DNA from: Faecalibacter bovis | GTDB taxonomy: Bacteria > Bacteroidota > Bacteroidia > Flavobacteriales > Weeksellaceae | Reading direction: 5' to 3' | Assembly: GCF_017948305.1 (NCBI RefSeq) | Contig: NZ_CP072842.1 | Coordinates: forward strand, 722,001-786,000 | DNA: 64,000 bases | Shown: one piece after another, positions 1 to 64,000 of the stretch | How the letters are laid out: each line of letters opens with the position of its first letter | How positions within the stretch are numbered: position 1 is the stretch's first letter | Program-made: the position numbers and the translations under genes | The notes under the pieces: model-generated | What the model saw: only the letters and a program-made list of their open reading frames with translations | The model's database searches: none | What the model was told of the DNA's origin: nothing

Positions 1-2619
1 TGTTAAGCTATTGTCTGCTGTTCCGTGTGGGAAATAAGGGTGAAAACTTTGTTCGTCATAACCCGCAGGTCGACCTGGAGTTGAACCAAATTTCCATGAA
101 GAAACATCCAATAAACTGATACGAGATTGAGCTTCTTCAAAATCATCAATATAAGAAAATCCGCTTGTTGCTTTATTGATCCCCGGCATTAAATAAGCAC
201 CTTCCGCTTGGAAGTTGATATTAGAAACAGCGTCTGTTTTTACACCTGGAATTTTATTTGTTAAACGCGTTAATATTTCTGATTCAGAATTATATTGCGT
301 ATTTAATCCAAAAACTGTGTTATTTACAGGTTCAGAACCAAATTGTGTCTTTTGAGTAATTGGTCTTTCTTGGTAATTAATTACAGTTCCACCAACCATC
401 CATTTATCAGAAAAACGGTGTTCCACATTAACTCCCATGAAACGTTTCTTCTGTAAATTAAATGTTGATTGATTTTCTAAACTAATGTTAATTGCCGCAC
501 CAGAATTTTTTAATTGCTCGTTTAAGATTTTTACACGACCCAATTGATAATCTACCGTATAATCGACACCTTCTGTAAGTGAAACTCCATTGGCAGTAAC
601 TTTAACAGAACCTTGCGGAACGTTGAAAGCTCCTAACGGAATACCATCTCCTACGGTTCCTTTATAACGACCTTCTAAATGGTAACGATTAGCTAATTTT
701 TCAGCAGTTATTACATTTGGAAGTTTAGTATAAATTTCATTGAAAACTAAATCAGGATTTTGACCTTCTAATTTTCTGTTTAAGTAAGAACCAAAAGGTT
801 CAACAGAAGTAAAGATAATAGATCCGTGTTGTTGGTCTATTGTTAAACCTGGAAGGAAGTCAAACATTCCATCTCCAACAGCACCATTCGGATCATTACT
901 TGGTTGTCCATTCTGATTCAGACGGTCCATGTTTAAGACCTGAATTAATGGAGCATTATTCGTTACTGTATTTGGTAAATAGTTAATTGTACCCGAAGAA
1001 TTTTCAGAATTATCCTTGAATGTAACATTCATTGTGAAATCCTGAGAATCTAATCCGTATGCATTTAACGAATAAATATTTTTCATCATTAAATCCCACA
1101 TCGGAGATGCAAGATTTACTGCTGAATTTGGTTTGATTAATTTCGTGATTAACGTTTTATCAAACTCATCTGACATTTCCCCTACTTTATAAATTTTGGT
1201 AGGATCATCACTTAAAGTATATTGAAAAGAGATCGCTAATAAATCTTCACCATCAACTAAAGGAGAATTTAATGTAATATATCCTAATTGTGGATTGAAT
1301 GAATATTCGCTTGGATCTAACTTTCTTACATTTTCATTAACTAAATAATGTTCCCCGTCGCGGTAGGTTTCATTCCCTATTATTAAACCATTTAAGGCAG
1401 TTCTTGCAGTACTTAGATTACGAATATCTGCAATGTTTGAAACTGCATTATATGTTTGATCATTAGAAACATCTGGATAAGCATTTCCGTTATCTCCCAT
1501 ATCACGAACCGCGATAATCGAGCGTCTATTTTCTTGATTACCTCCAGAACGATCCACTTTCCAAACCTCCATACGAGTAATATTAATTTTACTATTAATC
1601 GTTGGATAATTTGCTAAAGCACGATCATATTTATCTCTAAAGTAATGACCTATAAAAAAGTGACGGTTGTATTCGTAGTTTTCAGCTGCAATTTTGAAGG
1701 TGCTCATTACACCACCACCTTGCACACTGATGTTACGCGCTTCTGAACGCTGTTCTGAAAAAACAGTTGTAACATTTGTACGTCCGAAACGCATATCGGC
1801 ACGAACCCCAAAAAGAGATTGTGCACCTGTTATTAATGAAGTACTTAATGGCATTGAAATATTACCCACTTCGATGTTTTGAAGAATGTCATCTTCGCCA
1901 CCGAATGGATCTAATTTATTACCTAAAGCTTTTCTCCATTGTAATTTCATCTGATTTTCGAATCCGAAACCAGCTTGTGTATCGTAGTTTACTTTTAATT
2001 GTAAATTTTCACCAACTTTTCCTAAAACACTTAACTGCATACGTTGTTGCAGATCCATTGTTAAAGTCTGGCGATTTTGTGGTAAAAGTAATGGATTATC
2101 AATTTTTTGTAAGTAAATACCCAAATCTAAATTCGCATATCCTTGTGGAATCAGTTTAATTTCTGATCCACCAAAAATTGTTTCAAAAGCTTTTGATTTC
2201 ACTTTGAAACTTGGTAAGATACTTCCTTCTTTTTGTTTTACCTGGTCACCAAATCTTTCCTCACGGTAGTATTGGTCGTTTGTACGAGATTTAGTTTGGA
2301 AATAAGATTTCATATCTTCATTCTGCACTAATTCTAAGTACTCTTTACGAGATAAAATAATGGGTTCACCTGCTTGCGTATTCCCAATTTTAGGTACAAT
2401 TGTATATTGCATAAAAATTGGATCATACGAAATATCATAAGTAATTTGGTTGTCTAAAAATAATCCTCCGGTTTGGTTGCGAATAGGAAATTTGATGGTA
2501 TCGTTTTCTGACTCTTGTCCATACGCAGTGCTTGCTACTCCTAAAGCAAATAGCAGACATAACGAGGCAATCGTAGAATTACGATGAGTATTAGACTTTC
2601 TCTTTCGATCTAATTTCAT
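1..2619 (-). CDS. sprA: SprA, type IX secretion outer-membrane translocon (N-terminal part; 3' end beyond window)
   Basis: SprA forms the very large outer-membrane channel through which type IX secretion cargo crosses. The reading frame is open on the minus strand from ATG at 2619 to the window edge, giving 873 residues of a protein that is usually about 2,300-2,400 long. It begins MKLDRKRKSN, then has a hydrophobic signal segment ending near AYGQ. It continues with typical SprA sequence such as NLDLGIYLQKIDNPLL, RMQLSVLGKVGENLQLK and MRFGRTNVTTVFSEQRSEAR. The start overlaps the ruvA stop by one base (TAATG), so both are probably co-transcribed; ruvA-sprA adjacency is familiar in Flavobacteriia. 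Two other proteins in the window (13060-17484 and 44570-46633) carry type IX sorting domains and would be cargo for this system. Confidence 0.95.
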   Translation of the reverse strand, partial: MKLDRKRKSNTHRNSTIASLCLLFALGVASTAYGQESENDTIKFPIRNQTGGLFLDNQITYDISYDPIFMQYTIVPKIGNTQAGEPIILSRKEYLELVQNEDMKSYFQTKSRTNDQYYREERFGDQVKQKEGSILPSFKVKSKAFETIFGGSEIKLIPQGYANLDLGIYLQKIDNPLLLPQNRQTLTMDLQQRMQLSVLGKVGENLQLKVNYDTQAGFGFENQMKLQWRKALGNKLDPFGGEDDILQNIEVGNISMPLSTSLITGAQSLFGVRADMRFGRTNVTTVFSEQRSEARNISVQGGGVMSTFKIAAENYEYNRHFFIGHYFRDKYDRALANYPTINSKINITRMEVWKVDRSGGNQENRRSIIAVRDMGDNGNAYPDVSNDQTYNAVSNIADIRNLSTARTALNGLIIGNETYRDGEHYLVNENVRKLDPSEYSFNPQLGYITLNSPLVDGEDLLAISFQYTLSDDPTKIYKVGEMSDEFDKTLITKLIKPNSAVNLASPMWDLMMKNIYSLNAYGLDSQDFTMNVTFKDNSENSSGTINYLPNTVTNNAPLIQVLNMDRLNQNGQPSNDPNGAVGDGMFDFLPGLTIDQQHGSIIFTSVEPFGSYLNRKLEGQNPDLVFNEIYTKLPNVITAEKLANRYHLEGRYKGTVGDGIPLGAFNVPQGSVKVTANGVSLTEGVDYTVDYQLGRVKILNEQLKNSGAAINISLENQSTFNLQKKRFMGVNVEHRFSDKWMVGGTVINYQERPITQKTQFGSEPVNNTVFGLNTQYNSESEILTRLTNKIPGVKTDAVSNINFQAEGAYLMPGINKATSGFSYIDDFEEAQSRISLLDVSSWKFGSTPGRPAGYDEQSFHPYFPHGTADNSLT

Positions 2620-3200
2620 TAAATTTTCTTCAAGGTTTCTTTAACTAAGAACTCAACATCAGCATCTGGATTCGATGCAATAATTTTTTCCATCACCTTT
2701 TCTGCTGATTTTTTAGGAATTCCTAAAACTTCTAAAGCAGATAACGCTTCATTCTTAGATTTATTTTTGTCTGGCCCTGAATTAACATTTAGAACGATTG
2801 TAGGATCTAATTTATCCTTCAAATCAATAATGATTCTTTGTGCAGTTTTTGCTCCAATACCTTTAACACTTTGCAGCATGCGTGCGTCATCAGTAGAAAT
2901 AGCAGTTGCAATTTCTTGAGTAGATAAAGTAGAAATCATCATCATTCCAGATGCTGGACCAACTCCATTGACGCTAATAAGTTTTAAAAAGATTTCACGT
3001 TCTGATTTTGTGGCAAAACCATATAATAAATGTGCATCTTCTCTTACGATCAAGTGAGTAAAAATTGTGACTAATTCTTCATGTTCTAATGCAGAATATG
3101 TGTTTAATGAAATATTAACCCAATAGCCAACTCCATTACAATCTATCACAGCACTAGTAGGATATATTTCTACTAATTTCCCTTTTAATTGTGTTATCAT
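2619..3200 (-). CDS. ruvA: Holliday junction branch migration protein RuvA
   Basis: RuvA binds four-way DNA junctions and loads the RuvB motor during recombinational repair. At 193 residues it has the usual length. The N-terminal OB fold begins MITQLKGKLVEIYPT. Two helix-hairpin-helix motifs are visible, VNGVGPASG near residue 78 and VKGIGAKTAQRI near residue 113. A short C-terminal domain III (about 145-193) contacts RuvB. It is first of the pair ruvA-sprA, and a TATTTTTG promoter element lies about 44 bases upstream. ruvB and ruvC are not adjacent. Confidence 0.97.
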   Translation of the reverse strand: MITQLKGKLVEIYPTSAVIDCNGVGYWVNISLNTYSALEHEELVTIFTHLIVREDAHLLYGFATKSEREIFLKLISVNGVGPASGMMMISTLSTQEIATAISTDDARMLQSVKGIGAKTAQRIIIDLKDKLDPTIVLNVNSGPDKNKSKNEALSALEVLGIPKKSAEKVMEKIIASNPDADVEFLVKETLKKI

Positions 3201-3225
3201 CTCAGTGTAGTATATTCTTAGTTAG

Positions 3226-3251
3226 GTTGTATAACAACAATGTCAAAAATA
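3226..3251 (-). promoter_or_regulatory. ruvA promoter with a 13-bp palindrome in the leader
   Basis: A Bacteroidetes-type -7 element TATTTTTG reads leftward at 3251-3244. Between it and the ruvA ATG lies a 5-3-5 palindrome, GTTGTATAACAAC, at 3226-3238. No good -33 TTG was found at standard spacing, so the call rests on the -7 match and position. The palindrome could be an operator or chance. Confidence 0.4.
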
Positions 3252-3296
3252 CAATTTATTTGATGATAATAAATCTTTTTTAAAATTTTTGAAGAA

Positions 3297-4013
3297 TTAC
3301 ATCGAATGATCTTCCATTCCATTTAGTTTTAAAGCTTCTGGATTGGGAGAGATGAAAGGAATGTTTAATTCTAGTCCTCGTAGTATAAACAGGACTCCTA
3401 ATATTATTGTAATGATAGGAAGTAATTTTAGAATTGTTTCCCTTTGTTTTACTGATAAAAAATTACCAAATAAAACTGTAGCAAACATTAAAGGTAAAGT
3501 CCCGATTCCAAAAAAGAACATAAACGATGCACTTTTGGCAATAGATCCCATAGCAATTGCTGCTGTTAATGTTGCATAAACCGAACCACAAGGTAATAAT
3601 CCGTTAAGAATTCCGATTGTAAATAAAGATGATGAATCTTTTTTGATAAGGTATTTTCCTAACAACATTTTTACTTTCAACATTATTTTATTGATCGGTT
3701 TGAATGATGTTGCTCCTTCTTCGTAAAATTTAGGAATCATGACTAATATAATCATCATAATACCGATTGCAATACTTAGATAATTTTGTAATCCTGCGAA
3801 CGAAAATGATTGTCCAATTACACCTAAAAGAGCTCCAAGAATTGTGTAAGTCGTAATACGACCAAATTGATAAGTAAGGTTTCTTAGTGAAAATTTAAGT
3901 TTATTTTCAGCATTCAAACCAAGAGATAAAGCAATAGGACCACACATCCCTACGCAGTGTAGAGATGATGTAAGTCCTATTGTAAGTGCTAGTAATATTA
4001 TTGTGAAATCCAC
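3297..4013 (-). CDS. SafE/TauE-like membrane protein of the cbb3 oxidase locus
   Basis: A 238-residue polytopic membrane protein with about six transmembrane helices. It belongs to the family annotated as sulfite exporter TauE/SafE or cytochrome biogenesis-like protein. It carries the cysteine motifs LHCVGMCGP near residue 19 and LLPCGSVY near residue 140, as in metal or thiol transport proteins of this group. Genes of this family regularly end cco clusters in Bacteroidetes, and a role in copper handling or oxidase assembly is inferred. The start is GTG at 4013, overlapping the ccoH stop by 16 bases, which indicates translational coupling. Confidence 0.8.
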   Translation of the reverse strand: MDFTIILLALTIGLTSSLHCVGMCGPIALSLGLNAENKLKFSLRNLTYQFGRITTYTILGALLGVIGQSFSFAGLQNYLSIAIGIMMIILVMIPKFYEEGATSFKPINKIMLKVKMLLGKYLIKKDSSSLFTIGILNGLLPCGSVYATLTAAIAMGSIAKSASFMFFFGIGTLPLMFATVLFGNFLSVKQRETILKLLPIITIILGVLFILRGLELNIPFISPNPEALKLNGMEDHSM

Positions 4014-4441
4014 TGTACGGATTTTTTAACCAAGTACTCTTTATTTTCGCTTTTCCACTTTAAGAATAATTCGTATTCGCCATCTTTTAATTTGATTGAT
4101 GGAACTAACATTTTATTATTTCCATCCAATTTTAATGGTAAACGAACATCGTCTAATTCGTTGTTATTTCTCATTAAGTATAACTCACCTTCAGTTGGGG
4201 TAATTCCATCAGGAAAAGATAGAATCATACCATTAGCTTGTGAATTTAACACTGGTTTCTCTGTAAGCGTATTCGCTCTTTTTTCAGCATCAATCTCATT
4301 TTGGAAAGTCAATTCCTTTTCATAATAATCCTCCGTAACCATTGCATGACCAGAATCGTTCGCTGTGAACAATAATGTTAAGATGAATATCATAAAACAT
4401 CCTAATGCAATCGCTATATAATGACCCCAATTTAATTTCAT
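3998..4441 (-). CDS. ccoH: FixH/CcoH family cbb3 oxidase assembly protein
   Basis: A 147-residue protein with one N-terminal membrane helix (residues about 7-27), followed by the typical FixH stretch MVTEDYYEKELTFQNEID and a periplasmic beta domain. CcoH helps assemble the cbb3 cytochrome oxidase, probably at the CcoP stage. It lies seven bases after ccoG and overlaps the SafE-like gene, so these three form one unit. Family assignment is firm from the helix plus the EDYYEKE motif; the exact assembly role follows from known CcoH proteins. Confidence 0.88.
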   Translation of the reverse strand: MKLNWGHYIAIALGCFMIFILTLLFTANDSGHAMVTEDYYEKELTFQNEIDAEKRANTLTEKPVLNSQANGMILSFPDGITPTEGELYLMRNNNELDDVRLPLKLDGNNKMLVPSIKLKDGEYELFLKWKSENKEYLVKKSVQWISQ

Positions 4442-4448
4442 ACTTTAA

Positions 4449-5927
4449 TTATTTATATGGTGATGAGAAACTAGTTTCGTATTTATCTATCACTTTTCCG
4501 TTTTGATCAACTAAACCAATTACAATTAATTCTTTGTAAGATTTAACTTCACTTTGTGGAATTTTTAAATAGAATTTACCTTGAATAATTTCTCCTTTAT
4601 TTAATGGTAAATTATTATCACCTACATACATTTCAACAACAGAATTTTTGTGTGATAATAATTGAATTTTTACCAATTGATCTTCATTTGTCTTATTATA
4701 GAATGTGTATTCTAATTGATTTATGTAATAAGTTCCTTCAGTCGTATAACTCGTTCCTGGAACTTTTAAGTATTTAGACTCCACTAAAGATCTATTAAAT
4801 AAGAATGCAGACATCACCCCAATTAATAAAACTAAAGCAACTGTATAAGCAGCTAATCGCTTAGTGAATTTAAATTTTTCACCTTTCTTGATATTATCTT
4901 CAGATGCATATCGAATTAATCCTGTAGGTAAACCTACTTTTAACATTACATCATCACAAGCATCAATACAAGCAGTACAGTTAACACATTCTAATTGGAT
5001 TCCATCACGAATATCAATTCCCGTAGGACAAACTGCAACACACTGACCACAATCAATACAATCTCCTTTACCTGCGGCTTTACGATCTTCGTTCTTTTTA
5101 TATTTTGAACGACCATTCGTACCTTCTCCACGTTTAAAATCGTAAGTTACGTTGATTGTTTGTGAATCAATTAAAACTCCTTGAAAACGTCCATAAGGAC
5201 AAACTAATGTACAAGCTTGCTCGCGGAACCATGCAAATACAAAATAGAATAATACTGTAAAAAAGATTAATCCAAAAAATGTACTTAGGTTTTCAACTGG
5301 CCCTTCCATTATCAAATTAATTAATGCTTCTTTACCTACGATATAAGCTAAGAAAACATTAGAAATTATGAATGAAATAACCGCAAATATTGTCCATTTT
5401 AAAAGTTTCTTTCTGATTTTTTCTTCATCCCATTCTTGTTTATCCAAACGCATTTGCTTTGCACGATCACCTTCTATCGCGTATTCAATGCGACGGAAAA
5501 CCATCTCTAAGAAGATTGTTTGTGGACACACCCATCCGCAGAAAAGTCGTCCATATGCCATTGTAAATAGAATAATAAAAATGACTGTAGTAATCATTCC
5601 GATTGCTAGTAAAAAGAAATCAGATGTAAAGAATGGAAAACCTAAGATTACAAATTCTCTACTAATAATGTCAAACTTAAATAACGGGTTTCCGTTCGGT
5701 AATGTAATAAAAGGAGTAATAAACAATATTGCTAATAATACATAACTAACATATTGCCGCTTCGTTGTATAATTTCCACTTGGCTTTTTAGGATAAACCC
5801 ATTTACGTTTACCCGACTTCTCCATCGTACCTATTGAATTACGAACTTCATCGTTCATTTGACTTACTTCGTCAAAATGCTCGTCTAATTTAAATTCTTG
5901 CTTATTATCTGAATTTGAAATACTCAT
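4449..5927 (-). CDS. ccoG: CcoG, cbb3 oxidase accessory 4Fe-4S protein
   Basis: CcoG (FixG/RdxA) is an inner-membrane ferredoxin-like protein that reduces Cu(II) for insertion into the cbb3 oxidase. The 492-residue product has an N-terminal cytoplasmic segment, several membrane helices (about residues 80-230), and the motif FCGWVCPQTIFLEMVFRR. Two 4Fe-4S clusters are marked by Cys290, Cys293, Cys296, Cys300 and Cys314, Cys317, Cys320, Cys324. A C-terminal Ig-like periplasmic domain follows one more helix. It starts a small operon (ccoG-ccoH-SafE-like), separated from ccoP by a strong terminator. Confidence 0.96.
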   Translation of the reverse strand: MSISNSDNKQEFKLDEHFDEVSQMNDEVRNSIGTMEKSGKRKWVYPKKPSGNYTTKRQYVSYVLLAILFITPFITLPNGNPLFKFDIISREFVILGFPFFTSDFFLLAIGMITTVIFIILFTMAYGRLFCGWVCPQTIFLEMVFRRIEYAIEGDRAKQMRLDKQEWDEEKIRKKLLKWTIFAVISFIISNVFLAYIVGKEALINLIMEGPVENLSTFFGLIFFTVLFYFVFAWFREQACTLVCPYGRFQGVLIDSQTINVTYDFKRGEGTNGRSKYKKNEDRKAAGKGDCIDCGQCVAVCPTGIDIRDGIQLECVNCTACIDACDDVMLKVGLPTGLIRYASEDNIKKGEKFKFTKRLAAYTVALVLLIGVMSAFLFNRSLVESKYLKVPGTSYTTEGTYYINQLEYTFYNKTNEDQLVKIQLLSHKNSVVEMYVGDNNLPLNKGEIIQGKFYLKIPQSEVKSYKELIVIGLVDQNGKVIDKYETSFSSPYK

Positions 5928-5949
5928 CTTGATACTATTTATATCTATA

Positions 5950-5957
5950 CAAATTTA
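5950..5957 (-). promoter_or_regulatory. ccoG promoter -7 element
   Basis: The minus strand reads TAAATTTG, matching the Bacteroidetes TAnnTTTG -7 consensus, 23 bases before the ccoG ATG and just after the ccoP terminator. No clear -33 TTG was found at the usual spacing, because the terminator stem occupies that place. Confidence 0.5.
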
Positions 5958-5962
5958 CAATT

Positions 5963-5999
5963 AAAAAAAGAAAGAGAGCTTATTTATAAGCTCTCTTTC
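5963..5999 (-). terminator. Rho-independent terminator after ccoP
   Basis: A perfect 14-bp inverted repeat, GAAAGAGAGCTTAT and its complement, separated by TT, spans 5970-5999. On the minus strand it is followed by a run of seven T (5969-5963). It separates the ccoS-ccoNO-ccoQ-ccoP unit from ccoG-ccoH. Confidence 0.93.
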
Positions 6000-6028
6000 T
6001 TAATGATATATGTCTGTAAAACACATTA

Positions 6029-6976
6029 TTATTTTTGTTTCCACGCTTCTACAACATCCCCTTGAGGTGCAGCAGCTCCATCAGCTTCAGTTAAAGTTTT
6101 TTCAACTTGGTTGATGTGGTAAACGTAAGATGCAACTTTTTCAATTGCTAACCCTGATAATTCTTTTCTTTGTCCGAAAGCTCTCATCTGAGGGTTGTGA
6201 GGTGCTCCATCATAAACGATAGCGTAGATGTTTAAGAATAAATCTTCGTTCTCGTGATTAATCCAAGAATCATCTGTTAAGTTAGGACCAATACCTCCTT
6301 TACCAGCGTCTAAGTGACATTGAGTACAGTTTTGTGTAAAGATTTTCTTTCCTTCCTCAACGATTGCAGGATCGTTAGATTTGTTTACAGCTCCTTCAAT
6401 TGTAATATCGTTAGCTTCAGCCCATTTAGCATCTCTTTCGTCTAAAATGGCCATTTCCTCTACATATTCTACATCCGAATCAGCAAAATCAGTAAATGTA
6501 TATGCTAACATGTATGTAATACAGAAAACAATTCCAAAGTAGAATAAAGATAACCACCATTGTGGTAAAGCATTATCTAACTCTTTAATACCATCAAAAC
6601 CGTGATCGATGATGATCGCTTCTTCTTCTTCAGCAGATTGCTTTTTAGAAGCTGAACTGAATAATCTTGTAAAGTATCCAATTTTAGATTCTGCTAAATA
6701 TTCAGCTTGTTCTTCTGCTGATAATTTTTTGAACTTTTGAGTTTCTACAACTTTGTTTAATGCATTAATAATTAATAACATCACTAAAGCGATAGCTACT
6801 ACAGCCCAAACGATTCCTTCTTTAACAACAGCTCCTAAGTGAGTAATTAAGTTGTTAACCATTCCTTTAAATCCTGGTTCTGCAACAGTTTCTACTGGTG
6901 TAACCATTGTGAATGCTAAAATGATAGCAAACATTGTTAAAGGAATAAATATATAAGCTGGGGTACGTTGTCTCAT
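6029..6976 (-). CDS. ccoP: cbb3 oxidase subunit CcoP, single-haem form
   Basis: CcoP is the c-type cytochrome subunit that passes electrons into the cbb3 oxidase. This 315-residue version has three predicted helices (about residues 8-30, 55-75 and 140-165), then one periplasmic cytochrome c domain with the single haem site NCTQCHLDAGKGG and an axial Met in NPQMRAFG. Proteobacterial CcoP has two CxxCH sites and one helix; the one-haem form with an extra N-terminal membrane part is the type seen in Bacteroidetes. It overlaps ccoQ by four bases and is the last gene of the oxidase operon. Confidence 0.93.
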   Translation of the reverse strand: MRQRTPAYIFIPLTMFAIILAFTMVTPVETVAEPGFKGMVNNLITHLGAVVKEGIVWAVVAIALVMLLIINALNKVVETQKFKKLSAEEQAEYLAESKIGYFTRLFSSASKKQSAEEEEAIIIDHGFDGIKELDNALPQWWLSLFYFGIVFCITYMLAYTFTDFADSDVEYVEEMAILDERDAKWAEANDITIEGAVNKSNDPAIVEEGKKIFTQNCTQCHLDAGKGGIGPNLTDDSWINHENEDLFLNIYAIVYDGAPHNPQMRAFGQRKELSGLAIEKVASYVYHINQVEKTLTEADGAAAPQGDVVEAWKQK

Positions 6977-7179
6977 TTTATAGTATTTTTTTCGTTTGTC
7001 TCTTCTTCTGATTCCAAATCTAATGGTGCTTGTTCATAGTTCTTGTAGTAACCTTTTGGTTTCGTCCAAACGATGTAGAATAAACCTACAAAGAAAAGAA
7101 TGAAAGCCAAAAGGATTAAAGTTTGATACAAACTTGCATTATCATAATCAGAGAAAAACTCCTTATAATATTTTAACAT
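6973..7179 (-). CDS. ccoQ: cbb3 oxidase subunit CcoQ
   Basis: A 68-residue protein with one membrane helix (about residues 19-39) ending in FYIVWTKPKGYYKNYEQAPL, and an acidic cytoplasmic tail. Small size, single helix and position between ccoNO and ccoP identify CcoQ, which stabilises the oxidase complex. It overlaps ccoP by four bases and ccoNO by one base, consistent with coupled translation. Confidence 0.9.
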   Translation of the reverse strand: MLKYYKEFFSDYDNASLYQTLILLAFILFFVGLFYIVWTKPKGYYKNYEQAPLDLESEEETNEKNTIK

Positions 7180-9455
7180 TAATTACTAGCTGTTTCAATT
7201 TGATCTGCACTGATGTCAGTTCCTAAACGTTGTAAGTAAGCGATTAAAGCTGTAATCTCACGTTTGTGTAATGGAACAAATTCGTTACCAGCAGCTTTTG
7301 CTTCTTTCTCTTTATTAGCCCATAATTCTTTTAAATCTGGTGCATCTTTAAAGATACTTGCTTCAATTGCTAACGCTTGACGATCCATAGAAACTCTCAT
7401 ACTATCAAAATCTTCTTGCTCGTAAGGAACTCCTAAAGTAACCATTGCTTTCATTTTATCCTTAGTTAAAGACTCGTCTAAAGTATTTTCAACTAACCAA
7501 GGGTAACGTGGCATGATTGATCCATCAGATGTTTCACGTGGATTCCACATGTGCTTATAGTGCCATGCATCAGGATTTTTACCTCCTTCACGATGTAAAT
7601 CTGGACCTGTACGTTTAGATCCCCATAAGAACGGGTGATCGTAAACAAATTCTCCAGCTTTAGAGTATTCACCGTATCGTTTTACCTCGTCACGGAATGG
7701 ACGAATCATTTGTGTATGACAAGCATTACATCCTTCACGAATATATAAATCACGTCCTTCTAACTCTAATGCTGTATAAGGTTTAACATTTGCAATAGTT
7801 GGAATGTTTGATTTTACAGTTAACGTTGGAACGATTTCTACTAAACCTCCGACAGCTAAAGTTAAAACTGAACCTACAGTTAAAACAATAGGCATACGCT
7901 CAATCCAAGTGTGAACAGTTTCACCTTCAGCACGAGCTGCAGATTTAGGAGCTAACGCAGGAGCTGAAACTTCTTCGTTACTAACGAATGATCCTTGTTT
8001 AACAGTTTTAATAACATTGATAATCATCAAGATTGCTCCTGTTAAATATAATGTACCACCAAAAGCACGTAATGGATATAACCATTGTTTTAAGATCGTA
8101 ACAGTTTGTAAGAAGTTACCGTACTCTAATGTACCATCTTCTGCAAATTGTTTCCACATCAAACCTTGTGTCCAACCTGCAACATACATTGGGATAACCC
8201 AAAATAAAATACCAAAAGTACCAATCCAGAAGTGTGCATTAGCTAATTTGATAGAAGCTAATCTTGTATTAAATAATTTAGGTATTAAGTAGTAAACTAC
8301 ACCAAATGCCATAAATCCGTTCCATCCTAATGTACCAACGTGTACGTGGGCAGGAACCCAGTCAGTAAAGTGACCGATTTTATTTAATGTTTTTGTAGCT
8401 AATAAAGGCCCTTCGAACGTAGCCATACCATAACATGTTAATGCTACTACGAAGAATTTTAAGATAGGATTTTCTCTAACTTTATCCCATGAACCACGTA
8501 ATGTTAATAATCCATTTAACATACCTCCCCAAGATGGAGCGATTAACATGATTGAGAATCCTGTTCCTAAAGCTTGTGCCCAACCTGGTAACGCAGTGTA
8601 TAATAAGTGGTGTGGACCTGCCCAGATGTAAATGAAAATTAATGACCAGAAGTGGATAATAGATAACTTGTACGAGAATACAGGTCTGTTAGCCGCTTTG
8701 GGTACAAAGTAGTACATTAAACCTAAGATTGGTGTTGTTAAGAAAAATGCAACAGCATTATGTCCGTACCACCATTGTACTAAGGCATCTTGTACACCTG
8801 AATAAATTGAATAAGATTTTGGTGCTAATGGGTTGAATGACACAGGTAATTCTAAGTTGTTGAATACGTGTAACATTGTAATACCAGCCCAAGTACCGAT
8901 AAAGAACCAAATCGCTACGTATAAGTGACGTACACGACGGTTTGCAATAGTTAAGAACATTTGAACACCAAATAGTACCCAAACTAATGCGATTAAAATG
9001 TCAATTGGCCATTCGTGTTCAGCATACTCTTTTGAAGTATTGTACCCTAACGTGAATGTAACAAAAGACGCTACAATAAATAATTGCCATCCCCAGAAAA
9101 TTGTCCAGCTCATTACATCACTGTACATTCTAGTTTTTAACAATCTTTGGATTGAATAGTACGCTCCACTGAAGAAACTGTTACCAACGAAAGCGAAAAT
9201 TGCTAACGTAGTATGAATCATACGAAGCCTACCAAATCCTAATTTCCCTTGAGAGTCTACAAGACCTTGAATTCCTGCCCCAGATCCACTAACCGTTGGA
9301 TCATCTGTACCAAAAAGAACTTCTGGTAAAGTTGGGAAGAAAAGCAAAGTTGCTACTAAAACTCCATAGAAAAATGCCATAACTGCCCAAAACAATGTGG
9401 CATAAACGAAATACTTTACGATCTTATTGTCGTAACTAAAAGTCTGCATTTGCAT
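7179..9455 (-). CDS. ccoNO: Fused cbb3 oxidase catalytic subunits CcoN-CcoO
   Basis: A single 758-residue chain joins CcoN (residues about 1-500), the haem b/b3-CuB oxygen-reducing subunit, to CcoO (about 525-758), the membrane-anchored monohaem cytochrome c. In CcoN the histidine-bearing segments QWWYGHNAVAFFL, WAGPHHLLYT and VPAHVHVGTLGWNG are visible. In CcoO the haem motif GCNACHTQMIRPFRDE and PRYPWLVE are present. In proteobacteria these are two genes; the fusion is characteristic of Bacteroidetes. The enzyme reduces O2 to water with high affinity under microaerobic conditions. It overlaps the ccoS stop and ccoQ start by one base each. Confidence 0.97.
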   Translation of the reverse strand: MQMQTFSYDNKIVKYFVYATLFWAVMAFFYGVLVATLLFFPTLPEVLFGTDDPTVSGSGAGIQGLVDSQGKLGFGRLRMIHTTLAIFAFVGNSFFSGAYYSIQRLLKTRMYSDVMSWTIFWGWQLFIVASFVTFTLGYNTSKEYAEHEWPIDILIALVWVLFGVQMFLTIANRRVRHLYVAIWFFIGTWAGITMLHVFNNLELPVSFNPLAPKSYSIYSGVQDALVQWWYGHNAVAFFLTTPILGLMYYFVPKAANRPVFSYKLSIIHFWSLIFIYIWAGPHHLLYTALPGWAQALGTGFSIMLIAPSWGGMLNGLLTLRGSWDKVRENPILKFFVVALTCYGMATFEGPLLATKTLNKIGHFTDWVPAHVHVGTLGWNGFMAFGVVYYLIPKLFNTRLASIKLANAHFWIGTFGILFWVIPMYVAGWTQGLMWKQFAEDGTLEYGNFLQTVTILKQWLYPLRAFGGTLYLTGAILMIINVIKTVKQGSFVSNEEVSAPALAPKSAARAEGETVHTWIERMPIVLTVGSVLTLAVGGLVEIVPTLTVKSNIPTIANVKPYTALELEGRDLYIREGCNACHTQMIRPFRDEVKRYGEYSKAGEFVYDHPFLWGSKRTGPDLHREGGKNPDAWHYKHMWNPRETSDGSIMPRYPWLVENTLDESLTKDKMKAMVTLGVPYEQEDFDSMRVSMDRQALAIEASIFKDAPDLKELWANKEKEAKAAGNEFVPLHKREITALIAYLQRLGTDISADQIETASN

Positions 9456-9619
9456 TATGAGTCGATTTTATCTTTAGTTTTTTTATCCTCTTTTAACATT
9501 CTGACTGCTGGTGATTCATCATCATCAAACTGTCCCTTCTTAAATCCTACAAAAAAGAATAAAAGAAAGATTGCGCCTAACGAGACGCTGACCATTATCA
9601 TTAATAATAATATCCCCAT
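9455..9619 (-). CDS. ccoS: cbb3 oxidase maturation protein CcoS
   Basis: A 54-residue protein beginning MGILLLMIMVSVSLGAIFL. It has one membrane helix, then the typical CcoS continuation FKKGQFDDDESPAVRML with an aspartate run and a charged tail. CcoS is needed for cofactor insertion into the cbb3 oxidase. Its stop overlaps the ccoNO start by one base (TAATG), so it is the first gene of the oxidase operon. Confidence 0.92.
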   Translation of the reverse strand: MGILLLMIMVSVSLGAIFLLFFFVGFKKGQFDDDESPAVRMLKEDKKTKDKIDS

Positions 9620-9627
9620 ATCATCTA

Positions 9628-9659
9628 CAAAATTACAAAGCCTCAGCTTCTTATCACAA
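9628..9659 (-). promoter_or_regulatory. Promoter of the ccoS-NO-Q-P operon
   Basis: The minus strand reads TTG at 9659-9657, a 21-base spacer, then TAATTTTG at 9635-9628, matching both the -33 and -7 elements of Bacteroidetes housekeeping promoters. The -7 element ends only eight bases before the ccoS ATG, so the leader would be almost absent. An 11-bp imperfect palindrome, ATCACAATGAT (9653-9663), overlaps the -33 element. Confidence 0.6.
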
Positions 9660-9699
9660 TGATTTTAGTCAGAGGCTATTTTTGAAATCTAATTTAAAA

Positions 9700-12093
9700 T
9701 CATTCTAAATTCCATTTGTGTAAATAATCGGTTAATCTTGTACTCGCCGTAGCAAATAAAAGAACTGAAACCGAACTTACAGGCATCAAAATGGCCGCAT
9801 AAACAGGTTCTAAATTACCTGTAATTGCAAAAGCTAATCCGATGATATTGTATGCAAAACTAATTATAAATGCAATCAAAATTAATCGCATCGATTGTTT
9901 TGAAAGATTCATAAAATCAGGCACTAACCTGAAATTTCTTGCATCTAATATCCCATCACAAGATGGTGTAAAACTATTCATATCATCAGAAATGGTTACA
10001 CCCACTGTACTTTGTTTTAAAGCTCCAGCGTCATTTAAACCATCTCCTAACATTAGAACCTTCTTACCTTCTGCTTCTAACTTTTTAATATATTCTAATT
10101 TATCTGTCGGCGATTGATTAAACATAAAAGAAGTATTCTTAGGGAAAATTCCTTGTAAAAATTCTTTTTCAGAATCATTATCACCTGATAAAATATGTAA
10201 ATTATAACCTTCTAATTTAGAAATTAGAGAATTTAATCCTTTTCTGTATCTGTTTTTATAAATATATTTTCCATAAACCACGTGATTAATGGAAATATAA
10301 ACCTCTGTTTGATTTAATGATGAATTCCCTTCAGCATTTACAAAACTTCTGGAACCTACTTTAATAAAATAACCATCTACATTCCCTTGTTGCCCTTTCC
10401 CAATTATTTCTTCATAATCTTGCACATTTGCATGATCATTCACATTCAATTTTCGATGTAAAGTTCTGCTCAACGGGTGATTAGAATTTCGCAACAAACT
10501 ACGCACTAACACTTGTAAATCGCTTGTTAACTCTTTACCAACGTAAGAAATATTTGCATCATCACTTTCAGTAATTGTACCTGTTTTATCAAATACGACA
10601 TCCGTAATTTTTGCTAAATTTTCTATGGTAGCGGTGTTCTTTACATAAAATTTCTTGTTCCCAAAAACACGCATTATGTTACCCAAAATAAAAGGCGACG
10701 ATAACCCTAATGCACAAGGACAAGCAATAATTAAAATAGATGTAACTACCTTTAGAATTAATGAAGCATCTAAAAACCACCAAGCGATAGCTGATAAAAG
10801 TGTAATTCCTAAAATGATTAACGTAAAATAATGACTTATATGATTTGTAAACGCATTTAATTCAGATTCTTGTTTACTAAAAGCATCATTATTCCATAAC
10901 TGTGTTAGGTAACTTTGATTTACTTCTGAAACAATTTCTAATTCTATCGCATGACCTGATTGTTTTCCTCCAGCAAAAATCTTATCTCCCGATTTTTTCG
11001 GAATCAAACGCGATTCACCTGTAACGAATGAATTATCAATCATAGCTTCGCCTCGAATTAAGATTGCATCAGCAGGTATAATTTCTTCATTTCTGACTAA
11101 AATACGATCTCCTTTCTTTAACTCAGATAATAAAATAGGTTGTTCTACTCCATCTTCAAGGCGTGCAACTGCAACTGGATAAAATGACTTGTAATCACGA
11201 TCAAAAGCTAACGATTTGATTGTTTGTTGTTGAAACCATTTTCCTGTTAACATTAAAAACAACAAGGCAGCAAGCGTGTCAAAATAACCTGGTGATAAAT
11301 CAAAAATGATATCATAAGTCGATTTAAACATGATCACGATAATTCCTAAAGCAATCGGAATATCTAAATTGATATATTTATTTTTTAACCCTTGCCATGC
11401 TGATCTAAAATAATCAGTTGATGAGTAAAAGAAAACAGGTAATGATAAGAAAAACATGGCCCATCTAAAGTATTCTTTGTTCTCTTCCAACCACGATTCT
11501 TTAACGTCTCCAAAAAACTCTACATACTCTGGAAATGATAACAACATGATATTTCCGAAAGCGAAACCTGCGACAACAAGTTTACTAACTAATGAACGGT
11601 CGGTTTTAGAACCTTCTTTTTTATCAATCGATTTTAAATTAACAGATGGTTTATATCCAAGATTGGTCATCAACCTTGCTAAATCTCCTAATTTTAAATC
11701 TTCGTGTCTAAAAGTAATTTGTACGATTTTCTTCGTGAAGTTTACGTTTGAAGAAATAATCGAAGGATTAATGGTTTCTAAACTCTCTAATAACCAAATA
11801 CACGATGTACAATGAATTACAGGTACCTCGAATGAGACCACCGAAATACCATCATCAGAAAAATCTACGACTTTGTCAAAGATTTCCTTGGTGTTTAGAA
11901 AGTCGAATTGGTGATCTCCACGAGAATCGGGACGAACACCTGCATTTTGATTTAAATGGTAATAATCACTTAAATTATTTATGTTTAAGACCTCATATAC
12001 AGTCTTACAACCTTGACAACAGAACTCTTTTTGATCGAACTCAATTCTCTCTTCTTCAATTCCTTGCCCACAGTGGAAACAATTCTCTGCCAT
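9700..12093 (-). CDS. ccoI: Copper-translocating P-type ATPase CcoI (FixI)
   Basis: A P1B-type ATPase that exports copper across the inner membrane for assembly of the cbb3 oxidase. An N-terminal cysteine-rich region (CFHCGQG, FCCQGCKTVYEVL) is followed by a metal-binding domain with HCTSCIWLLE. Then come membrane helices, the actuator motif VTGES, the metal-transfer motif ACPCALGLSSP, the phosphorylation site VFDKTGT, the HP motif (NSNHPLSR) and the hinge LGDGLNDAGAL. I start it at ATG 12093 (797 residues). A TTG at 12105 could extend the frame by four codons but lies inside a TAATTTTG promoter element. It is divergent from the Crp/Fnr-like regulator. Confidence 0.95.
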   Translation of the reverse strand: MAENCFHCGQGIEEERIEFDQKEFCCQGCKTVYEVLNINNLSDYYHLNQNAGVRPDSRGDHQFDFLNTKEIFDKVVDFSDDGISVVSFEVPVIHCTSCIWLLESLETINPSIISSNVNFTKKIVQITFRHEDLKLGDLARLMTNLGYKPSVNLKSIDKKEGSKTDRSLVSKLVVAGFAFGNIMLLSFPEYVEFFGDVKESWLEENKEYFRWAMFFLSLPVFFYSSTDYFRSAWQGLKNKYINLDIPIALGIIVIMFKSTYDIIFDLSPGYFDTLAALLFLMLTGKWFQQQTIKSLAFDRDYKSFYPVAVARLEDGVEQPILLSELKKGDRILVRNEEIIPADAILIRGEAMIDNSFVTGESRLIPKKSGDKIFAGGKQSGHAIELEIVSEVNQSYLTQLWNNDAFSKQESELNAFTNHISHYFTLIILGITLLSAIAWWFLDASLILKVVTSILIIACPCALGLSSPFILGNIMRVFGNKKFYVKNTATIENLAKITDVVFDKTGTITESDDANISYVGKELTSDLQVLVRSLLRNSNHPLSRTLHRKLNVNDHANVQDYEEIIGKGQQGNVDGYFIKVGSRSFVNAEGNSSLNQTEVYISINHVVYGKYIYKNRYRKGLNSLISKLEGYNLHILSGDNDSEKEFLQGIFPKNTSFMFNQSPTDKLEYIKKLEAEGKKVLMLGDGLNDAGALKQSTVGVTISDDMNSFTPSCDGILDARNFRLVPDFMNLSKQSMRLILIAFIISFAYNIIGLAFAITGNLEPVYAAILMPVSSVSVLLFATASTRLTDYLHKWNLE

Positions 12094-12102
12094 ATTCTTT
12101 TG

Positions 12103-12110
12103 CAAAATTA
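12103..12110 (-). promoter_or_regulatory. ccoI promoter -7 element
   Basis: The minus strand reads TAATTTTG at 12110-12103, ten bases before the preferred ccoI ATG at 12093. As with ccoS, the leader would be very short. No convincing -33 TTG was found at the standard distance, which would suit a promoter that needs an activator. Confidence 0.45.
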
Positions 12111-12134
12111 CTTTCCTTTTATCAGAAATAACCT

Positions 12135-12158
12135 TAACTTTGTATGAGATAAGTCATA
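12135..12158 (+). promoter_or_regulatory. Regulator-gene promoter with 16-bp Crp/Fnr-like palindrome
   Basis: A -7 element TAACTTTG lies at 12135-12142, 27 bases before the regulator ATG. Directly after it is a perfect 5-6-5 palindrome, TATGA-N6-TCATA, at 12143-12158. The half-site length and spacing copy the classical Crp site (TGTGA-N6-TCACA). Its place at the expected transcription start of the regulator gene suggests autorepression. It also lies roughly 50 bases upstream of the expected ccoI transcription start, a place where an activator could act. The binding protein is inferred to be the adjacent regulator. Confidence 0.5.
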
Positions 12159-12168
12159 ACACAAAGCA

Positions 12169-12876
12169 ATGTCAGAATTTAATGAAAATCTAGAATCTAT
12201 CAAAATGTTGTTTGAGAACCCTGATAGTTTGGGCGTTTTTACGAAAGAAGAGTTAATAGAATTTGAACAAGAAAAGAGAGTTCTTACATTGAAAAAGGGT
12301 GACGAAATCATCCAAGAAGGAGCGACACCTAAGGGAATTTACTGTTTAATTAACGGAACAGCTAAATTATTTAAAATCGGTTTTAATGGTAAAGAGCAAA
12401 TTTTACGATTTGCGAATGCAGGAGATATTATTGGTTACAGATCTATCTTGAGCCAAGAAGTTTTTGGTGCATCAGCTACTGCTATGAATCCGGTTGAAAT
12501 TTATTACATCCCTGAAAAATTCTTTTTAAAATTATTAGAATTTAATCCAAAATTAGCCTTCGATATTCTACAACGAATTGCAAAAGATTTAGGCGAATAC
12601 GCACGTACAATTACCTATTTAGCACAAAAAACTGTTCGCGAACGTTTAGCTGAAGTTTTATTGTTATTAGAAGGAAAATTAGGTACTGATAAAGATGGAT
12701 TCATCAATATTTCTTTAACAAGAGAAGAAATGGCCAACTTAATTGGTACTGCAACTGAGTCTGCTATTCGATTAATATCAGAATTTAAAACAGATGAACT
12801 AATTGAAGTTGAAGGTCGTAAAATTAAAATTTTAGACCATCAAAAATTAACAAAGCTAGGACACGTTATTTTATAA
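12169..12876 (+). CDS. Crp/Fnr family transcriptional regulator beside the cbb3 locus
   Basis: A 235-residue regulator with a cyclic-nucleotide-binding-type beta-roll (about residues 20-140; LKKGDEIIQEGATPKGIYCL), a dimer helix around DILQRIAKDLGEY, and a C-terminal winged helix-turn-helix (TREEMANLIGTATESAIRLI, about residues 181-200). It lacks the N-terminal cysteine cluster of E. coli FNR, so iron-sulfur oxygen sensing of that kind is unlikely and the signal is unknown. Divergence from ccoI suggests that it controls the oxidase genes. A strong terminator follows at 12898-12932. Confidence 0.9.
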   Translation: MSEFNENLESIKMLFENPDSLGVFTKEELIEFEQEKRVLTLKKGDEIIQEGATPKGIYCLINGTAKLFKIGFNGKEQILRFANAGDIIGYRSILSQEVFGASATAMNPVEIYYIPEKFFLKLLEFNPKLAFDILQRIAKDLGEYARTITYLAQKTVRERLAEVLLLLEGKLGTDKDGFINISLTREEMANLIGTATESAIRLISEFKTDELIEVEGRKIKILDHQKLTKLGHVIL

Positions 12877-12897
12877 GGTTCTATATATTAAAAACTT

Positions 12898-12932
12898 AAG
12901 AGTTTCAAATTAATTTGAAACTCTTTTTTTTT
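12898..12932 (+). terminator. Terminator after the Crp/Fnr-like gene
   Basis: A perfect palindrome starting AAGAGTTTCAAATT spans 12898-12925 (14 bases per arm) and runs into a stretch of T to 12932. Confidence 0.92.
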
Positions 12933-13018
12933 GAACTAAATCCAACCATTTATTGTAAAACTCAAATTTATTTGATAATAAATTTAATATTCAACTTATA
13001 AAATGTTAAATTTTTAAC

Positions 13019-13026
13019 TAAATTTG
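13019..13026 (+). promoter_or_regulatory. Promoter -7 element of the large surface protein gene
   Basis: TAAATTTG matches TAnnTTTG 33 bases before the ATG at 13060. The upstream DNA is very AT-rich, and no TTG occurs at the expected -33 place. Confidence 0.45.
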
Positions 13027-13059
13027 AAACAACACTAATATTTAATTAACACATATTTT

Positions 13060-16000
13060 ATGAAGAAAACTTACACATCTTCTAAAATGACGCGTGATAA
13101 AGGTTCGGATTCGTTCGAAACCCTAATTAAGCGATCATTTAGAAACTATGTAGGGACTCTGTTATTAACAGGGGTTGGTATGACTGGTGCTCTTGCACAA
13201 ACAAATCCGACACCTCAACCGGTTCCATACACACAAAATTTTAATGACTTAACAAATGCTTACCCTGCTGGTTGGCAAGGTTGGAGAATTGCCGGAAACA
13301 TTTCGGGAAACTTTGAGATTGTTTCACCTTCTGCAGATTTTGCGTTTTATACATCTAATCTTTCAAATTCAACAAGTGCCGCACATATTGGAAACATTGG
13401 GCAAAGATTAGGATTCTTAAACACAACAACAACTAGAACAATTCCTGCTTTAGCAGTTAGTACTTTAGATCGTCAACAGATTAAAATCAAATACGACATT
13501 AATTTACAACGTGTTAATAGTGATCGTGTTTTAGCAGTACAGTTACAATATCGCATTGGTACAGAAGGTGATTTTACACCTATAACGGAATCAGAAGAAA
13601 TTTTTACTGGTGCTGGTTCTGGAACGAACAATTCTGGGACAAATGTAGTTGAAACTCGTACGAAAGAAATTAGTCTTCCTGCAGAAGTTGCGTTTAAAGA
13701 AAACGTACAATTTCGTTGGGTTACCGCACGTTTACAAGGTGGATCTGGAGATAACTTAGGATTTTCTATTGATAATGTAGAAGTTACAGGTATTACTGAT
13801 CCATGTGCCAACAATCCGATACCATACACTGAAGATTTTTCAGAACTAACAACTGACGTACGCGAGTGTACTTTAGTTGAAAATACTAATAACGATTCTG
13901 AAACTTGGAAAATTCTTACATCAAGCCAATCAGGATTCACTGCACCATATCTAAGATATAGATATCAATCTACAAACGCTGCTAATGATTGGTTCTTTAC
14001 TAAAGGTTTAGCTTTAGAAGCTGGAGTAAACTATAGAATACGCTACAAAACTGGAACAGGAGGTTATGATGAAAAATTAAAAGTTAGCATTGGTCAGGAG
14101 CAAAATAGTTCTGCAATGAACCAAGTTATTTTTGATCATGGTGTATTTAGAGCTAACGGAAGCACAATAAGTGTAGAGAAATATTTCACAGTTACAACAT
14201 CTGGAAATTATTACATCGGCTTTCACTCATATTCAGCTGCAAATCAATTCTATCTTTACTTAGATGATATTATCGTCGATTTAGCTCCTACATGTTTACC
14301 TCCTTCGGCAGTAACAATGTCTAACATTACACATAATACTGCACAAGCTAGTTGGACAGCTGCTTTGACAGAAGCATCAAGCTACGAATATTACATTTCT
14401 ACAGATGCAACAGCTCCAACAGCTACAACAACAGCTACTGGAACAACAACTACAACTTCTGCTACATTAAGTAATTTATCTCAAACAACAAATTACAATT
14501 TATGGGTTAGATCTGTATGTTCTGATACTGATAAATCTGAATGGACTTCAGTTACTACATTCCAAACTGGACAATTAGCAGCTACATTCCCATTTACAGA
14601 CAATTTTGATGGTGCTAATAATGGATGGGGAATTTTATCAAACTCTACAGCAACGAATCAATTATCTACTTTCTATATAGACACTCCAACTTCTTTGACA
14701 ATTGGAACTGGGACTACTGCTGCGAATTTAACATTTGCTAATGGTAAATTATTTGTTTCATCTGAAACAGATAACTTAAGTCCTGTTTATAAATCAAATT
14801 CAATCGCGTACGCTTATAGAGACGTTACTTTACCTGCTGATATTACTACTGCTAAAGTTAGCTTCAAATGGTTAATTAAAGGAGAAGGAACTACATATGC
14901 ATGGGATTTCGGACGATTTTTAATTGTACCTATCACATCTACTTTACAAACGACCACTCCATTAACACAAGATCCAACAGCTTTAAATAATATTTTCTCA
15001 TTTAATGAAAATCCATATTTATCGGGAGATTTCAAACATTTAATGAGTCATGTTGCTGCTGCTAATACTGTGTTTAATGGAGCATATGAAGAGAAAGCTA
15101 ATGTTTTCCAAAACAATGCGATTGATTTATCAGCTCATGCTGGACAAACTGTACGTGTATTATTCTATTTCAGATCTGATGGTTCTACACAAAATGCGCC
15201 ATCATTAATTATTGATGATTTTGTATTTGATTATACTCCATCATGTTTAGCTCCTACTCAGATGACGGCTTCTAATGTCGAAGCTAGAACTGCTGATATT
15301 TCTTGGACAGCTTCAACATCTGATGTTAATGGATATGAATACTACTATTCTACAGAAGCAACTGCTCCTACAGAAACTACAGAAGCTTCAGGAACAACTA
15401 CAGAAACTACAATTTCTTTAGCTAATTTAACTCCTGAAACTACTTATTATGTTTGGACTAAAACAGATTGTTCTGACGCTGGTAAATCAGAATGGACTGC
15501 TAGCCCATTAACATTCACAACAACAATTTCTTGTCCTGCACCTACGGCTCCTACAACTACAAATATCACTACATCTAGTGCTACAATAGGTTGGACATCA
15601 ACTGCAACAGATTTTGAGTATATTTATTCTACAACTAACACGGCTCCAGAAGCATCAGCTACAGGAACTTTAGTAAGTGGAAATACAGCTGAAATAACTG
15701 GATTAGATAGTACGACAACTTACTATTGGTGGGTTAGAACAGTTTGTGGTGAAGATGATAAATCTAGTTGGTTAGGTTCTTCTTTCCAAACAGCACAAGT
15801 GCCAGCAACATTCCCATTTGCTGATAATTTCGACAATCCTCAATGGGTATTCGCTAACGGATCACAAACAAATAAATTCTACATTGGTACACCTGCAGAG
15901 GCTAATAATGTAACTTATGCAGATAATAAATTATTTGTTTCTCAGAATGGAACAGATAACACATATTCTGGAACAGGATCTTTAATTTACGCTTATCGTG

Positions 16001-17484
16001 ATGTAGTTTTACCTGCTGACTTAACTTTAGCAAAAATTACATTCGATTGGATTTTTAAAGGAGAAGGAACTGTTAGTACACCATGGGATCATGGAAGATT
16101 CTTTATCATGCCAGCTTCTGCAATACCTACAGCAGGTACTAGCATTGATACTGAAGCGAATCCAATTATTATGAATGGAGTTAACTCTATTTACATACCT
16201 GGAGATATAGTTTCTAATGAATTTAATACAGTTCATCCGCATTTAATTTATAATCCATCACATACTTATAGTGGTGCATTCGAAGACATCAAACACACAT
16301 TTATTGACGAAGGTGTAGATTTAAGTGCGTACGCTGGACAAACAATTCGTTTAGTTTTCTATTTCAAAAATGATTCAGGAACACATCCACCTGCATTAAC
16401 AATTGATAACTTTGCTATTGATTATGCTCCGAGTTGTTTAACTCCAACTAATTTAGCAACATCTAATGTTACTTATAACGCAGCTACAATCAGCTGGACA
16501 GGAAATTCAGATACATATTCTTATGTAGTTTCTACAACTAATGAAGCACCGACTGGTGATACAGGAGTTTCTACTACAGAAAATACTGTAAATTTATCAG
16601 ATTTAAACTCAGCTACTACATACTACTGGTGGATGAAATCTGATTGTGATTCAGGAGATAATTGGTACCAAGGACCTTCATTTACTACAAATGCAACACC
16701 ACAAGCTTATCCATTTACTGATGATTTCGAAACATTAAAATGGAATTTAGTTAATGGTAATGAGACTAATAAATTCAATGTAGGAACTCCATCAGGTTCT
16801 GATAATGGTAAATTATTTATTTCTGAAAATGGTAATACTAACACTTATAATGTAGAAGCTACAAGTAGAGCTTATGCTTATGCAGACGTTGAATTACCTA
16901 CTGATATTACAACTGCAAACGTTAAATTTGACTGGACTGCTACAGGTGAAACAACATATGATTACGGTCGTTTCTTTATCGTACCTACTTCATACGTTCC
17001 TAATAATGCTACTAATATTACTTCTACAGGTACTATCACAGGTCAGTATTTCGGTTCAACTAAACTTAATTTATCTAACGGAACTGCAGTATTAAATGAA
17101 CAAGTTGATTTATCAGCTGTTGCTGGACAAACTGTTCGTTTATTATTCTACTGGAAAAATGATGCTTCAGACGGAGTTCAACCTCCATTATCAATCGACA
17201 ACTTCTGTTTCGCTAATGAATGTACAGAATTAGCTGTTGGTGATATGAATAAAGCGAATTTCGCTTACTATCCAAATCCAGTTCAAAACGAATTAAACTT
17301 CAAAGGTGAGCAAACAATTGCAAATATTGAAGTTTATAACTTAGCTGGTCAAACTGTAAATAGTGTTAAAGTTGGAGGAAAAACTTATCAATTAAATACT
17401 GCAAAATTAACTGCAGGTGTTTATATGGTTAAAGTTACTTTCGAAAACGGATCATCTAAAACAGTTAAGATTATCAAAAAATAA
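13060..17484 (+). CDS. Large modular secreted protein: anchor-J/MAM-like and fibronectin III repeats, type IX sorting domain
   Basis: A 1474-residue secreted protein with an unusually long N-region (about 30 residues before the hydrophobic part) and a signal cleavage near GALAQ. Five jelly-roll-like choice-of-anchor-J/cleaved-adhesin-type modules start near residues 53, 250, 508, 912 and 1212. Most begin with P-F/Y-T/A-D/E-N/D-F and end with IDDF or IDNF. Fibronectin III modules lie between them near 413-505, 727-820, 822-910 and 1127-1210, with conserved TTYYWWV and SC.(A/P)PT patterns. Residues about 1400-1474 form a type A type IX sorting domain (YYPNPVQNELNF, VYNLAGQTV, LTAGVYMVKV). It is probably attached to or released from the surface by the SprA system. 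No protease motif was seen, so an adhesin or glycan-binding role is inferred. Confidence 0.85.
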   Translation: MKKTYTSSKMTRDKGSDSFETLIKRSFRNYVGTLLLTGVGMTGALAQTNPTPQPVPYTQNFNDLTNAYPAGWQGWRIAGNISGNFEIVSPSADFAFYTSNLSNSTSAAHIGNIGQRLGFLNTTTTRTIPALAVSTLDRQQIKIKYDINLQRVNSDRVLAVQLQYRIGTEGDFTPITESEEIFTGAGSGTNNSGTNVVETRTKEISLPAEVAFKENVQFRWVTARLQGGSGDNLGFSIDNVEVTGITDPCANNPIPYTEDFSELTTDVRECTLVENTNNDSETWKILTSSQSGFTAPYLRYRYQSTNAANDWFFTKGLALEAGVNYRIRYKTGTGGYDEKLKVSIGQEQNSSAMNQVIFDHGVFRANGSTISVEKYFTVTTSGNYYIGFHSYSAANQFYLYLDDIIVDLAPTCLPPSAVTMSNITHNTAQASWTAALTEASSYEYYISTDATAPTATTTATGTTTTTSATLSNLSQTTNYNLWVRSVCSDTDKSEWTSVTTFQTGQLAATFPFTDNFDGANNGWGILSNSTATNQLSTFYIDTPTSLTIGTGTTAANLTFANGKLFVSSETDNLSPVYKSNSIAYAYRDVTLPADITTAKVSFKWLIKGEGTTYAWDFGRFLIVPITSTLQTTTPLTQDPTALNNIFSFNENPYLSGDFKHLMSHVAAANTVFNGAYEEKANVFQNNAIDLSAHAGQTVRVLFYFRSDGSTQNAPSLIIDDFVFDYTPSCLAPTQMTASNVEARTADISWTASTSDVNGYEYYYSTEATAPTETTEASGTTTETTISLANLTPETTYYVWTKTDCSDAGKSEWTASPLTFTTTISCPAPTAPTTTNITTSSATIGWTSTATDFEYIYSTTNTAPEASATGTLVSGNTAEITGLDSTTTYYWWVRTVCGEDDKSSWLGSSFQTAQVPATFPFADNFDNPQWVFANGSQTNKFYIGTPAEANNVTYADNKLFVSQNGTDNTYSGTGSLIYAYRDVVLPADLTLAKITFDWIFKGEGTVSTPWDHGRFFIMPASAIPTAGTSIDTEANPIIMNGVNSIYIPGDIVSNEFNTVHPHLIYNPSHTYSGAFEDIKHTFIDEGVDLSAYAGQTIRLVFYFKNDSGTHPPALTIDNFAIDYAPSCLTPTNLATSNVTYNAATISWTGNSDTYSYVVSTTNEAPTGDTGVSTTENTVNLSDLNSATTYYWWMKSDCDSGDNWYQGPSFTTNATPQAYPFTDDFETLKWNLVNGNETNKFNVGTPSGSDNGKLFISENGNTNTYNVEATSRAYAYADVELPTDITTANVKFDWTATGETTYDYGRFFIVPTSYVPNNATNITSTGTITGQYFGSTKLNLSNGTAVLNEQVDLSAVAGQTVRLLFYWKNDASDGVQPPLSIDNFCFANECTELAVGDMNKANFAYYPNPVQNELNFKGEQTIANIEVYNLAGQTVNSVKVGGKTYQLNTAKLTAGVYMVKVTFENGSSKTVKIIKK

Positions 17485-17506
17485 AATTTGATATCATCTG
17501 AAATAA

Positions 17507-17540
17507 AAAACGCCTCGGAGAAATCCGAGGCGTTTTATTT
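17507..17540. terminator. Bidirectional terminator between the surface protein gene and pepA
   Basis: An 8-bp GC-rich stem, CGCCTCGG and CCGAGGCG (17511-17518, 17525-17532) with loop AGAAAT, is flanked by A on the left and TTTTATTT on the right. It can therefore stop both converging genes. Confidence 0.93.
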
Positions 17541-17564
17541 TATAATTGATTTAAAAAATCATGC

Positions 17565-18953
17565 TTAATATTTCTTGAAAAATTGGTTTAGCAAACGGAT
17601 TCCAACACCAGTTCCTCCATTTCCTTTGTAATTTTCTGGTGCAGTTGTAAACGCAGGCCCAGCAATATCTAAATGAATAAATGGATAAGTTGTAAAATGC
17701 TCTAAAAATTTACCCGCAGTAATTGTACCTGCATAGCTTCCACCAATATTTTTAAGATCTGCAATTTGAGATTTAATTTGCTCTTTATAGTCGTCCCAAA
17801 GTGGTAATTCAACTAAACGCTCATACACTTCGTTTCCAGCAGTTTTTAATTTAGAATTAATCTCAACATTTGCATTACTCATCATACAAGTAGCACGAGT
17901 TCCCGCTGCAACTAAAGCTGCTCCTGTTAATGTTGCTGCATCAATAATTAATTCTGGCTCATATTGATTCGCATACGCAATTGCATCTGCTAAAATCATA
18001 CGCCCTTCCGCATCTGTATTTAATACCTCAACAGTTGTTCCATCATACATCGTAATCACATCACCCGGAGCATAAGCATCTCCTCCTGGACGGTTATCAG
18101 TAGAAGGAATTAAAGCGATAAGATGTAAATCTAATTGATTTAATGCTGCAGCATAAATTGCTCCACCCATACAAGCCGCTCCACCCATATCAGATTTCAT
18201 AAGATCCATCGAATTTGGTGTAGGTTTCAGGGATAATCCACCAGTATCATATACAATTCCTTTCCCAACTAAAACAATTGGTTTTTCGTTGCGAGGATTT
18301 GTTGGTTTATATTCTAAAATTGTAAAAGTAGGCGGTTGTACAGAACCTTTATTCACTGCTAATAATCCACCTAACTTCAGTTTGTCAATTTCATCTTTAT
18401 GTAAAACTTCAATTTTAATTTTAGCTTCTTTCGCAATCTCTTCTAATTCTTTCGCCAATTGTAATGAAGTCAAATAAGAGTTTGGCTCATTCACCATATC
18501 TCTTCCCCAATAAACAGCTTTTATGATATTGTTCAGCTCAGCAACTTGTTCAGCTGTAACATCACCAACTATTGAAACTTCATTCAATGCAAATTCTTTT
18601 TCATCTGCATCTTTAAAATATTTCAAGAATTGATAGTTAGATAATTCTAAACCTTCTGCAACCGACAACACTTTTGCACCATTTCCTACTAAAGTTATTT
18701 TAGTTGCTTTTTTATCTAATTGTTGTCTAATTGAAAATCCTGCAACACGCAAAGGTTCTAACTCTTGGTTTTCATCAACTAAAAAAACTGTTTGTTTTCC
18801 TAATTTAATAAAATCAAATTTTGCTTCTCCTTGTTTAAATTCTTCAATAATATTTTGAATCAATTCGTTATTTTCAACTTTAAAATCAGCTGATTTATCA
18901 AGCATAAAAACAACATTCTCTTGTAAAGTATAGCTTTGTGATATTGTAATCAT
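17565..18953 (-). CDS. pepA: M17 family leucyl aminopeptidase
   Basis: A cytosolic two-metal aminopeptidase that removes N-terminal residues from peptides. The 462-residue chain has a variable N-terminal domain (about 1-150), then the catalytic domain. That domain carries the M17 signatures VGKGIVYDTGGLSLKP, MDLMKSDMGGAA and NTDAEGRMILADA, which supply metal ligands and the catalytic lysine and arginine. The start ATG at 18953 follows a TACTTTTG -7 element at 18978-18971. It converges on the surface protein gene. Confidence 0.94.
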   Translation of the reverse strand: MITISQSYTLQENVVFMLDKSADFKVENNELIQNIIEEFKQGEAKFDFIKLGKQTVFLVDENQELEPLRVAGFSIRQQLDKKATKITLVGNGAKVLSVAEGLELSNYQFLKYFKDADEKEFALNEVSIVGDVTAEQVAELNNIIKAVYWGRDMVNEPNSYLTSLQLAKELEEIAKEAKIKIEVLHKDEIDKLKLGGLLAVNKGSVQPPTFTILEYKPTNPRNEKPIVLVGKGIVYDTGGLSLKPTPNSMDLMKSDMGGAACMGGAIYAAALNQLDLHLIALIPSTDNRPGGDAYAPGDVITMYDGTTVEVLNTDAEGRMILADAIAYANQYEPELIIDAATLTGAALVAAGTRATCMMSNANVEINSKLKTAGNEVYERLVELPLWDDYKEQIKSQIADLKNIGGSYAGTITAGKFLEHFTTYPFIHLDIAGPAFTTAPENYKGNGGTGVGIRLLNQFFKKY

Positions 18954-18970
18954 TTTTAAAAAATTTGTTT

Positions 18971-18978
18971 CAAAAGTA
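18971..18978 (-). promoter_or_regulatory. pepA promoter -7 element
   Basis: The minus strand reads TACTTTTG, matching TAnnTTTG, 18 bases before the pepA ATG. Confidence 0.45.
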
Positions 18979-19026
18979 CAAAAACGAAAGTTTAATTATT
19001 ACGATTTATAATTAAAGATTTAAATG

Positions 19027-19034
19027 TAATTTTG
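19027..19034 (+). promoter_or_regulatory. Promoter -7 element of the alpha/beta hydrolase gene
   Basis: TAATTTTG matches TAnnTTTG and lies 18 bases before the ATG at 19052. It is arranged back-to-back with the pepA promoter. Confidence 0.45.
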
Positions 19035-19051
19035 ATTAAAATTAGATCTAA

Positions 19052-19801
19052 ATGTTACATTACACGACTGAAGGAACAGGTAATTCTGTAGTTTTTTTGC
19101 ATGGATTTATGGAAAATTCTAACATTTGGAATTCATTTATTTCAGAATTCTCAAAAACATTCCAAGTCATAACAATTGATTTACCTGGACACGGAAAAAG
19201 TGAAAGTAATCAAGACATAAATACCATTGAAATAATGGCTGAAAAAGTAATTGAAGTTTTAGAATTTCTGAAAATTTCGAATGCTACTTTTATTGGTCAT
19301 TCAATGGGCGGATATGTTAGTTTAGCCATTGCCGAAGGTTATCCACAATTTGTTAATAAAGTGGTTTTAGTAAATTCAACTTCGTTACCAGATAACAAGG
19401 AGAAAAAGGAACAACGATTAAAAGTAATCCCAACTATTCAAAAAAATTATCCCCTATTTGTTCGATTAAGTATCCCAATGCTTTTCGCTGAAGAATTGAA
19501 ACTTCAGTTGGAAAATGAAATAAATGAATTAAAAAATATCGCACTTGAAAATTCTGTTAAAGGAATTGAAGCTACTTTACGAGGTATGAGAGAGAGACCA
19601 GATCGTACACATGTTTTTTATGATATTGATAAACCTTTCTTGATTATAAATGGTTCTAAAGATTCTACGATTGATGTTGATTTGTTTGAAACTGTAATTC
19701 CTGAAAAAGAAAATATTAAAGTTGAAAAACTTGATTGTGGACATGTGGCTTTTATAGAGCAAAGGGAAGAATTTATTAAAATTTTATCTTCATTTCTGTA
19801 A
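19052..19801 (+). CDS. Alpha/beta hydrolase
   Basis: A 249-residue alpha/beta-fold hydrolase. The oxyanion segment is FLHGFMENSNIW and the nucleophile elbow is FIGHSMGGYVS (Ser near residue 91). The acid lies in INGSKDSTID and the catalytic His in LDCGHVAFIEQ near the C-terminus. It has no signal peptide, so it is cytosolic. The substrate cannot be told from sequence; similar proteins are esterases or MenH-like enzymes. It is monocistronic. Confidence 0.85.
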   Translation: MLHYTTEGTGNSVVFLHGFMENSNIWNSFISEFSKTFQVITIDLPGHGKSESNQDINTIEIMAEKVIEVLEFLKISNATFIGHSMGGYVSLAIAEGYPQFVNKVVLVNSTSLPDNKEKKEQRLKVIPTIQKNYPLFVRLSIPMLFAEELKLQLENEINELKNIALENSVKGIEATLRGMRERPDRTHVFYDIDKPFLIINGSKDSTIDVDLFETVIPEKENIKVEKLDCGHVAFIEQREEFIKILSSFL

Positions 19802-19848
19802 ACTTTAAATATTGATAATTCATGAAATGATTTGTCAAATTCAAGAAC

Positions 19849-19878
19849 AAAAAAAAGAGTTCAATTTCTTGAACTCTT
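19849..19878 (-). terminator. Terminator after hflX
   Basis: A 10-bp stem, AAGAGTTCAA and TTGAACTCTT with loop TTTC, spans 19855-19878. On the minus strand it is followed by a run of T. It may also act weakly on the converging hydrolase gene. Confidence 0.85.
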
Positions 19879-19889
19879 CTATAAATATT

Positions 19890-21113
19890 TTATTCTTCTT
19901 CAGTCATATCTTCTTCTTCGTAATATTGAAATAAGAAATTATTGTATGGGAATCGCTTCGTATGAATATCTTTTACTTCATCGTAAATTGTTTTGCGTAA
20001 ATCCTCTAAATTATCTTTTTCCGTTGCCGAAATAAATAAAGTTTTGTAATCTGTTTTCGCCATCCAAGTACGTTTCCAATCTTCTAAAGAATAATTCTCG
20101 AATTTCATTTCCGTTAAGTCATCATCTTCTTTTGGAGTATATGAGAAATTATCAATCTTATTAAAAACCATAATTGTTGGCTTGTCGTTAGATTGAATTT
20201 CAGCTAAGATTTGATTAACAGAATCTACATGACCTTCAAAACTTTCGTGAGAAATATCTACAACATGCACCAATAAATCAGCTTCGCGAACCTCATCTAA
20301 CGTAGATTTAAATGATTCTACTAATTGTGTAGGTAATTTTCGAATAAAACCAACAGTATCAGTTAGCAAGAAAGGTAAATTACCAACAACAACTTTACGT
20401 ACAGTTGTGTCTAAGGTTGCAAATAATTTGTTTTCAGCAAAAACTTCAGATTTAGATAAAACATTCATCAATGTTGATTTACCAACATTCGTATAACCAA
20501 CTAACGCAACACGAACTAATTGTCCGCGATTTTTACGCTGCGTTGCCATTTGTTTATCAACAACTTTTAGTTTTTCCTTTAATAATGTAATTCGATCACG
20601 AATAATACGTCTATCCGTTTCAATCTCAGTTTCACCAGGACCTCTCATCCCAATTCCACCACGCTGACGCTCTAAGTGAGTCCACATGCGCGTAAGACGA
20701 GGTAATAAATATTGATATTGTGCTAATTCTACTTGGGTACGGGCATACGATGTTTGTGCACGTTGCGCAAAAATATCAAGAATCAACTGCGTACGGTCAA
20801 TCACCTTACGTTCTACAACTTTCTCAATATTTTTTAATTGTGATGGTGTTAATTCATCATCAAAGATTAAAGTATCAATATTATGTTCAACTACATAATC
20901 TAAGATTTCATTTAATTTACCACTTCCAACAAAAGTTTTTGGATCTGGTTTATCTACTTTTTGAATAAATCGAGCAGCAACTTCAGCACCAGCCGTAAAA
21001 GTTAAAAACTCTAATTCATCCATATATTCAGTTAGTTTTTCTTCAGATTGCTTTTGTGTTACCAATCCTACTAAAACTACTCTTTCGTAATTTGCTTCTT
21101 TTTTTTCTAACAT
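19890..21113 (-). CDS. hflX: GTPase HflX
   Basis: HflX is a ribosome-associated GTPase that splits or rescues stalled ribosomes under stress. The 407-residue protein has the N-terminal HflX domain (LIFDDELTPSQLKNIEK), the linker signature QRGGIGMRGPGETEIETDRR, then the G domain. That domain has the P-loop VGYTNVGKSTLMN, G3 DTVGFIRKLP and G4 FNKID. The acidic C-terminus ends YYEEEDMTEEE. It reads away from the his operon; no clear promoter element was found in the 437-base gap between them. Confidence 0.96.
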   Translation of the reverse strand: MLEKKEANYERVVLVGLVTQKQSEEKLTEYMDELEFLTFTAGAEVAARFIQKVDKPDPKTFVGSGKLNEILDYVVEHNIDTLIFDDELTPSQLKNIEKVVERKVIDRTQLILDIFAQRAQTSYARTQVELAQYQYLLPRLTRMWTHLERQRGGIGMRGPGETEIETDRRIIRDRITLLKEKLKVVDKQMATQRKNRGQLVRVALVGYTNVGKSTLMNVLSKSEVFAENKLFATLDTTVRKVVVGNLPFLLTDTVGFIRKLPTQLVESFKSTLDEVREADLLVHVVDISHESFEGHVDSVNQILAEIQSNDKPTIMVFNKIDNFSYTPKEDDDLTEMKFENYSLEDWKRTWMAKTDYKTLFISATEKDNLEDLRKTIYDEVKDIHTKRFPYNNFLFQYYEEEDMTEEE

Positions 21114-21342
21114 CTAAAAATTCAAGATTTCTTAAATATTCTACAAAGTAAAGTAATTCTACTTAATTAATGTAATATCTCCAATAATTATACCTAATTG
21201 TGAGTCGTTTATTTGATATGATATTTTTCTATAAAAATTTAATTAAATAGAAATATTATCTAAATTAATCAGCCAAAACCCTATTAAATACAAAATTTAT
21301 TAAATATTTAAATTTTATAACTCATAATTAAATTATCCTTTC

Positions 21343-21350
21343 TAATTTTG
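21343..21350 (+). promoter_or_regulatory. his operon promoter -7 element
   Basis: TAATTTTG matches TAnnTTTG and lies 19 bases before the leader-peptide ATG. The stretch 21114-21342 between hflX and this point is AT-rich, and I see no gene in it. Confidence 0.5.
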
Positions 21351-21368
21351 TAAACACAAATAAAGAAT

Positions 21369-21419
21369 ATGTCATTCACTCAAAAACATCATGTACATCA
21401 TCATCATAGCTCCTTTTAG
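21369..21419 (+). CDS. hisL: his operon leader peptide (6 His in 16 residues)
   Basis: A 16-codon frame encodes MSFTQKHHVHHHHSSF. Two His codons, a Val codon and four more His codons come in a row, just upstream of a terminator hairpin and of hisG. This is the classical layout of attenuation: slow decoding at His codons when charged tRNA-His is scarce would change the folding of the following RNA and allow read-through. All six His codons are CAT. The peptide itself has no other expected role. Confidence 0.85.
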   Translation: MSFTQKHHVHHHHSSF

Positions 21420-21424
21420 GCGGC

Positions 21425-21497
21425 CTGATTTGTTGTATTTTGAAGTGAACTAAAAATATTAATGAAACCGTCTGAGTAAATCAGTCGGTTTTTTTTA
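21425..21497 (+). promoter_or_regulatory. his attenuator: terminator hairpin with possible antiterminator
   Basis: The terminator stem is AACCG (21466-21470) with CGGTT (21486-21490) and CTGA (21472-21475) with TCAG (21481-21484). One T-T mismatch separates the two parts; the loop is GTAAA, and a run of T follows to about 21496. Directly after the leader peptide, CTGATTT (21425-21431) is a perfect complement of AAATCAG (21478-21484), which overlaps the loop and 3' arm. Pairing there would break the terminator. The hairpin is clear; the antiterminator is inferred. Confidence 0.75.
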
Positions 21498-21550
21498 TTT
21501 CTATCTTTTCACTCTCCGCTTTTTTACTCAGACTTCACAATAAAATTAAA

Positions 21551-22408
21551 ATGAGTAAATTAAAAATTGCCATTCAGAAAAGCGGAAGATTAAGTGAAAA
21601 ATCCCTAGAATTATTAAAAGATTGTGGGATTAAAATCTCTGCAAGTGGTCGAAAATTAAGAACCGAATCATCAAACTTCCCTATCGAAGTTTTATTCTTA
21701 CGCGACGACGATATTCCGCAATATGTAGAACAAGGAGTTGCTGATATCGGAATCTTAGGTGAGAATGAAGTGTGGGAAAAAAATAAAGACATCAACATCG
21801 TTCGTCAATTAGGTTTTGCGGGATGCAAATTATGTTTAGCCATTCCCAAAGATGAAGTCTATACCGATTTATCGTACTTCGAAAACAAAAAAATTGCTAC
21901 TTCTTACCCACGTATTTTAGGAAATTTCTTTCAAGAAAAAGGGTTGAATGTAAAGATTGAAGAAATTGGAGGAAGTGTAGAAATCGCCCCAAGCATCGGT
22001 TTAGCGAACGCCATTTTCGACATTGTTTCTACAGGTTCTACGCTATTAACTAATGGATTAAAACAAGTAGAAACGGTTGTTGAATCTCAAGCAGTTTTAA
22101 TCGCGAACAAAAGTTTAGACACTGAAAAACAAGCAATTTTAGATCGATTATTGTTCAGAATCGAAGCGGTAAAACAATCTTCAGAAAACAAATACATCTT
22201 ATTAAACGCGCCAAACGATAAGTTAGAAGAAATCATCACTTTATTGCCCGGAATGAAATCACCGACCATTTTACCATTGGCGCAAGAAGGTTGGTCTTCT
22301 ATCCACACCGTAATTAAAGAAGATACTTTCTGGGATATCATCGAGCAACTAAAAGCTTTCGGTGCCGAAGGAATTTTAGTGTTAGAAATTGAGAAAATGA
22401 TTTTATAA
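21551..22408 (+). CDS. hisG: ATP phosphoribosyltransferase HisG (long form)
   Basis: HisG catalyses the first step of histidine synthesis, joining ATP and PRPP. It is 285 residues long, the long form with a C-terminal regulatory ACT-like domain that allows feedback inhibition by histidine. Visible features are the start LKIAIQKSGRLSEKSLELL, GVADIGILGENE, and the PRPP-binding DIVSTGSTLLTNGL. It is the first structural gene after the attenuator. A 79-base inverted-repeat sequence separates it from hisD. Confidence 0.96.
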   Translation: MSKLKIAIQKSGRLSEKSLELLKDCGIKISASGRKLRTESSNFPIEVLFLRDDDIPQYVEQGVADIGILGENEVWEKNKDINIVRQLGFAGCKLCLAIPKDEVYTDLSYFENKKIATSYPRILGNFFQEKGLNVKIEEIGGSVEIAPSIGLANAIFDIVSTGSTLLTNGLKQVETVVESQAVLIANKSLDTEKQAILDRLLFRIEAVKQSSENKYILLNAPNDKLEEIITLLPGMKSPTILPLAQEGWSSIHTVIKEDTFWDIIEQLKAFGAEGILVLEIEKMIL

Positions 22409-22487
22409 GACGTAAGTCTTAAGGTATAAGTCATAAGGACGCTATAAACCTTACAACTTAAGTCTTAGAACTTAAAACTAAGAATAG
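22409..22487 (+). repeat. his-operon inverted repeat element A (hisG-hisD gap)
   Basis: The whole gap is made of AAGTCTTAAGG-like units. A left arm at 22414-22430 and a right arm at 22450-22466 are complementary at 14 of 17 positions, giving a hairpin with a 19-base loop. The right arm CCTTACAACTTAAGTCTT (22449-22466) is an inverted copy, 17 of 18 bases, of the left arm of element B. After it comes TAGAACTTAAAACTAAG, then the hisD ATG. Confidence 0.75.
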
Positions 22488-23780
22488 ATGCAAACCTATA
22501 TAAACCCACAACTTTCAGATTGGTCAGCTTTGACTTCTCGACCAACGAAAGAAGCGCAAGATTTACAAAAAATCGTTTTAGATGTTTTTGGAAAAATTCA
22601 AAAAGAAAAAGATCAAGCATTAATTGACTTTACAGAACAATTTGATAAAGTTCGATTAACTTCTTTAGAAGTTTCGATTGAAGAAATTGAAGAAGCCAAA
22701 GATTTAATTTCCGAAGATTTAAAACAAGCGATTCAAATAGCAGCTTCTAATATTGAAAAATTCCATGCGGTACAACGTGAGGAAGTGAAAGTAATTGAAA
22801 CAACAAAAGGGGTTAATTGTTGGAGAGAATCTCGCGGAATCGAAAATGTTGGAATCTACATTCCTGGCGGAACAGCTCCATTATTTTCAACAACGTTGAT
22901 GTTAGGAATTCCTGCGAAATTAGCGGGTTGCCAAAACATTATTTTATGTACACCTCCTAATCAAGAAGGTAAAATTCACCCTGCAATTTTATATACAGCG
23001 AACTTAATCGGCATTGAAAAAATTTACAAAGTTGGAGGAATACAAGCGATTGGCGCTTTAACTTTTGGAACAGAAACGATTCAGAAAGTTGATAAAATTT
23101 TTGGTCCAGGAAATCAATACGTAACGGCTGCGAAACAAGTGGCTCAAAATTTTGGAGTGGCGATTGATATGCCTGCAGGTCCAAGTGAAGTATTAGTCAT
23201 TGCAGATGAAACTTCCGTTCCTAAATATGTGGCTGCAGATTTATTGTCTCAAGCGGAGCATGGTATTGATTCTCAGGTGATTTTATTAACAACAAATGAG
23301 CAAACGTTAAACGAAACGATTGAAGAAATCAATGCGCAATTAGAAATTTTACCAAGAAAAGAGTTAGCGGCTAAAGCTTTAGAAAATTCAAGAGGAATAG
23401 TTTTAAATTCTATCGAAGAATGTGTTGCTTTCTCGAATATTTACGCACCTGAGCACTTAATTTTCGCTTGCGAAACAGCTGAAGATTTTATTCCAACTAT
23501 CATCAATGCGGGTTCGGTTTTCTTAGGGAACTATTCGTGTGAATCGGCTGGAGATTACGCTTCTGGAACCAATCATACCTTACCAACAAATGGCTACGCG
23601 AAGAATTATTCGGGAGTTTCTTTAGATAGTTTCATCAAGAAAATTACGTTCCAAAAATTATCAGCAGAAGGAATTCAGAATATTGGTCCTGCAATCGAAT
23701 CTATGGCAGAAGCTGAAGAATTATTTGCGCACAAAAATGCGGTTACCTTACGACTACAAGACTTAAGTTATAAGGCGTAA
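22488..23780 (+). CDS. hisD: Histidinol dehydrogenase HisD
   Basis: HisD oxidises histidinol to histidine in two NAD-dependent steps with a zinc ion. At 430 residues it is full length. Motifs include GIYIPGGTAPLFSTTLML, FGPGNQYVTAAKQVA, DMPAGPSEVLVIAD, LSQAEHG with metal and catalytic residues, and YASGTNHTLPTNGYAK. The last residues, LQDLSYKA, are encoded by repeat element B, which runs into the gene's 3' end. Confidence 0.97.
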   Translation: MQTYINPQLSDWSALTSRPTKEAQDLQKIVLDVFGKIQKEKDQALIDFTEQFDKVRLTSLEVSIEEIEEAKDLISEDLKQAIQIAASNIEKFHAVQREEVKVIETTKGVNCWRESRGIENVGIYIPGGTAPLFSTTLMLGIPAKLAGCQNIILCTPPNQEGKIHPAILYTANLIGIEKIYKVGGIQAIGALTFGTETIQKVDKIFGPGNQYVTAAKQVAQNFGVAIDMPAGPSEVLVIADETSVPKYVAADLLSQAEHGIDSQVILLTTNEQTLNETIEEINAQLEILPRKELAAKALENSRGIVLNSIEECVAFSNIYAPEHLIFACETAEDFIPTIINAGSVFLGNYSCESAGDYASGTNHTLPTNGYAKNYSGVSLDSFIKKITFQKLSAEGIQNIGPAIESMAEAEELFAHKNAVTLRLQDLSYKA

Positions 23781-23849
23781 GACTTAAGGATAAATTAGAA
23801 TAGTCAAGCCTTAAAATCTACAACTAGGAACTAAGAACTTTAAAAAAAT
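23756..23849 (+). repeat. his-operon inverted repeat element B (hisD end and hisD-hisC gap)
   Basis: It contains AAGACTTAAGTTATAAGG (23758-23775) and GTAAGACTTAAGG in the left part. The right part has GCCTTAAAATCTACAACTAGGAACTAAGAAC before the hisC ATG, again AAGG-type units on the left and CCTTA...GAAC units on the right. The left part overlaps the last codons of hisD. Its left arm matches the reverse complement of element A's right arm at 17 of 18 bases. Confidence 0.7.
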
Positions 23850-24872
23850 ATGGAAAATAGAATCGAAAAATACGTTCGTCCCAATATATTAGCTTTAAAA
23901 CCTTACGTCAGTTTTAGAGATACTTTCGATACATCAGATTACACGAAATTAGATGCGAATGAAAATCCTTTCGGAGATTACAATCGTTATCCAGATTCTA
24001 CACAAAAAGTTTTAAGAGAAAAGCTTTCTTCAATTAAGAATGTTCCTTCTACTCAAATTGCAGTTGGTAACGGAAGTGATGAGTTGATTGACTTAATCAT
24101 TAAAATCTTTTGTCGTCCAAACGAAGATAAAATTGTGGTAATGAAACCTTCGTTTGCGATGTATGAATTTTATGCAAGCGTGAACGGAAATGAAGTCATC
24201 GAATTGGATTTAGACGAAAATTTCCAATTGACGAAAGAAGAATTCTTAGCGAAAACTAAAGATAGTGGCGCTAAAGTTTTGTTCTTATGTACGCCGAATA
24301 ATCCAATAGGAAATTCGATTTCAGATTTAGAATTTTATATCGAAAATTTTGATGGAATTGTGGTGATTGATGAAGCATATATTGAGTTTTCGGCTAAAGC
24401 ATCAATGGTTTCAAAGTTGAATCAATATGATAATTTAATCGTTCTTCAAACCCTTTCTAAAGCTTGGGGAATGGCAGGTTTGAGAATCGGAATGGCTTTG
24501 GCTTCTGAATTTATCATTAGCTTATTCAATCGTACCAAATCGCCTTACAATATTAGTGCTATTAATATCGAAAAGGCGTTAATTGGTTTAGATCAAGTGG
24601 AAACTTTCGAAACGAATTTAGCGTATTTGATAGAACAAAAAGAGCTATTCTATTCTCAATTATCTCAAATCGAATCAGTCATTAAGATTTATCATTCGGA
24701 TGCGAATTTCTTTTTAATTGAATTCAAAAATGCAGAAGAAATCTATCTAAAATTGGTCGAAAATCAGATTTTAACAAGCAAACGTTTTCCTTCAATTCCA
24801 AATGCATTACGTATCAACTTGGGAACAGCAGAGGAAAATCAAAAATTAATACAAACACTTAAAACAATATAA
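23850..24872 (+). CDS. hisC: Histidinol-phosphate aminotransferase HisC
   Basis: A PLP-dependent class II aminotransferase (340 residues) that converts imidazole acetol-phosphate to histidinol-phosphate. Diagnostic parts are [44 protein letters not shown], and the lysine of [14 protein letters not shown], which binds PLP. Two bases separate it from hisB. It is complete and of normal length. Confidence 0.96.
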
Positions 24873-24874
24873 CT

Positions 24875-26008
24875 TTGAAACGCGTACTTTTTATAGATAG
24901 AGATGGAACAATGATTTTAGAGCCGGCTGACTATCAAGTAGACAGCTTTTCTAAATTAGAATTCTATCCAGAAGCATTTACTTATTTAGGTAAAATTGCA
25001 AAAGAATTGGATTACGAATTAGCGATGGTAACGAACCAAGATGGTTTAGGAACACCTTCAAATCCAGATGAATTGTTCTGGCCAATTCAAAATTTCGTAG
25101 TAAAAGCATTCGAAAACGAAGGAGTAAAATTTGAAGATATTTACATCGATAAAACATTTGCATACGAAAATGCACCAACACGTAAACCTGGAACAGCTTT
25201 ATTAACAAAATACATCAACAATCCGGAATATGATTTAGCAAATTCTTTTGTAATTGGAGATCGTATTACCGATGTAAAATTAGCGCAGAATTTAGGTGGA
25301 AAAGGAATTTTTATTGCGAATGATGAAGCTTTAGGAGCTGACGAAATTAAAGATAATGAAGGTTTGAATGAGGCAATTGCATTAAAAACAACTTCTTGGA
25401 AAGAGATTTACGAGTTCTTAAAATTACAAAATCGTACAGCTTCAATTGTTCGTAATACCAATGAAACAAAAATTAAAATCGACTTAAATTTAGACGGAAC
25501 AGGAAAATCAGATATTTCGACTGGTTTACACTTTTTCGATCATATGTTAGATCAAATTGCGCGTCACGGGCAAATGGATTTAGTGATTAAAGTTGACGGA
25601 GATTTAGAAGTTGACGAACACCACACGATTGAAGATACAGCCATTGCTTTAGGTGAAGTTTTTGCTCAAGCTTTAGGAAATAAATTAGGAATCGAACGTT
25701 ACGGTTTCACTTTACCAATGGACGATTGTTTAGCACAAGCTGCAATTGATTTTGGTGGAAGAAACTGGTTAGTTTGGGAAGCTGAATTTAACCGTGAGAT
25801 GATTGGTCAAATGCCAACGGAAATGTTCTATCACTTCTTTAAATCATTTACTGATGGAGCAAAAGCCAACTTAAATATTAAAGCGGAAGGGACAAACGAA
25901 CACCACAAAATCGAAGCAATTTTTAAAGCGTTTGCGAAAGCGATTAAAGTTGCGGTAAAGCGTGATCCAGAAAAAATGATTTTACCTTCAACAAAAGGAA
26001 TGTTATAA
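24875..26008 (+). CDS. hisB: Bifunctional histidinol-phosphatase / imidazoleglycerol-phosphate dehydratase HisB
   Basis: A 377-residue two-domain enzyme. The N-terminal HAD phosphatase (about 1-170) begins at TTG 24875 with FIDRDGTMI (nucleophile Asp8, Asp10). The C-terminal dehydratase (about 185-377) has the metal-binding histidine motifs [14 protein letters not shown] and [10 protein letters not shown] and the second pair THEHHKIEA-like [10 protein letters not shown]. It catalyses steps 6 and 8 of the pathway. The TTG start is supported because the HAD motif starts at residue 6 and the hisC stop is immediately upstream. It overlaps hisH by one base. Confidence 0.95.
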
Positions 26009-26586
26009 TGATTGCGATTATAAAATATAACGCAGGAAATGTAAAATCGGTTTACAATGCCGTAACTCGTTTGGGTTACGAAGCGGTAATTACAGACGAT
26101 TTTGAAACCTTGCAAAATGCAGATAAAGTAATTTTCCCTGGTGTTGGAGAAGCGAGTTCTGCGATGACTTATTTAAAAGAAAAAGGTTTAGATGAAGTCA
26201 TAAAAAACTTAAAACAACCAACTTTAGGAATTTGTTTAGGTCAGCAATTGATGTGTGCTTTTTCGGAAGAAGGAAATACAGATTGTTTAGGAATTTTTCC
26301 AATTCAGGTGAAATTATTTCCATCAACGGAAATCGTTCCACATATGGGATGGAATACCATTTACGATTTAAAAACATCTTTATACAGCGAAATAGAAGAA
26401 AACTCGGATATTTATTATGTACACAGTTTTTACTGCGAACTTTCAGAATATACAATTGCTAAAACCAATTATATTTTAGAATATTCAGCTTCTTTGAATA
26501 AAGATAATTTTTACGCCACTCAATTTCACCCGGAAAAATCAGCTGGAATTGGGGAACAAATATTGAAGAACTTTTTAGCATTATGA
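26008..26586 (+). CDS. hisH: Imidazole glycerol phosphate synthase glutaminase subunit HisH
   Basis: A class I glutamine amidotransferase (192 residues) that supplies ammonia to HisF. The nucleophile Cys lies in [10 protein letters not shown], the catalytic His in [11 protein letters not shown], with the Glu two residues on. The oxyanion loop is FPGVGEA. It overlaps hisB by one base and hisA by four bases, typical of tightly packed his genes. Its partner hisF lies downstream beyond hisA and the inserted four-helix-bundle gene. Confidence 0.96.
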
Positions 26587-27296
26587 GAATCATCCCAGCA
26601 ATAGATATTATCGACGGAAAATGCGTTCGTTTATCACAAGGCGATTACGATACAAAAAAAATATACAACGAAAATCCATTAGAAGTTGCGAAAGAATTCG
26701 AGGATTACGGAATCGAATATTTACACTTAGTGGATTTAGATGGTGCGAAATCAAAGCAAATCATCAACTATAAAACCTTAGAATTAATTGCTTCTAAAAC
26801 CAATTTAAAAGTTGATTTTGGTGGAGGAATTAAAGCAGATGATGATATTCGTATTGCATTTGAATGTGGTGCGAATCAAATAACAGGTGGAAGTATTGCT
26901 GTGCAAAATCCGACGTTATTTCAAGAATGGATTGCGCAATACGGAAGCGAAAAAATCATTTTAGGAGCTGATGCCAAAGATCGTAAAATTGCGACACACG
27001 GTTGGTTAGAAACTTCTGAATTAGATGTGATTGATTTTATCCAAGAATACAAAGCAAAAGGAATTGATTATGTCATTTGTACAGACATTGCTAAAGATGG
27101 TATGTTGCAAGGAACATCGAACGAATTGTATGCAGAAATCTTAGCTGCTGCAGACGTCAAATTAATTGCTTCTGGAGGCGTTTCTTCCATCGACGATTTA
27201 ATTAAAATAAAAGAATTAGGTTGTGAAGGAGCGATTTTAGGAAAAGCGATTTACGAAGGAAGAATTAATCTTAAAGATCTAAGTCGAATGTTCTAA
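26583..27296 (+). CDS. hisA: ProFAR isomerase HisA
   Basis: A TIM-barrel isomerase (237 residues) that opens the ribose ring of ProFAR. The catalytic Asp is in [16 protein letters not shown] and the second in [12 protein letters not shown]. Phosphate-binding loops are FGGGIK and ASGGVSS. The 3' end, encoding KDLSRMF, contains repeat-like sequence AGATCTAAGTC and leads into TTCTAAGGTCTAAGG, the left flank of the four-helix-bundle gene. Confidence 0.96.
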
Positions 27297-27315
27297 GGTC
27301 TAAGGTTATATTTTG
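27275..27315 (+). repeat. his-operon repeat C (left flank of the four-helix-bundle gene)
   Basis: AGATCTAAGTC (27275-27285), then TTCTAAGGTCTAAGG, are left-arm type units like those of elements A and B. AGATCTAAGTC is the reverse complement, with one extra base, of GACTTAAGATCT (27714-27725) on the other side of the inserted gene. Confidence 0.6.
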
Positions 27316-27342
27316 TAAATTAATGAAATAATAACTTATACA

Positions 27343-27720
27343 ATGGCAACAAATTTCGAATCATTAGTTGTTTGGCAGAAATCTCACGAATTAACTTTGA
27401 AAATTTATGAGATTACCAAGGACTTCCCAAGAGAAGAAATATTTGGTATTACAAGTCAAATTAGGCGAGCGGCATATTCTATTCCGGCAAATATTGTTGA
27501 AGGAAGAAAGAAAAGTACAACTGCTCATAAACTTAGTTTTCTTAGTCATTCAATAGGATCTTTAGAAGAAGTGAAATATTTTTTATTACTATCTAAAGAT
27601 CTAGCATATATTACTCAAACTATTTACGATGAAATTTTTCCGTTGACTGAAGAAGTTGGAAGATTGTTAAGTGGTTACGAAAAGTTTACAAAGAACGACA
27701 ACTTTGGTTCTAGGACTTAA
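27343..27720 (+). CDS. Four-helix-bundle protein (S23/IVP family) inside the his operon
   Basis: A 125-residue all-helical protein of the family found in 23S rRNA intervening sequences and related to the Avd helper of diversity-generating retroelements. Family features are the start FESLVVWQKSHELTLKIYE, FPREEIFGITSQIRRAAYSI, PANIVEGRKKSTTAHKLSFL and a final helix ending SGYEKFTK. It has no known part in histidine synthesis, although it sits between hisA and hisF. Its last codons (SRT) and both flanks are made of the his-operon repeat sequence. Family members are thought to bind nucleic acid; the function of free-standing copies is unknown. Confidence 0.88.
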   Translation: MATNFESLVVWQKSHELTLKIYEITKDFPREEIFGITSQIRRAAYSIPANIVEGRKKSTTAHKLSFLSHSIGSLEEVKYFLLLSKDLAYITQTIYDEIFPLTEEVGRLLSGYEKFTKNDNFGSRT

Positions 27721-27815
27721 GATCTAATGTGTTCAAATAATTATAATTAAAGTAGTTCAGTTGCTAAGAAGTAATTTAAAACCTTACGTCTTAGAACTTA
27801 GAACTTGTAACTATT
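27709..27815 (+). repeat. his-operon repeat D (right flank of the four-helix-bundle gene)
   Basis: It contains left-type sequence TCTAGGACTTAAGATCTAA (27710-27728) over the end of the inserted gene. About 50 bases without repeat follow, then a right arm CCTTACGTCTTAGAACTTA (27782-27800) and GAACTTGTAAC before the hisF ATG. GTCTTAGAACTTA is identical over 13 bases to element A's right end (22462-22474). Confidence 0.7.
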
Positions 27816-28568
27816 ATGCTGAAGAAAAGAATCATCCCCTGTCTCGACATCAAAGATGGAAGAACAGTAAAAGGAGTTAATTTCGAAGGATTACGCGACG
27901 CCGGAGATCCAGTAGAATTGGCAAAGAAATATGTAGAAGAAGGCGCTGACGAATTGGTGTTTTTGGATATTACAGCGACAATTGAAAAACGTAAAACCTT
28001 AGCTGAAATGGTTAAGAAAATTGCGGCGGCGATAAATATTCCATTTACAGTTGGTGGCGGAATCAATTCGGTTGAAGATGCTTCGGCTGTAATCCAAGCA
28101 GGTGCAGATAAAGTATCTGTAAATTCTTCTGCGGTGAAAAATCCTCAATTGGTGGCTGATTTAGCGGCTCGTTTTGGATCCCAATGTGTGGTGGTTGCAG
28201 TAGATACTCGCGACGTCAATGGAACGCAAAAAGTGTTTGTCAGCGGTGGAAAAATTGAAACCGATTGGGAAACGTTAGATTGGGTAAAGAAAGTGGAAGA
28301 ATTAGGAGCTGGTGAGATTTTATTAACCTCAATGGATGGTGATGGAACAAAAGCTGGTTTCAAAATTGATATTACAAAAGCGGTTGCTGATGCGGTAAAT
28401 CTTCCGGTGATTGCTTCTGGTGGAGCAGGAAAAATGGAACATTTCACCGAAGTTTTTACCGAAACAAAAGCAAGTGGAGGGTTAGCCGCAAGTATTTTTC
28501 ACTTTGGTGAAATTCCAATCCCGACGCTTAAAAATTATTTAAAAGAACAAAACATTCCGATACGATGA
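27816..28568 (+). CDS. hisF: Imidazole glycerol phosphate synthase cyclase subunit HisF
   Basis: A TIM-barrel cyclase of 250 residues that pairs with HisH to make imidazole glycerol phosphate and AICAR. The catalytic Asp residues are in [16 protein letters not shown] and [14 protein letters not shown]. Phosphate loops are VGGGINS and [11 protein letters not shown]. It overlaps hisIE by four bases. The gap from hisA, created by the four-helix-bundle gene and its repeats, is the only long interruption of the downstream half of the operon. Confidence 0.97.
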
Positions 28569-29176
28569 AAATCGATTTCACAAAAAGTAACGACGGATTA
28601 GTTCCTGTTGTTATTCAAAATTACCTCAACAATCAAGTGTTGATGTTGGGTTATATGAACGAAGAAGCTTTTACAAAAACAGAAGAATTAGGAAAAGTAA
28701 CATTCTATTCTCGTTCAAAAAATAGATTATGGACAAAAGGTGAAGCATCAGGAAACTTTTTAGAAGTAAAATCCATCGCGATTGATTGCGACAACGATAC
28801 AATTTTAATCAAAGCAAAACCTTTTGGACCAACGTGTCATACAGGTTCTACAACTTGTTTCAACGAAGTTTCGAATCGTGGATTTGTTTATGAATTAGAA
28901 CAAACGATTAATGATCGAATCGATTTAGCGGAAGACAAAGATTCATACACGTATAAATTATACAACAAAGGAATCAATAAAATTGCGCAGAAAGTCGGTG
29001 AAGAAGCCGTTGAAATTGTGATCGAAGCCAAAGACAACAACGACGACTTATTCTTAGGTGAAGCAGCCGATTTGATGTATCACTATTTAATTCTTTTAAA
29101 AGCGAAAGGATTTAAATTAGAAGACGTTGAAAACATACTGAAATCAAGAGAAAATGGTCCAAGAAGACCAGAATAA
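28565..29176 (+). CDS. hisIE: Bifunctional phosphoribosyl-AMP cyclohydrolase / phosphoribosyl-ATP pyrophosphatase HisIE
   Basis: A 203-residue fusion catalysing steps 2 and 3 of the pathway. The cyclohydrolase part (about 1-105) has zinc and magnesium ligands in [12 protein letters not shown] and [12 protein letters not shown]. The pyrophosphatase part (about 115-203) has [16 protein letters not shown] and [10 protein letters not shown]. It is the last gene of the operon, with a terminator directly after. Confidence 0.96.
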
Positions 29177-29181
29177 AAATT

Positions 29182-29212
29182 AAAAAGGGACTGCATTAGC
29201 AATCCCTTTTTT
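29182..29212 (+). terminator. Terminator after the his operon
   Basis: AAAAAGGGA and TCCCTTTTTT flank an inner TGC-ATTA-GCA stem with one C-A mismatch. A run of T follows on the plus strand. The A run on the other side may also serve the converging gene. Confidence 0.85.
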
Positions 29213-29232
29213 AAAATAAATCTATTAAATAA

Positions 29233-30567
29233 TTAATAAATTCCGATATAACGATTACCTGGCTTATTAATCAATTGCGCACCTTTTGTTACTTGATTAG
29301 TACGAGAATTAATAACATAAATATTACCATTTTGACCAGTTTCTGCAACAGCTACAAAAACTTCATCACCCACAACTGTGATTCCTTGGTATTGGCTAAA
29401 ATCTAAGTTTGCTTCATTTGGTAAAGTTACTTTTGTCGCAGTTTTATTATTTAAATCCAAACGTGCAATATAACCACCTGTACGAGAACCGTTAACAGAA
29501 ATCGAATAAATAGCATATCCAATTCCGTTTCCTGCGTATTTCCAAGTTTCAATATAACTATTAGTAACTCCTAATTTTTGATCCAAACTAAAATTGTACG
29601 AATTATCGTATTCGTTGTTCTGTCCTATTTTTAGAATGTAAGAACCACCTGAATTTTCTCGGTGAGTTGCCTGATAAACATTTCCGTCAGAAGCAACGTA
29701 AGACATTGGACTTCTATATCCACTATTATCTCCAGTTGAAATTGTAGAAGTGATGATACGTGGATTTTGTAATGAAGGATAATCTACAACCACAGTTTTA
29801 GTTCCTAAACGCTCAAAAGTTGATTGATTAGCCAAAGTTTCTGGATTTATTTTACGCATCCATGTCCCGATGTACGCTTTATTCCCTGCTTTGTTCACAA
29901 CCGGAGCATCTAAACGAAAAATGTGATAACCTTGCACTTCCTCTGCAGCTGATAAACGAAGATCATACTCAACAGAAGCTTTAATTCTTGGATTATTTAA
30001 ATCTAAAGAAATTACTGCTGCTGTACCTTTCGTACCTAAATATGTTGCGTTAGTTCCTTCCCCATTAAATAAGTTTATCACATTACCTATGTTAACCGCA
30101 ATTCCTGTACTTTCTTCTGCTTTTGCCCAACGTGGAGAAGTTCCAACATAAGAATCTGTTCGAATTTCAGAACCAACCATCGAAAAGGAATCTCCACCAT
30201 TTACTTGATATTTATTAAAAACACCTCCATCAGCGCCAGTATATTGAATATTGTATAAATATTTTCCATCGTTAGATGATTGTATTCGAGCAGTACGAGC
30301 AGATTTTACAGGGAATCCTTGGTCGAAGACATTAATCGTATGATTAGGGTTAATCGCATCTGATCTTTTTACACTGTAGACCATCATTCCGCCGTTCCCA
30401 TCACCAGGTTCAGTTTGCATTAATGCACCACCAATTGTTAAATATCTTTCATTAGTTGGATTTACGATTTCATTTCCTGCTCCTGCATCATCATCATTAC
30501 AACTTATCATTGCTAATGGTACAAAAAATGCACTACACATTAAAATTCTAAAGAATTTCTTTTTCAT
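29233..30567 (-). CDS. DUF4374 surface lipoprotein (XusB-like siderophore-binding protein)
   Basis: A 444-residue lipoprotein: a signal peptide with lipobox AMISC (Cys23), then an acidic start (NDDD) typical of surface-exposed lipoproteins in Bacteroidetes. The rest looks like a beta-propeller, with repeated segments such as GKYLYNIQY, NKAYIGTWMRK and NGIGYAIYSI. It resembles the DUF4374 family. Members are encoded beside TonB receptors, and one, XusB of Bacteroides thetaiotaomicron, captures iron-siderophore complexes. Here it lies 11 bases after the receptor gene. The substrate is inferred, not seen. Confidence 0.8.
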   Translation of the reverse strand: MKKKFFRILMCSAFFVPLAMISCNDDDAGAGNEIVNPTNERYLTIGGALMQTEPGDGNGGMMVYSVKRSDAINPNHTINVFDQGFPVKSARTARIQSSNDGKYLYNIQYTGADGGVFNKYQVNGGDSFSMVGSEIRTDSYVGTSPRWAKAEESTGIAVNIGNVINLFNGEGTNATYLGTKGTAAVISLDLNNPRIKASVEYDLRLSAAEEVQGYHIFRLDAPVVNKAGNKAYIGTWMRKINPETLANQSTFERLGTKTVVVDYPSLQNPRIITSTISTGDNSGYRSPMSYVASDGNVYQATHRENSGGSYILKIGQNNEYDNSYNFSLDQKLGVTNSYIETWKYAGNGIGYAIYSISVNGSRTGGYIARLDLNNKTATKVTLPNEANLDFSQYQGITVVGDEVFVAVAETGQNGNIYVINSRTNQVTKGAQLINKPGNRYIGIY

Positions 30568-30578
30568 AATTGTTTGTT

Positions 30579-32972
30579 TTATAATTTATTGATTGTATAA
30601 TTTAATTTTAAATAGAAGGCTCTACCTGGCTTTTGTGCAGCATAATTATCATAAACCTCTGCATTGAAAATATTTTTAGCATCGAAACTGACAATAAAAT
30701 TTTTGTTAGGAAATCTATAACTCAAACCTATATTTTGAGAAAATTGAACAGGTGTCCAGAAATAGTTGTTTTTGTACCAAACAGTGTTAAAGGAATCAAC
30801 ATAATTAAATGAATAATAAACATTTAAAACTGATTGATTTTGAAGTAAATCTTTCAAACGATATTGCACATTTCCGTTAAATGTGAAAAAAGGTTCATTC
30901 GGAACTTGACTTTTGTAGTATTGTGAATTTTTGTCCATGAAAAGCGAATTGAATTTTGAGAAATTCAAAACAATATTTAGATTTTTCTGATAGATGTAAT
31001 TCAATTCCGCTTCATAACCAATTGATCTTGCTTTTGTTAAATTTTCAAAAGGTTGCACTTCGGCACTTTGGTTAGATGTTGTACGTTCTGCTCTTTGCAC
31101 AATTCGATCTTTTACATTGCGTAAAAATCCATTGGCTGAAAGTGCTAATTCGTGATTTCCGAATTTGTAATTTGAAGTTCTAAAACCTAAATTAAAATTG
31201 TGACTAACCTCTGGATTTATTCCAAGATTTGCAGCAACATTATCGGCCTCGTCACCAAAAATTTCTCTTGCATCAGGCATTCTTACAGCTCTTTCTGCAG
31301 AAAATAAGATGTTAAATTTTTTAGATAAAGCATATGAAGTTGCAAGTCCGTAACCAAAAACTTCTTTATTATTTTGTAAGTAATCGATTGAAAAAACATC
31401 ATTGACAAGTTTGGGACGATATGTATTTGTTTGCTGGTGATAAAATTTACCAAAAACATTTGTTCTTAATCGTTTAGTAAACCATTCAGCTTCGTAATTT
31501 AAAGCACTTACATGTTTTGTTAAATCACTGTTTGACTCCATTCTCGATTCTAAAACATGCTTCATTTTATCATCATCATGTCTATCAAGCGTATAAAAAT
31601 TATGGTTGAAAGAGATTCGATGTTGATCCGAAATATTATAATTTAAACCCGCACGAAACGTATAAATTTTTCTATTAACAGTTAACATTTGAGGTTTTCC
31701 TTGCTGAGCGCCACCATCGCGTCTTCTCATTGGATTTCCATTAACGTCTAGCTGAATATTTCCGTCCCAGTTATAGGACCACGTAACCGTATCTTGTATA
31801 TATTGATCTCTGTCGCTGTAATTACCCGTAAAGTTTAAATCTAAATTTTTGATTAAGAAATCCTTCTTTTTATACACCAAACTAAATACGTTTGCATCCG
31901 ATTCAGTGAAACGACCTTTGTAAGGTCTTGTCATGTATAATCCGTGTTGAATTTCCTTGTAAGCGTGTGTAGAATTCAACCCAATAAAAAAACTATCAGC
32001 CCATTTTACGTTTGTAAAACCCGCTTCAATTCTACCTCCATACGTTTTGTACGCATCATTAAATCTTTTGTATTTACCGTAAGTTGTACTACCGTCTTGT
32101 TCAGTGATATGGGCAAACTTTCCGAAAATTTCATAATCGTTATCAGAATATGTATAAAAAGCTGAAACACGAGTGGTAAATCCATTCGATTTGTTTCGAT
32201 ACATTCCGTTAATATCAGTTTGAAACGTATTGAAAGATCCGTACGAAATTGCTGCTGATAGACTATTTTGAGAGATACCTTCTTTTAAAATAATATTAAT
32301 TGCTCCACCCAAATAATCTCCAGACAAATGTGCAGGTAAAACACCTTTATACACTTCAATCCTTTCAATCATTGCGGGTGGAATATTATTTAAATTAAAA
32401 GATGAACCATAAGTTGAAACATCAATACCATCTAAAAAAACACCAACTGAACGACCAGACATTCCGTTTAGATTATACTCAACACTTGAACCTACACCAC
32501 CACTTTGACGAACACGAACGCCGACCGTACGATCCAACAATTCGTTTGTTTGAATATTTCTTTTCGATGCTTCTTTAGTTTCGATCACATTTGCTGCAAA
32601 TCCTTTATTTTCAATCTCTTTTTTTAGTGATTTGTTTTTACGTATTTCTACTGTTTTTAATTTAATATTTTCTGCAGCCGATAATTCGACATCATAAACC
32701 AAATCGTTATTATCTACCGTAATAAAGAAAACTTCTTCTCGATCTCCGACTGTAACTTTTAACGAATATTCTCCATTAGCTACATCAGTAAATTTGTATT
32801 TACCATCTTTCCCTGATTTTGTAAATTTTGAAGTTTCATCACGTAACAACTGGATTCCTGATGCTTCTACAATTTGATTATTATTGTCGTAAACCGATCC
32901 AGAAATAGAATGCTGCGCATAAATTTGATTTGTTAATAAGAGTAATAAATAGAAGGTTAGTTTCTTAATCAT
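30579..32972 (-). CDS. TonB-dependent outer-membrane receptor (XusA-like)
   Basis: A TonB-dependent transporter of 797 residues from ATG 32972; a TTG at 33017 would add 15 residues before the clear signal peptide MIKKLTFYLLLLLTNQIYAQ. After it come a carboxypeptidase-regulatory-like domain (about 20-95), a plug (NELLDRTVGVRVRQSGGVGS to GAINIILKEG, about 145-235) and a 22-stranded type barrel. It is transcribed leftward together with the DUF4374 lipoprotein. An inverted repeat overlaps its promoter. Iron-siderophore or haem import is the likely role, from context. Confidence 0.9.
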   Translation of the reverse strand: MIKKLTFYLLLLLTNQIYAQHSISGSVYDNNNQIVEASGIQLLRDETSKFTKSGKDGKYKFTDVANGEYSLKVTVGDREEVFFITVDNNDLVYDVELSAAENIKLKTVEIRKNKSLKKEIENKGFAANVIETKEASKRNIQTNELLDRTVGVRVRQSGGVGSSVEYNLNGMSGRSVGVFLDGIDVSTYGSSFNLNNIPPAMIERIEVYKGVLPAHLSGDYLGGAINIILKEGISQNSLSAAISYGSFNTFQTDINGMYRNKSNGFTTRVSAFYTYSDNDYEIFGKFAHITEQDGSTTYGKYKRFNDAYKTYGGRIEAGFTNVKWADSFFIGLNSTHAYKEIQHGLYMTRPYKGRFTESDANVFSLVYKKKDFLIKNLDLNFTGNYSDRDQYIQDTVTWSYNWDGNIQLDVNGNPMRRRDGGAQQGKPQMLTVNRKIYTFRAGLNYNISDQHRISFNHNFYTLDRHDDDKMKHVLESRMESNSDLTKHVSALNYEAEWFTKRLRTNVFGKFYHQQTNTYRPKLVNDVFSIDYLQNNKEVFGYGLATSYALSKKFNILFSAERAVRMPDAREIFGDEADNVAANLGINPEVSHNFNLGFRTSNYKFGNHELALSANGFLRNVKDRIVQRAERTTSNQSAEVQPFENLTKARSIGYEAELNYIYQKNLNIVLNFSKFNSLFMDKNSQYYKSQVPNEPFFTFNGNVQYRLKDLLQNQSVLNVYYSFNYVDSFNTVWYKNNYFWTPVQFSQNIGLSYRFPNKNFIVSFDAKNIFNAEVYDNYAAQKPGRAFYLKLNYTINKL

Positions 32973-32986
32973 TGTTAAATTTTTCC

Positions 32987-33023
32987 CAAACCTAATATTT
33001 ATTTGGATTAAGTCCAAATAAAT
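32987..33023 (-). promoter_or_regulatory. Receptor promoter with overlapping 27-bp operator-like palindrome
   Basis: The minus strand reads TTTG (33018-33015), a 20-base spacer, then TAGGTTTG (32994-32987), a full Bacteroidetes -33/-7 promoter, 15 bases before the ATG. A perfect inverted repeat with 11-base arms, ATTTATTTGGA and TCCAAATAAAT, and a 5-base centre TTAAG, spans 32997-33023 and covers the -33 element and spacer. A repressor bound there would block polymerase. A metal-responsive repressor (Fur or DtxR type) is likely from the gene context; which one is not known. Confidence 0.7.
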
Positions 33024-33148
33024 TTAATTATCTGTAAATAATTTAATCTATTAATTTACAGACCTATATAAAATTTACACATTTAATGATATAATTCATT
33101 ATTTAGAATATTTATAATTAATGTTTAGAATTATTATAAATAATATCC

Positions 33149-33182
33149 TATTTTTGACTCTAAATAAAATTAGTCTAAATAA
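33149..33182 (+). promoter_or_regulatory. Promoter of the ankyrin-DUF2271-PepSY-ApbE operon with direct repeats
   Basis: TATTTTTG (33149-33156) matches the -7 consensus 52 bases before the ATG at 33208. Two direct repeats, ACTCTAAATAA (33157-33167) and AGTCTAAATAA (33172-33182), follow with a 15-base period. They resemble the right half, AGTCCAAATAA, of the receptor operator. Shared regulation of the divergent units is inferred. Confidence 0.45.
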
Positions 33183-33207
33183 TAATTAATTACATATACA
33201 CTATCAT

Positions 33208-34671
33208 ATGAAAAAAATATTCATTACTGTTGCGGTCTTGATAACATCATTTATACAAGCTCAAACAAATACGTTAATGGATGCAGCTTTTTGGAAGAAA
33301 AATCCAACAATTGAAGCTGTAAAAAATGAGATTTCAAAAGGAAATGATCCTTCCTTTCAGAATGGTGGATTTTTTGACCCAGTAGTAATTGCAATTAACA
33401 ATAAAGCAGATTTAGAAGTAATCAAATTCTTAATTGATCAGGAAGGAAATTCTGTTGATAAAAAAACACATCATTCACGTATTTATTTACAATGGGCGGC
33501 TGCAGCTGGAAATTTAGAATTAGTAAATTATTTATTAGCTAAAGGTTCAGATGTAAATTACATTGACAGTCATGGTGATGATGTTATTACTTACGCTGCA
33601 AGTGTTGGGAATAGCAATTTAGATGTTTATGATGCATTAATTAAAGCAGGTGCAAATCCTAAAATTAAAAGTGAAAGTGGTTCTAATTTAATCATGGAAT
33701 CCATCGCAAACGATAAGGATTTAAAGATTACAGAATATTTCGTATCAAAAGGATTAGCACTATCAGAAAAAGACAATGCAGGACGTACTGTTGCTGATTA
33801 TGCAGCGAAATTAGGAAACCTTACTATTATTGATAAGTTAGTTGCGAAAGGAATAAAACCTACAGATCAAGCTTTATTTTTTGCTACGCAAGGATCAAGA
33901 ACTAAGGAAAATGGTTTAGAAGTTTACGAAGAATTGGTAAATAAATATAAATTAAATCCAAAAGCTTTAAATCCAGAAGGGCAAACCATACTTCATGCTT
34001 TAGCTCGTCGTGGTAATCTAGATATTATTAATTATTTTATTGCAAAAGGTGCTGATGCTAAAATTATTGACAAAGAAGGAAACACTGCTTTAATGATAGC
34101 TTCTTCAGGTAAAAATTCAGAATTAGTTAAATTATTTTTAAGTAAAACAAACAATATAAATATTGTAAATAATAAAGTTGAATCTGCACTTACAAAAGCT
34201 GTTGCTACTGGCACTCCAGAAATCGTTACTTTTTTAATTCAAAATGGAGCTAAAACTAATCTTATTGATAAAGAAGGAAACAGTTTAGCAGCACATTGGT
34301 TTAATTCATTCAAACCAAAAGATGAAGCATTCCTTAAAAAGCATGAAATTCTATCCAAAAACGGAGTGGATTTTAAAGCAAAACAACACAAAGGTTCAAC
34401 ATTATTGCATTTGGCTGTAGACAAAGGAAATATAGAATTAGTGAATAAAGCAATTGAATTAGGTATTGATGTGAATGCACAAGATGAAGACGGAAATACT
34501 GCACTACACAAAGCTGCTTTAATCGCTAAAGATGACATCGTTTTAAAAGCGTTAGTAAAAGCTGGAGCTAAAAAAGACTTAAAAACTGAATTCGATGAAA
34601 CTGCTTATGATTTAGCTTCTCAAAACGATTTCTTATCAAAAAATAATGTATCTGCTGACTTTTTAAAATAA
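33208..34671 (+). CDS. Secreted ankyrin-repeat protein of the iron locus
   Basis: A 487-residue protein with a signal peptide (MKKIFITVAVLITSFIQAQ, cleavage near residue 19) followed by about ten to twelve ankyrin repeats. Clear ones include ELVNYLLAKGSDVNYIDSHG, NLDIINYFIAKGADAKIIDK and NIELVNKAIELGIDVNAQDE with the usual GNTALHKAA pattern. Ankyrin arrays bind proteins; in the periplasm this one may scaffold or protect the neighbouring redox proteins, but the partner is unknown. It is the first gene of the rightward operon, eight bases before the DUF2271 gene. Confidence 0.85.
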   Translation: MKKIFITVAVLITSFIQAQTNTLMDAAFWKKNPTIEAVKNEISKGNDPSFQNGGFFDPVVIAINNKADLEVIKFLIDQEGNSVDKKTHHSRIYLQWAAAAGNLELVNYLLAKGSDVNYIDSHGDDVITYAASVGNSNLDVYDALIKAGANPKIKSESGSNLIMESIANDKDLKITEYFVSKGLALSEKDNAGRTVADYAAKLGNLTIIDKLVAKGIKPTDQALFFATQGSRTKENGLEVYEELVNKYKLNPKALNPEGQTILHALARRGNLDIINYFIAKGADAKIIDKEGNTALMIASSGKNSELVKLFLSKTNNINIVNNKVESALTKAVATGTPEIVTFLIQNGAKTNLIDKEGNSLAAHWFNSFKPKDEAFLKKHEILSKNGVDFKAKQHKGSTLLHLAVDKGNIELVNKAIELGIDVNAQDEDGNTALHKAALIAKDDIVLKALVKAGAKKDLKTEFDETAYDLASQNDFLSKNNVSADFLK

Positions 34672-34679
34672 TTAAGAAG

Positions 34680-35171
34680 ATGAAATTTAACGTATTAAAA
34701 AAAATAATTGGATTAGTTGTACTATTAATGGCTACTGCCACTTTTGCGCAAACAACAAAATATAAAACCATGATTCAGATGGAAAATTACACAGGTAAAG
34801 AAGCCTATGTAGTGATTTCATTGATCAATCCTAAAGGACAATACGAAAAAACTTTAGCAGTTCTTGGACCTGATAACGAATGGTACAATACTTTAAAAGA
34901 ATGGCACAAATTTAATAGCAAGAAGAAAGAAAAACTAAACGGAATTACTGGAGCTTCTGTTGCTGGCGGAGCAAGAGCAACTCGAGTAATCGAATTTGAT
35001 ACAGCTAAACTTAATAAAGGTTACAAAATCCGATTCGAATCTGCAGTGGAGACTCAAAAATATGTAGTTAAAGATGCTGAAATTGCATTAACATCTGCCG
35101 CTTTAGACAACAAGGCTGGTATTAAAGGAACAGAATACATCAAAGCAGTTCGCTTTATTAAAGTACAATAA
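34680..35171 (+). CDS. DUF2271 periplasmic protein, possible flavinylation target
   Basis: A 163-residue protein with signal peptide (cleavage near ATFAQ, residue 24) matching the DUF2271 pattern: a beta-rich small domain with NEWYNTLKEWHKF and a conserved ITGASVAGGARATRV segment. TGAS at residues 90-93 resembles the [S/T]GA[T/S] motif to which ApbE attaches FMN, with Ser93 as possible acceptor, and apbE is two genes downstream. DUF2271, PepSY and ApbE genes are known to cluster. That this protein carries FMN is a hypothesis. It lies two bases before the PepSY gene. Confidence 0.75.
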   Translation: MKFNVLKKIIGLVVLLMATATFAQTTKYKTMIQMENYTGKEAYVVISLINPKGQYEKTLAVLGPDNEWYNTLKEWHKFNSKKKEKLNGITGASVAGGARATRVIEFDTAKLNKGYKIRFESAVETQKYVVKDAEIALTSAALDNKAGIKGTEYIKAVRFIKVQ

Positions 35172-35173
35172 AA

Positions 35174-37366
35174 ATGACATTATCTATTTGGAGATATGCA
35201 CATTTAGCACTTGCAATACTATCTTCAGCTTTTCTTATAATCTTATCGATTACTGGAGTTATTTTAGCTGTTGATGCAATTAATGAAAAATCGCCTGCAT
35301 ACAAAGTTGATAATTTTGAAAATTTAACGCTCGCGCAAGTCATACCGACATTGCGCGAGAATTATTTTGAAATATTAGAAATAAAAGTGGATCATAACGA
35401 TTTTGTTACGATTGACGCCATGGACGAAAATGGAAATTCTTTCCAAGCATATATAAATCCATCTACTGGAAAAAAATTAGGTGAAATTGTTCCGAAAAGT
35501 GATTTCATCAACTGGATAACTTCTTTACATCGTTCCCTATTTTTAAAGGAAACAGGCCGTGCTATTGTAGGTGTTGTATCGTTTTTATTATTACTAATTT
35601 CTATCAGTGGTTTAATCTTAGTAATTAAAAGACAGCAAGGAATTAAAAACTTTTTCACGAAAGTGAACAAAGATTCCTTCTCCCAATATTTTCATGTTGT
35701 TACTGGTCGTTGGTTATTAATACCAATTTTCATCATCGCATTAACCGGAACATTTATTTTCTTAGCTCGATTAGAACCTTTGATCGGAAAACCTACTGAA
35801 GTTGAACATCAAATCAAAGAAAATTTACCCGCAAAAGAATTGAAAGAAATCGAATTCTTTCAAAACACGAAATTAAGCAAGGTCGAAAAGATAGAATTTC
35901 CATTTATTCCTGATGACGAAGCCGAACCATTTATTGTACATTTAAGAAAGAAAACTGTAACAATAAATCAAGTGAATGGTTCTATTATTTCAGAATCAAT
36001 TCATCCTTATTCAGCTATTGTAGAAAAATTCAATATCGATTTACATACTGGTCGAACTAACGTTATTTGGGCAGCAATTTTAGGTATTGCTTCTTTAAAT
36101 ATCCTATTCTTTATTTGGTCTGGATTTGTAATTACAATAAAACGTACACGTACTAAAATTGGAAAGAATAAATACACTGCTAATCAAGCCGAAATCGTAT
36201 TATTAGTTGGTTCAGAAAATGGTTCAACATTAGGATTTGCAAATAAAATTCATGCGCAGTTTTTAGCCAATGGCCAAAAATCGTACATGGCACAAATGAA
36301 TCAATACGAAGTATATCCAAATGCTAAAAACATAATAATTTTAACTTCTACTTACGGATTAGGTGATGCACCTACAAATGCCAAAAAATTTGAAGAATTA
36401 GTTATAAAAAATCCTCAAAAAAATAACATTAGTTTCTCTGTTATCGGATTTGGATCTATAGCATATTCAGAATTTTGTGGATACGCTATAAAAGTGGATC
36501 AATTACTAGCAAAACAAGCTTGGGCAACTCGATTACTTGAATTAAAAACAATCAACGATAAGTCGCCTGAAGAATTTACAAATTGGGTAAATGCTTGGAA
36601 CGAAATTACTGAAATTCAACTTGCTTCTACTCCTGCTTTATACGCTGGTAAAGCTCCGAGATTGAAAAATATTAAAGTAGAAAAAGTAACTAAAACATCA
36701 ACAGAAGATGCAACTTTCAAAGTTATATTTGACTCCAAAATAAAGTATCAATCAGGTGATTTATTAGCCATTTATCCAGCTCATGATCACCGCGAACGTT
36801 TGTATTCGATAGGAAAAGTTGATAGCAAAATGCAATTAATTGTTAAGTTACATGAATTTGGTTTGGGTTCTCAATTTTTGCATAATTTATCAGAAAACAC
36901 CACAATTAAAGCCCGAATTGTAAAGAATAAAGCATTCCATTTTCCTAAAAAAGCGAGTAAAGTTATTATGATTGCAAATGGGACAGGAATTGCACCATTT
37001 TTAGGAATGATTGATGAAAACAAAAACAAGATTGAAACTTATTTGTACACGGGTTTACGATTTAATAATCACATTTCGAAAGAATATCAAAATTTCGCGC
37101 AAAAGCAAATTCAGAATAAACAATTAAATGAATTTCACTTCGCTTTTTCCCGCGAAGAAAATAGACAATATGTTATGGACTTAGTTAAGCGAGATGATGA
37201 TTTTTTTGCTCAAACTTTAAAAAATGGTGGAATTATTATGATTTGTGGTGCATTAGCGATGCAACACGATATCGAAAAGGTATTGGAAGAAATTTGTCAA
37301 TCACACCTTAACCAATCTTTTAATGATTTTAAAACTAATGGTCAGTTTTTAACAGATTGTTATTAA
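35174..37366 (+). CDS. PepSY membrane protein fused to flavodoxin and ferredoxin-NADP-type reductase domains
   Basis: A 730-residue inner-membrane flavoprotein. Residues about 1-335 form a PepSY-TM module with four helices (near 10-30, 130-150, 180-200 and 295-315). A flavodoxin domain starts at Ala339 (VLLVGSENGSTLG, TSTYGLGDAPTNA). A reductase half follows, with RLYSIG at Arg542 for FAD and MIANGTGIAPFLG at Met599, then IMICGALAMQHDIEKVL for NAD(P)H. This resembles the flavoprotein subunit of sulfite reductase joined to a PepSY anchor. It probably moves electrons from cytosolic NADPH across the membrane to reduce a periplasmic substrate, such as ferric siderophore or the DUF2271 protein. 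Confidence 0.88.
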   Translation: MTLSIWRYAHLALAILSSAFLIILSITGVILAVDAINEKSPAYKVDNFENLTLAQVIPTLRENYFEILEIKVDHNDFVTIDAMDENGNSFQAYINPSTGKKLGEIVPKSDFINWITSLHRSLFLKETGRAIVGVVSFLLLLISISGLILVIKRQQGIKNFFTKVNKDSFSQYFHVVTGRWLLIPIFIIALTGTFIFLARLEPLIGKPTEVEHQIKENLPAKELKEIEFFQNTKLSKVEKIEFPFIPDDEAEPFIVHLRKKTVTINQVNGSIISESIHPYSAIVEKFNIDLHTGRTNVIWAAILGIASLNILFFIWSGFVITIKRTRTKIGKNKYTANQAEIVLLVGSENGSTLGFANKIHAQFLANGQKSYMAQMNQYEVYPNAKNIIILTSTYGLGDAPTNAKKFEELVIKNPQKNNISFSVIGFGSIAYSEFCGYAIKVDQLLAKQAWATRLLELKTINDKSPEEFTNWVNAWNEITEIQLASTPALYAGKAPRLKNIKVEKVTKTSTEDATFKVIFDSKIKYQSGDLLAIYPAHDHRERLYSIGKVDSKMQLIVKLHEFGLGSQFLHNLSENTTIKARIVKNKAFHFPKKASKVIMIANGTGIAPFLGMIDENKNKIETYLYTGLRFNNHISKEYQNFAQKQIQNKQLNEFHFAFSREENRQYVMDLVKRDDDFFAQTLKNGGIIMICGALAMQHDIEKVLEEICQSHLNQSFNDFKTNGQFLTDCY

Positions 37367-37404
37367 GTAAATTTTTAAGAGAACCTCAAATTCATTTTAA
37401 AACA

Positions 37405-38409
37405 ATGAAATCCATTCAAAAATACACACTCATTTTTATACTATTTTTTTCTCTAATTCCTTCAAATGCACAAGTTGTTGGAATTAGAGATTCTATTTTG
37501 ATGGGGAGCAAATTTAAAATCACATTAGTCGATAAAGATTCTATTTCAGTCGAAAAAAACATTAACAAAGCTATAGATGAAATAATCAGAATTGAAAATT
37601 TAATCTCAGATTGGATACCCACTTCACAAGTTTCAGAAATTAATCAAAACGCGGGAATAAGACCAGTGCAAGTAGATCGTGAAGTTTTTGAAATAACTAA
37701 ACGCGCCATTTATTTTTCCGAAATTACTAATGGAGCTTTTGATATCAGCTTTGCTGCAATGGATAAAATATGGAAATTTGATGGGACAATGGAAGAAATT
37801 CCAAGTCAAGTAAATATTCAGAAAGCAATCAGAAATATTGGATATCAAAACATTATTCTCGACGAGAAAAATTCTACTATTTTCCTAAAAAACAAAGGAA
37901 TGAAAATTGGTTTTGGATCAACAGGAAAAGGATATGCGGCTGATAAAGCAAAAGAATTTTTACAAAATATTGGCATAAATGCAGGAATAATTGATGCTTC
38001 TGGAGATATAACAACTTGGGGAAATCAACCCAATAAAAAACTTTGGAAAATAGGAATTACAAATCCTTTTCATCGACAAAAAACAGCGGATATTCTCACT
38101 ATGAAAAATGGAGCTGTTACAACTTCAGGCGATTATGAAAAATTTATTCTGATTGATGATGTTCGTTATTCGCATATTATCAATCCTAAAACTGGAATGC
38201 CTTCAACTGGTTTAACAAGCGTAACGGTTATAGGTCCTAATGCTGAAATGTGTAACGGATTTTCAACATCACTCATGGTTTTAGGATTAGAAAAAGGACT
38301 AGAATTAATAAATAAAGAACAGAATTATGCTGCTTTATTGATTACAGATGAAGGAAAAATCATTCATTCAAAACGCTATAAAATCCTTAAGAAATTATTG
38401 AAAAAATAA
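37405..38409 (+). CDS. apbE: FAD:protein FMN transferase ApbE
   Basis: ApbE covalently attaches FMN from FAD to threonine or serine of exported proteins. I start it at ATG 37405 (334 residues), where a signal peptide MKSIQKYTLIFILFFSLIPS begins. The TTG at 37357 lies inside the end of the PepSY gene. Motifs include GSKFKITLVD, LISDWIPTSQVSEIN, FDISFAAMDKIWKF, GSTGKGYAADKA, DASGDI and HIINPKTGMPSTGL, with metal-binding residues. Its presence implies a flavinylated target nearby; the DUF2271 protein is the best local candidate. Confidence 0.93.
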   Translation: MKSIQKYTLIFILFFSLIPSNAQVVGIRDSILMGSKFKITLVDKDSISVEKNINKAIDEIIRIENLISDWIPTSQVSEINQNAGIRPVQVDREVFEITKRAIYFSEITNGAFDISFAAMDKIWKFDGTMEEIPSQVNIQKAIRNIGYQNIILDEKNSTIFLKNKGMKIGFGSTGKGYAADKAKEFLQNIGINAGIIDASGDITTWGNQPNKKLWKIGITNPFHRQKTADILTMKNGAVTTSGDYEKFILIDDVRYSHIINPKTGMPSTGLTSVTVIGPNAEMCNGFSTSLMVLGLEKGLELINKEQNYAALLITDEGKIIHSKRYKILKKLLKK

Positions 38410-38431
38410 TACCTTTAAGTTTTGAACTTCA

Positions 38432-39232
38432 ATGAATAAAATCCTTTTAAAAATATTTAGTTTCTTCTTGGGAATCGTGCTTCTTGCCTTTACGTTGATT
38501 TATTTTTATCAAGAAAAACTCATCTTTCATCCGACTAAATTACCAAAAGATTATACTTACAGATTTGATGAAAATCATGAAGAAATTTCAATTCTTACTG
38601 AACAAAAAGACACCATAAACAGTTTATATTTTTATGCAAAAGAACCAAAAGGTGTTATATATTTTCTACACGGAAATTCGGGTGATTTAAGTGGTTGGGG
38701 CGATGTTGCTCCACATTTTACAAGGAAAAATTATAATGTTTTTATGATTGATTATCGGGGATTTGGTAAAAGTGGAGGGAAAATATTTAGTGAAAATCAA
38801 TTTCTGAATGATGCACAAGTTGGATATGACTTTTTAAAAACTTTACATCCTGAAAATGAAATTATCATTTTAGGTTATTCAATTGGATCTGGACCTGCAT
38901 CATATTTAGCCTCGAAAAATAATCCAAGAAATGTGGTCTTAGCCTCACCATTTTATAGTTTTAAAAGTTTAGCAAAAGAAAAAATCCCTTTCTTACCAAT
39001 ATTTATTCTGAAATACCCTTTAGAATCAAACCAATATTTAAAAGAATCCAAAGCTCCTATCACTATTTTTCACGGAGATGAAGACCAATTAATTCCGATT
39101 CATCACGCGAAAAAATTAGCAAGTGAGTTGAAGAATAAAAATGTGAATTTTTATCCTATAATTGGGCAAGGACATAATGGAATTCTGAAGAATTATTCAT
39201 TTTTAAATAAAATGGATTCAATAATGAATTAA
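38432..39232 (+). CDS. Membrane-anchored alpha/beta hydrolase
   Basis: A 266-residue hydrolase with one N-terminal helix (about residues 7-27), then FHPTKLPKDYTY, as in the BEM46/ABHD13 and YfhR type. The oxyanion part is FLHGNSGDLSGW, the nucleophile elbow is LGYSIGSGPAS, the acid is in FHGDEDQLIP, and the catalytic His in IGQGHNGIL. It starts 22 bases after apbE and may belong to the same transcript. A siderophore-ester hydrolase role is possible but unsupported by sequence alone. It ends four bases from the converging S41 gene, with no terminator between. Confidence 0.8.
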   Translation: MNKILLKIFSFFLGIVLLAFTLIYFYQEKLIFHPTKLPKDYTYRFDENHEEISILTEQKDTINSLYFYAKEPKGVIYFLHGNSGDLSGWGDVAPHFTRKNYNVFMIDYRGFGKSGGKIFSENQFLNDAQVGYDFLKTLHPENEIIILGYSIGSGPASYLASKNNPRNVVLASPFYSFKSLAKEKIPFLPIFILKYPLESNQYLKESKAPITIFHGDEDQLIPIHHAKKLASELKNKNVNFYPIIGQGHNGILKNYSFLNKMDSIMN

Positions 39233-39236
39233 AAAA

Positions 39237-40814
39237 TTACTTCACAACTGATTTTAATTCAATATTATCATTTTTAATATCATTTAAAATCCAACGAATT
39301 TGTGGATCAACTTTGTTTAGTTTATCCTTAAAAGTAGTTTTAATTTCTTTGTGAGGATAAATTCCATGTCCTATCGTATCCGTTTCAAAATAATTCGGTT
39401 TCAAATAAATTGTGCCAATTTGTAACTTTAATTTTGAATTTGGCAATTTGTATTTCGGCATTAAACCTGCTACACTTCCATTTGCATCACCACCTGTTTC
39501 TTCACCAACAAAATAAGCTCTATTAAAACCTTTCAAATTTGAGGAAATTATAGCCGAAGCAGAATATGATCCGCCGTTGATTATCACATACAAATTACCG
39601 TTATAAACATTCTCTGGTTTAGTCGATTTTATGCGACTTAAAGCTGGTTTGATATAGTTTTCATTTTTCTGATTTTTTGAAGTAATTCCATAAGAAACCA
39701 AAGAAATTGGATAAGCCAATGGCAATGTAACATTTGGAAAAACGTTTACAATTGCTCGTTGAAAAGAAGAGGAATTCACCACTAATTGTTCACCTAAATA
39801 ATCGTGTTGATTAGGCACAAAATAAGAAAATAGTTGATACGAATCTGCCAAGCGACCACCACCATTGTTGCGAAGATCTAAAACAAGATTCTTAACTTTA
39901 TAATCCTTAATTATTTGGAAAGCATTTTTATAGTCATCGTTATATTTGCCATAACTAAATGTCGAAACTTTTAAAACAGCAAATGCACTATCATTTGTAG
40001 GAAATGACAACGTTTTGGCATAAGATTTTGATACTTTATTGTAAGAAAATTGGAAATTTTTAATTTTCGGAGCATCAACTTTAGGCTTTGTAACAGCAAT
40101 TTTTATTGTGTCTTTTTGATGTTTTTTCTCTTCTGTTTTCTTTTCAAATTTTCTACCGATTATCTTTTGATAAGATTCTCCATTGTACGAAAAAGTATAT
40201 AAAATAGAATCTTTCACTTGCGATTCTAAGGTATAAAAATAATTAAAGAAATTACGATTTAAGCGATTCTCAAAATAGGTTTCATTAAAGCCATCACCAT
40301 AAAAAGTATTCTTGTATTTCTCTTTCAAATAATAGGGCGAAATCGAATCAATTTTTAAAATTATAGAACCTGGTTTTATACCTAAATCCTTTTCAGAAGT
40401 ACTTAAAACGTATAATGAATCTTTCTCCCAATAAGTAGTTAATTGACCAAATGGTCCAACAGAATTTTTAATTCTTTTCAACTCATTTTTTTCCGATTTT
40501 CTAAAGAGCGGAATCACATCTGTATGGCCATGACGAAGCTTTCGAATCACAGGTTGAATCTTAGTATAAAACTCGTTTGGTTTTAAGGGTTTATGAAAAG
40601 ACTGTTTTAAAGAATCAAACTTATAATCAATCGAATCTTGAGGAAGATACAAATCTAGCTTCACATGATTTTTTTTCAATTTCTTATAAATATAATCCAC
40701 GTCTTGTTGCAGTTGATCAACGGGAATATCTTTTTCAATATGCGCATTGAATCGACTAACCGACTGACAACCGTACATTAGAAGTAATCCTAAAACAAAA
40801 ACAATTTTATTCAT
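39237..40814 (-). CDS. S41-protease-like lipoprotein, copy 2
   Basis: A 525-residue lipoprotein with lipobox LLMYGC (Cys16) and an N-terminal helical segment (DQLQQDVDYIYKKLKKNHVK). The S41 core has KVSTFSYG, LVLDLRNNGGGRLADSYQL, YVIINGGSYSASAI with the presumed catalytic Ser, and FVGEETGGDANG. A lysine-rich insertion (about residues 220-260) separates the PDZ-like region from the core. It is paralogous to the upstream gene, sharing a one-base overlap. Substrate unknown; S41 members cleave misfolded or secreted proteins. Fold assignment is firmer than activity. Confidence 0.8.
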   Translation of the reverse strand: MNKIVFVLGLLLMYGCQSVSRFNAHIEKDIPVDQLQQDVDYIYKKLKKNHVKLDLYLPQDSIDYKFDSLKQSFHKPLKPNEFYTKIQPVIRKLRHGHTDVIPLFRKSEKNELKRIKNSVGPFGQLTTYWEKDSLYVLSTSEKDLGIKPGSIILKIDSISPYYLKEKYKNTFYGDGFNETYFENRLNRNFFNYFYTLESQVKDSILYTFSYNGESYQKIIGRKFEKKTEEKKHQKDTIKIAVTKPKVDAPKIKNFQFSYNKVSKSYAKTLSFPTNDSAFAVLKVSTFSYGKYNDDYKNAFQIIKDYKVKNLVLDLRNNGGGRLADSYQLFSYFVPNQHDYLGEQLVVNSSSFQRAIVNVFPNVTLPLAYPISLVSYGITSKNQKNENYIKPALSRIKSTKPENVYNGNLYVIINGGSYSASAIISSNLKGFNRAYFVGEETGGDANGSVAGLMPKYKLPNSKLKLQIGTIYLKPNYFETDTIGHGIYPHKEIKTTFKDKLNKVDPQIRWILNDIKNDNIELKSVVK

Positions 40815-42436
40815 TACTTATTTCCAGCTTCTATATTATTCAAAATCCATTCTAATTGTGGATCTTTTTGTTGTAATAAATCATCAAAAGTAATATCAAT
40901 CGGGACATTCGGAATTACTCCACGACCTTTTAACTCTCTGGAAGTATTTGGCGTAAATGTCATCATTCCAATTCCTAATTTTATTTTAGAATTTGGTAAT
41001 TTATAAAAATCTGTAACACCCGCAACCGTTCCATTGTAATCACCTCCAGTTTCTTCTCCTACAAAAATTGCTTTACCTTCGTTTTGTAACGAAGCAGCGA
41101 TAATTGATGAAGCTGAATAAGACATTCCATTTGTTAAAACATACAAATTTCCTCTGTATTTATTATTTTCGTTTAACATCTGTTTCTTACTATTCACTCG
41201 ATAATAATAAGCATCATCTTTTTTGTGCGTTCTAAAGAAATCGTTAATCGAATTTCCTATAAAAAATGGTAAAAACAAAGTATGACTTATAATGTTTGGA
41301 TTACGAAAATTAAGAGCTGCTTTAGCTGTTTTTGAATTCACTTTTACATCATTCGTTATAACCATTTGAGGCTCATCTCGTGTTGTTAAAAATGAATATA
41401 AATGGTTAATATCAGTTGGATAACCACCTCCATTATTTCTAATATCTAAAATTAGATGTTGAACGTTGTGTTTTTGAATCGAATCAAAAATAAATTTATA
41501 AGCTTTTTTATGATAGCCTGCAGTAAAAGATTTAATCTTTAAAACAGCTATTGTGGAATCATTTTTAACTGGAAATTGTAATTCTCTTAAATAAGATTTT
41601 GTTGATTTTTGAAAAGCAAAAGACTTGTTAACCTCTCTCTTATGTTTCGCTTTTTGAATCGCAATTAACTTTTCTTCTTTCGTTATTTTTTTCTTAGGTT
41701 CTACTTTTTTTTCTGTTTCTACCGTATCTTTTTTTACAGCATCTTTTACATTTTTATCCTTCTTTGTATATTCTCTTTTTACTATTTGTGTAAATATTGA
41801 ATCGTTCTTTTTTAAGGTTAAAACCAAAGAATCTTGTGGAGCAAGTTCGCGTGACAGATAATTTGAAAAATAACGACCGTAATAATGTTTTTGAAAAGTT
41901 GTAATATAACCATCGCCTTTTCTAAAATCTTTGTATTGATTATAGAAATCTTGATAATTGATCATATTTACGGCTAAAACTTCTGAATTTATAGCAATTG
42001 TTGTGTCTTTTGAAAAACTTTTTTCTAAAATTAAACGATTATCTAAAGATTTGAATTGTAGTAAACCAATTGGACCTTTTGAATCTTTATATTTCTTTTT
42101 TTCTTCTTTTTCAAAACGTCTCCCCAAAGATGTAATATGTGTATGGCCATGACCTAATGAAGCTACAACACGGGAAAATTCTCTCGAAAAATCATTCGGT
42201 TTCATCGGTGAATTTACCGATTTTCTAAAACTATCAATCTTGTTTGAAATTTCATTTTTAGAATAATACCAATCTACATCAACATGTTTTGATAATACCT
42301 TCTTCTTTGCAAATTCGATGTCTTTGTGCAATTCATCAACAGAAATTTCTCGATTCATGTGTGCATTATGCTTTTTAGCAGACGTACAAGAATATGCGCT
42401 AAAAAGGAGGAATAATAATCCTAAAAATTTATTCAT
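40814..42436 (-). CDS. S41-protease-like lipoprotein, copy 1
   Basis: A 540-residue paralogue of the downstream gene, with lipobox SAYSC (Cys17), a similar N-terminal region (NAHMNREISVDELHKDIEFA; the other copy has NAHIEKDIPVDQLQQDVDYI) and the same order of S41 motifs. These are LILDIRNNGGGYPTDINHL, NGMSYSASSIIAASLQ with the presumed Ser, and FVGEETGGDYNGTVAG. A charged insertion around residues 225-270, very rich in Lys and Glu, is longer than in its partner. The pair looks like a tandem duplication. It is probably an outer-membrane or periplasm-facing lipoprotein. Confidence 0.8.
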   Translation of the reverse strand: MNKFLGLLFLLFSAYSCTSAKKHNAHMNREISVDELHKDIEFAKKKVLSKHVDVDWYYSKNEISNKIDSFRKSVNSPMKPNDFSREFSRVVASLGHGHTHITSLGRRFEKEEKKKYKDSKGPIGLLQFKSLDNRLILEKSFSKDTTIAINSEVLAVNMINYQDFYNQYKDFRKGDGYITTFQKHYYGRYFSNYLSRELAPQDSLVLTLKKNDSIFTQIVKREYTKKDKNVKDAVKKDTVETEKKVEPKKKITKEEKLIAIQKAKHKREVNKSFAFQKSTKSYLRELQFPVKNDSTIAVLKIKSFTAGYHKKAYKFIFDSIQKHNVQHLILDIRNNGGGYPTDINHLYSFLTTRDEPQMVITNDVKVNSKTAKAALNFRNPNIISHTLFLPFFIGNSINDFFRTHKKDDAYYYRVNSKKQMLNENNKYRGNLYVLTNGMSYSASSIIAASLQNEGKAIFVGEETGGDYNGTVAGVTDFYKLPNSKIKLGIGMMTFTPNTSRELKGRGVIPNVPIDITFDDLLQQKDPQLEWILNNIEAGNK

Positions 42437-42498
42437 TTTAATAATTAGCTTTAGAAATTTAAATAGAAAATTAAATCATCGTTAGATTTCTGATGAGT

Positions 42499-43101
42499 TT
42501 AAAAATTGACTTCTTTATAAAACTGTTGCACAAAACCTTCCATGTATGCATGACGTTCTTCTGCTATAGCTTTTGCTGTTTTCGTATTCATCAAGTCTTT
42601 TAATTTGAATAATTTATCATAAAAATGCTGAATACTTGAAGCGTTTTTAGAATTATCTTCTGGATTAAATAATATATTCCCCGTACTTCCACCGTATGCA
42701 AAACAACGCGCTATACCAACTGCGCCAATAGCATCTAAACGATCCGCATCCTGTACAATTTCTGCTTCTATAGTTGTCGGTTTATTTCCTTTACTATAAG
42801 AAACTTGAGATACAATTTCATTCACTTGATTAATCAACGAATCGTCTAAACACAAAGATTCCAAATAACTAGTTATTAATTCTTTCGATTTATCAACACC
42901 ATCGTGTAATTTATAATCACCAATATCATGAACCCATGCTGCCAATTCTACCAAAAATGGATCAGCATTTTCTTTTTCTATAATCTTTCTTGCATTTGTA
43001 ACAACACGCTCTATATGAAAATAATCGTGTCCTGTTCCTTCCTCTAAAAAAGTCTTTCTGATGTAAGATTGTACTTCTTTTAAAATTTCATTCTTATTCA
43101 T
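42499..43101 (-). CDS. HD-domain phosphohydrolase
   Basis: A 200-residue HD-superfamily hydrolase. Metal ligands are visible in GHDYFHIERVVTNARKI (His near residue 24), AAWVHDIGDYKLHDG (HD near residue 71) and VQDADRLDAIGAVGIAR (Asp). This matches the YpgQ/YedJ-like group; some members are Mn-dependent nucleotide pyrophosphohydrolases. The precise substrate cannot be read from sequence. It overlaps the end of the 5'-nucleotidase gene by eight bases and is probably co-transcribed with it. Confidence 0.85.
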   Translation of the reverse strand: MNKNEILKEVQSYIRKTFLEEGTGHDYFHIERVVTNARKIIEKENADPFLVELAAWVHDIGDYKLHDGVDKSKELITSYLESLCLDDSLINQVNEIVSQVSYSKGNKPTTIEAEIVQDADRLDAIGAVGIARCFAYGGSTGNILFNPEDNSKNASSIQHFYDKLFKLKDLMNTKTAKAIAEERHAYMEGFVQQFYKEVNF

Positions 43102-44510
43102 GAGTAATTGTAATTCTATTTTCGATTGTAGGATTTATGATTTTTAATTGTTGAATATACTGCTTTAAAACGATATAATCTTCCAAAGAATCGATGTGAT
43201 TTGAATCGATTAAAACCTCATCGTAAGTACTTAATTTACCAAAATTATAATCATTTAAGCACAAGCTATATAAAAAATCATCCTTTATATCATCAAATAC
43301 AAGTTCTTTTGTTTCAGGATTCCATTGATATGTTGCTCCAGAAATCTGAATCAATTTTGGTTTTGAATTAGATAAATAAGAATGAATAAACTTTTTAAAA
43401 TCTTTACCCAACAATTTCACAACAACTATTTTATTTCCAAAAGGTAAAAGCGTTCTAACTTTTTCCAAAGTAAAATCTCCCTTACTTACACTTTTGCGAA
43501 TACCAGAACCATCTATAATAGCCAAATCTGTTTTGTAATGATTTCTCATTGCATCGGTTATTAAATTCCCTGCAAGAGATTCTTTTTTTTAAACTTTCGA
43601 ACGCATCTAAATCAACTTTTAATTCTGCTAAATTTTCTTGTAAAATGGCATCAACTCTTACTTTAACTTTAAGTTCCATTTCCCTGAATTTTCGATCATA
43701 ATTAACTTTAGAATCTAAAGCAATAATTTCTATGATTGGATTTTTATTCTGCGACAAATTAACTTTAGCAACCGAACTCATGTTACCCGCAGTTGCAATT
43801 ATTGGAACATTATTTTGATAATGAATTTGGGTGTGATATTCTTCTAACTCTTCCGTTAATACAAGATTTATTTGTGGAAATTGATGAATTAATTGTTTAT
43901 TTTTTTCTAAATCCATTTGCGTTACCGCAATAATTTGATCAATTGAAGTTAAATCAACAGATTTTAAAACTTTTTCTACAGACGAAAATAAATCAGCTTG
44001 CTGAACTCTTGCATCTTTCTTCGTTGTTTCCATCTGATCTGTTAATCCGATAAAAAGCAACGTTTGATTTTTAATTTTCTTTATGATGTAAGAAGGTAAT
44101 TCATTAAATGGTCGTCCATTTTCATTGATTAAATTAGAAGTAAAAAACTGACCATTTGTAGACTGCATTAATTTTGTAAGATGATCTACACCATAATCAA
44201 ATTCGTGCTGTCCGAAATTAAATAAATCAACTGGAATCTGGTTAAACACTGGCAACATATGCTCTCCTTTATAAATTCCACCATAAAGCACTCCACCAAC
44301 AAAATCACCACCATGAATGGTTATTGTTTGATTATTTTCTTTCTTCGCTAAATCAACAACAGTTTTTAATCGTGCAACTCCACCTCTACCTCCAACAACA
44401 TCGTCTAACTCGTATAATTGATGTGCATCTGTAAAGTAAATCAGTTGTACTTGTGCATTTCCTAGCAACGGAAACATTAAAAATAAAAGTATGTAATAAA
44501 TTGATTTCAT
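43094..44510 (-). pseudogene. Secreted 5'-nucleotidase/metallophosphatase, frameshifted at an A8 run
   Basis: The N-terminal part (44510 to about 43583) has a signal peptide ending GNAQ and metallophosphatase motifs IYFTDAHQ, IHGGDFVGG and FNFGQHEFDYGVD. The C-terminal part continues in another frame from 43582: ESLAGNLITDAMRNHYKTD and IIDGSGIRKSVSKGDFT, typical of the 5'-nucleotidase C-terminal domain. The break is in a run of eight A (minus strand, 43590-43583). With seven A, one 471-residue protein results. Read literally, the first frame ends after about 30 foreign residues at 43482, and the second frame has an internal Met at 43549. It may be a sequencing error, a real mutation, or a slippage-controlled gene. 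Confidence 0.85.
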
Positions 44511-44547
44511 AAAAAAACTTCAACAGCTTAAAGCTATTGAAGTTTTT
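44511..44547 (-). terminator. Terminator after the subtilase gene
   Basis: AAAACTTCAA (44514-44523) and TTGAAGTTTT (44537-44546) form a 10-bp stem with an inner AGC/GCT pair. On the minus strand a T run follows, ending at the 5'-nucleotidase start codon. Confidence 0.85.
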
Positions 44548-44569
44548 ATAATTATTTCAACTTTGAAAG

Positions 44570-46633
44570 TTATTGTTTTACAATTTTTTTACTTGTTACT
44601 CCTTCATCTGTTGTAATATTTAATACATAAACACCACTTGGTAAAGAAGATACATTTACTTTTTCAGTTTTAGATGTAGAAATTAATTTTCCTGTTAAAT
44701 CAATTAAATCTACTGATTGAATTGTTGCTTTCGTAACTATATTCACAACATCTTTGGCTACCGTTGGATAAACAGAAACTTTATCTTTAGATGCAATATC
44801 TGTAGTTGATAAAACTTCTGCATTAGCACCAGTAATTAATAACGTATAATATTGGTCTGCTGCTACACCTTCATCATTTACTAATTGTCCTTTGTTAGAA
44901 ACTACAACTTTGTAATTACGACCAGCTACTGGCGTATTTATAACAACTTGTTCAATATTATCTACTGTATTATCACCTTTAACAGCTGCACCAATCGGAT
45001 TAGATAAATCTAATTTCCAAGGAAAATAAACTTCGTTAGTTTCTGTATCAATTACACGTAAATCAAAATCATTTACAATTTTAGAAGAAGTGTCATTCAT
45101 ACGATCTAAAGTTCCTGCTGCAAATTCAGCTGCTGGATCAATCCAAGAAATTGTAACTTTTAATTCTTCACCTTCACGCCCTGAAACAACTTTTTCATCA
45201 TTTACTCCAGAAACTTTAGTTTTTCTCTCTAAAGTATCTTCATTATTATGCGTTGATAAAACTACTTCAGCAGCTTTTAATCCGTCAAGTAATCCCCATC
45301 CGTGCCAGTTATCTGGCCCATCATGATTACCCGCTTCCATTGCAGTATGAGTTAAAATAGCTTTGACTTCATCTGCATAGAAATAGAATTCATTATCATT
45401 CGATAATAAACGTTTTAATTGAGTTATAGATCCAATTGCTCCTGTAACTTTTGGAGCTGAATAAGAAGTTCCATTTCCTCTTGTGTATGTACCAAGAGAT
45501 GCTGGATTTGTACTTGAAATTGTCGCTGAAATAACTTGAGTTCCTACAGCTACTAAATCAGGTTTAATTGCACCATCTTTTCTAGGTCCTGCACTACTAT
45601 AGCTCGAACGTTTAATTTCTGCTGAATTAGCAAATTTATAAGTCGATTGATCTAATGGTAAATCTATAGCTCCAACAACTATAATGTTTTTTGCTAATGA
45701 TCCGTTTCCGATACAATATGCACCTGACGCACAATTTGCTACTGGAACTATTTCACCTTCTGCAAAAGTTGTATAGGCTCCATTTCCCCATCTGTATTTC
45801 GCATCATTTGGTCCTGGAACAGTACCAAAATAATTTCCTGAAGATTTTACAATCGAAAATTTAGGATCAGCATACACAATCATATCAATATTTGCATCAT
45901 TTGATTGATAAGCTCCTGCTAATGTTTGTGAAGGACTTGTCATAATTGTAGTATTAACTGGATAATAATAACCAGCTCCAAGAGATCCTGCACTATCATA
46001 AGACCAACCATTGTTTACTCCATACGAATGATTGGAAATATACTCACCATATTCTAAAATCTTTGTGAAACGATTTCCATTTGATGTATCTGCGAATCCT
46101 GCGTGCTTTACAACAGCTTTAGGTAGTACTCCTTTTGCAATATTTGGGATATTGAATACAGTTCCACGACCTTCTCCCATGATAAAACCTGCTACAGAAG
46201 TTGCGTGAGAACTAAGACCTTGAGCACCATTTTCTAAATCGATAATACGAAATTGACCTGGATTAGCTAAGTCTCTAAACTCGTTATGATTATACAATAC
46301 TGTTCCACCATCAAAAATTGCAATGCTCATGTTTTCACCATTTAGCGCAAAACCACCGACAGCTCCAGCTTGTAATTGCTCGATATTAGATGCATTATTA
46401 GCACGAAAATCATCAGATTGAACTATTGCAATATGATCTTTAGAAATTTCAGTGATAACATCTTTTTTCTCTTGTAAAAAAGTTGATCCACCTTTTGCTT
46501 GATAGCTATCAACTAAAGTATTTTTATTAATAGTTTCTGCATTAAAATTTTCTTTAAGACGTTCAGTAGTTTGAGCATTAACTCCTCCATATACAAGGGT
46601 AATCAATGCTAAAGAAAGTAGTTTTTTCTTCAT
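44570..46633 (-). CDS. Secreted subtilisin-like serine protease with type IX sorting domain
   Basis: A 687-residue S8-family protease: signal peptide ending VNAQ (residue 21) and a short propeptide region (to about 95). The catalytic triad is Asp108 (IAIFDGG), His143 (LSSHATSVAGF) and Ser390 (GNGTSYSAPKVTGAI). A beta-sandwich domain (about 475-610, VTISWIDPAAEF) is followed by a type A type IX sorting domain from about residue 620 (VSVYPTVAKDVVNIV, DLTGKLIST, LPSGVYVLNI). It is expected to be secreted through the SprA pore. A 73-residue lipoprotein gene lies 25 bases upstream and may be co-transcribed. Confidence 0.93.
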   Translation of the reverse strand: MKKKLLSLALITLVYGGVNAQTTERLKENFNAETINKNTLVDSYQAKGGSTFLQEKKDVITEISKDHIAIVQSDDFRANNASNIEQLQAGAVGGFALNGENMSIAIFDGGTVLYNHNEFRDLANPGQFRIIDLENGAQGLSSHATSVAGFIMGEGRGTVFNIPNIAKGVLPKAVVKHAGFADTSNGNRFTKILEYGEYISNHSYGVNNGWSYDSAGSLGAGYYYPVNTTIMTSPSQTLAGAYQSNDANIDMIVYADPKFSIVKSSGNYFGTVPGPNDAKYRWGNGAYTTFAEGEIVPVANCASGAYCIGNGSLAKNIIVVGAIDLPLDQSTYKFANSAEIKRSSYSSAGPRKDGAIKPDLVAVGTQVISATISSTNPASLGTYTRGNGTSYSAPKVTGAIGSITQLKRLLSNDNEFYFYADEVKAILTHTAMEAGNHDGPDNWHGWGLLDGLKAAEVVLSTHNNEDTLERKTKVSGVNDEKVVSGREGEELKVTISWIDPAAEFAAGTLDRMNDTSSKIVNDFDLRVIDTETNEVYFPWKLDLSNPIGAAVKGDNTVDNIEQVVINTPVAGRNYKVVVSNKGQLVNDEGVAADQYYTLLITGANAEVLSTTDIASKDKVSVYPTVAKDVVNIVTKATIQSVDLIDLTGKLISTSKTEKVNVSSLPSGVYVLNITTDEGVTSKKIVKQ

Positions 46634-46658
46634 GTTAATTCTTGTTAATTTATTATAT

Positions 46659-46880
46659 TTATTTTACTTCAAGTTGATTAATCGGTGGAGCTTCATCTTC
46701 AGAATGTTTGTTTACATCCATTTTTTGAAACTTCTCTTTTAATTTTCTTTTTTTCTCTGAGATTGAATCTTCAATCGATTTCTCATTATCTTTCATTGTA
46801 GACTGTGTTTTAGTTCGACAACTTTTAAAAAATAGTAAAAGAAGCAAACTTAAACCTACAATTTTATAAATCCTTTTCAT
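46659..46880 (-). CDS. Small lipoprotein, unknown function
   Basis: A 73-residue protein with a hydrophobic N-terminus and a lipobox-like LFFKSC (Cys21), then a highly charged segment rich in Lys, Glu and Asp (DSISEKKRKLKEKFQKMD) that could be one helix. I do not recognise a family. It lies 25 bases before the subtilase gene in the same direction, so it may be expressed with it. The ATG start and signal are plausible; a function is not known. Confidence 0.55.
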   Translation of the reverse strand: MKRIYKIVGLSLLLLLFFKSCRTKTQSTMKDNEKSIEDSISEKKRKLKEKFQKMDVNKHSEDEAPPINQLEVK

Positions 46881-47119
46881 CTTTTAATTGCTCAAAAAAT
46901 CATTTTTTAAAAATAATAAAAACTTTTACAAATTCTTTCATTTAACATTTAATCAAAAAACCTGAACAACAATTGTATAGACTAAAATAATACCCTTCTA
47001 TAAAAAAATTATCCATAGAAATCGTACTCTTTATGATTTCTTTATGGAAAAGCTTCAAAAGCAAGAATTTATTTAATTCTGAATTTTTTATACATAAATA
47101 TTATATCAAATAAAATTTA

Positions 47120-47158
47120 TATCTTTGCACCTCAAATTGTAAAACGGGACGAGATCCC
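47120..47158 (+). promoter_or_regulatory. rpsP promoter and leader hairpin
   Basis: TATCTTTG (47120-47127) matches the -7 consensus. In the expected leader, GGGA-CGAGA-TCCC (47146-47158) forms a small hairpin 18 bases before the ATG. The rest of the 296-base gap (46881-47119) is AT-rich with nothing recognised. Confidence 0.5.
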
Positions 47159-47176
47159 ATAATAATTAGTTATACT

Positions 47177-47704
47177 ATGGCTACAAAGATTAGATTACAA
47201 AGACATGGTCGTAAAGGAAAACCATTCTTTCACATCGTAGTTGCTGACTCAAGAGCAAGACGTGATGGTCGTTTCATCGAAAAATTAGGTACTTACAACC
47301 CAATTACTAACCCTGCAACTGTTGAATTAAACGTTGATTCTGCTGTTAAATGGTTATTAACTGGTGCTGAGCCTACAAACACAGCTAAAGCTTTATTATC
47401 TTACAAAGGTGCTTACATGAAGAAACACTTATTAGGTGGTGTTGCTAAAGGAGCATTCTCTCAAGAAGAAGCTGAAACTCGTTTCGCTGCTTGGTTAGAG
47501 TCTAAAGACGCTAAAATTCAAGCTAAAAAAGACGGTTTATCTGCTGATGCTACTGCTGCTAAATTAGCTGCTTTAGATGCTGAGAAAGCTGTAAATGCTG
47601 CTCGTGTTAAAGCTGCTCAAGAAGCTGAAGCTGCTGCACAAGCTGAAGAAACTACTGTTGAAGAAACAGAAGGTACAACTGAAGAAGTTGCTACAGAAGA
47701 ATAA
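47177..47704 (+). CDS. rpsP: Ribosomal protein S16 with long C-terminal extension
   Basis: The first 85 residues or so are standard S16 (KIRLQRHGRKGKPFFHIVVA, DGRFIEKLGTYNP), a 30S subunit assembly protein. The total of 175 residues is about twice the usual bacterial length. The extra part (about 90-175) has a helical stretch, then a tail rich in Ala and Glu (AAQEAEAAAQAEE) that is acidic at the end. Long S16 tails occur in Bacteroidetes; their role is unclear. rimM follows after 24 bases, the usual S16-RimM pairing. Confidence 0.97.
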   Translation: MATKIRLQRHGRKGKPFFHIVVADSRARRDGRFIEKLGTYNPITNPATVELNVDSAVKWLLTGAEPTNTAKALLSYKGAYMKKHLLGGVAKGAFSQEEAETRFAAWLESKDAKIQAKKDGLSADATAAKLAALDAEKAVNAARVKAAQEAEAAAQAEETTVEETEGTTEEVATEE

Positions 47705-47728
47705 TTTATAAGTTCAAGAAAAGATCCA

Positions 47729-48253
47729 ATGACAAAGAATGATTGTTACTATTTAGGTAAAGTTACTAAGAAACATGGTTTTAAAGGTAATTTAATCATT
47801 CATTTGGATACAGACGAACCCGAATTATACGATACTTTGGAAGCAGTGTTCATCGAGCAAGATGGAACACTGGTTCCTTTTTTCTTTGAAACTTCTCAGC
47901 CTTATCAAGGAACTAAATTATTAGTGAAGTTTGAAGATATTACTCCAGAAGAAGCTGAACGATTAGTAAATCGTGAAGTTTATCTTCCTTTAACTACATT
48001 ACCAGAATTATCTGGAACAGATTTCTACTATCACGAAATTATCGGATTTACAATTTTTGACCAATCAAATACTGAAGTTGGTACCATAAAAGCTGTAAAC
48101 GATTCTGCTGCACAAGCTTATTTTGAAGTGGATGCACAAGGCAAAGAAATCTTAATTCCAATGATAGACGAATGGATTTTAGAACTTAACCGCGAAGAAA
48201 AAGCAATGTTGGTTCAAATTCCGGACGGATTATTGGATATCTATTTAGGATAA
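47729..48253 (+). CDS. rimM: 16S rRNA processing protein RimM
   Basis: RimM helps 30S maturation around ribosomal protein S19. At 174 residues it has the usual two parts. The N-terminal barrel has CYYLGKVTKKHGFKGNLIIH. The C-terminal PRC-barrel includes FYYHEIIGFTIFD and EILIPMIDEWILELN, a variant of the common LIP segment, and ends with DGLLDIYLG. The gene pair rpsP-rimM is conserved across bacteria, supporting the call. Confidence 0.96.
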   Translation: MTKNDCYYLGKVTKKHGFKGNLIIHLDTDEPELYDTLEAVFIEQDGTLVPFFFETSQPYQGTKLLVKFEDITPEEAERLVNREVYLPLTTLPELSGTDFYYHEIIGFTIFDQSNTEVGTIKAVNDSAAQAYFEVDAQGKEILIPMIDEWILELNREEKAMLVQIPDGLLDIYLG

Positions 48254-48368
48254 ATTCCCTAACAAACACAATATCTTTTATATAGCACATTCTTTTACTA
48301 TTGTAACTGAATTACTTTCGCATGCATAAAAACTAAATCTTTGGTCTTTATATTTATTGTCAATTCCG

Positions 48369-48376
48369 TATCTTTG
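48369..48376 (+). promoter_or_regulatory. glnS promoter -7 element
   Basis: TATCTTTG matches TAnnTTTG 21 bases before the ATG at 48398, with a possible TTG at 48341-48343 at a somewhat long spacing of 25 bases. Confidence 0.5.
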
Positions 48377-48397
48377 CAAACTCAATCGTAAAAAACA

Positions 48398-50080
48398 ATG
48401 GAAGAAGAAAAAAAATCTTTGAACTTTATTGAGCAAATCATTGAAGATGATTTAGCTAATGGGATGCCGAAAGAAAATTTACGTTTTCGTTTCCCACCAG
48501 AGCCAAATGGTTATTTACACATCGGGCACGCAAAAGCTATTTGCTTAAACTTTGGTTTAGGTGAAAAATACGGTGCACCGGTAAACTTACGTTTTGACGA
48601 CACTAACCCAGCGAAAGAAGAGCAAGAATTCGTAGATTCTATCCGCGAAGATGTAAAATGGATGGGATTTGAGTGGGCTGAAGAACGTTATGCTTCTGAT
48701 TACTTCCAGCAGCTTTACGATTGGGCTGTGCAGATGATCAAAGACGGAAAAGCATATGTTGACGACCAATCATCTGAATTAATCAATGAACAACGTAAAA
48801 CTCCATTCGAACCTGGTATTGATTCTCCTAACCGTAATCGTTCTGTCGAAGAAAATTTAGAATTATTCGAAAAAATGAAAGCGGGTGAATTTGAAGAAGG
48901 TTCTCACGTTTTACGTGCAAAAATCGACATGACATCGCCAAACATGAATATGCGCGACCCTGTTATGTATCGTGTTTTAAAACGTCCTCACCACCGTACA
49001 GGAGATACTTGGAAAATTTATCCAATGTACGACTGGACACATGGAGAGTCTGATTATATCGAAGGGATCTCTCACTCATTATGTTCTTTAGAGTTTAAAA
49101 ATCACCGTGATTTATACAACTGGTACAAAGATCAAGTTGAGATTGAAGGTCAACCTCAAAAACCAAAACAACGTGAATTTGCGCGCGGAAATGTATCTTA
49201 TATGATTACTTCTAAGCGTAAATTAATGAAATTAGTAGAAGAAGGTATCGTTACTGGATGGGACGATCCTCGTATGCCTACAATTTCTGGTTTACGTCGT
49301 CGTGGGTATACTGCAGAAGCAATTCGTAATTTCTGGGAAAAAGCAGGTATCGCTAAACGTGATAACGTATTAGATATTTCTTTATTAGAATTCTCTATTC
49401 GTGAAATTTTAAATAAAACTGCTCCACGTGTTATGGCAGTTGTTGATCCTGTTAAAGTAGTAATTGAAAACTATCCAGAAGGACAAGTTGAAGAATTAAC
49501 TTTAGAGAATAATCCAGAAGACGAAAACGCAGGTTCTCGTATAGTTCCATTCACTCGTGAAATTTACATCGAGCGTGATGATTTCATGGAAGAAGCACCT
49601 AAAAAATTCTTCCGTTTATCTTTAGGTAACGAAGTTCGTTTAAAAGGAGCTTACATTATCAAAGCTGAACGTGTGGAGAAAGATGCGGAAGGAAATATCA
49701 CTACAATTTTTGCAACTTACGATGCAGATACAAAATCAGGAAGTGGTTCTGAGGCATCTAAACGTAAAGTAAAAGGAACATTACATTGGGTTTCTGCAAC
49801 TGAAAATATTCCAGTAGAAATTCGTGAATACGATCGTTTATTTACAGTAGAAGCTCCGGATGCAGAAAAAGATGTAGATTTCTTACAATATGTAAATCCT
49901 AACTCTTTAACTGTAAAACAAGGATTTGCGGAACCAGCTTTAAAAGATGCAAAAGTGGAAGATAAATTCCAATTCCAACGTATCGGATACTTTGCTTTAG
50001 ACAAAGATTCTACAGAAGATAAATTAGTTTTCAACCGTACAGTAACTTTAAAAGATACTTGGGCGAAAATCAATAAATAA
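48398..50080 (+). CDS. glnS: Glutaminyl-tRNA synthetase
   Basis: A class I synthetase of 560 residues. The HIGH motif is at His41-His44 in [15 protein letters not shown], and the KMSKS region reads [12 protein letters not shown]. The segments [16 protein letters not shown] and [17 protein letters not shown] distinguish glutaminyl from glutamyl enzymes. A C-terminal two-barrel anticodon-binding domain covers about residues 340-560. It is monocistronic, with its own promoter and a strong terminator. Confidence 0.96.
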
Positions 50081-50100
50081 AAATTTCCTCTTTAATATAG

Positions 50101-50134
50101 AAAGCTCGAACGTAATTGTTCGAGCTTTTTTTAT
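50101..50134 (+). terminator. Terminator after glnS
   Basis: An 11-bp perfect stem, AAAGCTCGAAC and GTTCGAGCTTT (50101-50111, 50118-50128), is followed by TTTTTATTT. Confidence 0.93.
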
Positions 50135-50185
50135 TTAATCAATTATTAACCAAATATTTATTCATTTTGATTGTAAATTATTGAA

Positions 50186-50887
50186 ATGAAAGATTACAAT
50201 CAGAGCAAACAATCGATAAAAAACTGGAATGAAGATGATCGTCCACGCGAAAAAATGGCTTTAAAAGGTAAAAGTTCATTATCTGATGCTGAATTATTGG
50301 CAATAATTATGGGAAGTGGAAATCGTGAAGAATCTGCAGTAGAATTAGCGAAAAGAATTTTGCAAACAGTAAATAATAACTGGAATGAATTAGCAAAATA
50401 TTCAATAACTGATTTATGTAAATTTAAAGGAGTTGGCGAAGCAAAAGCCATTTCAATCATCACAGCTTTAGAAATTGGACGAAGACGAAACACGCAAGAA
50501 GTTTTGGAACGAGCAAAAATCACCTCAAGTCACGATGCTGCTACAATTTTACAACAACAAATTGGTGATTTACCAACCGAAGAATTTTGGGTGATGTTCC
50601 TTAATCAAGGGAATCGAATAATTAAAACTGAACAAATTTCCCGTGGAGGAATTACACAAACTTCAGTCGATGTTCGTATTGTTTTTAAACGTGCTATCGA
50701 ATTGATGGCCACCGCAATCATACTTTCGCATAATCATCCCTCTGGAAATTTGAATCCGAGTGAATCTGATAAAAACTTAACTCGAAAATTTTCTGAAGCG
50801 GCAAAATATTTAGACCTACAAGTTTTAGATCATATTATTGTGACACAGAAATCTTATTTTTCCTTTGCAGATGAAGGATTTATGTAA
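50186..50887 (+). CDS. radC: RadC/JAB-domain protein
   Basis: A 233-residue RadC family protein: an N-terminal helix-hairpin-helix region (LCKFKGVGEAKAISII, about residues 70-95) and a C-terminal JAB/MPN metalloprotease-like domain. The latter has the zinc motif LSHNHPSGNLNPSESD (about 180-195) with the upstream Glu in TEQISRGG. Despite its historic name, a direct repair role is doubtful; its biochemical function is not settled. It stands alone between glnS and hisS. The radC start at 50186 follows AT-rich DNA without a clear promoter match. Confidence 0.93.
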   Translation: MKDYNQSKQSIKNWNEDDRPREKMALKGKSSLSDAELLAIIMGSGNREESAVELAKRILQTVNNNWNELAKYSITDLCKFKGVGEAKAISIITALEIGRRRNTQEVLERAKITSSHDAATILQQQIGDLPTEEFWVMFLNQGNRIIKTEQISRGGITQTSVDVRIVFKRAIELMATAIILSHNHPSGNLNPSESDKNLTRKFSEAAKYLDLQVLDHIIVTQKSYFSFADEGFM

Positions 50888-50955
50888 AATGATTTTTTTC
50901 AACTATTTATAACAGAATTCATATTTTAAAAATCGGTTAAAAGTTGAATTTGATG

Positions 50956-50963
50956 TATTTTTG
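50956..50963 (+). promoter_or_regulatory. hisS promoter -7 element
   Basis: TATTTTTG matches TAnnTTTG 26 bases before the ATG at 50990. Confidence 0.5.
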
Positions 50964-50989
50964 CATGTTAAATTATTAGAAAAACAAAA

Positions 50990-52360
50990 ATGGCAGTTCA
51001 AAAACCATCGATTCCAAAAGGAACTAGAGATTTTTCACCTTTAGAAGTGAATCGCCGTCAATATATCATCAATACAATCAAAAAACAATTCGTTTTATTC
51101 GGATTCTCTCCGATTGAAACTCCTTCATTCGAAAATTTATCGACTTTAACTGGTAAATATGGTGAAGAAGGTGATCGTTTAATCTTCAAAATTTTAAATT
51201 CAGGAGATTATTTAGCTAAAGTTGATGAACAATTATTAACAGAAAGAAACAGTCAAAAAGTAATTTCTCAAATTTCAGAGAAGGCTTTACGTTACGACTT
51301 AACTGTTCCGTTTGCACGTTACGTTGTGCAACATCAAAACGAAATTACATTTCCTTTTAAAAGATACCAAATTCAACCTGTATGGCGTGCAGATCGTCCT
51401 CAAAAAGGTCGTTTCCGCGAATTTTACCAATGTGATGCTGACGTTGTAGGATCTGATTCTTTATTACAAGAAGTTGATTTTGTACAATTATACGATACAG
51501 TTTTTACAGAATTAAAAGCGCCGGTTGAAATTCATATCAATAACCGTAAAATCTTATCTGGTTTAGCGGAAGTAGCTGATATTTCAGCTCAATTAATTGA
51601 CTTTACAGTTGCTTTAGATAAGTTAGATAAAATTGGTGAAGAAGCGGTAAAAGAAGAAATGCGTGGAAAAGGAATTTCTGAACAAGCGATTGAAATTTTA
51701 TCACCTTTATTCAATATGAATGGAGATTATAAAACTCAATTTGCTCAATTAAAAGAAATTTTAGCCACTTCTGAAACTGGTTTAAAAGGAATCGAAGAAT
51801 TAGAATTCGTTTTTGAAAATACTGAAAACATCGGATTACAATCTGCAGAATTAGTTTTAAACTTAACATTAGCTCGTGGTTTAGATTATTACACAGGTGC
51901 AATATTCGAAGTGAAAGCGAAAATCGGTGAATTCTCATCATCAATTGGTGGTGGAGGTCGTTACGACGATTTAACTGGAATTTTCGGATTAAAAGATATT
52001 TCTGGAGTTGGAATTTCATTCGGATTAGACCGTACATATTTAGTATTAGAAGAAAATAATTTATTCCCTGCGTTAGAGGATACAACTAATATCCAAGCTT
52101 TATTCATCAACTTTGGACAAAAAGAAGCGAGTGAAGCGATGAAATTAGTAAAACAATTACGTCAGCAAGGAATTAATACAGAAGTATATCCAGATGATAC
52201 TAAAATGAAAAAGCAAATGGGATATGCGGACAAAAAAGGAATTAAGAAAGTAATTTTATTAGGAGAAAAAGAAATCCAAGAACAAAAAGCAACCGTAAAA
52301 GATATGATTACGGGTGAACAAACTGAAGTTGCTTTTACAGATTTGGTAAATGCTTTATAA
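50990..52360 (+). CDS. hisS: Histidyl-tRNA synthetase
   Basis: A class II synthetase of 456 residues that charges tRNA-His. Motif 1 is in [16 protein letters not shown], motif 2 is [20 protein letters not shown] with [10 protein letters not shown], the histidine-A segment is [14 protein letters not shown], and motif 3 is [13 protein letters not shown]. The C-terminal anticodon-binding domain starts near residue 365. Its activity sets the signal read by the his leader peptide elsewhere in the window. It is monocistronic. Confidence 0.97.
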
Positions 52361-52376
52361 TCTGAAAATTACTTAA

Positions 52377-52384
52377 TATATTTG
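52377..52384 (+). promoter_or_regulatory. PfkB kinase gene promoter -7 element
   Basis: TATATTTG matches TAnnTTTG 25 bases before the ATG at 52410. Confidence 0.5.
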
Positions 52385-52409
52385 CAAACTATTTAATTTA
52401 CAAGATAAA

Positions 52410-53333
52410 ATGAGTTTATTAACAGTAGGTACAGTTGCCTTCGATAAATTAGAATCTCCTTTCGGGAAAACAGATAAAATTTTAGGTGGAGCAGCAACTT
52501 ATATCAGTATGGCTTCTTCTTTATTAGGAGTTAAAACTGGATTAGTTTCTGTAGTAGGTGGAGATTTCCCACAGGAATACATTGATTTATTAAAATCGAA
52601 AAATGTAGATTTAGCAGGTTTAGAAATTGTAGCTGATGGTAAAACTTTCTTCTGGGAAGGTAAATACCACAACGATTTAAATACGCGTGATACATTAACT
52701 ACAGAGTTAAACGTATTAGAAACTTTCAACCCAGTTGTTCCTCAGGATTGGAAAAATGCTGATGTATTAATGTTAGGAAACTTACACCCATTAGTACAAG
52801 CAGGAGTTTTAGAGCAAATGGAAAATCGTCCTAAATTAGTTGTTTTAGATACAATGAATTTCTGGATGGATTGTGCTTGGGAAGATTTAATGGCAGTGAT
52901 CAAAAATGTTGATGTAATTTCTATCAACGACGAAGAAGCTCGTCAAATGTCAGGTGAATACAGCTTACGTAAAGCAGCTCGTAAGATTGCTTCTATGGGA
53001 CCAAAAACTGTAATCATCAAAAAAGGTGAGCATGGTGCTTTATTATTCCAAGACGAACAAGTATTCTACGCACCAGCATTACCAATGGAAGAAGTTTTCG
53101 ATCCAACAGGAGCCGGAGATACTTTCGCTGGAGGATTCTCTGGATACTTAGCAAAAACTAACGATTTCTCTTTCGAGAACATGAAACGTGCAATTATCTT
53201 CGGATCTGCATTAGCTTCTGTAACTTGTGAAAAATTCGGTACTGAATCTTTACAAAATTTAGATGTTGAAGCTTTAAATGATCGTTTAAACGATTTCCGC
53301 GAATTAATGCGTTTCGAGCAAATTGAATTTTAA
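52410..53333 (+). CDS. PfkB family sugar/nucleoside kinase
   Basis: A 307-residue ribokinase-fold kinase. The substrate-binding start is KILGGAATYISMASSLLG, and the PfkB signature with the catalytic Asp is FDPTGAGDTFAGGFSGY (about 229-245). A lid segment includes FFWEGKYHNDLNTRDT. PfkB enzymes phosphorylate sugars or nucleosides such as ribose or adenosine; the exact substrate cannot be read here. It has its own promoter and terminator. Confidence 0.9.
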   Translation: MSLLTVGTVAFDKLESPFGKTDKILGGAATYISMASSLLGVKTGLVSVVGGDFPQEYIDLLKSKNVDLAGLEIVADGKTFFWEGKYHNDLNTRDTLTTELNVLETFNPVVPQDWKNADVLMLGNLHPLVQAGVLEQMENRPKLVVLDTMNFWMDCAWEDLMAVIKNVDVISINDEEARQMSGEYSLRKAARKIASMGPKTVIIKKGEHGALLFQDEQVFYAPALPMEEVFDPTGAGDTFAGGFSGYLAKTNDFSFENMKRAIIFGSALASVTCEKFGTESLQNLDVEALNDRLNDFRELMRFEQIEF

Positions 53334-53356
53334 TCCAAATTGGATCAAGATATTTT

Positions 53357-53387
53357 AAATCCCTTTCTAACGAAAGGGATTTTTTTT
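53357..53387 (+). terminator. Terminator after the PfkB kinase gene
   Basis: An 11-bp perfect stem, AAATCCCTTTC and GAAAGGGATTT with loop TAAC, runs into a T tract. Confidence 0.93.
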
Positions 53388-53435
53388 ATGGCTTAAATTT
53401 TGTTTCTTTTTTCCCTGAAACCAATTTTATAAACT

Positions 53436-53900
53436 ATGAAAAATAAAATTATACTTGTTCTTCTACTTGCATTTTTATCGTTGTTATCAGGAATATTAAT
53501 TTCAAAAATGTCATTATTAAGCAAAGCTGGAATTACATTTATTTACAATGAATATAGCATACTAAAATCTTGGTGGAAAACGGGATTAATTATGTTCGTT
53601 ATTCAAATAATTATCTTTTTCATTTTAAGTATTATACAAAAAAACACAGATAAAAAGGTTAGATATTATGGTTTTCCTTTAATTATAATCATCATTGGAA
53701 CTGTTGGATTTTATATGACGTATTTTAATTTTACAGAAACTTCCAACCGATTAATGAACAATAGTTTTAAAATAGGATTTTATTTATTTTGGCTAACTTG
53801 GATAGGAAATAGTCTTAGCTTTTTTTTGAACAAAAAGCCAAATATTATTACTAAAGAAAGTGTTGATATTTTATCAGATCAAGAAAATATGCACCAATAA
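53436..53900 (+). CDS. Small polytopic membrane protein, unknown function
   Basis: A 154-residue protein with four probable membrane helices (about residues 4-24, 50-68, 78-97 and 112-130), a short Lys-rich loop between helices 2 and 3, and a polar C-terminal tail. I do not recognise a family. It is bounded by terminators on both sides, so it is transcribed alone. The frame is complete, with an ATG start. Confidence 0.6.
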   Translation: MKNKIILVLLLAFLSLLSGILISKMSLLSKAGITFIYNEYSILKSWWKTGLIMFVIQIIIFFILSIIQKNTDKKVRYYGFPLIIIIIGTVGFYMTYFNFTETSNRLMNNSFKIGFYLFWLTWIGNSLSFFLNKKPNIITKESVDILSDQENMHQ

Positions 53901-53901
53901 A

Positions 53902-53935
53902 AAAAGCTCATCATTTTTGATGAGCTTTTCTTTTG
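53902..53935 (+). terminator. Terminator after the small membrane protein gene
   Basis: A 12-bp perfect stem, AAAAGCTCATCA and TGATGAGCTTTT with loop TTTT, then CTTTT. It ends exactly where the oppositely oriented tRNA gene ends, and may also stop tRNA transcription. Confidence 0.9.
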
Positions 53936-54009
53936 TGACGTCGGCAGGATTCAAACCTGCAACCTCTTGAGCCGTAATCAAGTGCGCTATTCAGTTGCGC
54001 CACGACGCC
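53936..54009 (-). tRNA. tRNA-Arg (anticodon ACG)
   Basis: The minus strand folds into a full cloverleaf of 74 bases. The acceptor is GGCGTCG with CGACGTC (one G-T pair) and discriminator A. The D arm is GCGC with GCGC, and the anticodon stem is CTTGA with TCAAG around loop TTACGGC, giving anticodon ACG. The T arm is GCAGG with CCTGC around TTTGAAT. ACG, with A34 normally edited to inosine, reads CGU, CGC and CGA arginine codons. CCA is not encoded. Confidence 0.95.
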
Positions 54010-54095
54010 ATTTCCAACAAGAAACTGTTGTTCTTATTTTGGACTGCAAATATAAGGCAGATTTTTGAAACTCCAAATATTTTTAATTATTTTTT

Positions 54096-54695
54096 TTAAC
54101 CTCTGTTACGATCTGCAATTAATAGCATCATATAAGAAAGTATAAACAACTCGTACTGTTCTGGTTGAGCTTTATAATTTTCTAATTTAAATTTTCTACC
54201 AAAAAATGAAGGTTCCTTAGAAATTTCCATTAATTCAGTTCCATTCAATTCTTTTAGTACATATTTTGGATTAAATACATATCCTGAAAAGAATCCTAAA
54301 ACCGGAATTTGCCCCAACAATCCGTCCATCATTCTTACTAAACCACTACGTTCATTAATCGTGAAAATATGATTATCATTCGCATCATATAAATGAAAAG
54401 TAGCTGTCCAAAGAGATTTTAAAGTCTTACGACGCGCTTTTCCAACCACTTCTCCATTTGCATTTGTAATTGTAAAAGTCTGCTGAAAATCGATTAATTT
54501 ATTCGAGCGTAATTCGTATAATATCTCCGTTTTATTTGAATCTTTATACACTTTAATCACATCTCTCCAAGAAAACATTTTTTCTCTTACATAGAATACC
54601 GAGTTTCCATTTGCATCAGAAACTGTAAAATCGTTTGAAAAAGTCGCGATATGAAATTTAAAATCTAAAGGAAATTGTAGTTGATTGATTGACAT
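54096..54695 (-). CDS. LURP-one-related / tubby-like family protein
   Basis: A 199-residue protein from ATG 54695; a TTG at 54719 would add eight residues. It shows the beta-rich pattern of the LURP-one and scramblase-like (tubby C-terminal) fold: repeated FTVSDANGNSVFYVREK, FTITNANGEVVGKARRK and FHLYDANDNHIFTINER strands with D/N-A-N-G/D turns, ending in a hydrophobic helix (YELFILSYMMLLIAD). In eukaryotes this fold binds lipids; in bacteria its role is not known. It is monocistronic. Confidence 0.75.
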   Translation of the reverse strand: MSINQLQFPLDFKFHIATFSNDFTVSDANGNSVFYVREKMFSWRDVIKVYKDSNKTEILYELRSNKLIDFQQTFTITNANGEVVGKARRKTLKSLWTATFHLYDANDNHIFTINERSGLVRMMDGLLGQIPVLGFFSGYVFNPKYVLKELNGTELMEISKEPSFFGRKFKLENYKAQPEQYELFILSYMMLLIADRNRG

Positions 54696-54786
54696 ATTTT
54701 TATCGTTATATATTATCAAAAATAATGAAATAAGTTAATTATTACCATTTATTTAAGTAAACATAACAGGCAAAATCAAAAACAAT

Positions 54787-55482
54787 TTATAAGAATTTTC
54801 TTACTTCATCTAAATGTTTAATTGTCGGTACGTCGTCCATTTCAAAATTATCATCTAACCGATCGAAGAAAATAGCTGACATTCCAAATGCTTTTGCTCC
54901 AACAGCGTCAGCAATCCAATCATCACCAATATAAATTGATTCTTTTTTATTGGCTCCAGATTTTTCCATTGCATAGCTATAAATTCGCGGATCTGGCTTC
55001 AAAATTTGTATTTCATCAGCATAAGTTACTGTATCAAAATATCCATTTAAATCAGAAGTTTCAATCTTACGTTTTGAAACTTCAATAAATCCATTTGTTA
55101 TAATATGTAATTTATATTTTGGCTTCAAATAATTTAACAATTCCATCGCACCATCAACTACTTCATTGTAATTTGTTATAGTTTCCATGTATTCGTCCTC
55201 AAAAATTCGAGCTAATGCATCGTTATCAATTCCTAAATTGTCAAAAGCTTCTTTAAAACGACGCGCGCGTAATTCTTCTTTTGTAATTTTTTTATCACGA
55301 ATCAACGCCCAAAGCCCTTCGTTACTTTCGTGGTAATGTGGATGAAACTCTTCAAACGTAAAACCATATCGGTTTTCAACATCGTATTTTATATATAATT
55401 CAGCTAAAGCGAACCTTGCGTTTTTACGGAAATCCCATAAGGTATTGTCTAAGTCGAAAAAGACATGTTTAATCGTATTCAT
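54787..55482 (-). CDS. yjjG: HAD-family nucleotidase, YjjG type
   Basis: A HAD phosphatase of 231 residues from ATG 55482; a TTG upstream would add 14 residues before the motif. The nucleophile motif is VFFDLDNTLWDF, motif II is HIITNGF, and motif III/IV is KPDPRIYSYAME with YIGDDWIADAVGAKAFGM. The NTLWDFRKNA start and length match YjjG, which dephosphorylates non-canonical pyrimidine nucleotides. It is divergent from the glycan cluster. Confidence 0.88.
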   Translation of the reverse strand: MNTIKHVFFDLDNTLWDFRKNARFALAELYIKYDVENRYGFTFEEFHPHYHESNEGLWALIRDKKITKEELRARRFKEAFDNLGIDNDALARIFEDEYMETITNYNEVVDGAMELLNYLKPKYKLHIITNGFIEVSKRKIETSDLNGYFDTVTYADEIQILKPDPRIYSYAMEKSGANKKESIYIGDDWIADAVGAKAFGMSAIFFDRLDDNFEMDDVPTIKHLDEVRKFL

Positions 55483-55536
55483 AGGTCGCAAAGTTAATGA
55501 TTTATGATGTAGATTTGTGTTCAAGAAATTCTAAGA

Positions 55537-56802
55537 TTGAAAAAGAGGTTAGAAAAATTTAAAACCAAGAATGCCAAAGGAGTGCTTTCCTTGTTGGCTG
55601 GAAATACAGTTGCTCAAATCATTATGATTTTAGGCGGATTTGTACTTGGTAGATGGTACGGACCGGAACATAACGGAACATACAATGTATTTTTAAGTTT
55701 TGTTGCGATACTTTCGATTTTGACAACCTTCCGATTAGAAAACATCTTCGTTATCTCAAAATCAACAAAAGCTATTCGAAATCTATTTTCTACGTTGTTG
55801 GTTATTACGTCTATTGCAACGTTAATTTTCTTTTTGGGATATGCGATTGCAGACGAAATTTTTACACTTAGAACTTCACTTTGGGTTGTTTTATTAAGTT
55901 CTGTTGCAGGATTGTTTACAGCTTGGTATAATTTACAAACTTCCTTATTTACAAAGTATCAATTATTTAATATCATCTCCCAAGGATTTATTATAAATGC
56001 TTTAATTTCAGTAGGTTTTCAGTTTTTATTTTACTTTTTAGGATACAAAGAAAACGGATTGATTTACGGAACTATAGTCGGAACTATTATTTCTTGTATT
56101 TATTTCTTTTCGATAACGAAAGGTCGATTAAAGAAACCAAAATTCAGTCTCTTTAAAAACACTGTTGCGAAGAACAAAGAAATTATAAAATACACTTTAC
56201 CATCTGACTCATTAAATGCAATTGCAAATAATTTAATGCCGATTTTAATCGTGTTTTATTTCACAAAAATAGAAGTTGCATTTTTTGCAATGTCGGCTAA
56301 GATGTTAATTACACCTTTATTGATTTTATCTAATGCAATGTCTAAAGTTTTCTTTCAGAAATCTGCAAGTATGATGAATCATCAACCAGAAAAGTTATAT
56401 GATCTTTCTTTAAAAGTTATCTTGTATAATGTTGGTGCAATTGCTGCATTTTTATTAGGAATGAATGTTATTGGCGTATACATTTTAGAATGGGTTTTAG
56501 GAGATGAATGGCATGGATTGAGTGTTTATGTATTTATATTATCATTTTGGATTTTGTGTCGAAGTGCGATGAATCCAATTTCTCAAATCGTAGTTGTTAT
56601 TCGTAAAAATCATTACGCTTTATACTTCAATATTTATTTGGTTTTAATTACTATTTTTTCTGTAATAATCGGAGGTATAAGAAAAGATATGCTTACCACG
56701 TTATATGTATATTCTATCCTAGCTGGTATAGGATATTTAATTCAATTATATTTCGTTTTAAGAGAACTAAAACAACTTAAATTAAGTGGTAAAAAAGCGT
56801 AA
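55537..56802 (+). CDS. Oligosaccharide flippase family membrane protein (first)
   Basis: A 421-residue protein with about 12 membrane helices of the Wzx/MATE-like flippase superfamily, beginning KGVLSLLAGNTVAQIIMILG and containing GRWYGPEHNGTYNVFLSF. Such proteins move lipid-linked sugar units across the inner membrane. The best start is TTG at 55537: no in-frame ATG lies near, and an in-frame stop occurs at 55510. It overlaps the glycosyltransferase gene by 17 bases and opens the four-gene rightward cluster. Confidence 0.82.
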   Translation: MKKRLEKFKTKNAKGVLSLLAGNTVAQIIMILGGFVLGRWYGPEHNGTYNVFLSFVAILSILTTFRLENIFVISKSTKAIRNLFSTLLVITSIATLIFFLGYAIADEIFTLRTSLWVVLLSSVAGLFTAWYNLQTSLFTKYQLFNIISQGFIINALISVGFQFLFYFLGYKENGLIYGTIVGTIISCIYFFSITKGRLKKPKFSLFKNTVAKNKEIIKYTLPSDSLNAIANNLMPILIVFYFTKIEVAFFAMSAKMLITPLLILSNAMSKVFFQKSASMMNHQPEKLYDLSLKVILYNVGAIAAFLLGMNVIGVYILEWVLGDEWHGLSVYVFILSFWILCRSAMNPISQIVVVIRKNHYALYFNIYLVLITIFSVIIGGIRKDMLTTLYVYSILAGIGYLIQLYFVLRELKQLKLSGKKA

Positions 56803-57937
56803 ACATATTTTATTTCTTACATCTTGGTATCCAGATCGAATTTTAATAGATAATGGTGATTTTATTCAACGCCATGCACAAGCTATAAGTTTACATCATG
56901 ATGTTACGGTGGTTCACGCAATCAAAGATCCAAATTTAAAAGGTAAGAAATTCGAAATTGAATCTTCTGAACAAAAGGGTTTGAAAGAAATAATCGTTTA
57001 TTTTAAACCTTCAAAAATAAGTGCATTTAATTTGTTGTTGATAATTCAAGCTTATTTAATCGGAACCAAATCTATTAAACCTTTTGATCTAATTCACCTA
57101 AACGTTGTATATCCCGCAGGATTAGTTGCTGTATATTTAAAATATAAATACAAGAAAAACCTCATTCTTACAGAGCATTGGACACAATTACATCCTGAAA
57201 ATTTTAAAACTCTTGCAAAATATAAACAAACTGCAATCCGTCGAATTTTGGATTCTGTTGATTTGGTTTTGCCTGTTTCCAAACATTTAGGGGAATCGAT
57301 TAAAAAAATTAATCCATCTATAAATTATAAAGTTATTCCTAACGTGGTTGATTTGTCGAAATTCACTCCTAGAAAGACTTTACCTACTGGAAGAATAAAA
57401 TTCTTACATCTTTCTCATTTAGGCGATCAACATAAAAATATTTCAGGAATGTTGCATGTTGCAAAACAGCTAGCAAATGATGGTTACGAATTTGAATTCC
57501 AAATCGGTGGAAATGGCGATTTACAACCAATTCATGAATTCGTTAAAACCAATAATTTAGATAAATATATTTTCCCTTTTGGTCGACTTGAACATCATGA
57601 AGTGAATCAGAAAATGAATGATTCAGATTGTTTTGTACTATTTAGTCGATACGAAAATCAGCCTTGTGTACAAGCAGAAGCCTTTGCTTGTGGTTTACCA
57701 ATTATTGCAACAAATGTTGGTGGGATCAATGAATATTTACCAAACAATTTCGGAATTCTTATCGATTCTGAAAACGAAAATCAATTGTATGATGCAATGA
57801 AAAGTGTAATCGAAGGAAAAGATTTTGCTGCACCTAAAGCTATGCACAATTACGCCAAAGAACATTTTTCTAAAGAAGAAATTTCGTTAGCTTACGATAA
57901 AATTTATAACGAGTTAAATTCTTCCAAACATGAATAG
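56786..57937 (+). CDS. GT4 family glycosyltransferase
   Basis: A GT-B fold enzyme of 383 residues from GTG 56786. The N-terminal part has FLTSWYPDRILIDNGDFIQR and LTEHWTQLHPENF. The C-terminal half has VVDLSKFTP, HLSHLGDQHKNISGML and the EX7E segment RYENQPCVQAEAFACGLPII with ATNVGGINEYL. These are typical of retaining GT4 enzymes that build surface polysaccharides. It overlaps both neighbours (17 and 8 bases). Confidence 0.9.
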   Translation: MVKKRKHILFLTSWYPDRILIDNGDFIQRHAQAISLHHDVTVVHAIKDPNLKGKKFEIESSEQKGLKEIIVYFKPSKISAFNLLLIIQAYLIGTKSIKPFDLIHLNVVYPAGLVAVYLKYKYKKNLILTEHWTQLHPENFKTLAKYKQTAIRRILDSVDLVLPVSKHLGESIKKINPSINYKVIPNVVDLSKFTPRKTLPTGRIKFLHLSHLGDQHKNISGMLHVAKQLANDGYEFEFQIGGNGDLQPIHEFVKTNNLDKYIFPFGRLEHHEVNQKMNDSDCFVLFSRYENQPCVQAEAFACGLPIIATNVGGINEYLPNNFGILIDSENENQLYDAMKSVIEGKDFAAPKAMHNYAKEHFSKEEISLAYDKIYNELNSSKHE

Positions 57938-59189
57938 TTTAATCAATTTCTTAAAAGATTTTTTCAAGAATAAAGGATTATTCGTTTTTTCGGCTTTTAT
58001 CGTTGAAAAGTTGGTTATGTTAATCAATACGATTTTCATCGTAAAAATGATTTCTCAGGAAGAATTTGGTCGTGTTACTTTAATTGCGTCCGTTTTAGCC
58101 TTCTTTATTCCATTAAGTGGATTCGGAACATTTTCTATGTTTTTAAAATTTGGTTCTGAACAAAAAACAGAAGAGGAAAAATTACAATTAAGTCAAGAAA
58201 TTTTCAGGAAAGGACTTCGAAATCAATTCATTCTTGCGGTTGGATTTATAATCATTTCAAATCTATATTCACTAAAATTTGAACATTTAGGTTGGATTAT
58301 CGCAATGTTTACCATTCGATTAATCGGTGTGTTTTTACAATCACATTTGACTATTTTTTTCCGAATAAATGGTCAAAATCAAAAATTTGCAACTGTAAAT
58401 ATTCTGGTTAATTTAATTGGTTTAGCGCTAACTTTTATGCTAACCTTTTACTTTGGAGTTTTCGGTTACATGATTTCTTTAGCGATTTCTCCGTTTATTA
58501 GTTTGTTTTTTTACACAAAAAATTTATTTCTACTCACAAGAAATACTGTACAAACTTTAGATTGGAAAAAAATGTGGCGTTATGGATGGGTTGAATCTGT
58601 TGCTTATTTTGCGTCAGAACTTTTATTCTCTATTGACATTGCAATGATTGCTTTGTTTATGACAGACAAAGACATTTCTTTATACAAAGTAGCCATCATC
58701 TTACCATTAAATTTATTGTTTATACCGTCTATGTTGTTCCAAACAGACATGCCTAGAATCATACAAAACAGCACAAATAAGACGTTTTTAAAACAATATA
58801 TATTTAATTATTATCGATTATTTATTCCTCTTAGTATAATTATACTTGTTGGCAGCTTTTTTTTGAAAGAATGGTTAATAAAACTGTTTTTTAACAGCGA
58901 TTATAGCGGCGGAAATATTACTTTTTTTATCGCTACATTAGCCGTTGTTGCAGCTATGTTAACACGTGTAATATTTATAAATCTAAATAGTGCAATTGGG
59001 AAAGCAAATTGGAACATTCGAATTTCGATACTTTCAATCATTTTATTAGTTATTTTCGATTTATTATTAATCCCAAAATATGGAATTGAAGGTGCTGCAA
59101 CAGGATTAATGCTGACTTTTACAACAATTGGATTATATTCGGCTTATCTATTTAAAACATACTTAAACGCTCTAAAAACAAATGAATAA
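57930..59189 (+). CDS. Oligosaccharide flippase family membrane protein (second)
   Basis: A 419-residue Wzx-like protein with about 12-14 helices: FSAFIVEKLVMLINTIFIVK, SQEEFGRVTLIASVLAFF, WRYGWVESVAYFASELLFSI and a C-terminal GIEGAATGLMLTF, a common flippase segment. It differs from the first flippase in sequence, so it is probably not a recent duplicate. It overlaps both neighbours by eight bases. Confidence 0.85.
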   Translation: MNSLINFLKDFFKNKGLFVFSAFIVEKLVMLINTIFIVKMISQEEFGRVTLIASVLAFFIPLSGFGTFSMFLKFGSEQKTEEEKLQLSQEIFRKGLRNQFILAVGFIIISNLYSLKFEHLGWIIAMFTIRLIGVFLQSHLTIFFRINGQNQKFATVNILVNLIGLALTFMLTFYFGVFGYMISLAISPFISLFFYTKNLFLLTRNTVQTLDWKKMWRYGWVESVAYFASELLFSIDIAMIALFMTDKDISLYKVAIILPLNLLFIPSMLFQTDMPRIIQNSTNKTFLKQYIFNYYRLFIPLSIIILVGSFFLKEWLIKLFFNSDYSGGNITFFIATLAVVAAMLTRVIFINLNSAIGKANWNIRISILSIILLVIFDLLLIPKYGIEGAATGLMLTFTTIGLYSAYLFKTYLNALKTNE

Positions 59190-59982
59190 ATTAAAAAAAA
59201 TAGTGAAAGGAATTCAAATTTTATTGAAAAAACCTTCATTAATCAACCTATTGATTAACCAAAATGAAAATTGGAAAGATAAGACCTCTAATAGTTACCA
59301 AAATGGTTTTAATCAAGTTGCTTTAAACGAAATATTTCCACAATTTAATGGTGAATTAGATACGGTTGCTTTTTTAGATGGTGGATCTATGATAACCGAT
59401 TTATTGCTTTTAAAAAACGCGTGTATTCAATTCGAAAATTGTAAATATTTTGAAATTGGAACGTGGCGAGGTGAAAGTATTATTAATCTTATCAACGTTG
59501 CGAAAGATTTAAATACATTGGATTTAGGAGCAAACGATTTTAAAAAATTTAATTTATCTCAAGCTTACGCTGATGCTCATGGATTTTTCATCAAAAATAA
59601 TTCTAAAATCAAACAACATTTAGGTGATTCTACGCAATTTGATTTTGCTGGATTAGATCAAAAATTTGATGTTATTTTTATCGATGGAAATCACGAATAT
59701 GATTTTGTAGTTTCAGACACTAAAAATGTTTTTAAACATTTGGTTCATGAAAATTCAATCGTAATTTGGCATGACTACGCCTATTCTCCAGAAAAAATTA
59801 GATATGAGATTTTGAATGCAATTTTAGATGGTACACCAACTGAAATGCATAAAAATTTATATCATGTTGAAAATACAATGTGCGCAATTTATCATCCAAA
59901 GAATTTTAAAACAAGATTGTGGCAGGAATACGAAAATCCAAGACGTACTTTTCGTGCAAATATTCAGCTTAATTCTTTGTAA
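59182..59982 (+). CDS. Class I SAM-dependent methyltransferase-like protein
   Basis: A 266-residue protein with a SAM-binding type segment KYFEIGTWRGESIINL (about 92-107), then FDVIFIDGNHEYDFVVSDTK and NSIVIWHDYAYSPEKIRYE, matching the methyltransferase 24/TylF-like group. Within a glycan cluster it may methylate a sugar. It overlaps the flippase by eight bases, and its 3' end overlaps that of the converging metalloprotease gene by 14 bases. Confidence 0.82.
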   Translation: MNKLKKIVKGIQILLKKPSLINLLINQNENWKDKTSNSYQNGFNQVALNEIFPQFNGELDTVAFLDGGSMITDLLLLKNACIQFENCKYFEIGTWRGESIINLINVAKDLNTLDLGANDFKKFNLSQAYADAHGFFIKNNSKIKQHLGDSTQFDFAGLDQKFDVIFIDGNHEYDFVVSDTKNVFKHLVHENSIVIWHDYAYSPEKIRYEILNAILDGTPTEMHKNLYHVENTMCAIYHPKNFKTRLWQEYENPRRTFRANIQLNSL

Positions 59983-61216
59983 TTGAATTTGATGATTTAT
60001 TCACAAAATTTGAAAATTCAGCTCCATTTGGTTGAGTTAATTTTCCATTTTTAGTGAATATAATTTTAGCGTTTTTACCAAAAGTTACTTTTGCTTGAGG
60101 TGGTAAAATTATTGGTTCAGTAATAGTCAAAATGACTTGATCTTCTAGTTTTAAATTAGAATAAAAACGCTGCTTTTTTGACCATGTTTCATTTTTATTG
60201 ATAGAGAAAGTATTTCCTAAAAAAGAATCGTCTGTTACAAACTGAATCAGATTTGATTCACGTAAATTTTTATGTGCTTTAAGGATTTCTGTCGGTTGTA
60301 AATAATTACGAGCATGACCAGCAGCCTGCGACATAATGCTGTATTGACATTTGTTTACGCCGTGATATTCGTTACTATGCGACAAACCTAAAGTATGCCC
60401 CAATTCGTGAGCAGTACCAACTGCATCGCCTAAATGCCAATTACGAGTGTCATTCCAATTTGTTTTATGTTCTATCGGCGCCTGATAACGATGCCATAAA
60501 TATTTTAAATATCGATTAGGAACATGAACGCTAGAAGTTCGCTCTAAATTAGTTGTAGAGGGAAATTGAGAAGCTTCAGTCCCAATTAAATGAAAGCCTT
60601 TACCTTTGGTTTTATTTAATTCATCAAAATTTTTCCCTTCCATAGTTAGGTAAAGAAATACACCTTTTGGGATTGACGAATCTGCAGATAATTTTTTATC
60701 CAAATTACTCAAATACCAATTTTCTGATGGCGATAATCCATTGTATTTTTTCGCAGCTAAATCGGCTCCACTATTCATGTAATCCCAAGCATAAGCATCT
60801 ACCAATTCAATAAAATTAAATTTAAATCTGATTTTAGAATCGCTATAAAAATCTGTTCCTGTATAGCATCCACTAAAATCTTGCGGTTTTTTAAAATTGT
60901 TCCAATAGGTATTAATTTTATCAAAATATTCTGTCAATAATTGCTTTTCTTCAGCATTTTTTAGATCAAAATTTGTTTGATTTTTATTGTCACGCTTTAA
61001 CACAAACACATTTACATTTAATGTGATTGGATTTAAGTCATTTGTGATTTTAAAATTATCTATTGTAGTTAGTTGTCCACCCTGATTTGAATTTGAAGTA
61101 TTAGAAGGTGTCGTTGTATTTCCGCTTTGCTGATTTGGCATTGTTAAACCAATAGTTGGGTTAACAGCACATGAAATAAAACTAATTAGAATCGAAAAAT
61201 AAACAAATAACTTCAT
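59969..61216 (-). CDS. Metzincin-type zinc metalloprotease lipoprotein
   Basis: A 415-residue protein with lipobox SFISC (Cys16), a low-complexity Ser/Asn/Thr/Gly linker (about 27-50), and a protease domain with the extended zinc motif HELGHTLGLSH (His270, Glu271, His274, His280). Then comes the Met-turn YSIM (Met295). This is the metzincin arrangement, as in pappalysin- or matrixin-like enzymes. A C-terminal beta segment (EPIILPPQAKVTFGKNAKII) resembles domains seen on Bacteroidetes surface proteins. It sits among glycan genes; the substrate is unknown. Confidence 0.87.
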   Translation of the reverse strand: MKLFVYFSILISFISCAVNPTIGLTMPNQQSGNTTTPSNTSNSNQGGQLTTIDNFKITNDLNPITLNVNVFVLKRDNKNQTNFDLKNAEEKQLLTEYFDKINTYWNNFKKPQDFSGCYTGTDFYSDSKIRFKFNFIELVDAYAWDYMNSGADLAAKKYNGLSPSENWYLSNLDKKLSADSSIPKGVFLYLTMEGKNFDELNKTKGKGFHLIGTEASQFPSTTNLERTSSVHVPNRYLKYLWHRYQAPIEHKTNWNDTRNWHLGDAVGTAHELGHTLGLSHSNEYHGVNKCQYSIMSQAAGHARNYLQPTEILKAHKNLRESNLIQFVTDDSFLGNTFSINKNETWSKKQRFYSNLKLEDQVILTITEPIILPPQAKVTFGKNAKIIFTKNGKLTQPNGAEFSNFVNKSSNSITKN

Positions 61217-61249
61217 ATCAGATTGTTTATTACTAATTTAGTTAAAATA

Positions 61250-62524
61250 TTACAATTTTTTAATTTCGTTTAAACTCATTTTATCAGAACGAATTTCAAT
61301 AAATTCTTTAACTGATTGAAACATCCAATCAATATCTTTCCCTTCAGCTTCATTATTTAAATAAACCTCGATTAATCCTTTGTTATTGTTTAGCCAAGGA
61401 ACCATGTAATAATTTAATCCGCCTTTGTATGCATTTTCAGTATGAAATTTATTCCCTAAACTTGTCATTAAAGCAATTTCTCTTGTCGAAAAATAATAAA
61501 AAGGAGTTGCTAAAATTGAAATAAAAACCAGTCTTTTAAACGCTTGATTTCTTAATGAAATATTTGCGACTCCGAAACATAAAATGATCATGTAACAGAT
61601 GTTAAAATTCAAGAAAAAGACATAATTATCACTGACTGCATAAATTGTTGAAAAACAAAACACAGGAATACAAATAATTACCAAAAATAAAAAAATGTAA
61701 TTCTTATATAAGGTTTTAAAAGGTAGAAAAAGCACCAATAAATTTAAAAACCAAAAGTTATAAGCCAAATAAAATATAGCTTTTGCGATATCTTTTGCAA
61801 AAGAAGAAATTGGCTTATTATAAGTATCAGAAACCCATGTTTGTGTAGATGAAGAAAGTACATTTTTTATACTTTCTTGATTCAAAATCGGGTAAATATA
61901 TAAACTGCACAAAAACAAAACAGGTATTAAGAGACAAAATATTGTATGTTTTAGATTGTTAGAATTCTTGAAATTCACAAAACAAAGAAAAGCATAAGAC
62001 GGAAGTAACAAAATCCCTTGAATATGACTATACAAGCTAATTCCTAAGATAACTCCTGCATAAATGAAAAATTTTTTATGTTGTTCTTTAAAATAACGAA
62101 CAGAAAAATAAACGTAAGAAATAATCCACATCAGCGAAAACGTGTAAACTTCGACATTGGATGTATTTTTCCAAAAAGTAAATGAAAAACCAAAGGCTAA
62201 AGTTCCTAAAATTGCGATCCATTTTTCGTTGAAAATCTTCTCTATTGTTTTAAACAAAATTGCCAATACCAATACTGCACATAAAATATTTACCCATCTG
62301 CCTATTTCGATTGGATCTATAAATGGAACTATTTTATAGATTAAAACGGTAAAATTTTGATACAAAAAATGCGTTATCGAATATGTTTCCATGTTAAACT
62401 TATTGTTTTCTATATCCAAAATCTTTCCCAGAGAATCACCGAATGTTATTTTGCTAAAACTCGTAAATCTGTAAAGAATGATGAAAAAGATTGAAATTAA
62501 GAGTACGTAGAAATTCTTTTTCAT
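61250..62524 (-). CDS. Polytopic GT-C-like glycosyltransferase or O-antigen-type membrane protein
   Basis: A 424-residue protein with about ten to eleven helices and an early loop (FGDSLGKILDIENNKFNM) in the place where GT-C enzymes carry catalytic acids. Further marks are GRWVNILCAVLVLAILF, FGFSFTFWKNTSNVEVYTFS and LGISLYSHIQGILLLPS, which resemble the DUF2723/GT39-like protein mannosyltransferase group. A C-terminal soluble segment follows the last helix. Activity is inferred from fold pattern and from position in the glycan cluster. Confidence 0.7.
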   Translation of the reverse strand: MKKNFYVLLISIFFIILYRFTSFSKITFGDSLGKILDIENNKFNMETYSITHFLYQNFTVLIYKIVPFIDPIEIGRWVNILCAVLVLAILFKTIEKIFNEKWIAILGTLAFGFSFTFWKNTSNVEVYTFSLMWIISYVYFSVRYFKEQHKKFFIYAGVILGISLYSHIQGILLLPSYAFLCFVNFKNSNNLKHTIFCLLIPVLFLCSLYIYPILNQESIKNVLSSSTQTWVSDTYNKPISSFAKDIAKAIFYLAYNFWFLNLLVLFLPFKTLYKNYIFLFLVIICIPVFCFSTIYAVSDNYVFFLNFNICYMIILCFGVANISLRNQAFKRLVFISILATPFYYFSTREIALMTSLGNKFHTENAYKGGLNYYMVPWLNNNKGLIEVYLNNEAEGKDIDWMFQSVKEFIEIRSDKMSLNEIKKL

Positions 62525-62526
62525 TT

Positions 62527-63396
62527 TTAAAATTTAAGATTTTGATACACTTTTAAATATCTATTTTCAGCTCTGAAACTTGAATTAAATTCGTTAACAC
62601 CTTTTATTGATGAACCTTCAAAATCTAATATCAATCCTTTTTTCGTGTATTTTTTTATCATAAAATCTACGATAAACGTATTAAAGTTTATTGAATAATT
62701 TATTCTTTTTGCATTACACAACTGAATTAATCGGTTGCCCGAAACAATGTAAAAAGAACTGGCTACAACTTTTCCTTCCTCAAGAATTGAAATTGTTTTA
62801 CCTAAATTTCTGTTCTGAATTTCAATCACCAAAAGCTGTAATTTATCCAATGATAAATTGTTTTTAATTTCTTGATAATCTTCTTTCAATAACGCAATAA
62901 AACTCTGATCATTAGAAGATTCTACGATTGAAAATTGCTTTGGTAAACCTTTTCTAATTTCTTGTTTTCTATTCTTTCTTATAGTTGAAGTATAAGAATC
63001 ATAATCGAAATTAAGACTTAAAATCTGATTTAATTTAGTCGCATTTTCTATTTCATAATCCAAGACATTTTGTTCGTTAAAACAGTAATACCTAACAATA
63101 TTTGTTTGTAATATTTTCTGAAATTCTAAAAATAATTCTTTTGTAAAATTTTTTGAATGAAAAACACCTAATTGTTGGCAATATATGGGTTGAGAAATAA
63201 ACTTAATGCCAATTTTTTTGACAAAAGGTAAAGGCATAATCGCTTCGTAATCATTCAAAATCAAACAATCCCATTGTTTATTGGTTAAAATATCCAAATA
63301 CCAATGTTCTGCATAAATCATATAATTAATTGATTGCGCTAAACATCTTGTATATTTTTCAAGATCTAAATCTTTTCTTTTAATTCTTTTAATCAT
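62527..63396 (-). CDS. FemAB/GNAT-like acyltransferase
   Basis: A 289-residue protein from ATG 63396; an upstream start would overlap the previous gene more. The pattern is that of tandem GNAT (FemAB-like) proteins: PLPFVKKIGIKFISQPIYCQ, TIRKNRKQEIRKGLP near the middle, then ISILEEGKVVASSFYIVSGN and LDFEGSSIKGVNEFNSSFRA. Such proteins transfer amino acids or acetyl groups during envelope or glycan synthesis. It lies two bases before the GT-C-like gene and overlaps the deacetylase gene by eight bases. Confidence 0.75.
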   Translation of the reverse strand: MIKRIKRKDLDLEKYTRCLAQSINYMIYAEHWYLDILTNKQWDCLILNDYEAIMPLPFVKKIGIKFISQPIYCQQLGVFHSKNFTKELFLEFQKILQTNIVRYYCFNEQNVLDYEIENATKLNQILSLNFDYDSYTSTIRKNRKQEIRKGLPKQFSIVESSNDQSFIALLKEDYQEIKNNLSLDKLQLLVIEIQNRNLGKTISILEEGKVVASSFYIVSGNRLIQLCNAKRINYSINFNTFIVDFMIKKYTKKGLILDFEGSSIKGVNEFNSSFRAENRYLKVYQNLKF

Positions 63397-64000
63397 TAAA
63401 AAGGCTTTCGTAAACAATTTTCCAATCTGACCACTCGTCCTCAAAATTAGATTGATGAAACAAGGTTATAAAAGTTCCATTTACTTCTTTTACGTTATTT
63501 TTCAGATTTTTCAATTCAATTATTGCATCTTCAATTGTTAATTTCATATAATTTCGCAACGTAACATCCATTGCAACAAAAGGATACGTTATTAACATTG
63601 TTTGTTGATTTGTTGATAAATCAAACCATTTAAAAGGTGTTGATGTTCCAGCTCTAAAACCTGTTTTATGTGCAAATCCCATGGAGTAATCTTCCTTAAT
63701 TCCATTTATTAACAACTGTTGATAAGTGTTTGGAAAGTTAAGTTTAATGAAATGCTGTCTTGAAATTAAAACCTTTTTATTCAGTATTTTTTCTAATCTT
63801 TTAATTTCTAAAGCTTGTGAACTTTCATTAAAATTTGAAATGTATGAAGGATGAATTCCTACTTTTGCCCATTGATTTGTTGCTTTAATTAAATCAGCTT
63901 GAGCTTGATTCTCCCAATTTAGATTTCGGTCAAATTCAGTTTTATCGCCTAAAAGCCAAAAGAAAATAGATTCAATTTTATATTTATCTGATAGTTGTTT
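63389..64000 (-). CDS. Polysaccharide deacetylase family protein (3' part; 5' end beyond window)
   Basis: The frame is open from the window edge to the stop at 63389, giving the last 203 codons. It reads IESIFFWLLGDKTEFDRNL, WAKVGIHPSYISNFNESSQA, RLEKILNKKVLISRQHFIKL, GFAHKTGFRAGTSTPFKWFD and ends VYESLFND. GIHPSY, SRQHF and GFRAGT are conserved places of the Bacteroidetes polysaccharide deacetylase-like family with metal-binding histidines. It should remove acetyl groups from a cell-surface glycan. An in-frame TTG at 63715 is not the start. Confidence 0.82.
   Translation of the reverse strand, partial: KQLSDKYKIESIFFWLLGDKTEFDRNLNWENQAQADLIKATNQWAKVGIHPSYISNFNESSQALEIKRLEKILNKKVLISRQHFIKLNFPNTYQQLLINGIKEDYSMGFAHKTGFRAGTSTPFKWFDLSTNQQTMLITYPFVAMDVTLRNYMKLTIEDAIIELKNLKNNVKEVNGTFITLFHQSNFEDEWSDWKIVYESLFND

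Follow-up and report, generated by a model that had tools for sequence, protein, structure and literature searches.

The his operon of Faecalibacter bovis carries, between hisA and hisF, a gene for an S23/IVP four-helix-bundle protein flanked by inverted arms of tandem, degenerate units of about 7 bp, and the comparison of loci presented below gives good support to the view that arms and gene are one recurring unit. We propose, with a probability of roughly 0.6, that this unit is a dispersed insertion element of mRNA operons, akin to the intervening sequences (IVSs) of 23S rRNA, whose protein acts on its own heptad arms. The features of the window, by which we mean the whole 64,000-nucleotide stretch analysed (host genome G000), are as follows.

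22405–22485, no strand assigned: element A, a gene-less hairpin between hisG and hisD, made of two inverted period-7 arrays (RNA fold z −3.27)
23758–23841, no strand assigned: element B, a degenerate gene-less hairpin spanning the 3′ end of hisD, upstream of hisC, with a period-7 array at 23757 (weak RNA fold, z −0.67)
26583–27296, plus strand: hisA, the upstream neighbour (gene call)
27270–27311, plus strand: left heptad arm, overlapping the last hisA codons, containing AGATCTAAGTC and TTCTAAGGTCTAAGG and pairing with the inner right arm in the fold
27343–27720, plus strand: IVP/S23 four-helix-bundle gene, 125 aa (matches to PF05635, TIGR02436 and PDB 2GSC)
27706–27729, minus strand: inner right arm, GGTTCTAGGACTTAAGATCTAATG, overlapping the IVP stop codon (sequence and fold)
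27779–27813, minus strand: outer right heptad arm, ending just 5′ of the hisF start (period-7 scan; in repeat family D6 with element A)
27816–28568, plus strand: hisF, the downstream neighbour (gene call), which served as the anchor for site comparison

In a profile search, the 27343–27720 ORF matched PF05635 (23S rRNA IVP) with an E-value of 5.4e-36 and 123.5 bits, against a curated cut-off of 33.8, covering positions 1–106 of 106, and it matched TIGR02436 at 5e-33. The bAvd family (PF22296) gave a weaker match (E 2.6e-12). Among solved structures, 2GSC (Xanthomonas XCC0516; E 2.9e-14) and 2RLD are the closest. The sequence, the gene calls and the PF05635 match bear out the earlier note on this DNA, which had placed a four-helix-bundle S23/IVP gene at the hisA–hisF junction, between mirrored repeat arms; the gene has the same orientation as the operon. 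The two sequences that it had read as near-perfect inverted copies, AGATCTAAGTC (27275–27285, within the hisA 3′ end) and GACTTAAGATCT (27714–27725, spanning the end of the IVP ORF), are indeed inverse copies of each other, save for a 1-nt indel. The 551-nt unit has a predicted RNA fold with z −2.49, in which the inner arms close around the IVP ORF. The outer right array, AAACCTTACGTCTTAGAACTTAGAACTTGTAACTA (27779–27813), shares 80% identity with the right half of element A (family D6), and the arms of this locus match one another better than 97.7% of mismatched arm pairs do. The note had also assigned the arms to a TTAAGAC/TCTAAG repeat family. The repeat arms are real, but they have no fixed sequence: only six exact matches to CTTAGAACTTA occur in the genome, the other copies carry other words, and the repeats are instead tandem, degenerate units with a period of 7, sometimes 8.

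The arms were characterized mainly in 90 IVP copies from the genus and the family, all with both neighbours called. Their autocorrelation peaked at lags 7 and 14 (z about 18 and 11–14; 90 loci), with a weaker second peak at lag 8. A period-7 array was present in 77% of the IVP-adjacent spacers as compared to 40% of the other spacers of the same loci, and periods 5, 6 and 8–11 showed no excess in this comparison. Different loci use different words, and the two arms of a locus agree with each other: the inverted match was 17.4 between own arms and 10.8 between mismatched pairs (p 1.6e-34; 90 copies), although it failed in some arms, with about 18 of the 90 ranked above 0.25. An arm usually holds 4–6 units, and the left and right unit numbers correlate (rho 0.38). 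The words are of the AAGNNNT type at the window locus, TAGNNNN at the fad site and the GAG, ACGGTAA or GTACGTT types at argC–argD, and the sufB–sufC arms consist of the 8-bp word GNNAATNN. Period 8 rather than 7 was also observed in the arms of loci L003, L087, L088, L091 and L341.

IVP genes are found in all 14 genus genomes, at 2–8 copies each, and in 133 of the 150 family genomes, at 1–17 copies. In each of the 90 copies with both neighbours called, both are co-directional with the IVP gene, as compared to a baseline of 0.56 for the average gene in the host genome. The copies fall into at least 18 distinct junctions, and the operons that bear them (his, arg, fad, suf, conjugation and CRISPR) have no common theme. 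Over 28 pairs, the median dN/dS was 0.10, which indicates strong purifying selection on the protein, and four broken copies occur in the genus. The fad site is occupied in 13 of 14 genomes; this long residence, together with the purifying selection, would also fit a host function.

Within the one genus, junctions change their occupant. At hisA–hisF, the IVP gene is present in G000, G004 and G007, the junction is bare in G001 (36 nt), G012 has a heptad hairpin with the same word as the IVP arms and no gene, and several other genomes have a gene-less hairpin with another word. Most members of the genus have the junction uninterrupted or with a gene-less hairpin, so the ancient, fixed hisA–IVP–hisF order that the earlier note had named as a refutation of its reading is not what the genus displays. 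Two genomes are bare at argC–argD (17 and 21 nt), G012 retains shortened arms without a gene (56 nt), and eight or more genomes have the gene with one of three words. The sufB–sufC junction is bare in one genome (26 nt), holds a gene-less TAG-word hairpin in six and the IVP gene with octad arms in five. The states alone do not give the direction of change, gain or loss. Orthologues, which the note had suggested searching for the TTAAGAC repeats, do lack that word, but they have matched arms of another heptad word, which does not speak against the unit in the sense that the note had meant. In the sufB–sufC locus of G004 (L329), the left part of a TAG-word hairpin is joined to the 3′ end and right arm of an octad IVP, as if one occupant had been overwritten by another.

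Because bare, hairpin-only and gene-bearing states of a site coexist in one genus, A and B can plausibly be read as versions of the unit that lack the gene. The earlier proposal that they are small empty versions gains from the gene-less hairpins with the same words (G012, hisA–hisF). Elsewhere in the host genome, a gene-less TTCTAAG array lies directly 3′ of the stop codon of a homogentisate dioxygenase-like gene (L283:6920), and a convergent spacer holds a long microsatellite of the 4-bp unit GTTA (L282:8186).

In a few cases, related IVPs at different sites have a word in common. The L096 and L101 IVPs belong to the fad-site clade and have its TTAGANN arms, yet they lie at another site, and the hisA–hisF and hisC–hisB copies likewise share a word. 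These sequence relationships suggest relocation as a unit. The word follows the IVP lineage only among close relatives (at least 60% identity); the overall correlation across different sites is null, and the general rule that word follows lineage fails. The compared loci revealed neither a transposition event nor a target duplication, and no catalytic partner. Of the mobile unit of arms plus protein that the note had imagined, the unit with its anatomy is well supported, as is its turnover.

The arrays are also linked to the gene at the level of whole genomes. Counting arrays of four units of two words (TAG and GAT) in the 150 family genomes, we obtained a median of 1 in the genomes without IVP and 40 in those with it (p 1.6e-10), and this number climbed from 9.5 to 68 across the IVP copy-number classes. 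Because the genomes without IVP are mostly relatives of one another, descent confounds this correlation; two genera that include both IVP states (g2 and g23) agree with the contrast. Within large genera, the IVP number and the array number did not correlate. A noisy scan of sampled DNA for period-7 arrays of any word found 11 in 464 kb of the host genome and 3 in 400 kb of the IVP-free genome G081. In G009, with only two IVPs, there are 506 TAG-heptad array matches, and the gene-less arrays seem strongly expanded.

The known system nearest to the unit is the 23S rRNA IVS. In Coxiella, tandem heptamers precede the S23 ORF of the IVS, and the complementary ends of this IVS are cleaved by RNase III (PMC4990558). 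The IVSs of Coxiella and Leptospira share with our unit the protein family, the sense-strand ORF within an inverted-repeat stem and an expression that, if any, comes from read-through. The unit of the window lies outside the 23S gene, at hisA–hisF, but has its ORF enclosed by complementary ends. It differs from the IVSs in its location between protein genes, its long arms of degenerate heptads and its many copies per genome, and its protein is under purifying selection, whereas that of the 23S rRNA IVS is decaying. A search with one conserved motif found no IVP within 23S among the fetched loci. Avd/bAvd of diversity-generating retroelements (DGRs) is a homologous four-helix-bundle protein, but the unit has no reverse transcriptase and no template or variable repeat, and the one DGR Avd that we examined (L342) is without heptad arms. 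Like REPIN/RAYT systems and MITEs, the unit comprises short, dispersed inverted repeats in spacers with gene-less copies; unlike them, it has its own protein gene and no shared terminal sequence, and most of these genomes have no transposase.

Beggiatoaceae, Cyanobacteria and Bacteroidetes are known to have heptamer repeats (PMC4679880), as is Xanthomonas, where there are many inverted pairs (PMC4692102), and the heptameric intergenic repeats or STRRs include those of Nostoc, Microcystis, Beggiatoaceae (TAACTGA), Xanthomonas (GGGAATC) and Geobacter. As tandem 7-bp units in spacers (PMC4692102, PMC4679880, PMC2700814), they resemble the window arms, judging from the lag-7 autocorrelation and the window arrays, but were reported as repeats alone; we found no mention of S23/IVP in PMC4679880 and PMC4692102. 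In the open-access literature that we searched, no paper connects IVP genes with heptad arrays or arms.

The strand rule, the purifying selection and the long residence at the fad site would also be expected if the unit were a host operon device, in which RNase III or some other nuclease cleaves the RNA stem of the arms to separate cistrons or tune stability, with the IVP as RNA-binding partner, and which is kept for regulation rather than for spread. The sense duplex energy of own arms (−20.6 kcal/mol, versus −11.6 for mismatched arms) and the RNase III cleavage of the Coxiella stem (PMC4990558) favor such a device, whereas its patchy presence in sister genomes, where the same junctions work bare, and the lack of a shared theme among the host operons disfavor it. 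The mismatches within the arms also run against it: on the sense strand, A–C outnumber G–U (121 versus 72), and the arms pair slightly better on the antisense strand. A test for RNA-level wobble pairing thus found no support, with the opposite sign, and the RNA-linked unit considered in the earlier note receives no help from these data. The arms seem not to be tuned for sense-RNA pairing; this is only a hint, pointing towards a role at the DNA level, and stop-codon or strand effects may explain it. On balance, we regard a host device as unlikely, albeit the strongest competitor. The L111 sequence folds at −16.8 kcal/mol.

A further possibility, which we hold to be improbable, is that the heptad hairpins arise by themselves through slippage and fold-back repair, and that IVP genes simply land or survive there. 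Gene-less hairpins are common, the words turn over rapidly while the arms remain matched, as quasi-palindrome correction would give, and the unit counts of the two arms correlate. However, arrays are almost lacking in IVP-free genomes, period 7 is kept across phyla despite unrelated words, which slippage alone does not predict, and the gene-less hairpins at sufB–sufC have a word different from that of the IVP arms. It is more improbable still that a non-autonomous element is being moved by another enzyme, either a RAYT-type Y1 transposase, as for REPINs, or a reverse transcriptase. The small size of the unit, its inverted arms, its dispersal in spacers and the homology of IVP to the DGR helper Avd would suit such a mover, but both enzymes are mostly absent from the genus genomes. 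Reverse transcriptase is missing from the host genome, which has no RVT_1 match, and from 10 of 14 genus genomes. Strong Y1 matches occur in only 2 of 14, the host genome having only a fragment-level match (48 positions, 22.7 bits) and no intact-looking gene. Moreover, the arms have no common sequence for one enzyme to recognize.

We therefore return to an IVS-like element of mRNA operons. The unit, of about 0.4–0.5 kb with one S23/IVP gene and two inverted arms of about 4–6 tandem heptads each, occupies stop–start junctions in operons whose genes run in its own direction, with its gene on the sense strand, and this location would let it be expressed by read-through transcription of the host operon, as with the 23S rRNA intervening sequences. 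The IVP protein, whose solved Xanthomonas relative is a homopentamer, may bind or anneal the heptads of its own arms, as DNA or RNA, and this binding could allow the unit to be kept, to be copied by host replication or recombination, and to be tolerated. Gene-less hairpins, such as A and B, might be deletion derivatives, or passengers needing IVP in trans. The recognition of heptads by the protein, the movement of the unit and the enzymology of that movement are what we infer from the comparison of loci. More tentatively, and with somewhat less than even odds, IVP genes and heptamer arrays could constitute one bacterium-wide selfish or semi-domesticated class that spreads without transposase or reverse transcriptase, its pentamer reading units of about 7 nt, with the rRNA IVSs, the STRR-type heptamers and the orphan S23 genes as its three faces. 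The wider, unrecognized class has a realistic chance of being correct. The recurring unit points to a dispersed genetic element that may have gone unnoticed and that would connect two long-standing puzzles, the orphan S23/IVP genes and the bacterial heptamer repeats. The function of S23/IVP and the origin of heptamer repeats are decades-old questions, and once they are linked, a single protein and a single oligonucleotide would suffice to test both.

The association of gene and arms extends beyond Bacteroidota. A single genome scan supplied 80 relatives, and the 52 loci outside Bacteroidota had a lag-7 peak of z 20.8 and an arm match of 16.4, as compared to 9.2 for mismatched arms (p 2e-15). 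In all, more than ten bacterial phyla have the gene-plus-arms unit at junctions between genes, and the phyla with IVP and heptad arms include Chloroflexota, Planctomycetota, Nitrospirota, Cyanobacteria, Acidobacteriota, Verrucomicrobiota, Omnitrophota and Patescibacteria. Outside Bacteroidota, spurious ORFs in GC-rich DNA make the strand calls noisy. Carriage by phages was considered and dismissed: only 4 of 50,697 phage records had a match, and at least three of the four bear a DGR Avd/bAvd annotation.

A DGR-immunity screen (PMC10053308) and a CRISPR association screen (PMC10910872) both mention PF05635, and the appearance of IVP in association screens could be explained by copies inside CRISPR and conjugation operons, perhaps passengers and not partners. 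On cyanobacterial plasmids, IVPs with heptad or octad arms lie within conjugation and CRISPR operons, and the CRISPR association of '23S rRNA IVP' (PMC10910872) may reflect hitchhiking of such cas-operon copies (L337, L339 and L341). These are located between cas6 and cas4 in L337 and L339, and between cas10 and cmr3 in L341. The IVP arrays of Pseudanabaena are in direct instead of inverted orientation, and in L337, long AAAAGCT/AAAAGCC arrays surround the IVP gene, direct rather than inverted.

Follow-up and report, generated by a model that had tools for sequence, protein, structure and literature searches.

Six adjacent genes in the complete 2.84 Mb genome of a gut-type flavobacterium of the Weeksellaceae very likely form a module that acquires iron and releases it by reduction. 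The exported ankyrin-repeat protein encoded among them belongs to the reductase core and is no odd passenger. The full reading, which we consider probable, is that of an iron-regulated xenosiderophore module, in which import is followed by NADPH-driven reduction in the periplasm. The genes lie within the 64,000-nt stretch of DNA that was analysed (the window); the closest named relative is Faecalibacter macacae, whose PepSY protein is 84% identical. A preliminary description of this DNA had proposed siderophore import coupled to periplasmic reduction with cytosolic electrons. This proposal is supported, since every computationally testable step agrees with it (the XusA-like receptor, the XusB-like fold of the lipoprotein and the co-directional loci of other genomes).

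Two of the genes point leftward and encode a TonB-dependent receptor (30579-33017, minus strand) and a lipoprotein (29233-30567, minus strand). The other four point rightward on the plus strand and encode, in order, the ankyrin protein (33208-34671), a DUF2271 protein (34680-35171), a PepSY fusion (35174-37366) and ApbE (37357-38409), with gaps of a few bases or overlaps between them. All six ORFs were found at the coordinates and on the strands first described, and the labels ankyrin, DUF2271, PepSY-flavodoxin-reductase fusion, ApbE and TonB receptor were borne out by Pfam. Because the rightward set, hereafter the core, is kept in every assessable locus, the gene order is far above chance. 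An alpha/beta hydrolase gene (38432-39232) was rejected as a cluster member, as conservation at the locus is absent and it was matched only in L035 among the surveyed loci. Elsewhere in the window, the his operon has a four-helix-bundle-like ORF (27343-27720) that separates hisA from hisF and by eye resembles the S23 family. A 5'-nucleotidase-like gene (43094-44510) seems to be divided over two reading frames, as a pair of ORFs that overlap, which suggests a frameshift.

The fusion protein, of 730 residues with four transmembrane segments, is the product of the sole PepSY_TM gene in this genome. It matches PepSY_TM, Flavodoxin_1 and NAD_binding_1 in Pfam; its flavin half is CysJ-like by NCBIfam and finds P450-reductase-like structures in the PDB, and a PDB sequence search with the PepSY half returned chance matches only. 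The layout is that of the CPR/CysJ type, an FMN-flavodoxin followed by an FAD/NADPH module and a terminal aromatic residue, and the FMN, FAD and NADPH motifs are conserved, in agreement with the earlier claim that the PepSY protein carries its own NADPH-type flavoprotein half. Across 49 fusion sequences, RxYS, S659, C691 and the DCY end are invariant, and R660 and Y666 are also conserved; by motif comparison, S659, R660 and Y666 resemble the site at which P450 reductase binds the phosphate of NADPH. H10, H119, H174 and H291 are invariant in the same 49 sequences, and all remaining histidines fall below the 95% conservation mark. Because these four histidines are invariant, the trans-membrane electron step should pass through two haems. 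With four transmembrane segments and the flavin half inside, H10 and H174 would lie on the cytosolic side and H119 and H291 on the periplasmic side. A diflavin half on a PepSY protein is already known and is no novelty, 1077 PepSY proteins with an NAD-binding domain having been counted (PMC8238504).

The periplasmic DUF2271 protein (PF10029, E 1.5e-37) carries TGAS at residues 90-93, and [ST]GA[ST] is retained in 48 of 50 DUF2271 homologues. The motif and its flavinylation by ApbE were demonstrated experimentally for another DUF2271 protein (PMC8238504), and by analogy with this relative the window protein is predicted to be a covalent FMN carrier. The FMN-attaching enzyme previously assigned to the locus is indeed encoded there, as an exported ApbE FAD:protein FMN transferase (PF02424, E 2.2e-82); its ORF starts at TTG, and the probable start is MKSIQKYTLIF. 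An ApbE gene lies at most three genes from the PepSY gene in 57/68 loci. The window thus has the composition that defines a flavinylated PepSY-like system, namely a PepSY_TM gene clustered with ApbE and a flavinylation substrate. Among the other surveyed loci, the motif is VGET in the DUF2271 proteins of L095 and L103, where flavinylation is probably not possible; DUF6607 (L057) or DUF6607-like (L095, L103) proteins adjoin the DUF2271 or the ankyrin gene. In other Bacteroidota (L107, L108, L114 and L117), proteins of ~500 residues resemble ApbE-DUF2271 fusions and have neither an ankyrin gene nor a PepSY fusion nearby.

The receptor contains a TonB plug and an N-terminal CarboxypepD_reg domain (Pfam); its ORF opens at TTG, and the probable true start is the later MIKKLTFYLL. 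Its top PDB match is XusA (9gbc_A, E 1.6e-83), which covers residues 20-806, nearly the full length, and the second-best match has an E value of 7e-9. This match and the CarboxypepD_reg domain together identify the receptor as XusA-like. The lipoprotein has 444 residues and a lipobox followed by Asn-Asp-Asp-Asp (CNDDD), a type of signal that sends lipoproteins to the surface in Bacteroidota. It had been described as a DUF4374 lipoprotein, of which the XusB-like predicted fold stood and the DUF4374 sequence profile did not. The lipoprotein has no Pfam match even at E 10 and no match in a PDB sequence search; PF14298, which is present in the profile library used and does call other lipoproteins, misses both the window protein (E up to 10) and its homologues (E up to 0.1). 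When an AF2 model built from five homologues (pLDDT 72) was compared with the PDB, the six best fold matches were B. fragilis XusB chains, apo and ferrichrome-bound (9hqe/9hqk, E 5e-15 to 2.5e-12), and the next, non-XusB match dropped to 1.8e-8; sequence identity to XusB is 15-16%. By its modelled fold, the lipoprotein is predicted to be a XusB-like beta-propeller, closest to the hookless ferrichrome type (PMC13142918).

A receptor and lipoprotein of the window type adjoin the core at 12 loci, the window included. The pair is divergent from the core in the window, L033, L034, L044 and L045, and co-directional with and upstream of it in L087, L088, L102, L115, L217 and L219, as well as in L218, where the receptor gene is broken. 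L222, L226, L233 and L236 have another kind of receptor ahead of the core, together with one or two lipoproteins. The L222 receptor scores 592 bits against XusA. DUF4374 matches the L236 lipoprotein and both lipoproteins of L222; the first of the L222 pair also matches B. theta XusB (E 1.6e-32). The genuine DUF4374/XusB type is joined to the same core in other genera (L222, L233 and L236). Compared with the nearest relative of the window, identity is 52-57% for the pair and 82-94% for the core, a contrast that would be expected if the pair confers specificity on an unvarying reductase. In our reading, the reductase stays constant and the uptake parts are exchangeable and change fast. A Xus-like pair is absent at most other surveyed core loci, so the core must also serve receptors encoded elsewhere, or other substrates. 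This frequent absence would also suit a general periplasmic ferric reductase that feeds FeoAB from any iron source, with the adjoining pair sharing its promoter region and regulation and having no dedicated partnership with it; HiuB of Caulobacter likewise functions whatever the entry route (PMC13001220). Such a general role is nevertheless unlikely, as pair and core are co-directional in several genera (the loci from L087 to L219 above with an intact receptor gene) and a different XusA/XusB set occupies the same place in L222, L226, L233 and L236.

The ankyrin protein has 487 residues, a Sec signal peptide and ankyrin matches in Pfam, and AF2 models it as a continuous ankyrin solenoid (pLDDT 92.9). 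It belongs to a defined family of ~490 residues in which W29, Y93, W96, E464 and L486 are invariant; the family also has the conserved patch T87-H88-R91-Y93-W96 and ends with an FLK at the C terminus. A reading as an ankyrin effector, prompted by NCBIfam Dot/Icm matches, was rejected, since these score far under the cut-offs and reflect generic repeats. Three sets of loci were surveyed for the neighbours of this gene. In loci picked by the PepSY fusion (19 relatives and 3 from a separate scan), an orthologous ankyrin gene lies directly before DUF2271 in 22/22. In loci picked by DUF2271 across 395 Bacteroidota genomes, ankyrin is present in 25/25 assessable loci with the fusion; one further locus begins at a contig edge. 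The third set was picked by the ankyrin protein within the family; DUF2271 and the fusion are present in 20/20 of these loci, although in L236 the fusion is broken into two ORFs. The neighbourhood survey of ankyrin-DUF2271-PepSY-ApbE sets therefore agrees with the arrangement first described: the ankyrin gene is directly upstream of DUF2271-PepSY in 47/47 assessable Bacteroidota loci picked on PepSY or DUF2271. Moreover, among 60 relatives, an ankyrin orthologue is found in 20/20 genomes with a full-length fusion and in 0/40 of the rest. The gene is absent from loci with other DUF2271 arrangements (the fusions of L107, L108, L114 and L117, and L103 with its DUF6607-like neighbour) and from two whole proteobacterial plasmid clusters in which DUF2271 and ApbE accompany a PepSY protein of equal length. 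Therefore, ankyrin follows the Bacteroidota fusion-type reductase and not flavinylation in general. A Spirosoma oryzicola plasmid (NZ_CP089541.1, L183) carries the ankyrin-DUF2271-PepSY genes, a siderophore-type TonB receptor gene that is divergent from them and an ApbE gene nearby, and the module may thus move between genomes.

The role of the ankyrin protein had been called unexplained. Its conserved neighbourhood now places it in the reductase core, and for its molecular role we offer a proposal. We favour a scaffold in the periplasm, which would either dock DUF2271 onto the PepSY protein or keep the siderophore close to it; docking is a guess to which we give somewhat less than even chances, and antioxidant and siderophore-holding roles remain beside it. 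Periplasmic ankyrins with antioxidant or haem-guarding roles exist, such as AnkB with catalase in Pseudomonas, and reductive iron release yields Fe2+ and reactive oxygen. An antioxidant or haem-guarding factor outside the electron path, although compatible with the rest of our explanation, is quite unlikely in view of the strict one-to-one occurrence with the PepSY fusion and the constant position directly before DUF2271. This strict pairing is better explained by a direct partner of DUF2271 and the PepSY protein.

Iron regulation has been published for relatives of the locus and, by analogy, may apply to the window. In Riemerella anatipestifer CH-1, RNA-seq under dipyridyl showed all of B739_0173 to 0177 raised, with log2 rises of 3.3, 3.6, 2.4, 3.1 and 1.0, respectively, and Fur represses B739_0173 and binds its promoter (PMC5429918, PMC7976709). 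The same sources annotate these genes, in order, as a CirA-type receptor, a hypothetical protein, ankyrin, a 'predicted periplasmic protein' and a 'nitric oxide synthase'. We read B739_0176 as DUF2271, because 'predicted periplasmic protein' is the Pfam description of DUF2271, and B739_0177 as the fusion, because the flavin half of the fusion resembles NOS reductase. The order of B739_0173-0177 is exactly that of L217 and L219, which belong to a small-genome genus of the same family; the match was made by order and annotation.

The divergent promoter region of the window contains an imperfect inverted repeat, TTATTTAG-N-CTAAATAA (33166-33182, neither strand assigned, 13/16 positions), which is a candidate iron-responsive operator. 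Similar repeats scoring at least 13/16 precede 24/47 ankyrin genes, compared with 22/379 other ORFs at the same loci. A related repeat stands before feoA in relatives (L155-L179), where 20/25 score at least 12, compared with 17% of shuffles. In the window's genome, the pattern has good matches ahead of feoA, of the gene for a siderophore-interacting protein (Pfam SIP), of a TonB siderophore-type receptor gene and of sufS. It lacks genome-wide enrichment, at 60 sites compared with 129 for a reversed control, so the repeat is supporting evidence only, and many of the rows counted come from related species. Judged by sequence, the repeat may be the operator of a Weeksellaceae iron regulator, and it differs from the E. 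coli Fur box. Two other readings were rejected. An E. coli-type Fur box (GATAATGATAATCATTATC) finds its best match before the ankyrin gene at 13/19, no better than shuffles, and we do not claim the ATTTAG-N-CTAAAT repeat as a genome-wide regulon, since it has fewer sites than its reversed control, only some of them at iron genes. A literature search for the letters of the repeat returned nothing relevant. A candidate operator also lies before one gene for a siderophore-type TonB receptor (G000:C1 ~551600-553800; L142:2101-4271), which has an early in-frame stop in the plug region, and the genome has probably lost that receptor.

A module for copper or another metal chelate is highly improbable, despite a PepSY_TM branch (CrpH) that aids copper supply to haem-copper oxidases in Bordetella and lies beside copper-type TonB receptors (PMC13038864), given the induction by iron chelation and the Fur binding in Riemerella, the resemblance of the operator-like repeat to the one before feoA and the XusA/XusB type of the uptake parts. 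For the iron module that we prefer, the genome encodes FeoA and FeoB; it contains no IucA/IucC or NRPS condensation gene, which is consistent with the use of foreign siderophores.

From these observations we infer a substrate and an electron path. The surface lipoprotein and the TonB receptor would capture a ferric siderophore and deliver it into the periplasm; judging from the fold match, our best guess for the ligand is a ferrichrome- or hydroxamate-like compound, and haem is a possible substrate that we do not favour. The fusion protein would carry electrons from cytosolic NADPH through FAD and FMN to two b-haems held by the four histidines and on to the periplasmic side. FMN placed on the DUF2271 threonine by ApbE would pass them to the ferric siderophore, and the released Fe2+ would enter through FeoAB. 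More tentatively, and with the balance leaning slightly against it, the ankyrin protein would be a new obligate periplasmic electron-transfer partner, a dedicated scaffold between the covalently flavinylated DUF2271 and a PepSY wire that is self-sufficient from NADPH to the periplasm, within a constant Bacteroidota core that takes different XusA/XusB pairs.

Several known systems share parts of this arrangement. The flavinylation-associated PepSY-like systems (Meheust et al. 2021, PMC8238504) likewise combine PepSY_TM, DUF2271 with [ST]GA[ST] and ApbE; they often include DUF4198, a large subset of their PepSY proteins has an NAD-binding domain, and an iron role was proposed for them. However, the window has an exported ankyrin protein beside DUF2271, where two proteobacterial plasmid loci have a small PepSY or unnamed protein, and ankyrin is not mentioned in the text of that paper. 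As in XusABC of Bacteroides (PMC13142918), a receptor of the XusA kind and a surface lipoprotein of the XusB kind adjoin an inner-membrane reductase with PepSY; whereas XusC is described in that paper as such a reductase and no more, the window has a PepSY-flavodoxin-reductase fusion, DUF2271, ApbE and ankyrin in its place. A further difference is that the window lipoprotein falls outside the DUF4374 profile, and its model is closest to the ferrichrome-binding B. fragilis type. The periplasmic ferri-siderophore reductases FoxB and HiuB (PMC13001220, PMC13038864) also have four histidines that serve two haems, with two on each face of the membrane, and are alike in their TonB receptor partner and xenosiderophore use; haem binding and reduction are predicted for the window protein. 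The electron donor of FoxB is described as unknown (PMC13038864), whereas the window fusion brings its own NADPH-FAD-FMN donor module and has a predicted covalent FMN carrier besides. Riemerella B739_0173-0177 share the annotation order; in L217 and L219, the loci that match it, the receptor and lipoprotein genes point the same way as the ankyrin gene, whereas they are divergent in the window; the accessible parts of the Riemerella papers, which report the induction by iron limitation and Fur on the receptor promoter, do not treat these genes as one system (PMC5429918, PMC7976709).

PepSY-DUF2271-ApbE clusters, their link with iron and fused NAD-binding domains (PMC8238504), the Xus system and Fur control of the Riemerella receptor are thus already known. 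New to us are the ankyrin protein as a fixed partner of the reductase, and the joining of the same core to two XusA/XusB kinds, the window type and the true DUF4374 type, often in one operon. Our literature search, with subscription journals mostly outside its scope, found no work that recognises ankyrin as a component or joins Xus pairs to this reductase, and a search for links between ankyrin and flavinylation or PepSY/TonB returned nothing relevant except the Riemerella table.

For periplasmic ferric siderophore reductases the source of electrons is an open question, as with the FoxB donor, and the inner-membrane end of Xus has only been modelled. The cluster unites surface capture, outer-membrane import, a full NADPH-to-periplasm electron path, a flavin carrier and a conserved extra component. 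If our reading is true, it would provide a compact system for reconstituting reductive siderophore release, and annotators could label as iron genes what such loci list as 'ankyrin' and 'hypothetical'.
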